Part shown: positions 1 through 22,460 of the stretch, piece by piece
How positions within the stretch are numbered: position 1 is the first letter of the stretch
How the letters are laid out: every line of letters starts with the position of its first letter
IMG/VR virus record: IMGVR_UViG_3300025127_000315
Span: 1 to 22,460 of that record
Length of the DNA: 22,460 nt
Reading direction: 5' to 3' (one strand)
Source: a virus
Made by a program: the position numbers and the translations under genes
Notes under the pieces: model-generated
Databases searched by the model: none
The model's input: only the letters and a program-made list of their open reading frames with translations
Told to the model about the DNA's origin: nothing

Positions 1-2
1 GT

Positions 3-653
3 TGGTATATCGAAAACTCATTAACTACATTAGGTCAGAAAGATCCATTGTCAGAATATAATTCACAGTTGTGGAATAATGGCACAGACTTAGGGAAAGA
101 AACTGCACGTAAACAAAAACGTAAGTTAACATATATTTCCAACATTTATGTTGTGAAAGATCCTGCAAATCCTGAGAATGAAGGTAAAGTATTCTTATAT
201 AAGTATGGTAAGAAAATCTTTGATAAACTTACTGCAGCAATGCAACCTGAGTTTGAAGACGAAGAAGCAATCGATCCATTTGATTTCTGGCAAGGTGCTA
301 ACTTTAAGTTAAAAGCAAAGAATGTTGCAGGTTATCGTAACTATGATTCATCTGAGTTTACTACTGTAACTCCTTTACTTGATGATGATGACGCACTTGA
401 ATCTGTATGGAAGAAAGAATTTTCTCTTAAGGAATTCATTGCAGCAGATCAATTCAAGTCTTACGAGGAACTTAAAACACGTTTAGAGTATGTTCTTGGA
501 AGCAAGAGATCTAATAACGTGATTGAAGAGGAAGAAGACACAGATCGTGGATCTGCAGAAGAATTAGTGACAGCAGTTACTACACCATCTTCAGTAAATG
601 AGGATGATGATGACGACGCACTATCATACTTTCAAAAACTAGCTGATGAATAA
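3..653 (+). CDS. 32: gp32 single-stranded DNA-binding protein (5' truncated by window)
   Basis: T4-type ssDNA-binding protein that coats single strands during replication, recombination and repair; only the C-terminal 216 or so residues are present. The frame is open from base 3 with no start, so the gene begins upstream. The internal TTG at 48 is not the real start, because the residues before it (ending LGQKDPL) continue the homology. The stretch 'VVKDPANPENEGKVFLYKYGKKIFDK' type core, followed by 'GANFKLK..NVAGYRNYD', matches T4 gp32's OB-fold region almost position for position. The protein ends in an acidic tail (runs of E and D, last residues ALSYFQKLADE), the part that recruits replication partners in T4. 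No cysteine is visible here, so the T4 zinc-binding residues are either upstream or absent. It converges on gp53 with no spacer: the two stop codons form the palindrome TAATTA. Confidence 0.95.
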   Translation, partial: WYIENSLTTLGQKDPLSEYNSQLWNNGTDLGKETARKQKRKLTYISNIYVVKDPANPENEGKVFLYKYGKKIFDKLTAAMQPEFEDEEAIDPFDFWQGANFKLKAKNVAGYRNYDSSEFTTVTPLLDDDDALESVWKKEFSLKEFIAADQFKSYEELKTRLEYVLGSKRSNNVIEEEEDTDRGSAEELVTAVTTPSSVNEDDDDDALSYFQKLADE

Positions 654-1298
654 TTAGATTGTATTTCTTGTATTTTCAGTCTTAATTAATTTATCGTTTA
701 CAAATTGAGATGATCTCTTATAGGTCATCTCATTTCTTATGTCATTTAAAAATTGTTGTAAATATTCTGGACGTAAAATAAATATTGTTCTCTTCTTTTC
801 ATTCTGCTCAACTTCATATTCATAGTTAGTCACTCCTTTAACTGGTTTCAATGTTTCTTCAGTTGTATCTGGTTTTGGAATTGTAAAATTTTCACTTACT
901 ATTTTTCCTTTCGGTAAGAGTACTACATTTCGACTATCCTTGACCTCAGTTGTTTCAAAGTGATGTACGTCATTAAGTGATAATCCATATTTATTAAAAG
1001 AAAAATCATACAAGTCTTTGCTTGATAGAGGCCATTCATCTCTTACATTTATAATTCCTGCAGAAATTAATAGAACCCAATCGAAAGTTGATTTACCATA
1101 TTCATTTTCTGCTACTGTGTCAGGACGATCACCATCTTTTATAATATACTTATTGAATATTGTAAAAACATTTTGTAAGTCATCACGCAACTTCATTCTA
1201 CGAAATAAATTTTTCGCAGTGATGTAACTCGAACTTGATAAACGACTTGAGTAAGGTGATTGATATTGAAGATTTGGTAGTTCTCTAAAATAACCCAT
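654..1298 (-). CDS. 53: gp53 baseplate wedge protein
   Basis: 214-residue homologue of T4 gp53 (about 196 aa), which joins the six baseplate wedges around the hub. The diagnostic stretch lies around residues 50-105: 'KYIIKDGDRPDTVAENEYG' followed by 'WVLL' and a 'W.LSSKDL' helix, corresponding to T4's 'YYIKGSPRPEELANAIYG..WVLL'. The C-terminal part keeps 'NEKKRTIFIL...YLQQFLNDIRNEM', like T4's 'NEKLRQIKII...FMNDLIRIM'. The ATG at 1298 shares one base with the stop of gp48 (TAATG), so it is probably translated by reinitiation. It is the last gene of the leftward block gp4, unknown, gp48, gp53, and its stop directly abuts the stop of gp32. The identification rests on motif recall rather than an alignment, but the match is specific. 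Confidence 0.9.
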   Translation of the reverse strand: MGYFRELPNLQYQSPYSSRLSSSSYITAKNLFRRMKLRDDLQNVFTIFNKYIIKDGDRPDTVAENEYGKSTFDWVLLISAGIINVRDEWPLSSKDLYDFSFNKYGLSLNDVHHFETTEVKDSRNVVLLPKGKIVSENFTIPKPDTTEETLKPVKGVTNYEYEVEQNEKKRTIFILRPEYLQQFLNDIRNEMTYKRSSQFVNDKLIKTENTRNTI

Positions 1299-2206
1299 TA
1301 GAATCCTGTTCCCTCCGCACCTTGTCCTTTATCATAATCCTCTGCGTACACTGGATTTAATTCTTGAAATGATAAGTTCATTTTCATGTGAACTGGAGCA
1401 GTATTATCATAAGTAGCATAGGTTCCAGCACCTGTATAGTTAACTGACATGTTTAAAAGTGCCATTGGTTTAAATTTGTGTAAAAATTTATGATCATCTT
1501 TACCAGTTTTATATACTAATTGATAAACATCAGGTGATTTAATAAACAACCCACTCGTATTGTTATTACCTTGTGCTTGACTCTTCGCACTCATACTCTT
1601 TTTTAATGTTCGAATAATTTTTTTTACAATATTACTCTCCTTCTCATCTCTTGGAGCTAAATCAAAATCGAAATTGAATGATCTTAATTGAACTCCATTA
1701 AATAAGAGTTCCATGTTTGGATTTAATATTTGACCACTTGACCTTGCGAGTACACCACCAAGTGAAGTATTTGCTCCAAACACATTTAATGCTTTTGATG
1801 CAAAGAATGAGTTAAGTAATTTTCCAGTGCCAGCATCACCACCTAAGCTTTTAATAGCATTTTCTGTTCCACCAACAAGATTTTGACCTGCTTCACCAAT
1901 GGTATCTGATTGAATAGTATTTAATACTGTACCTGCACCTGCAGCTGCAAGACCGTTTATACTATCTTCTCCCCAACTTACACCATTTGAATCTTGAATT
2001 GTCTCAGGTATTGGTAAAAAAATTGATCCGAGTGGTGTTTCGATATTTTTTTTAAGTGAATCTGAACTACTTCTAAGTCTAACTCCCTGATTACCAGTGG
2101 TATCAAAACCAGGCGGTTCATATTGGACTACTTTTATTTCTAAGAAGTCACTATCTCTTTCTAATTGTGCATTTGGGTACCTTAAAGTACCAAATTTAGC
2201 AGACAT
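1298..2206 (-). CDS. 48: gp48 baseplate tail-tube cap
   Basis: 302-residue homologue of T4 gp48 (about 364 aa), the protein that caps the hub and, with gp54, nucleates tail-tube polymerisation. The C-terminal half carries the family pattern: 'LRSFNFDFDLAPRDEKES' and a basic helix (VKKIIRTLKKSM), then 'SPDVYQLVYKTG', 'FLHKFKPMALLNMSVNYT', and a final tyrosine-rich segment with 'SFQELNPVYAEDY'. The N-terminal 120 residues are low in similarity and rich in Gly, Ala and Ser. Start ATG at 2206; a CTAAATA box lies 14 nt upstream inside the end of the preceding gene. The stop overlaps the gp53 start by one base. In T4, gene 48 lies next to 54 on the same strand; here gp54 is on the other strand, across gp4. 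Confidence 0.88.
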   Translation of the reverse strand: MSAKFGTLRYPNAQLERDSDFLEIKVVQYEPPGFDTTGNQGVRLRSSSDSLKKNIETPLGSIFLPIPETIQDSNGVSWGEDSINGLAAAGAGTVLNTIQSDTIGEAGQNLVGGTENAIKSLGGDAGTGKLLNSFFASKALNVFGANTSLGGVLARSSGQILNPNMELLFNGVQLRSFNFDFDLAPRDEKESNIVKKIIRTLKKSMSAKSQAQGNNNTSGLFIKSPDVYQLVYKTGKDDHKFLHKFKPMALLNMSVNYTGAGTYATYDNTAPVHMKMNLSFQELNPVYAEDYDKGQGAEGTGF

Positions 2207-2215
2207 TATTGTTTT

Positions 2216-2593
2216 TTAGTTATTTAGCGTGATATTGCCAAAAGGCAATTCTCTTACATCTGATAGTTCATCAGGATTTACTTCATATAATTGCCCAACA
2301 AGTTCATTATAGGTATAATTTCGATATTGACCTACGTGAAAATTAATACCACGGAAACCCCATTCAAATACGTCTGTGACTGCTACAAGTGGGTTGGAAT
2401 CATATTGTATGTTGGGAGTTTTAGCACTGTATACAAACACATAATATTTTCCAACACTTGGTGATGAAGTGGCACTCGTATTTAAATTATCAATTAATTG
2501 AGTCATTATATCATCAGCTTCTTCAGTTCCGATAAGACTGTCTACTACTCCACGAACTCGATTACTATTATCATCAGTTGGATAACTATTCAT
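2216..2593 (-). CDS. Conserved T4-like phage protein of unknown function (125 aa)
   Basis: I do not recognise a named family with certainty. The protein has a polar N-terminus (about 45 residues) and then a compact aromatic domain: 'YYVFVYSAKTPNIQYDSNPLV' type strand pattern, 'VFEWGFRGINFHVGQYRNYTY', and a closing 'LSDVRELPFG'. The alternation of aromatic and polar residues suggests a small beta-barrel. No catalytic motif, signal peptide or membrane segment is visible. It sits between gp4 and gp48: its ATG overlaps the gp4 stop (ATGA, 4-nt overlap) and 9 nt separate it from gp48. That tight coupling suggests a role in head completion or in baseplate and tube assembly (inference). I believe similar small proteins occur in other marine T4-like phages, but I could not check. 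Confidence 0.8.
   Translation of the reverse strand: MNSYPTDDNSNRVRGVVDSLIGTEEADDIMTQLIDNLNTSATSSPSVGKYYVFVYSAKTPNIQYDSNPLVAVTDVFEWGFRGINFHVGQYRNYTYNELVGQLYEVNPDELSDVRELPFGNITLNN
2221..2227 (-). promoter_or_regulatory. Possible late promoter box CTAAATA before gp48
   Basis: Read on the minus strand the bases are CTAAATA, ending 14 nt before the gp48 ATG at 2206. It is the same box that ends both sides of the divergent region at 3031-3065. The T4 late -10 consensus is TATAAATA. It lies within the last codons of the upstream unknown gene (encoding the end of ...ITLNN), so chance coding content is possible, and the leader would be under 10 nt. Confidence 0.35.
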
Positions 2594-3030
2594 TTCTTAA
2601 TTCCTAATTCTTCCTCAGTTAAAATTTTGAACTCCCATAATCGATCTTTACAAAACTCTTCTGCTGCCTTCCATTTTGCCTGATTACGTGCGTACTCATA
2701 CACTTCATAGATATAACCCTTTGTTTTTCTTTTTTTAACGACAGGTTCTATGGTTTGTTTTTTAGGTTTGATTTCAATAATATATCTTTTTATTTTCCCA
2801 TCCTTTTCTCTCACTTTGATAAAAAAATCAGGAAAGTATCGATGTATTTTATTGTCGATTGGTGATCGATATGGTAGTGCTATCTCTTCACTACCCCATT
2901 GAAGTATTTTTGAATGATTATCACAATAAACCATGAATTTTCTTTCCCATAGTGATCGATAAATGATGTTTGTCGGATCACCTTTATATTTTTTAGGGTT
3001 AGATGGCTTATACTTACCCTTATATGACAT
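2590..3030 (-). CDS. 4: gp4 head completion protein (TnsA-like nuclease fold)
   Basis: 146-residue homologue of T4 gp4 (also called gp50/65, about 150 aa), needed to complete DNA-filled heads before tail joining. The N-terminus 'SYKGKYKPSNPKKYKGDPTNIIYRSLWERK' type sequence is nearly invariant in the family. The following 'LPYRSPIDNKIHRYFPDFFI' and 'RYIIEIKPKKQ' supply D...E.K, the PD-(D/E)XK (TnsA-like endonuclease) signature, around residues 67-90. The glutamate of 'SLWERK' probably also contributes to the site, as in TnsA-like proteins. A basic stretch (KKRKTKG) follows. The start ATG at 3030 is part of the 10-bp inverted repeat of the divergent promoter region. First gene of the leftward block; its TGA overlaps the next ATG. 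Confidence 0.92.
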   Translation of the reverse strand: MSYKGKYKPSNPKKYKGDPTNIIYRSLWERKFMVYCDNHSKILQWGSEEIALPYRSPIDNKIHRYFPDFFIKVREKDGKIKRYIIEIKPKKQTIEPVVKKRKTKGYIYEVYEYARNQAKWKAAEEFCKDRLWEFKILTEEELGIKK

Positions 3031-3037
3031 CTAAATA
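3031..3037 (+). promoter_or_regulatory. Late-promoter-like box CTAAATA, rightward (gp54)
   Basis: CTAAATA on the plus strand, ending 28 nt before the gp54 ATG at 3066. It resembles the T4 late -10 element (TATAAATA), which works without a -35 box. With its mirror copy at 3059-3065 it forms a perfect 10-bp inverted repeat (3028-3037 and 3059-3068), so each box lies beside the start codon of the gene it would transcribe away from. Predicted start is near 3044. No Shine-Dalgarno is seen before the ATG. Confidence 0.55.
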
Positions 3038-3058
3038 GAAGTAAGATAAAATATAAAG

Positions 3059-3065
3059 TATTTAG
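3059..3065 (-). promoter_or_regulatory. Late-promoter-like box CTAAATA, leftward (gp4 block)
   Basis: Minus-strand CTAAATA, mirror of the box at 3031-3037 and likewise ending 28 nt before its gene (gp4 ATG at 3030). The equal spacing on both sides supports a real divergent late promoter pair in only 35 bp. The predicted start is near 3052, so the two transcripts would overlap by a few bases at their 5' ends. Confidence 0.55.
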
Positions 3066-3725
3066 ATGGTTCGACCAAGAAAAATAGCTGATTTAAAACC
3101 AATACTGACAAATGTAGCACAGACATCTCATTATCAGGTGTTTTTTGATGGATTATCTTCTGATCTTTTTTCTTTTTTAGGTAAGAAAGGGGTAAATTCA
3201 AGATTTATTACAGAGAATGCAGGATTACTGTGTTCATCAGCATCAATACCAGGCAGTTCATTAGGAACAAGTGATATATTTGGTAATTTTACTGGAGTTC
3301 AAGAGAAATTTGCTCACTCAAGAATTTTTACAGAGTTGGGATTAGAATTTTATGTTGATAAAGACTATAAAATGATAAAATTTATTGAACATTGGATGGA
3401 ATATATTACGAGTGGATCTGAGAAAAATCAAAACTCATCATTTAATAAAACGAATGAAGGATATTTTTATAGGATGAGATATCCTAGAGGTACATCAGGT
3501 TACAAATGTGACAAGACAAAGATCGTTAAGTTTAATATTGATTACCGTTCAGAAGTGGAATATACATTCTTTGGTTTGTTTCCTATTAATTTTTCGTCAA
3601 CACCAGTTCAGTATGGTGGATCAGACGTGTTAAAAATGAACGTAACATTTAATTATGAGAGATATATTGCAGGTGAACAGACAAGTCTATCATATACACG
3701 TAACATCTTCGAGAATTTTATTTAG
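3066..3725 (+). CDS. 54: gp54-like baseplate tail-tube initiator
   Basis: 219-residue protein matching the marine T4-like family annotated as gp54 (T4 gp54 is about 320 aa), which sits under the tail tube and starts its assembly. It shares the tube-protein fold of gp19 and gp48. Visible landmarks are 'MVRPRKIADLKP' at the N-terminus; 'LLCSSASIPGSSLGTSDIFGNFTG' type segment (residues ~54-77); 'RIFTELGLEFYVDKDYKMIKFIEHWMEYI' (~86-114); 'YFYRMRYPRG' (~133-142); and 'FNYERYIAG' near the end. The 'MRYP', 'FFGLFPINFSSTPVQYG' and 'FNYERY' elements are those expected of gp54/gp19-type tube proteins. It could equally be called a gp19-like tube protein. It is the first rightward gene after the divergent promoter and stands alone, with 119 bp before gp26. 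Confidence 0.82.
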   Translation: MVRPRKIADLKPILTNVAQTSHYQVFFDGLSSDLFSFLGKKGVNSRFITENAGLLCSSASIPGSSLGTSDIFGNFTGVQEKFAHSRIFTELGLEFYVDKDYKMIKFIEHWMEYITSGSEKNQNSSFNKTNEGYFYRMRYPRGTSGYKCDKTKIVKFNIDYRSEVEYTFFGLFPINFSSTPVQYGGSDVLKMNVTFNYERYIAGEQTSLSYTRNIFENFI

Positions 3726-3764
3726 ATATACCAAATTCAACTTTTAATTCCAAAAATAAGGCAA

Positions 3765-3785
3765 AAAAAATTCGGGTAATTTTTT
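3765..3785 (+). terminator. Weak AT-only hairpin after gp54, possible terminator
   Basis: AAAAAATT (3765-3772) can pair with AATTTTTT (3778-3785) around a 5-nt GC-rich loop, 40 nt after the gp54 stop; the descending arm is itself a T run. All pairs are A-T, so stability is low. It fits a boundary between gp54 and the separately promoted gp26 operon but is weak evidence. The rest of 3726-3844 holds only the late promoter at 3812; no gene is seen. Confidence 0.25.
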
Positions 3786-3811
3786 GGTCTGTCAGGATTT
3801 CAAAAAAACAG

Positions 3812-3819
3812 TATAAATA
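3812..3819 (+). promoter_or_regulatory. T4-type late promoter TATAAATA before gp26
   Basis: Exact match to the T4 late -10 consensus TATAAATA, ending 25 nt before the gp26 ATG, in the only sizeable non-coding gap of the rightward genes. Transcription should start near 3826. It is the only full consensus I found upstream of the operon, so it probably drives gp26 and everything to the end of the window. In T4 such sites need gp55, gp33 and the gp45 clamp; those genes are not in the window. Confidence 0.75.
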
Positions 3820-3844
3820 AAAATACTGAAGTGTAAAAAACATT

Positions 3845-4564
3845 ATGCCTTTACCAAGAATCACAACGCCGACATATGAGTTGGTTCTTCCTTCTTCGAA
3901 TCGAAAAATAAAATACAGACCGTTTTTAGTTAAAGAAGAAAAGATTCTCATCATTGCGATGGAATCAGAAGATCAGAAACAAATAACTAACGCAATTAAG
4001 ACAGTTATTAATAATTGTATATTGACGAGAGGTACAAAAGTTGATAAATTATCGACCTTTGATATTGAATATTTGTTTTTAAATATACGAGGTAAATCAG
4101 TCGGAGAAAATGTTGAGGTGATTTTAACTTGTCCTGACGATGATACCACTCAAGTTCCTGTAATGATACCACTTGATGAAATCAAAGTGGATATAGACCC
4201 AGAACATACAAAAGATATAAAATTAAATGAAAATTTGACCATGAGGATGAAATATCCCTCTCTGTCTGAATTTGTATCAAATAATTTTAGTCTTGATGGT
4301 AATGTGGGTGTATCTGAGTCATTTGATATGATTATCGCTTGTGTCGATCAAGTTTTCAATGAAGAAGAATCTTGGAATTCATCTGATTGCACGAAAAAAG
4401 AATTAAGTGAATTTTTAGATCAATTAAGTTCAAAACAATTTAAACAAATCGAAAAATTTTTTGAAACAATGCCAAAACTGTCACATACAGTAAAAGTCAC
4501 TAATCCTAATACAAAGGTTGAAAATGAAATTGTTTTAGAAGGGTTATCATCTTTTTTCGAATAG
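3845..4564 (+). CDS. 26: gp26 baseplate hub assembly protein (upstream partner of frameshift)
   Basis: 239-residue homologue of T4 gp26 (about 208 aa; T4 baseplate family), required to assemble the central hub. The N-terminus is typical of the marine family: 'MPLPRITTPTYELVLPSS', then 'KYRPFLVKEEKILIIAMESED', 'AIKTVINNCI', and 'FDIEYLFLNIRGKSVGE' (~residues 75-91). The middle keeps 'LTMRMKYPSLSEF'. The C-terminus is acidic and helical ('QFKQIEKFFETMPKLSHTV'). Start ATG at 3845 has a weak GAAG about 15 nt upstream. Within five codons of the stop lies the slippery heptamer T TTT TTC. A -1 slip there would read join(3845..4558,4558..4746) and give a 300-residue fusion with the next small ORF. 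So this gene probably makes two products: gp26 alone (239 aa) and a minor extended form, as lambda does with gpG and gpGT. Confidence 0.9.
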   Translation: MPLPRITTPTYELVLPSSNRKIKYRPFLVKEEKILIIAMESEDQKQITNAIKTVINNCILTRGTKVDKLSTFDIEYLFLNIRGKSVGENVEVILTCPDDDTTQVPVMIPLDEIKVDIDPEHTKDIKLNENLTMRMKYPSLSEFVSNNFSLDGNVGVSESFDMIIACVDQVFNEEESWNSSDCTKKELSEFLDQLSSKQFKQIEKFFETMPKLSHTVKVTNPNTKVENEIVLEGLSSFFE

Positions 4565-4593
4565 GTATGGCTCATACAAGTTTAGAGTCATAC
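4552..4593 (+). promoter_or_regulatory. Candidate -1 programmed ribosomal frameshift site
   Basis: The bases 4552-4558 read T TTT TTC, phased in the gp26 frame as TTT TTC: a canonical X XXY YYZ heptamer. After a 6-nt spacer, GTATGGCTC (4565-4573) pairs with GAGTCATAC (4585-4593), giving a 9-bp stem with a single G-U and an 11-nt loop. The -1 frame continues as R-I-G-M-A-H into the small ORF and stays open to 4746, while the 0 frame stops at 4562-4564. Heptamer, spacing and stem are the standard elements of bacterial -1 frameshift signals. Frameshifting itself is inferred. Confidence 0.7.
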
Positions 4594-4746
4594 TTTAAAA
4601 TAAATTTTGCGTTGATGCAGCACCATAAATACTCTTTAACAGAGATTGAAAATATGATTCCGTGGGAAAAAGACGTATATGTTGCTCTCTTGGAACAATA
4701 TATTGAAGAAGAAAATTTAAAAAACAGACAACAAAGTGGCATCTAA
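4567..4746 (+). CDS. gp51-like small hub-assembly ORF, probably expressed as gp26 fusion
   Basis: 59-residue ORF (MAHTSLESYF...NRQQSGI). It lies in the -1 frame relative to gp26 and is open back to the slip site at 4558. The protein is helical: 'LESYFKINFALMQHHKYSLTEIENMIPWEKDVYVALLEQYIEEENLKNRQ'-type composition, with a 'YSLTEIENMIPWE' turn like that in tail-assembly chaperone extensions (for example T of lambda G/T and related proteins) and in the T4 gp51 region. In T4, gene 51 (hub assembly catalyst, about 249 aa) follows 26, so position suggests a reduced gp51; the homology is uncertain. Free initiation at ATG 4567 is unlikely, since the only purines (AGG, 4563-4565) sit one base before the ATG. 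The end overlaps the next gene's GTG start by 11 nt. Earlier automated calls would probably miss it because of size. Confidence 0.78.
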   Translation: MAHTSLESYFKINFALMQHHKYSLTEIENMIPWEKDVYVALLEQYIEEENLKNRQQSGI

Positions 4747-6328
4747 CATCTCTAAAATTCCGTCAAATATGCTAAGTAATCCAAATTTGGATGCTGCGGA
4801 AGGGAAATATTTGTCAAAAAATGAAAGAGTTGCAATATTCAGAAAAAGAAAAATCAAAACGAGTAGTGTTTTTGGTAGAAAAGATCCAAAAATAACATCT
4901 ACACCAAGAAGGGGAAGACCAAGAAAGTTTCAGACTCTTGCAGAAGTACAGGCAGACATAGATGCAAGAAATCCAACGTATATAAGTCCTGTTACAGGAA
5001 AAAGATTACCAGGCACAGGACCTAAATTAAATTCAGATAAATTCATACCACAAAATAAGATATTAAAGGATTTACTTAAACAGGTTGAAAATAATACTAG
5101 AAAAATTGCATCATTGAGTAGTTTTGTTCAATCAAGCATTAATAAGGTATCTAATTTTTTAATTGATGATGCAAAAAAAGAAAAAAAGGATGCGATTGAA
5201 AAAGAAAAAGATGAAACCAGAGAACTGGAGGATAATCGAAAAAAGAAAAAAGAAGGATTATTGGAGGGAGTTAAAAAATCCATGAGTGGTGCTTTAATGA
5301 GACCTGTTGAAGCAATTGGTAATCAAGCAAAAGGTATGTTGCAAAAATTAGTTGATGTATTTCAACTCTTATTCGCAGGATTTTTAAGTGATAAAGCGTT
5401 AAAAATGATTCAGGCACATTTATCTGGTGATACTGAAACATTCAAAAAAATGAGAAATACAATCATCAAATCAGTTGCGATTGTTGGTGGTATTTTTCTT
5501 GCATTAAATGGTGGTTTACTAGCTTTGCCTGGCATTATAAGTGGTGTAGCAAGTGCCGTTATATCGATAGGTGGTGCAATTTTAGGTTTCTTAGCTTCAC
5601 CTGCAGGATTAATTGCATTAGGTATCGCAGCAGGTATTGGCACTCTGTTTGCCATGAAATCTGCAGTTGATGCTGGAAAAGTGAAAGCTGCTGGTGGTCA
5701 AGCATTTTATGATAAATTTGAGGAGATGAAAGGACCTCTGGTAGATGCTGGTATAACGATAAAAGGCACGGGCAAAAATGAAAAGTTTTATGTGGGCAAA
5801 TCAAATAGTAGAGGAAGTGGTCAAAAAACTGTGGAAAAGGCAGGGTCACCAGAACAGAAAGAAATCGTTGCAAATTACATTGTTGAAAGAGATAAAGTTA
5901 TTGCAATAAGAGATAATATGAGAGAGGATATGGAAACAGCGGAGAGTAAGTTAAGGAAAGAGTCAGGTGGTGGTAGAGTTGGATCTAAAAATTTACAAGA
6001 TTCAGGTGCGATTGGTAAGGCAAAAGGAGAAATAAGAGACAAGTATGAGTCTATGATAACTGGTGAGGAAAAATCAAATGCAAAAATAACACCAGTTGAT
6101 GAAAAGAAAGATGTTACAATCACACCTCCACCTAAAAATAATACAGTCTCTACACTAGATGATACACAACCAAATGTAATTGTTCAATCGTCTGCAAGTG
6201 GTAATAAAAATCAAAAACCACCTCAAGTCACTAGTGATTCAACAACAAAAGTTCCAAATATTTTGTCATCTAACAGAGATAATCTTTATTTGTCATATTC
6301 ACAAATTCAATACAATATGGTGATGTAA
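4736..6328 (+). CDS. Tape-measure candidate 1: basic, coiled-coil, multi-helix hydrophobic protein (530 aa)
   Basis: No family is recognised with certainty. Residues 1-70 are basic and include RRGRPRK (58-64), an AT-hook-like motif. About 90-180 is a helical, highly charged coiled-coil stretch (KKEKKDAIEKEKDETRELEDNRKKKKE). About 243-312 is a long hydrophobic block of two or three potential membrane helices rich in Gly, Ala and Ile. The last 200 residues are polar, ending in a Pro/Thr/Asn-rich linker and a short conserved-looking tail (NLYLSYSQIQYNMVM). Coiled coil plus transmembrane block is typical of tape-measure proteins. The position right after the gp26/small-ORF chaperone pair fits too, since lambda G/T precedes tape measure H. 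T4's tape measure, gp29, has about 590 aa. The start is GTG at 4736 overlapping the previous ORF; ATG at 4769 is an alternative. There is no Shine-Dalgarno, so coupling is likely. Confidence 0.75.
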   Translation: MASNISKIPSNMLSNPNLDAAEGKYLSKNERVAIFRKRKIKTSSVFGRKDPKITSTPRRGRPRKFQTLAEVQADIDARNPTYISPVTGKRLPGTGPKLNSDKFIPQNKILKDLLKQVENNTRKIASLSSFVQSSINKVSNFLIDDAKKEKKDAIEKEKDETRELEDNRKKKKEGLLEGVKKSMSGALMRPVEAIGNQAKGMLQKLVDVFQLLFAGFLSDKALKMIQAHLSGDTETFKKMRNTIIKSVAIVGGIFLALNGGLLALPGIISGVASAVISIGGAILGFLASPAGLIALGIAAGIGTLFAMKSAVDAGKVKAAGGQAFYDKFEEMKGPLVDAGITIKGTGKNEKFYVGKSNSRGSGQKTVEKAGSPEQKEIVANYIVERDKVIAIRDNMREDMETAESKLRKESGGGRVGSKNLQDSGAIGKAKGEIRDKYESMITGEEKSNAKITPVDEKKDVTITPPPKNNTVSTLDDTQPNVIVQSSASGNKNQKPPQVTSDSTTKVPNILSSNRDNLYLSYSQIQYNMVM

Positions 6329-6329
6329 T

Positions 6330-7577
6330 ATGGCAATAACAGGAACTCTACTTAAAATAGGAAAATCAATGGCAAAAACATCTGGATCTCTTCTTAAAGG
6401 GGTGCAGAAAAGCACATTGAATCTTCGAAAATCAACGATGAAACGTAATAAGATAAAGGATAAAGTTTTCGATAGATATTTAAGATTTAAAAAATATAAA
6501 AAAGAAAAGAAGAAGAGACAGGAAGAGGAGAGTCAACTTGAGCAGCAAAAAAAACCGCAAGAAGATCCAAATGTAAAAAAAACGAGGAAGTCAACAAGTA
6601 TGTTTGACAAACTAATGGAATTTTTAGGACTGATTCTTATTGGATGGATAACGAATAAACTACCTCAAATTATTGATTTTGTTAAAAAAGTGGTCGATAC
6701 AATTAAAAATATTGTCAATGGTTTTAAAAACTTTTTTGGTGGCATAGTTGGATTTTTTCAAACTATCGGAAAAGTTATAGGTAAGGCATTTGATGCAATT
6801 TCGAATTTGAAAATTTCTGATGTTGGAGAACTCGTAAAAAAAGCATTTGATGGTATTAAAGATGCATTTGGTAATATAAAAGATAATCTTTTAGGTGGTG
6901 TTAAATCATTTTTTGGTTTATCGAAAAAGAAACCGAAAAAAGATTTATCGATTGAAGGCATAGAGAAAGGAGAATTTGATGATAAAGAAATTTCATCAAG
7001 TTTCAGTAGTATGCAAAAAGAATTAGGAAAAGTAAATGAAAATTGGAACAAAACTATGTCAACCGTTGAGAGGGCAGGTACAGGAATTGATATTGTAGGA
7101 TCAGAAAATAGCGGCAATCTTGAAGAAGTAAGTGTAGATGGTGAAAAAGTGGAATCCCCAAATTCAACTGAAGCAAACATTCAAAAAGAACAGGCACCAA
7201 CAGGAAATAATTTAAATATTGACAGTAAAAATGAAGAAATTGTTGAGTTTGATAAAGAAGTTAAAGAAATTAAAAGTTTAAAAAAAGATAGTAGCAATAT
7301 TACCATTGAGACACTAGATGGTAAAATACTTAAATCTGGTGATGAGGGTTATAAAGAAGAGTTACAAAAATCTAAAGATGCCTTTATCTTAAGTCAAAAG
7401 AAGGTATCAACAAAAACAATCACCCCAGAGAGAAAAGCTAAAGATATAGTCGTCATCATGGATAATAAACAACAACAGATGATGAATCCTCCACCACAGA
7501 AACATAAATCATTCAATCCAGTTGTTGATAACTCAGACACGAGTGTCAAAGAACAAATTCTTCTACAATTAGCATAA
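6330..7577 (+). CDS. Tape-measure candidate 2: basic protein with amphipathic helical core (415 aa)
   Basis: Not recognised by name. Residues 1-90 are very basic (many Lys/Arg, 'KKYKKEKKKRQEEE' coiled-coil stretch at ~55-70). Residues ~91-197 form a run of hydrophobic and amphipathic helices with repeating 'IKNIVNGFKNFFGGIVGFF' and 'AFDGIKDAFGNIKDNLLGG' patterns that look membrane-active. From ~205 on it is acidic and low in complexity, and it ends 'QILLQLA'. The organisation (basic start, coiled coil, hydrophobic core, disordered tail) copies that of the preceding 530-aa protein, so the two may be diverged paralogues or two parts of one internal-tail assembly. They correspond in position to T4 genes 28/29 before or near 27. 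The start follows the previous stop as TAATATG; its own stop overlaps the next start (TAATG). Confidence 0.72.
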   Translation: MAITGTLLKIGKSMAKTSGSLLKGVQKSTLNLRKSTMKRNKIKDKVFDRYLRFKKYKKEKKKRQEEESQLEQQKKPQEDPNVKKTRKSTSMFDKLMEFLGLILIGWITNKLPQIIDFVKKVVDTIKNIVNGFKNFFGGIVGFFQTIGKVIGKAFDAISNLKISDVGELVKKAFDGIKDAFGNIKDNLLGGVKSFFGLSKKKPKKDLSIEGIEKGEFDDKEISSSFSSMQKELGKVNENWNKTMSTVERAGTGIDIVGSENSGNLEEVSVDGEKVESPNSTEANIQKEQAPTGNNLNIDSKNEEIVEFDKEVKEIKSLKKDSSNITIETLDGKILKSGDEGYKEELQKSKDAFILSQKKVSTKTITPERKAKDIVVIMDNKQQQMMNPPPQKHKSFNPVVDNSDTSVKEQILLQLA

Positions 7578-8902
7578 TGTCAGCATCAGAAGCAGCAATT
7601 TTCGAAGAGTTAACTCTCGAATCAAATGATCAAAAACGAACTGTAGATTTAAGACCAGGCATTGTGTCAATTGACTACTATGAGGATATTCTCTCACCTA
7701 CTATTAGTGCAAAAATTAGAGTAATTAATACTGGTGATACAATATCACCTAAAGATAGTCAAGATCCAAGTAAAACAGATGGTTCCAAGCAATCAATTTA
7801 CAATGGTCTTCCTTTAAGAGGTGGTGAAAGACTTGTTATGAAAATATTAGATCAAGGTAAAAAATATGATAATAAGGAGAAAGAGGGAATCAACTTTTCA
7901 TCAGATCCTACAAAATATCTGTATGTGTCTGGTATTACACAAGTAATTCAAGAGACTCAAAGAGAGAGTTTTTTACTAAACCTTGTATCAAGAGAGGCAA
8001 TAACTAATGAGACATCGAGAGTTATGAAAAGATATACTGGGACAATAAGTGATACTGTTGAAAAAATACTTCTTAATGTTTTAAAAATTGATCCCTCCCG
8101 TATTTCGGTAGAGGAGACTTTATTTCCGTATAATTTTGTAGGAAATTTAAAAAAACCGTTCAGTACATTAATATGGTTGGCATCAAAATCAATTCCAGTT
8201 GAGTCTGGTGATTCAAGTGCAGGGTTTTTATTTTTTCAAACACAAGATGGTTTTCAATTTGCATCTATTGATTCTTTAATAAAAAAGAAATCAAAGGCAA
8301 CATATGTTTATACTGATGTAAATGAGAGTTCTAATTCAAGAAATAATGATTTTAATATTTTATCATATACTATCGATAAAAACCAACAGTTAGTTGAAAA
8401 ATTAAGATTAGGAACGTATTCAACTGTTAGATTATCATTTAATCCATTAACTCATGAGTTTAAACAGAATAAATTAGAATATGGTTTGAAAGAAGATAAT
8501 AATTTGGGTAAGAAACTTGAATTTCCCTTAATCTCAGAGGATTCAAGTCAATCTCTAGATCAAGTCCCCACAAGAATAATATCTCAAATAGTTGATGTCG
8601 GTGCAAGCACTGAAGTTTCAAAAGAAACAAATTACGCAGCAGAAAAATATCAAGGACAAAATTATAGAAGATACAATATGCTCACCACTCAAAGTTTGAG
8701 TATGATAGTTCCGTGCAACACTGATTTGAGAGCTGGTGATATCATTAAATGTGAGTTTCCAAAGGTTTCAAGAGAGGATTCTGCTGAGTTGGATAGAGAG
8801 CAGAGTGGACTATATATGATAAAAGAGTTATGTCATCATTTTGAGGCAAAAAGATCGTTTACATCTATGAAATTAGTAAGAGATACATTTGGGGTAAAAT
8901 AA
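7577..8902 (+). CDS. 27: gp27-like baseplate hub protein
   Basis: 441-residue protein with the features of T4 gp27 (about 391 aa), which forms the trimeric cylinder between tube and spike and binds gp5. The N-terminal 'EELTLESNDQKRTVDLRPGIVSIDYYEDILSPTISAKIRVINTG' type region matches the tube-like beta domain common to gp27/gpD hubs. It is followed by 'GLPLRGGERLVMKI', 'NLVSREAITNETSRVMKRYTG' and 'KILLNVLKI'. The C-terminal third has 'LSMIVPCNTDLRAGDIIKCEFP' and 'SGLYMIKELCHHFEAKRSFTSMKLVRD', the closing strands of this fold. The gene lies directly before the gp5-like gene (its TAA touches the next ATG), as hub and spike genes usually do. Identification is by pattern; only the order and the family strands support the gp27 name. 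Confidence 0.85.
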   Translation: MSASEAAIFEELTLESNDQKRTVDLRPGIVSIDYYEDILSPTISAKIRVINTGDTISPKDSQDPSKTDGSKQSIYNGLPLRGGERLVMKILDQGKKYDNKEKEGINFSSDPTKYLYVSGITQVIQETQRESFLLNLVSREAITNETSRVMKRYTGTISDTVEKILLNVLKIDPSRISVEETLFPYNFVGNLKKPFSTLIWLASKSIPVESGDSSAGFLFFQTQDGFQFASIDSLIKKKSKATYVYTDVNESSNSRNNDFNILSYTIDKNQQLVEKLRLGTYSTVRLSFNPLTHEFKQNKLEYGLKEDNNLGKKLEFPLISEDSSQSLDQVPTRIISQIVDVGASTEVSKETNYAAEKYQGQNYRRYNMLTTQSLSMIVPCNTDLRAGDIIKCEFPKVSREDSAELDREQSGLYMIKELCHHFEAKRSFTSMKLVRDTFGVK

Positions 8903-11191
8903 ATGATAGATGAATCGTTACTAAAGAGTAATTTTGTAGGTAAAGATGGATTTCGTTGGTGGGTTGGACAGATTGCTCCCGCCGCAGTTCAAGGTGATCA
9001 ATTATCACCATCAAAGGATAGTGAATCTTGGTCATATCGTAGAAAAGTAAGAATTTTAGGATATCATCCATTTTCTAAAGCAGAATTACCAGATGCGGAT
9101 TTACCTTGGGCAACTGCACTTATTCCAACAACCTCTGGCACAGGTGGTGCAAATTTTGCAAAAACTGTTGTTCTTAGACCAGGTGATGTTGTAATTGGAT
9201 TTTTTCTAGATGGTGAGAATGCACAACAACCTGTAATACTTGGTTCATTTAGCAGAACAAATGATGTATCACAAGATTTACCCTCAGATTCACTTGGATT
9301 TCTTCCATTTACAGGATATACAGATAAAATAAAACCACCAAGTGGAACCCTTGATTCTGGTGAATCAAATGAATCGAGAACTGATTCTCAAATATCTCCA
9401 GTTACTAGGAAAATTGATTCAAGTGAAGATAAGATTTCAGCATCTTCAACCTTTGGAAAATCTGTTGTCACTGCTGACACATGTGCTGATAATTTTGTAA
9501 ATCAAGTATCATCATCACTTGATAATTTATTATCAGTCGTTAGTGAGGGATCAGATTTTTTAGGAGATGTTGCAAGTGTAACTAAAAAACTTCAAAGGTT
9601 GTCTAATGCACCTGCATCTACAATGATGGAATCACTTTACACTAGTTTAATTCCAGAATTACAAGGAGGTTTACAAAGATTATATGACGAAACTTATGCA
9701 AAGGTTTTTGCTGCTACTCAGAATAGTGGTTTAGCAAAATTAGCTGGAATTGAAGCACAAAAATCACAGATTCCAAAAGTTGCATCACTTCAGGGAAGTT
9801 TAGATTGCCTTGCAGGTAAAGTTGTTAATGGGTTAGAAAAAACTATTCGTGATCTTCTAACAAGTGCTATACTAGAAGTTGTTGATACAGGAGTCTGTGT
9901 TGCTGAACAGTTTGCAGGTTCATTGTTAAATGGTATTACTGATGAAATTTCAAATTCACTTGACGCACCACTCGCTGGAGTTAATAAAATTTTAGCATCA
10001 AGTTTTAAAGTTCAAGATATATTACGTAGTAGTTCTGATACTTTTAAATCTATTGGTGGATTATTAGATTGTAATCAAGATGATGGTAAATGCGTAGGTA
10101 GAGTTAAGAAATTAACTTTGGGATACGGTCCTGCAAGGAAATTTGATTTACAAAATGCATATGATAATGTATTAAAAAATATGAATATTGCAACGACTCT
10201 TGGAAGAGATAGTGGACCTCTACAAAAACCAGACTGTGCAACTCCAAGTTTCTGTGGTCCTCCTACTGTTGAGTTTGTTGGTGGATCAGGATTTGGTGGA
10301 TTAGGTAAAGTTATATTAGGTGGTGTCGTTAGAAATACTGAGGGATTATCTGATGTCACAGCAGATTTTACTCGCACAGCAAGTTTGTTGGGTGTTGAAA
10401 TAACTGATCCTGGTTCATCTTATTTTGAACTTCCACCAATAGTGAATTTTCAAGATCCATGTAAGAAAGGATATGGTGCTGCTGGTGAGGCATTGGTTGA
10501 TTATGATCCAAATTCTAATACATATGGTCAAATTATCGCAGTTAATATTATATCAGAGGGTGAGAATTTCCCTGTTCCAAATAATGATGCAAACGTAATC
10601 ATAGCAGGTGATGTTCCAGTAGGTGTAATTGATACGATTGTGGTAATATCTGGTGATGGTTATGATGTAAACAATACTACAGCAAGTGATGGAAATACAG
10701 AATATAACTTAGTGATTGAAGACGGAAAAATTTTATCTGCAAGACCAATAAATAATATAGGTATAACCGAACTACCTAGCATAATTGTGTCATCACCCAC
10801 TGGATCTGGTGTACTTATTAAACCTATTATAGGTAGATTACCACTCTCACCACAAGGTGAAGTCTTACAAATCATAGATTGTGTTGGACCAGAAACTAAC
10901 AAAGTGGTGGGTTATGTTGATGGAAAACCTTACTACGGTAGTTATCATGTTATGAGTGATGGAACAAAAATGACAGGATTAACTCATGGAACAAATGAAA
11001 GTATAATTTATGATACTCCAGAACAAAGTTTTACACCAAATATAGTAGGAGTAGCACAAACAACAACTACTAATACTGTGACAAATGATCAACCTATCAT
11101 TACACCAACTATGAATACACCCACTACACCACCACCTAGCACACCACCAAGTGATCCACCATCAGGTGGGGGTGGATACGGAGGATACTAA
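8903..11191 (+). CDS. 5: gp5-like baseplate hub, OB-fold, no lysozyme domain
   Basis: 762 residues. The first 115 match the gp5 OB-fold that seats on gp27: 'FRWWVGQIAP', 'RRKVRILGYHPFSKAELPDADLPWATALIPTTSG', 'LRPGDVVIGFFLDGENAQQPVILGSF'. T4 gp5 (575 aa) then has a lysozyme domain and a beta-helix. Here neither is seen. Instead come a Ser/Thr linker, a helical region (~residues 190-400), and then repeated beta units of the type 'ItdPGSsYfelPPiV' and 'ViSgDGYdvn' (~480-630). All nine cysteines lie outside the OB fold, including a 'DCNQDDGKC' pair and 'DCATPSFC'. The tail is Thr/Pro-rich (~725-750), ending GGGGYGGY. The missing beta-helix is encoded by the next gene, whose ATG overlaps this stop. 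Absence of lysozyme suits a phage that does not digest peptidoglycan with its spike (inference). Confidence 0.88.
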   Translation: MIDESLLKSNFVGKDGFRWWVGQIAPAAVQGDQLSPSKDSESWSYRRKVRILGYHPFSKAELPDADLPWATALIPTTSGTGGANFAKTVVLRPGDVVIGFFLDGENAQQPVILGSFSRTNDVSQDLPSDSLGFLPFTGYTDKIKPPSGTLDSGESNESRTDSQISPVTRKIDSSEDKISASSTFGKSVVTADTCADNFVNQVSSSLDNLLSVVSEGSDFLGDVASVTKKLQRLSNAPASTMMESLYTSLIPELQGGLQRLYDETYAKVFAATQNSGLAKLAGIEAQKSQIPKVASLQGSLDCLAGKVVNGLEKTIRDLLTSAILEVVDTGVCVAEQFAGSLLNGITDEISNSLDAPLAGVNKILASSFKVQDILRSSSDTFKSIGGLLDCNQDDGKCVGRVKKLTLGYGPARKFDLQNAYDNVLKNMNIATTLGRDSGPLQKPDCATPSFCGPPTVEFVGGSGFGGLGKVILGGVVRNTEGLSDVTADFTRTASLLGVEITDPGSSYFELPPIVNFQDPCKKGYGAAGEALVDYDPNSNTYGQIIAVNIISEGENFPVPNNDANVIIAGDVPVGVIDTIVVISGDGYDVNNTTASDGNTEYNLVIEDGKILSARPINNIGITELPSIIVSSPTGSGVLIKPIIGRLPLSPQGEVLQIIDCVGPETNKVVGYVDGKPYYGSYHVMSDGTKMTGLTHGTNESIIYDTPEQSFTPNIVGVAQTTTTNTVTNDQPIITPTMNTPTTPPPSTPPSDPPSGGGGYGGY
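11180..11184 (+). promoter_or_regulatory. Strong Shine-Dalgarno GGAGG for the spike gene
   Basis: GGAGG ends 6 nt before the ATG at 11191. It is the best ribosome-binding site I see in the rightward operon; most other starts have none and rely on overlap with the previous stop. It is built from the Gly codons of the GGGGYGGY tail of the upstream hub protein. Confidence 0.7.
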
Positions 11192-11799
11192 TGGCTGAAA
11201 GATCAAATCAAAATTGGGAACAAAGAATTGTTGATAGTAGAGGTCCTAAGTTTAGACTGGATGTTAATAATCCTCAAATGGGATCTGATGGAACAAATGT
11301 TTATTTAATGTATGCTGTTACTGATAACAAAGTTAAACAATTTTCATCTTTAAGTGAATCAGGCACATATAGATTACATAACGAAAAATCAATAGAAATT
11401 GTAGCTGGATCTAAAAATTCAGGGACAGACACATCAATTTCAATAAGTTCTTTGGAAGGTGATATTACAATAAGTGTCGCAGGAAACGGTCAAGTTAAAA
11501 TTAAAGGAGGAAGTATTATTGTTCAAGCAGATGAGGATATTGATTTAAAGGCAGGAAGAAACATAACACTGAATGCGGCTCAAAGAATTTTACTTAAAGC
11601 AACAAAAGTTGACGCAAAAGGATTACTTGGTAATTTAATAAGCAAAACAAGTGGCACCTTTTTACAACGTATTTTTAAACCAACATACGTAGGTGCTGAT
11701 TATCTATCAAATCCTCCATCAGGTGATAAATTTTTATCAAAACCTGCTGTTGGTGGAATCGGTGATGATCCAAACGTAGTTAAGAATATGAATAATTAA
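11191..11799 (+). CDS. Separate beta-helical central spike (gp5C-like)
   Basis: 202 residues. An N-terminal segment (~1-65: 'RIVDSRGPKFRLDVN', 'VYLMYAVTDNKVKQFSSLSESGTYRLHNEKS') leads into a run of short strands with period about 8 (~residues 66-145): 'IEIVAG', 'ISISSLEGDITISVAG', 'GQVKIKGGSIIVQADEDIDLKAG', 'NITLNAAQRILLKATKVDAKG'. This is the octad pattern of the triple-stranded beta-helix in the C-terminal third of T4 gp5 and in VgrG/gpV spikes. The last 55 residues (Gly/Pro-rich, ending VVKNMNN) would form the tip or a cap. In T4 the beta-helix is released from gp5 by proteolysis; here it is a gene of its own, directly after the OB-fold hub. No PAAR motif is seen. Confidence 0.82.
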   Translation: MAERSNQNWEQRIVDSRGPKFRLDVNNPQMGSDGTNVYLMYAVTDNKVKQFSSLSESGTYRLHNEKSIEIVAGSKNSGTDTSISISSLEGDITISVAGNGQVKIKGGSIIVQADEDIDLKAGRNITLNAAQRILLKATKVDAKGLLGNLISKTSGTFLQRIFKPTYVGADYLSNPPSGDKFLSKPAVGGIGDDPNVVKNMNN

Positions 11800-11800
11800 C

Positions 11801-14800
11801 ATGTCAAATATTACTGTCACTGGAAACGAAGCACAATTTAATGAAAAGGTAACCTTTCTTAAGGATGTTGAGATAAGGGGTACACTTTCTGTACCTATAA
11901 TAACAGGTGAGGCAACGTTCCTTGATAGAGTTAATTTTGCAAAGGATATAACTTTTCCAGAGATAGAAATAAAAAATAAATTGACTGTAGGTGCTGGTGG
12001 CACACTTTTTATTGCTGATACATCTAATGGTGATGGAAGAATAGGTATTGGAAGCACAAATCCAACAGAACTACTTGATGTATTTGGAAAAGCAAAAATA
12101 ATTGATTTAGATTTAGAAAATTTAAATGTTTCTGGAATATCTACGTTTGTAGGTATCACAAGACAACAAAGCACATTTTTTGGAAGTCAACTTAATATAA
12201 GTGGTTTATCAACTTTCTTTGATAACGTTAGGATAAATTCTGGTGATTTAATACTAGATGGTACTATAGATGATCCAAAAAATATAATTTTTAGACATGG
12301 TATTAATAATGGAGCAGTAATTTCATATGAAAGTGTAGGAGCTGGATCTACATCTTTGATTATAATTAAGGGGGAGTCACCCGACCATAAGTTATTTGTT
12401 GGAGATGTAATCAATAAAAATGTAAAATTATATGCTAATGATGAAACAAAATTAGAGACTGTTGGAACTGGTGTGACTATTTTGGGTGATTTGATAGTGC
12501 CCGATGTTGGTATTCGTACATCAAGAGTTGGATTGGGCACAACCAATCCAGTTGGACTTCATACAGTTAATGATCTTGGTAATGGTACTCTTAGATTAAC
12601 AATTGATGGTAGTGTTTCAATTTCCAGAAATATATACGATTCTGCTGGTTCACCAGGTTTTAATGGATATTTTTTACAACGTGATGGGAATGGTATTCGT
12701 TGGTCAGCTTTTGAACCAGAAGAAACACAGGGTATTCGAATACAAGATGAGGGTGTATTCATACCAACTGTAGGAACAGCAAAAACATATAGTATTGTCA
12801 ATTTTGCATCAATTAATAGTTTTGGAAGGGGAACAGATAATGTAAGACCTGAAGATGGAGTTGGAGCTGGATTAGCAACTGTTTTCACATTCGATTTATG
12901 GGGATTTGCTAATCGAAATGCCGCTGACAGTCCAATTTATAGAATGACAAATGTTGGTATTGGAACTACAAACCCTGTAGTAAGTTTTCAAGTAAACAGT
13001 AATGGTTCGAATGTTGTTGCAATAACATCAGCAGGTAACATGGGAATAGGGGTGATAGACCCACCACATAAATTGAGAGTTACAGACACCACCCAATTAG
13101 ATATTTTGGAAGTTCTTAACAATGCTTTTTTTAGAGAAGATGTATTGTTTGATGGAGATAATGCTGACATACTATTTGATTCTACTGAAGATTCATTAGA
13201 ATTTCAATCAAATGCAAAAGCAGCTTTTGGAGCAGCAGGATCACCTCCATCATTACAGGTATATTACGATGGAACCAATAATATTATTGAAGCTCTTCAA
13301 GATAAAGAAACTCATATAAAATCTGATTCTGAAATAAAAATTCAAAGACAATCAAATAGTGACTTAATGATTCATGCAAAACCATTAAGTTCTGTGGATC
13401 TTTATCATGGCATGTCCTCTGCTGGATCTCCTGAAAAAAAATTAGAAACCACATCTGTTGGTATTAACGTTATTGGTGAAACTGAAACTGATAAATTAAA
13501 TGTTACGGAAACATCTTTATTAGTAGGAATAACAACCCAACAAAGCACATTTTTTGGAAATCAACTTAGTATAAGTGGCATATCAACTTTTGAAAATAAT
13601 ATTGATGCAAATGCAAATCTAGATGTCGATGGTCATACAGAATTAGATGATTTGAATGTTTCTGGAGTTTCAACATTTGTTGGAATCGTAACACATAATA
13701 ATTTGACATTTACGAATCAAATTAGAAATACTGGAATCATTACTTCAAACATAATTCATTTGACAGGTGGATCATTTACTGCTCCAGTGGTAAGTGGGCA
13801 GTCTGAGACAAAAAATGATACCGCAATTGTTGTTAATGAGAACTTTGCAATGTATTCTCTTGAGTCTGGTGATCAATACTTAAGAACAATTATTGAAAAA
13901 CAAAGTGATGTTTTATCAATCGGACAGACAAATACTGCACTTTACAGTGCGATTAATTTAATACCTGGTAGTAATGGATATGTAGGTTTATTTGGAGCAA
14001 GTGGGACAGGCGAAGAAAAATTAAGAACTCTTGGTATTGGTGTTACAGTTTTTGGAAATACAGAATCACAAACCTTAAATATATCAGGATTTTCAACTTT
14101 TGTTGGAATCACGACACAGCAGAGCACATTATTTGCGACACAATTAAGTGTTTCTGGTATATCAACATTTATCGGGATTACAACTCAAAAAAGCACGTTT
14201 TTTGGAAATCAACTTAGCATTCTTGGTGTATCAACATTTAATAATAATGTAATACATAATGCTGATGTTCAATTCACTGGTGATAATTATAATGTCTTAT
14301 GGAATAAATCAAAAGATGCTTTTGATTTTGATGGTGGAAAAGCAATATTTGGAGCTACAGATGGTTTAGAAATATATCATAATGGAAATTCATATATAAA
14401 AAATTTGGTGGGTGATTTATTCATTCAACAAGAAGACTCAGCAAAAGATATCAAAATTCAGGGGGCAACTGGAACTGAAAGCATCTTGGTTGATGGTGGT
14501 GGCACGAACAGTGTCACATTATACTCAAGTAATAGTCCTAAATTAACAACAAATAATACTGGTGTAGATGTCACAGGATTAACTGATACTGACACACTTA
14601 GAGTATCAGAAACATCTACTTTTGTAGGATTTGCAACCTTTAATAATGAAATTAATGTTGCTGGATTCTCAACCTTTGGAAAAAATGTTGATATAAATGC
14701 AAGTGTTGATATAAGTAATAATCTTGATGTTGGCCAAAATCTTACTGTCGTTCAAGATCTTGATGTTGATGGTAAAAGTGAATTAGATGATCTAAATGTT

Positions 14801-16618
14801 GCTGGTATTTCATCATTTGTCGGTATTTCAACGTTTAAAGATGAAGTAGGAATTGCAAAAACTCTTGACTTAGGTTCTCATATTCGAGATGTGAATCAAA
14901 GTATCGGTGTTGGAGTTGGTAAAACAGATTATAGGTTGTCATCTGTGGGAACTGGTGTATCTTGGAGACCATCTGGTGTACAGACGAAGAGAACAATTTG
15001 GGTTTCAAAAAATGGTGATGACAATAATAGTGGGTTACTTGAAGGTGATGCAAAAGCAACAATTGGAGGAGCAGCAGCTATCGCAGTTGAAACTGATACC
15101 ATAAAAATAAGACCAGGTGTTTATGTTGAAAATAATCCAATAGGTTTAAGAACTGATGTTTCTGTAACAGGAGAAGATCTTCGTTTAGTTATAATTCAAA
15201 CACTAAATCCCTTCAAAGATGTTTTTCATGTAAGAAGAGGATGTTTGGTTGAAAACTTAAATTTTGGTGGATCAAATGTGGGTGTTTCACATGATGGTGC
15301 TGCTTGCGTTGCATTTCCACCACCTGCTGGATCTGAGAGTGCGGTAAGTGGATATACGGCACCTGGACCTGCAACTGAGGGACCAAGTGGTAGATGGAGA
15401 TCACCATACGTTAGAAACTGTACAAACTTCATGACGGGAAGTATTGGAATGAAGATAGACGGTGACAATGCGACTGCAAGCACTAAAGGTGCTAATTTAA
15501 AATCTATGGTTTGTGATTCATTTACTCAATATAATGAAGCTGGAATCGGTGTTTCACTTACAAATGATGCTTATGCACAGTTAGTTTCGATTTTTACAAT
15601 TAATACTGATATTGGAATTTTTGCAGGTACAGGTGCACAATGTGATTTAACAAACTCAAACTCATCATTTGGTAATTTTGGATTAGTCGCAGTTGGATTA
15701 GGATCAACACAATTTACTGGAATCGTAAGTAATACAAATCCTGCAAATGAACTTATAAGTAGCACAAATGCAGAAAATCAAGATCTTGTTGTTTGTGCTA
15801 ATGTTAAAGATGATTCTGATGGTAATACAACACCACCTTTCACTGGAGAGGTAAGGAGACCGTTTGATGGACAGGCATTATATTTTAAAATTGATTTAGA
15901 TAATTATCCTGATGCTCAAGGAAATGGTAGGATATCAGCACCACTACAGCAGTTAAAATCTGTAAACATTATAGAGGGTGCAGATGTTAGTGGTTACAGT
16001 GCCATAGATCCACCAAATGTTTTAATTAGAGATAATGATAATACAGTAGAACCTAAAGGTCCACAAGGAATCATCGCAGAAGCAACTGCAACTGTTAGTC
16101 CAACTGGTAACATAACTGCGATTAACGTTGTGGCACAGGGTAGAAATTATCTTCCAACACAAAACATTGTTGTTGATATTGAGGGTGATACAGGTATTGC
16201 CACAGCAATAATGACTCCCATATATTTTACAGTGGAAGAGGCAACTATAACAGAACCTGTATCTGGTATAACATCAATTACATTTAATGAATTTATCCCT
16301 TATGAATTATTCCCAGATGATCCATTCTCCTTACAAAGAATTAGTCGCATACTAACAAGTTCTCACTCATTTGAATATGTCGGCACGGGTACGGATATAA
16401 ATATAGCGACACCTCTACAAGGTGCAATTCCTATTAAAGAGAATGAAATTGTAGCAAAAGATGGAGCACAAATTCCATTCACATCAACTGATCAAAAAGG
16501 TAACTTTGACATTGGGGAAGGATTACAAATAAATCAAACAACTTCAACAATTTCTGGTAGAGACTTTAGTAGATCAATACAAGCAGAAGTCACACCATTA
16601 ATATTAGCATTAAGATAA
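11801..16618 (+). CDS. Large modular fibre/structural protein with C-terminal pectin-lyase-like beta-helix (1605 aa)
   Basis: Virion fibre-type protein of marine T4-like phages; the exact T4 counterpart is unclear. Residues ~1-1050 are a string of beta modules: 'NVSGISTFVGITTQQSTFFGNQLSISGISTF' type units (four copies), 'VGIGTTNP' type units (nt ~12035, 12530, 12955, 13035), and 'aAFGa...LqvYYDG' units (nt ~13205 and 14335). Residues ~1060-1330 begin 'TIWVSKNGDDNNSG' and 'DTIKIRPGVYVENNP', and continue with 'SMVCDSFTQYNEAGIGVSLTND' and 'CDLTNSNSSFGNFGLVAVG', which I recognise as the right-handed beta-helix domain of marine phage structural proteins, possibly a glycan binder or depolymerase (inference; no catalytic residues assigned). 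The last ~275 residues include 'INVVAQGRNYLPTQNI', a beta unit also seen in the gp5-like hub. Start ATG lies 1 nt after the spike stop, with no clear Shine-Dalgarno. Confidence 0.8.
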   Translation: MSNITVTGNEAQFNEKVTFLKDVEIRGTLSVPIITGEATFLDRVNFAKDITFPEIEIKNKLTVGAGGTLFIADTSNGDGRIGIGSTNPTELLDVFGKAKIIDLDLENLNVSGISTFVGITRQQSTFFGSQLNISGLSTFFDNVRINSGDLILDGTIDDPKNIIFRHGINNGAVISYESVGAGSTSLIIIKGESPDHKLFVGDVINKNVKLYANDETKLETVGTGVTILGDLIVPDVGIRTSRVGLGTTNPVGLHTVNDLGNGTLRLTIDGSVSISRNIYDSAGSPGFNGYFLQRDGNGIRWSAFEPEETQGIRIQDEGVFIPTVGTAKTYSIVNFASINSFGRGTDNVRPEDGVGAGLATVFTFDLWGFANRNAADSPIYRMTNVGIGTTNPVVSFQVNSNGSNVVAITSAGNMGIGVIDPPHKLRVTDTTQLDILEVLNNAFFREDVLFDGDNADILFDSTEDSLEFQSNAKAAFGAAGSPPSLQVYYDGTNNIIEALQDKETHIKSDSEIKIQRQSNSDLMIHAKPLSSVDLYHGMSSAGSPEKKLETTSVGINVIGETETDKLNVTETSLLVGITTQQSTFFGNQLSISGISTFENNIDANANLDVDGHTELDDLNVSGVSTFVGIVTHNNLTFTNQIRNTGIITSNIIHLTGGSFTAPVVSGQSETKNDTAIVVNENFAMYSLESGDQYLRTIIEKQSDVLSIGQTNTALYSAINLIPGSNGYVGLFGASGTGEEKLRTLGIGVTVFGNTESQTLNISGFSTFVGITTQQSTLFATQLSVSGISTFIGITTQKSTFFGNQLSILGVSTFNNNVIHNADVQFTGDNYNVLWNKSKDAFDFDGGKAIFGATDGLEIYHNGNSYIKNLVGDLFIQQEDSAKDIKIQGATGTESILVDGGGTNSVTLYSSNSPKLTTNNTGVDVTGLTDTDTLRVSETSTFVGFATFNNEINVAGFSTFGKNVDINASVDISNNLDVGQNLTVVQDLDVDGKSELDDLNVAGISSFVGISTFKDEVGIAKTLDLGSHIRDVNQSIGVGVGKTDYRLSSVGTGVSWRPSGVQTKRTIWVSKNGDDNNSGLLEGDAKATIGGAAAIAVETDTIKIRPGVYVENNPIGLRTDVSVTGEDLRLVIIQTLNPFKDVFHVRRGCLVENLNFGGSNVGVSHDGAACVAFPPPAGSESAVSGYTAPGPATEGPSGRWRSPYVRNCTNFMTGSIGMKIDGDNATASTKGANLKSMVCDSFTQYNEAGIGVSLTNDAYAQLVSIFTINTDIGIFAGTGAQCDLTNSNSSFGNFGLVAVGLGSTQFTGIVSNTNPANELISSTNAENQDLVVCANVKDDSDGNTTPPFTGEVRRPFDGQALYFKIDLDNYPDAQGNGRISAPLQQLKSVNIIEGADVSGYSAIDPPNVLIRDNDNTVEPKGPQGIIAEATATVSPTGNITAINVVAQGRNYLPTQNIVVDIEGDTGIATAIMTPIYFTVEEATITEPVSGITSITFNEFIPYELFPDDPFSLQRISRILTSSHSFEYVGTGTDINIATPLQGAIPIKENEIVAKDGAQIPFTSTDQKGNFDIGEGLQINQTTSTISGRDFSRSIQAEVTPLILALR
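12125..12217 (+). repeat. Fibre repeat copy A (VSGISTF...QQSTFFG...STF)
   Basis: 93-nt coding repeat in the 1605-aa fibre gene. The same 31-residue pattern recurs at 13499-13591 and, as a tandem pair, at 14078-14239. The stretch around 'caaagcacattttttgga' is nearly identical between copies A and B, so divergence is fairly recent or held by conversion. Confidence 0.8.
13499..13591 (+). repeat. Fibre repeat copy B
   Basis: Second copy of the 31-residue unit (starts NVTETSLLVGIT, ends SISGISTF). Its right half (QQSTFFGNQLSISGISTF) differs from copy A mainly at N/S and S/N positions. The following 'ELDDLNVSG' segment (from about nt 13640) is itself repeated near nt 14782. Confidence 0.8.
14078..14239 (+). 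repeat. Fibre repeat copies C and D in tandem
   Basis: Two copies of the unit share a central STF: NISGFSTFVGITTQQSTLF, then SVSGISTFIGITTQKSTFFG, ending ILGVSTF. The tandem arrangement suggests growth of the fibre by unequal recombination within the gene. Confidence 0.8.
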
Positions 16619-16619
16619 T

Positions 16620-17936
16620 ATGGCAATCGCACCACTAAATAAATTTTTGACCATTGCTGTTCCAGTTGCACCAGGAGAGCAGACAATTTATACAGCTCCT
16701 GTCGGAACATCTGCGATTGTATTATATGCACAGGTTTCTAATGTTGGAATTGGACAATCATATCCAACTGTTACATTCACACATAGAAGAACAAGTGTTG
16801 CAACAAGAACTGCGGGTAATGTTAGAAATAATAGAATTATAAAAGATGGAGAGATACCACCAAATGATTCGTTGATATTAATTGATGGTAGATTAGTTCT
16901 TGAAAGAACTGCTATCATTTCAGATTCAATAGTAATAACAGGTGTACAAACTGGAATCACTACTGTTTTCGATGTAAAATACACGAGTTCAACTGGAGTG
17001 ACAACAGTTACAACTATTGATCCTCATGGTTTCGGGGTGAATCAACAAGTAACAATGGCTGGCATTGCATTTACTTGTCCATCCACTGCTGGTATTACAA
17101 GTTCATTATTTCCAGCACCTCAAGCATCTTTTACAATTACTGGAATCACAGGTGATGCTGGAACATCAAAAACATTCACTACAAACACAGGTATTGTGAA
17201 TGCTTTACCACACACATATCGTCCAGCTTTTCATCGTTTTCTACGTTCTGATGCAAATTCTATAAATGAAGGAAATGCTGTTGGTTCTTTAACTGGCACA
17301 CAGTTAACACCAACAAACGCACTGTACGACCCTATCACAGGACTCACAACTTTTACTGTTGCAAATCATTCACTAACAACATCTACATCTCTCACAGCGC
17401 AAACTGCAGTATATGATCCTGTAGCTGGAATCATGACAGTTACAGTTACAGGAACTCCATCACCAGCATTTGAAGACAATCAATATGTAAAATTTGAGGA
17501 AGGTTCGATAACATTTAATTGTAATTATGGTGGTGGAGGAAATGAATCATATCCTAGATTTACTGATCCTGCAAGAGGAAGGTATCTTAAGATATCAAAT
17601 ACTACAAGCACAACTTTTGAAGTTAATGTGGGAGTTGGAAATGTTACAAATCCTCATACATTTGTAAGTGCAGTATCTAATGGAATAAAACGTGCAAGAA
17701 ACACGATTACTCTCGATGTAGAATCTCTTGTATTTTCATGTTCACAAGATTATTATGGATCAGAACATAGATATCCAAGGGCAACTGATCCAGTTGGTTT
17801 ATATAAAACAATGGGTGTAGATGTCATAGATTCAAATACTTTTTCTGTTTATACTGGTGTATCGACTTCTGGTGGATTGGTCGGACCACTACAGATGGAA
17901 TTTATTTGTAGTATCTTAGAAAATAGTACGACATAA
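16620..17936 (+). CDS. Structural/fibre-associated protein with repeated Cys-aromatic beta units (438 aa)
   Basis: Resembles a structural protein common in marine T4-like phages; precise role unknown. The N-terminal ~120 residues ('APLNKFLTIAVPVAPGEQTIYTAPVGTSAIVLYAQVSNVG', 'RIIKDGEIPPNDSLILIDGRLVLERTAII') look like a compact beta-sandwich that could be the attachment or decoration domain. After that come three related units centred on a single cysteine: 'IAFTCPS' (Cys ~152), 'ITFNCNYGGGGNESYPRFTDPARGRYLKI' (Cys 301) and 'LVFSCSQDYYGSEHRYPRATDPVGLYKT' (Cys 374). The second and third share 'E..YPR.TDP', spaced about 73 residues apart. They are joined by 'YDPITGLTTFTV' / 'YDPVAGIMTVTV' strands. 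There is no signal peptide or membrane segment. It starts as TAATATG after the previous stop and is followed the same way by the next gene. Confidence 0.78.
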   Translation: MAIAPLNKFLTIAVPVAPGEQTIYTAPVGTSAIVLYAQVSNVGIGQSYPTVTFTHRRTSVATRTAGNVRNNRIIKDGEIPPNDSLILIDGRLVLERTAIISDSIVITGVQTGITTVFDVKYTSSTGVTTVTTIDPHGFGVNQQVTMAGIAFTCPSTAGITSSLFPAPQASFTITGITGDAGTSKTFTTNTGIVNALPHTYRPAFHRFLRSDANSINEGNAVGSLTGTQLTPTNALYDPITGLTTFTVANHSLTTSTSLTAQTAVYDPVAGIMTVTVTGTPSPAFEDNQYVKFEEGSITFNCNYGGGGNESYPRFTDPARGRYLKISNTTSTTFEVNVGVGNVTNPHTFVSAVSNGIKRARNTITLDVESLVFSCSQDYYGSEHRYPRATDPVGLYKTMGVDVIDSNTFSVYTGVSTSGGLVGPLQMEFICSILENSTT

Positions 17937-17937
17937 T

Positions 17938-20900
17938 ATGCCAAAGTATTTAAGTGGGAGAGTCAAGAGAACTCCACAAGGATCATTAACAACAGATAGA
18001 TATAAGTTTCTTGGATTGGATCAAGCGGAACCTAATCTAGGTGATCCTGCTGATCCACTATTGGATGTTCCTGCTGGTTCACAATTTCAAATAGTATCCA
18101 TAAGAGAGAATCCTGGTGAAAGATATTGGGTTCCAATTGCGGGTGGTGTACAACCTGGTGCTCTTACAGTTAGGGAAGAAGGAACAATAATTCCAAATTC
18201 AAATGCAATCAGTAGTATCACTGATTTTAATTTTAAGGGTGATGCTATATTTGCAGAGGGATTTATTAATCCTGATGGGTCGCCAGGAACTGGAGTTACG
18301 ATTACAGTTTCTGCGCCAGGCACTGATCATGGAGTTATATTTAATAATCAAAGTGAATTTGCAACATCTCCATATTTTACTTTTGATAATAGTATTGGTA
18401 TTGGATCAGTTGGTATTGGCACATCAAATCCAACACAAAATTTACATGTAGTTGGAAATGTAAAGTTAGATAAAACAATTTATGGTGAAGATAATCAACC
18501 AGGTGCAACTGGCAATTTATTAACAAAAACTGCAACTGGTGGAGTTAAGTGGGTCAATGCAGGATCTGTTCAATCTGGTGCAGGAGGAACAATATATCAA
18601 GTTCAATTCCATGGTACAACTGGACTTGTAGAGGGTGCACATAATTTAAACTATAAGAATGATAAAGTAGGTATTGGAACATCAAATCCCGAAAGCATAC
18701 TTGATGTAAAAGGCAATTCTCAATTTGCAGGTATAACAACATTTGTTGGAGATACAAAGTTTGATGGTAATGTTTCAATTGCAGGTACACTTACATATGA
18801 GGATGTTACAAATGTAGACGCAATTGGATTGATCACTGCAAGATCAGGTGTTGATGTCAATGCTGGTGGCATAAACATAGATGGTGGTGGTTTGAATATT
18901 ACGGGATTTTCAACATTTAATAGTCAGGTTGGATTTTCCACTCATGTTAAATTTAATGATTCTGCAGAGGCACAATTTGGAGATAATGCAGATTTAAAAA
19001 TATATCATACAGGAGATCATAGTTATATTCAAGATAATGGATCTGGTAATTTAATTCTTGATACAAAAAATGGATTTTCTATTCGACTAACATATAATGA
19101 TTCTGAAACTATGCTTCGTGCGATTAGAAATCAGCAAGTGGAACTTTATTATGATAATGGTATCAAATTTCAAACAACAAAGCACGGTGCTGTCGTAACG
19201 GGAATCTTAACAGCAACAGATTTATCAATTACAAATGAAGTTCAATCAAATTTAATTCCATCAGTTGATACTAATTTTGATATAGGATCATCATCAAAGG
19301 CATGGGATAATTTATATGTTAAAAACATAGAAGGAGTTGCTAATATTGATTTCAGTGAAGTAAACGTAACTGGTATATTAACAACCAAAGATTTGAATGT
19401 CACTGGGGTTGCAACATTTTTAGGAAATGTAAATGTAGGAAATGGTAATTTTATAGGAACAATTCGTGGAGATGGATCAACAAATATTTCAGGTATTAAT
19501 TCAGTAACTGCAATAAAGTATTATGGAACTGGTGGTACAGGTTCAACATTATTTGTTCCTGATGAAGATGAGAACTTAATTGCTGGAACTAATGCTGGTA
19601 TTGGAATTACTGCAGAGGGAACTGACGCAAACTCTTCAGCATGTTATAATGTACTGCTTGGTTGTAATACAGGTAGATGTATTACAATTGGTGATCATAA
19701 TATTGCGATGGGATATAATACAGGAAGATGTCTCACAGATTCTGCCAGCAATGTTTTAATTGGTAGAGAAGTTGGAATTGGATTATCCGCAGGTTCTAGT
19801 CAAAACGTATTCATTGGAAGAGATGCAGGAAGAATTCCTTATGGATCCTCAAATACATTTTTGGGATATCGGGCTGGTCAATGTATTAGTAAAGCATCAA
19901 ATAGTGTTTTTATTGGAGTCAATGCAGGTAGAGGACCTGAGGTAGATGCGGCTACTGCAGGTTGCGATTCTAGTCATCAGGTTTTCATAGGTAATAACGC
20001 AGGTAGGTGTTATAAAGAAGGTTCTCACAATGTAGTTTTAGGTTCAAATGCAGCACTCAATGCATGTGGTGGTAGCTATAATTTCTTCGGAATTCATTGT
20101 TCAGCACGATATCATTGTGGTGGGAACAATAATATTGCAATTGGTCAGTATGCAATGTTCTGTGGTGGAAATCATGCTGGTGATGGTAATGCTGATAATA
20201 ATGTTTTACTAGGAAATAACACTGGATGTCGTATTTCAAGTGCTTCTAGTAATATATTTCTGGGTCCTTCTGCTGGAAGAAATACGTGCACAGGAGATCA
20301 TAATATAGCTTTGGGGGGTAATGCATTACTTTATGCCACTACATCAAATTATAATATTGCTCTAGGAAACAACGCATTATACTGTAATATTAGTGGAAAT
20401 AATAATATTGCCCTTGGATTAAACGCAGCAAAATGTCAAGTAAGTGGACTAGGTAATATAACCTTTGGTAATCGTGTTGGTTTTGCTGCGACTGATGGTG
20501 ATAATAATATTTTAATGGGATGTTGCACCGCAAGACTTATGACTTGTGGTAATCGTAATATTATAATAGGATGTTGTGCTGGTTATAATCTCACCACTGC
20601 TAATGATAATATTTTAATTGGATGTAGAGTTGCAGCACCAATAACAGATGGAAGTTCACAGTTTGCAATTGGTAACCAAACAGATTATTGGATCACAGGA
20701 ACATCTAATTATAAAATTGGTATAGGAACTACAAATCCATCTGCAAAATTAGAGGTTTATAGAGCAACTGAATTTGCAAATAATCCAATAATTCAGGCAA
20801 GATCTAATAATGGAAGCACCAATGAATTAAAATTCGAAATTGATGGTGATGGTGATGCTTATTTTAATGGAAAGGTTGGTATCGGAACTAATGATCCATC

Positions 20901-22460
20901 AGTAAAATTAGATGTGCTTGGAGATATAAATGTCCTTTCTAAAATTGGGTGGAAAGAATATCCAAGTTTCAGTTTCTTAGATTTTGATGATGATAATTCA
21001 GCAGTGCCATTTCCTGGAGGTACGAATAACGTCACTCTTGGATCAATCTCTGGAATCAATTTGATATATGATACGAATAATAATGATAATAATGGATTTA
21101 TGATCGCACACGGAAATACTAATTCTGGACTTTCCACACCTGTGCTGGTCATAGATGCATTAGATAGAGTTGGTATCGGAACTGATTCTCCAAATCATAT
21201 ATTACATGTTCAAGCAGACAATCCTTCATTAGCACTTGAATCAAATACTACTACAGGTAATACAAACATAGTATTCGGTGATAGTGGTAGTGATACACAG
21301 GGTAGAATTCAATACCATAATAATGGTGATTATATGCGATTCTACACCAATGGAGATGAAAGACTTCGCATCAACTCAGATGGTGATTTACTAAGAGGTG
21401 GAACTGGTCAAGATATTGGTTCTAGTGGTTCACCATGGGATAAAGTATATGCAAATGAATTTATAGGACAAATTAATACTACTCAAGAAAATGTCACAAC
21501 TGGTAATTTAAAAGTAAATGGAATTGGAACTTTTGTTGGGAATGTAGAGTTTCAAGGTGATGTAAGTATTGGTGGAACATTAACATACGAAGATGTAGCA
21601 AATATAGATGCTGTAGGAATGGTAACTGCTAGATCAGGAATTAATATAATTGGTGGTGGTTTGAATGTTGTAGGTGTATCAACATTTTCTAGTGATTTGA
21701 TTATACCTGAATTCATTTACCATGCTGGTGACTTGAATACTAAATTTGGATTCCCTACTGATGATACTATATCATTTGAAACTGCTGGTAGTGAAAGAGT
21801 TCGCATCGACTCTGATGGTAATGTTGGTATCGGAAGTATAATACCAACAGGAAAATTAGATGTAATTGGAAATACAATATTACAAGGTGATTTAAGTCTT
21901 ACTAGAGGAACTACAACTGATACATTAACGAGAACATTAAGTATCGGTGGTGCTAGAAATCAAGGTAACCATTTTGCAGCACTTGAATTCAAAAATTATG
22001 ATTCCGATAGTACTCCAGTTGTAGACTATGTTGCCGCTAAAATTACAGGAACTGTTCCAAGCACTCCAACTAATGGTGGAGAACTTGTATTTTATACCTC
22101 CCCAACTGGAGGTGATCCAGCTGGAATAACAGTACAAGAAAGACTCCGCATCACATCAGATGGTAAAGTTGGTATCGGAACTGATAATCCTGGTAATTAT
22201 GGTGGTGCAGTAAAATTAGCATTGAATAGTTCTGGACATACTGGATTAACTATTGCTGCAGGAACTGGTAGTGATAGTAATATATTATTTGCCGATGGAG
22301 TATCTGGAGATGCCACTTATCGGGGAAATATTAAATATGCACATAATGGTGATTCAATGCGGTTCCACACCGCAGCAGAAGAAAGACTTCGCATCACATC
22401 AACTGGTAATGTCGGTATCGGAACTGATAATCCACAAGAGATTTTACATGTTCATCAAGA
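17938..22460 (+). CDS. Very large modular tail-fibre protein, 3' truncated by window (at least 1507 codons)
   Basis: ATG at 17938 follows the previous stop as TAATATG. I read the frame through to 22460 without a stop. The N-terminus ('PKYLSGRVKRTPQGSLTTDRYKFLGLDQAEPNLGDP') is an attachment-type module I associate with marine T4-like fibres. Then come 'VGIGT.NP' units (nt ~18409, 18670) and a 'LTYEDVTNVDAIGLITARSG' unit (18784). Next are 'aqFGdnadLkIYHtGdhSYI' (~18968) and a cysteine-rich block of about 20 'N-I/V-x-I/L-G..AG' units (19648-20692, residues ~571-918). The rest is a run of 'VGIGT.xP' and 'ERLRI.SDG' units up to the window end. Such Asn-Ala-Ile-Gly type repeats are also known in fibres that end in an S74-type self-cleaving chaperone; whether one follows is beyond the window. 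Host receptor binding is the likely role (inference). Confidence 0.85.
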   Translation, partial: MPKYLSGRVKRTPQGSLTTDRYKFLGLDQAEPNLGDPADPLLDVPAGSQFQIVSIRENPGERYWVPIAGGVQPGALTVREEGTIIPNSNAISSITDFNFKGDAIFAEGFINPDGSPGTGVTITVSAPGTDHGVIFNNQSEFATSPYFTFDNSIGIGSVGIGTSNPTQNLHVVGNVKLDKTIYGEDNQPGATGNLLTKTATGGVKWVNAGSVQSGAGGTIYQVQFHGTTGLVEGAHNLNYKNDKVGIGTSNPESILDVKGNSQFAGITTFVGDTKFDGNVSIAGTLTYEDVTNVDAIGLITARSGVDVNAGGINIDGGGLNITGFSTFNSQVGFSTHVKFNDSAEAQFGDNADLKIYHTGDHSYIQDNGSGNLILDTKNGFSIRLTYNDSETMLRAIRNQQVELYYDNGIKFQTTKHGAVVTGILTATDLSITNEVQSNLIPSVDTNFDIGSSSKAWDNLYVKNIEGVANIDFSEVNVTGILTTKDLNVTGVATFLGNVNVGNGNFIGTIRGDGSTNISGINSVTAIKYYGTGGTGSTLFVPDEDENLIAGTNAGIGITAEGTDANSSACYNVLLGCNTGRCITIGDHNIAMGYNTGRCLTDSASNVLIGREVGIGLSAGSSQNVFIGRDAGRIPYGSSNTFLGYRAGQCISKASNSVFIGVNAGRGPEVDAATAGCDSSHQVFIGNNAGRCYKEGSHNVVLGSNAALNACGGSYNFFGIHCSARYHCGGNNNIAIGQYAMFCGGNHAGDGNADNNVLLGNNTGCRISSASSNIFLGPSAGRNTCTGDHNIALGGNALLYATTSNYNIALGNNALYCNISGNNNIALGLNAAKCQVSGLGNITFGNRVGFAATDGDNNILMGCCTARLMTCGNRNIIIGCCAGYNLTTANDNILIGCRVAAPITDGSSQFAIGNQTDYWITGTSNYKIGIGTTNPSAKLEVYRATEFANNPIIQARSNNGSTNELKFEIDGDGDAYFNGKVGIGTNDPSVKLDVLGDINVLSKIGWKEYPSFSFLDFDDDNSAVPFPGGTNNVTLGSISGINLIYDTNNNDNNGFMIAHGNTNSGLSTPVLVIDALDRVGIGTDSPNHILHVQADNPSLALESNTTTGNTNIVFGDSGSDTQGRIQYHNNGDYMRFYTNGDERLRINSDGDLLRGGTGQDIGSSGSPWDKVYANEFIGQINTTQENVTTGNLKVNGIGTFVGNVEFQGDVSIGGTLTYEDVANIDAVGMVTARSGINIIGGGLNVVGVSTFSSDLIIPEFIYHAGDLNTKFGFPTDDTISFETAGSERVRIDSDGNVGIGSIIPTGKLDVIGNTILQGDLSLTRGTTTDTLTRTLSIGGARNQGNHFAALEFKNYDSDSTPVVDYVAAKITGTVPSTPTNGGELVFYTSPTGGDPAGITVQERLRITSDGKVGIGTDNPGNYGGAVKLALNSSGHTGLTIAAGTGSDSNILFADGVSGDATYRGNIKYAHNGDSMRFHTAAEERLRITSTGNVGIGTDNPQEILHVHQ
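18784..18918 (+). repeat. Fibre module TYEDVxNxDAxGxxTARSG, copy 1
   Basis: 45-residue unit 'TLTYEDVTNVDAIGLITARSG...GGGLNITGFSTF'. A 38-residue second copy lies at 21574-21687, about 2.8 kb on in the same gene, with a shorter Gly-rich centre. Similar units are widespread in marine T4-like fibres. Confidence 0.78.
19648..20692 (+). repeat. Cysteine-rich N-x-x-x-G..AG beta-roll repeat block (about 20 units)
   Basis: About 20 tandem protein units averaging 17-18 residues (e.g. NIAMGYNTGRC, NVFIGRDAGRI, NIALGNNALYC, NIIIGCCAGYN) spanning residues ~571-918. I count 21 Cys codons in or at the edge of this block and none in the rest of the visible protein. The pattern resembles YadA-head or Hep_Hag type trimeric beta-rolls. 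Confidence 0.78.
21358..22433 (+). repeat. ERLRIxSDGxVGIGTxNP fibre modules
   Basis: Four ERLRI/ERVRI units begin at nt 21358, 21793, 22138 and 22381. The last two share almost all of 53 bases (22138-22190 versus 22381-22433). The upstream 'HNGDYMRFYTNGDERLRI' and 'HNGDSMRFHTAAEERLRI' segments show that larger units of at least 25 residues repeat. Coding-sequence repeats, not a mobile element. Confidence 0.8.
21574..21687 (+). repeat. Fibre module TYEDVxNxDAxGxxTARSG, copy 2
   Basis: Second copy of the unit at 18784-18918 ('TLTYEDVANIDAVGMVTARSG...GGGLNVVGVSTF'). The codons differ at many third positions, so this is an old duplication or an import rather than a recent copy. Confidence 0.78.

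Follow-up and report, generated by a model that had tools for sequence, protein, structure and literature searches.

The gp26-like gene of the T4-type tail module analysed here very probably encodes two tail assembly chaperones: a short one, gp26 itself, and a long one, a gp26-gp51 fusion of 300 amino acids, which would arise when ribosomes slip into the -1 frame at the heptamer T TTT TTC near the end of the gene. This reading is built on comparison of sequences across a wide range of related phages, in which the heptamer, its codon phase and the reading frame behind it are all retained, even where the downstream frame possesses no start codon of its own.

Organization of the locus

The window, i.e. 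the whole stretch of DNA that was analysed, is IMG/VR record IMGVR_UViG_3300025127_000315 with a length of 22,460 bases. It derives from a marine T4-type virus and contains a T4-type tail module, features of which are listed in Table 1. Assignment of the gp26-like gene is firm, since its product scores 252.5 bits against PF12322 (curated cut-off 24.5) and covers positions 2-219 of the 219 in the profile. The gene, together with the extra domain in the -1 frame (referred to as T), lies between tube and tape measure genes, although profile matches of the downstream genes are weak. Two consecutive ORFs behind the junction both weakly match tape-measure profiles, and either of them is a candidate for setting tail length.

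Table 1. Features of the gp26/gp51 locus, positions numbered from the first base of the window
Feature	Position	Strand	Supporting match or remark
Tail-tube-like protein, position of lambda V	3066..3725	+	PF23849 Phage_TTP_2, 2.1e-16
gp26-like gene, zero frame, 239 aa (read as short tail assembly chaperone)	3845..4564	+	PF12322 T4_baseplate, 4.7e-75; phrog_150, 5.7e-82
Internal Shine-Dalgarno-like sequence AGAAGGG, putative stimulator	4537..4543	+	8 nt upstream of heptamer; GAGGG in relatives, GAA GGG in window
Slippery heptamer T TTT TTC	4552..4558	+	In phase with gp26 frame: TCT TTT TTC GAA TAG
C-terminal (T) domain in -1 frame, gp51-like, predicted to extend gp26 to 300 aa after the shift	4558..4746	+	phrog_634 'baseplate hub assembly catalyst', 1.1e-29; phrog_150 positions 231-278
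5' arm of downstream stem, contains ATG of small ORF	4565..4573	+	9 bp with 4585-4593
Small ORF in the form expected from a gene finder, ATG start, 59 aa	4567..4746	+	Without usable ribosome-binding site
3' arm of downstream stem	4585..4593	+	Pair 4572/4586 covaries
Probable tape measure / gp29-like protein, position of lambda H	4736..6328	+	phrog_3981 tail length tape measure protein, 3.6e-5, weak
Second tape-measure-like ORF	6330..7577	+	phrog_58, 9.9e-13

Conservation of the slippery heptamer

An initial annotation of the window, made from its letters alone, had noticed the phased heptamer near the end of gp26, and this was borne out. Its distance from the stop codon had been misjudged: not five codons but a single sense codon, GAA, separates the two. 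Mere presence of the heptamer is weak proof of function, because about 5 phased T TTT TTY heptamers are expected by chance in the coding sequences of the window (0.007 if only the final ten gp26 codons are counted). The decisive evidence for a putative slip site is its conservation, not its rarity.

To describe this conservation, 196 distinct gp26/gp51 junctions were collected from IMG/VR and from isolates, reaching down to about 22% protein identity. T TTT TTN is found in phase in 193 of them, as TTTTTTC (180), TTTTTTT (11) or TTTTTTG (2); the remaining 3 have none. Codon usage was examined in an alignment of 80 distinct gp26 genes, most of them 67-100% identical to that of the window. The two phenylalanine codons of the heptamer are fixed as TTT in 80/80 and then TTC in 80/80, while codons nearby vary, just as the initial annotation would have it for a genuine signal. 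When columns of methionine and tryptophan are set aside, these two are the only columns of gp26 without synonymous change. TTC is the minority phenylalanine codon in these genes (301 against 716 TTT). Further, the residue ahead of the phenylalanine pair varies (Ser, Ala, Asn, Asp) and the third base of its codon is T throughout.

We considered whether the heptamer is kept only on account of the two phenylalanines, being otherwise meaningless. The Phe-Phe pair at the end of gp26 is indeed invariant at the protein level too. However, constraint on protein can fix neither the choice of TTT followed by TTC in 80/80 genes nor the T that ends a variable preceding codon, nor can it keep open a -1 frame that lacks a start. 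No relative with an intact -1 domain was found to carry TTC TTC or TTC TTT instead. Protein-level constraint is rejected by the fixed codon choice, and as a sole explanation it is hardly conceivable.

It is highly improbable, too, that the long form is made through slippage of RNA polymerase on the run of six T. What speaks for such transcriptional slippage is that a run of T is conserved. On the other hand, with only six T in 180 of 193 cases, the run falls short of the length that bacterial polymerases usually need. A ribosomal signal agrees with the codon phase of the run, with the spacing of the Shine-Dalgarno-like element and with the downstream stem.

Some loci deviate from the common pattern. 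Two Vibrio phages resembling Ackermannviridae (L004:2998-3890 and L107:2902-3905) have no canonical heptamer; their genes end in CTT TTT NGN-type sequences and TAATG, and these gp26/gp51 pairs may shift at another sequence or may simply be coupled. In one relative, 74% identical (L018:3001-3894; IMGVR_UViG_3300049043_000112, 236 kb), the heptamer is removed by a 2-nt deletion (TCTTTTTGG), which joins gp26 and the extra domain into one frame of 297 aa. The fused gene is the sole PF12322 gene in its contig. Either this phage naturally makes the long form only, or the T run was misassembled.

The -1 frame domain

The downstream ORF lies in the -1 frame relative to gp26, as had been claimed, and this frame is open in the window from 4528 to 4746. 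The claimed sizes of the two products, 239 aa for gp26 and 300 aa for the fusion, were likewise reproduced. The -1 frame product matches phrog_634 at positions 56-116 of 121, i.e. the C-terminal part of that family. Its additional match to phrog_150 suggests that this profile includes members with both parts in one chain. The frame relation is conserved: 191 junctions could be read through, and every one of them has an open -1 frame, which continues for 58-75 codons. Three more phased X XXY YYZ heptamers (AAATTTA, TTTAAAA, AAAAAAC) occur at about 4713-4725, no more than eight codons from where the extra domain ends and just ahead of the overlap with the next gene; they are probably AT-rich coding sequence.

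We wondered if the extra domain could be made as a separate protein, by re-initiation at the ATG two bases past the gp26 stop codon (translational coupling), with the -1 relation resulting from the overlap. Such an ATG is present in the window and in about half of its relatives, and distant relatives display overlaps typical of coupled genes, ATGA or TAATG. However, within 15 codons from the beginning of the -1 frame there is no ATG in 67/191 junctions and no ATG, GTG or TTG in 44/191, with frame and domain kept. Among the start-less junctions are those of the isolated cyanophages ACG-2014b, -c, -d and -e; that of S-CAM1 lacks ATG in this stretch and has only TTG at codon 10 of the -1 frame. 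In such phages the whole domain cannot come from ordinary initiation or from coupling, yet it is conserved, so that only a shift can express it entirely. Several lineages have lost the downstream start codon but retained the -1 frame.

In the window itself, absence of a usable ribosome-binding site for the small ORF, already pointed out in the initial annotation, was confirmed: the nearest Shine-Dalgarno-like run ends 23 nt ahead of the ATG, too far to serve it, and the ATG is buried in the downstream stem. Coupling would also leave the fixed T TTT TTC and the fixed preceding T unexplained. As a general mechanism, re-initiation at the ATG is rejected by the 44 start-less junctions, and as the explanation of the pair we hold it to be highly improbable. 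In members that bear the ATG, coupled re-initiation could additionally yield a separate protein of 59 aa.

Public records reflect this organization incompletely. The conserved extra domain of 60 codons is unannotated in the records of ACG-2014b, S-CAM1, S-MbCM6/ACG-2014c, ACG-2014d and ACG-2014e (L087, L088, L268, L269 and L270, respectively), and for Methylophilales phage Melnitz-1 its annotation begins only at codon 21, an internal ATG.

Sequences flanking the slip site

At the Shine-Dalgarno-like site upstream of the heptamer, the glutamate codon is GAG in 129 of 170 junctions (76%), compared with 29% gene-wide (binomial p ~1e-36, a value that ignores relatedness of the sequences).

Downstream, the 6-nt spacer (4559-4564) and the 9-bp stem that had been described were found again. 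The best fold extends the stem to 11 bp (4563-4573 / 4585-4595) with -12.8 kcal/mol and z of -5.2; 0 of 200 shuffled sequences were as stable. Within the clade of the window, 93.4% of stem cells are paired, versus 87.4% in shuffled alignments and at most 47% in slid versions, and the covariation score is 0.159 versus 0.064 shuffled. Pair 4572/4586 occurs as G-C (30), U-A (28) and A-U (6), a swap that turns glutamate into alanine or valine in the -1 protein. To judge from these pairing patterns, the stem is selected as RNA in this clade.

Conservation of the hairpin, which the initial annotation had put forward as a check, thus holds in the clade of the window and fails outside it, where downstream structure is weak, absent or different. 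The stem as a universal element is therefore rejected; being clade-specific, it is regarded as accessory and not as core of the signal.

Proposed mechanism and comparison with known systems

We infer that the shift occurs, and likewise its rate and the binding partners of its products, along the following lines. P-site and A-site tRNA-Phe would slip together at T TTT TTC, re-pairing from TTT TTC to TTT TTT. The Shine-Dalgarno-like sequence, 8 nt ahead of the heptamer, would aid slippage, as would, in this clade, the stem 6 nt behind it. A minority of ribosomes would then read 62 more codons in the -1 frame to give the 300-aa gp26-gp51 protein. The predicted fusion junction reads ...SSFFRIGMAH..., and junction peptides would be, for example, GLSSFFRIGMAH... 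By analogy with lambda G/GT, many short and few long copies may coat the tape measure protein, with the extra domain recruiting tube subunits.

The putative signal resembles that of E. coli dnaX, whose heptamer is A AAA AAG, in its three parts: a Shine-Dalgarno-like sequence about 10 nt upstream, a slippery heptamer and a 3' stem-loop about 6 nt downstream. A phased X XXY YYZ heptamer and a Shine-Dalgarno-like site are found here as well; a 3' stem-loop 5-9 nt downstream is found only in the window's clade, and in this lack of wider conservation the signal differs from the dnaX type.

With lambda G/GT (and P2 E/E' and the HK97 class) the locus shares a short protein, a long protein (here predicted) extended by -1 frameshift, a slip site where the first ORF ends and a position between tail tube and tape measure genes. 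The two differ in that the proteins are unrelated in sequence at the Pfam level, that the tail is here of contractile T4 type, and that the lambda slip site is G GGA AAG. Lambda G/GT bind the tape measure protein and recruit tube subunits, as described in PMC5009743. The same device is known from the tail assembly chaperones of Vandenendeviridae and Andersonviridae treated in PMC12846349, in which a poly-T -1 frameshift with invariant GTTTTT is located in a myovirus chaperone gene; these belong to other phage families and are likened to gp26 by the device alone.

Interpretation of gp26 as the short and gp26-gp51 as the long tail assembly chaperone, and hence the equation with lambda G and GT that the initial annotation had drawn by analogy, finds support in the position of the genes, in T4 gp51 as an in-frame long form (see below) and, weakly, in fold. 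For an AlphaFold2 model of gp26 (pLDDT 87.7), the best-ranked PDB structure is 2OB9, the HK97 tail assembly chaperone, with a non-significant E of 1.4, prob of 0.54 and TM-score of 0.43 by target. A sequence search of PDB with a gp26 profile retrieved no phage protein, and a PDB search with a folded model of T4-like gp51, a natural long form (locus L090), gave no meaningful match. Against Pfam, gp26 matched PF12322 only (up to E of 1) and no Phage_TAC family. This lowers the claim to common descent, not that to function, because the class is defined more by position and mechanism than by sequence.

Arrangement in T4 and evolutionary considerations

T4 possesses both families, PF12322 and the phrog_634 extra domain, but distributes them over two genes, gp51 having a gp26-like part of its own, whereas in the window one gene would give both forms through frameshifting. 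T4 gp51 is a PF12322 protein over aa 1-201 (3.9e-52), followed by the extra domain; it matches phrog_634 with 1.2e-23 (2-103 of the profile) and phrog_150 over 13-280 of 282. Since genes 26 and 51 are divergently transcribed in the T4 genome, a frameshift between them is impossible. T4 thus carries the short form and the long form as separate genes, the latter being gp51, in which both parts are in frame. According to PMC10885494, some T4-like phages encode the short form and a fused long form in two genes in place of the frameshift. In a Klebsiella phage (L106:3001-4292), a gp51 gene of the long form and, immediately behind it, a shortened gp26 (184 aa) share one strand, unlike the divergent pair of T4.

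To estimate relationships between these proteins, an unrooted tree of 39 gp26-like domains was constructed. T4-type gp26 and gp51 copies group together versus all proteins of the frameshift type (96/93 support) and each of the two forms its own group. This topology fits one duplication in the T4 branch. Since the tree is unrooted, that frameshifting is ancestral is something we only infer.

The predicted frameshift type spans cyanophages, other marine myoviruses and phages of Vibrio, Aeromonas (Chrysonvirus), rhizobia, Caulobacter and Stenotrophomonas. It also occurs in phages filed under Straboviridae: Chrysonvirus (L100), Schizotequatrovirus (L272) and EniLVp02 (L109). A scan of IMG/VR with KVP40-like gp26 found no relatives. 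The distribution of sequences suggests that the frameshift pair is present in nearly all relatives outside the T4 branch and that the T4-type exception is confined to the branch around T4. It is likely that frameshifting is the general, and probably the ancestral, route to the long tail chaperone in the T4 superfamily, and that T4 replaced it by one gene duplication.

Conclusions

A review from 2016 describes G-T frameshifting as a conserved trait of long-tailed phages, 'except T4' (PMC5009743). The supposition in the initial annotation that nothing of the kind had been described for T4-like phages is doubtful. Identification of gp26/gp51 as tail assembly chaperones is prior art, made in 2022 by Vladimirov, Gautam and Davidson as cited in PMC10885494 and PMC12846349; the latter also credits them with poly-T slip sites in T4-like phages, so the slip site may already have been reported then. 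Our analysis adds the breadth of the pattern, selection at the level of codons, a signal in three parts and lineages without a start codon. It also corrects annotation, the domain being missing in ACG-2014b, -c, -d and -e and in S-CAM1 and started at an internal ATG elsewhere. The product of gene 51 has long been regarded as an essential 'catalyst' of the hub, its function unknown. If the exception is limited to the T4 branch, gp51 would become open to study as a long-form tape measure chaperone, with lambda as a guide.
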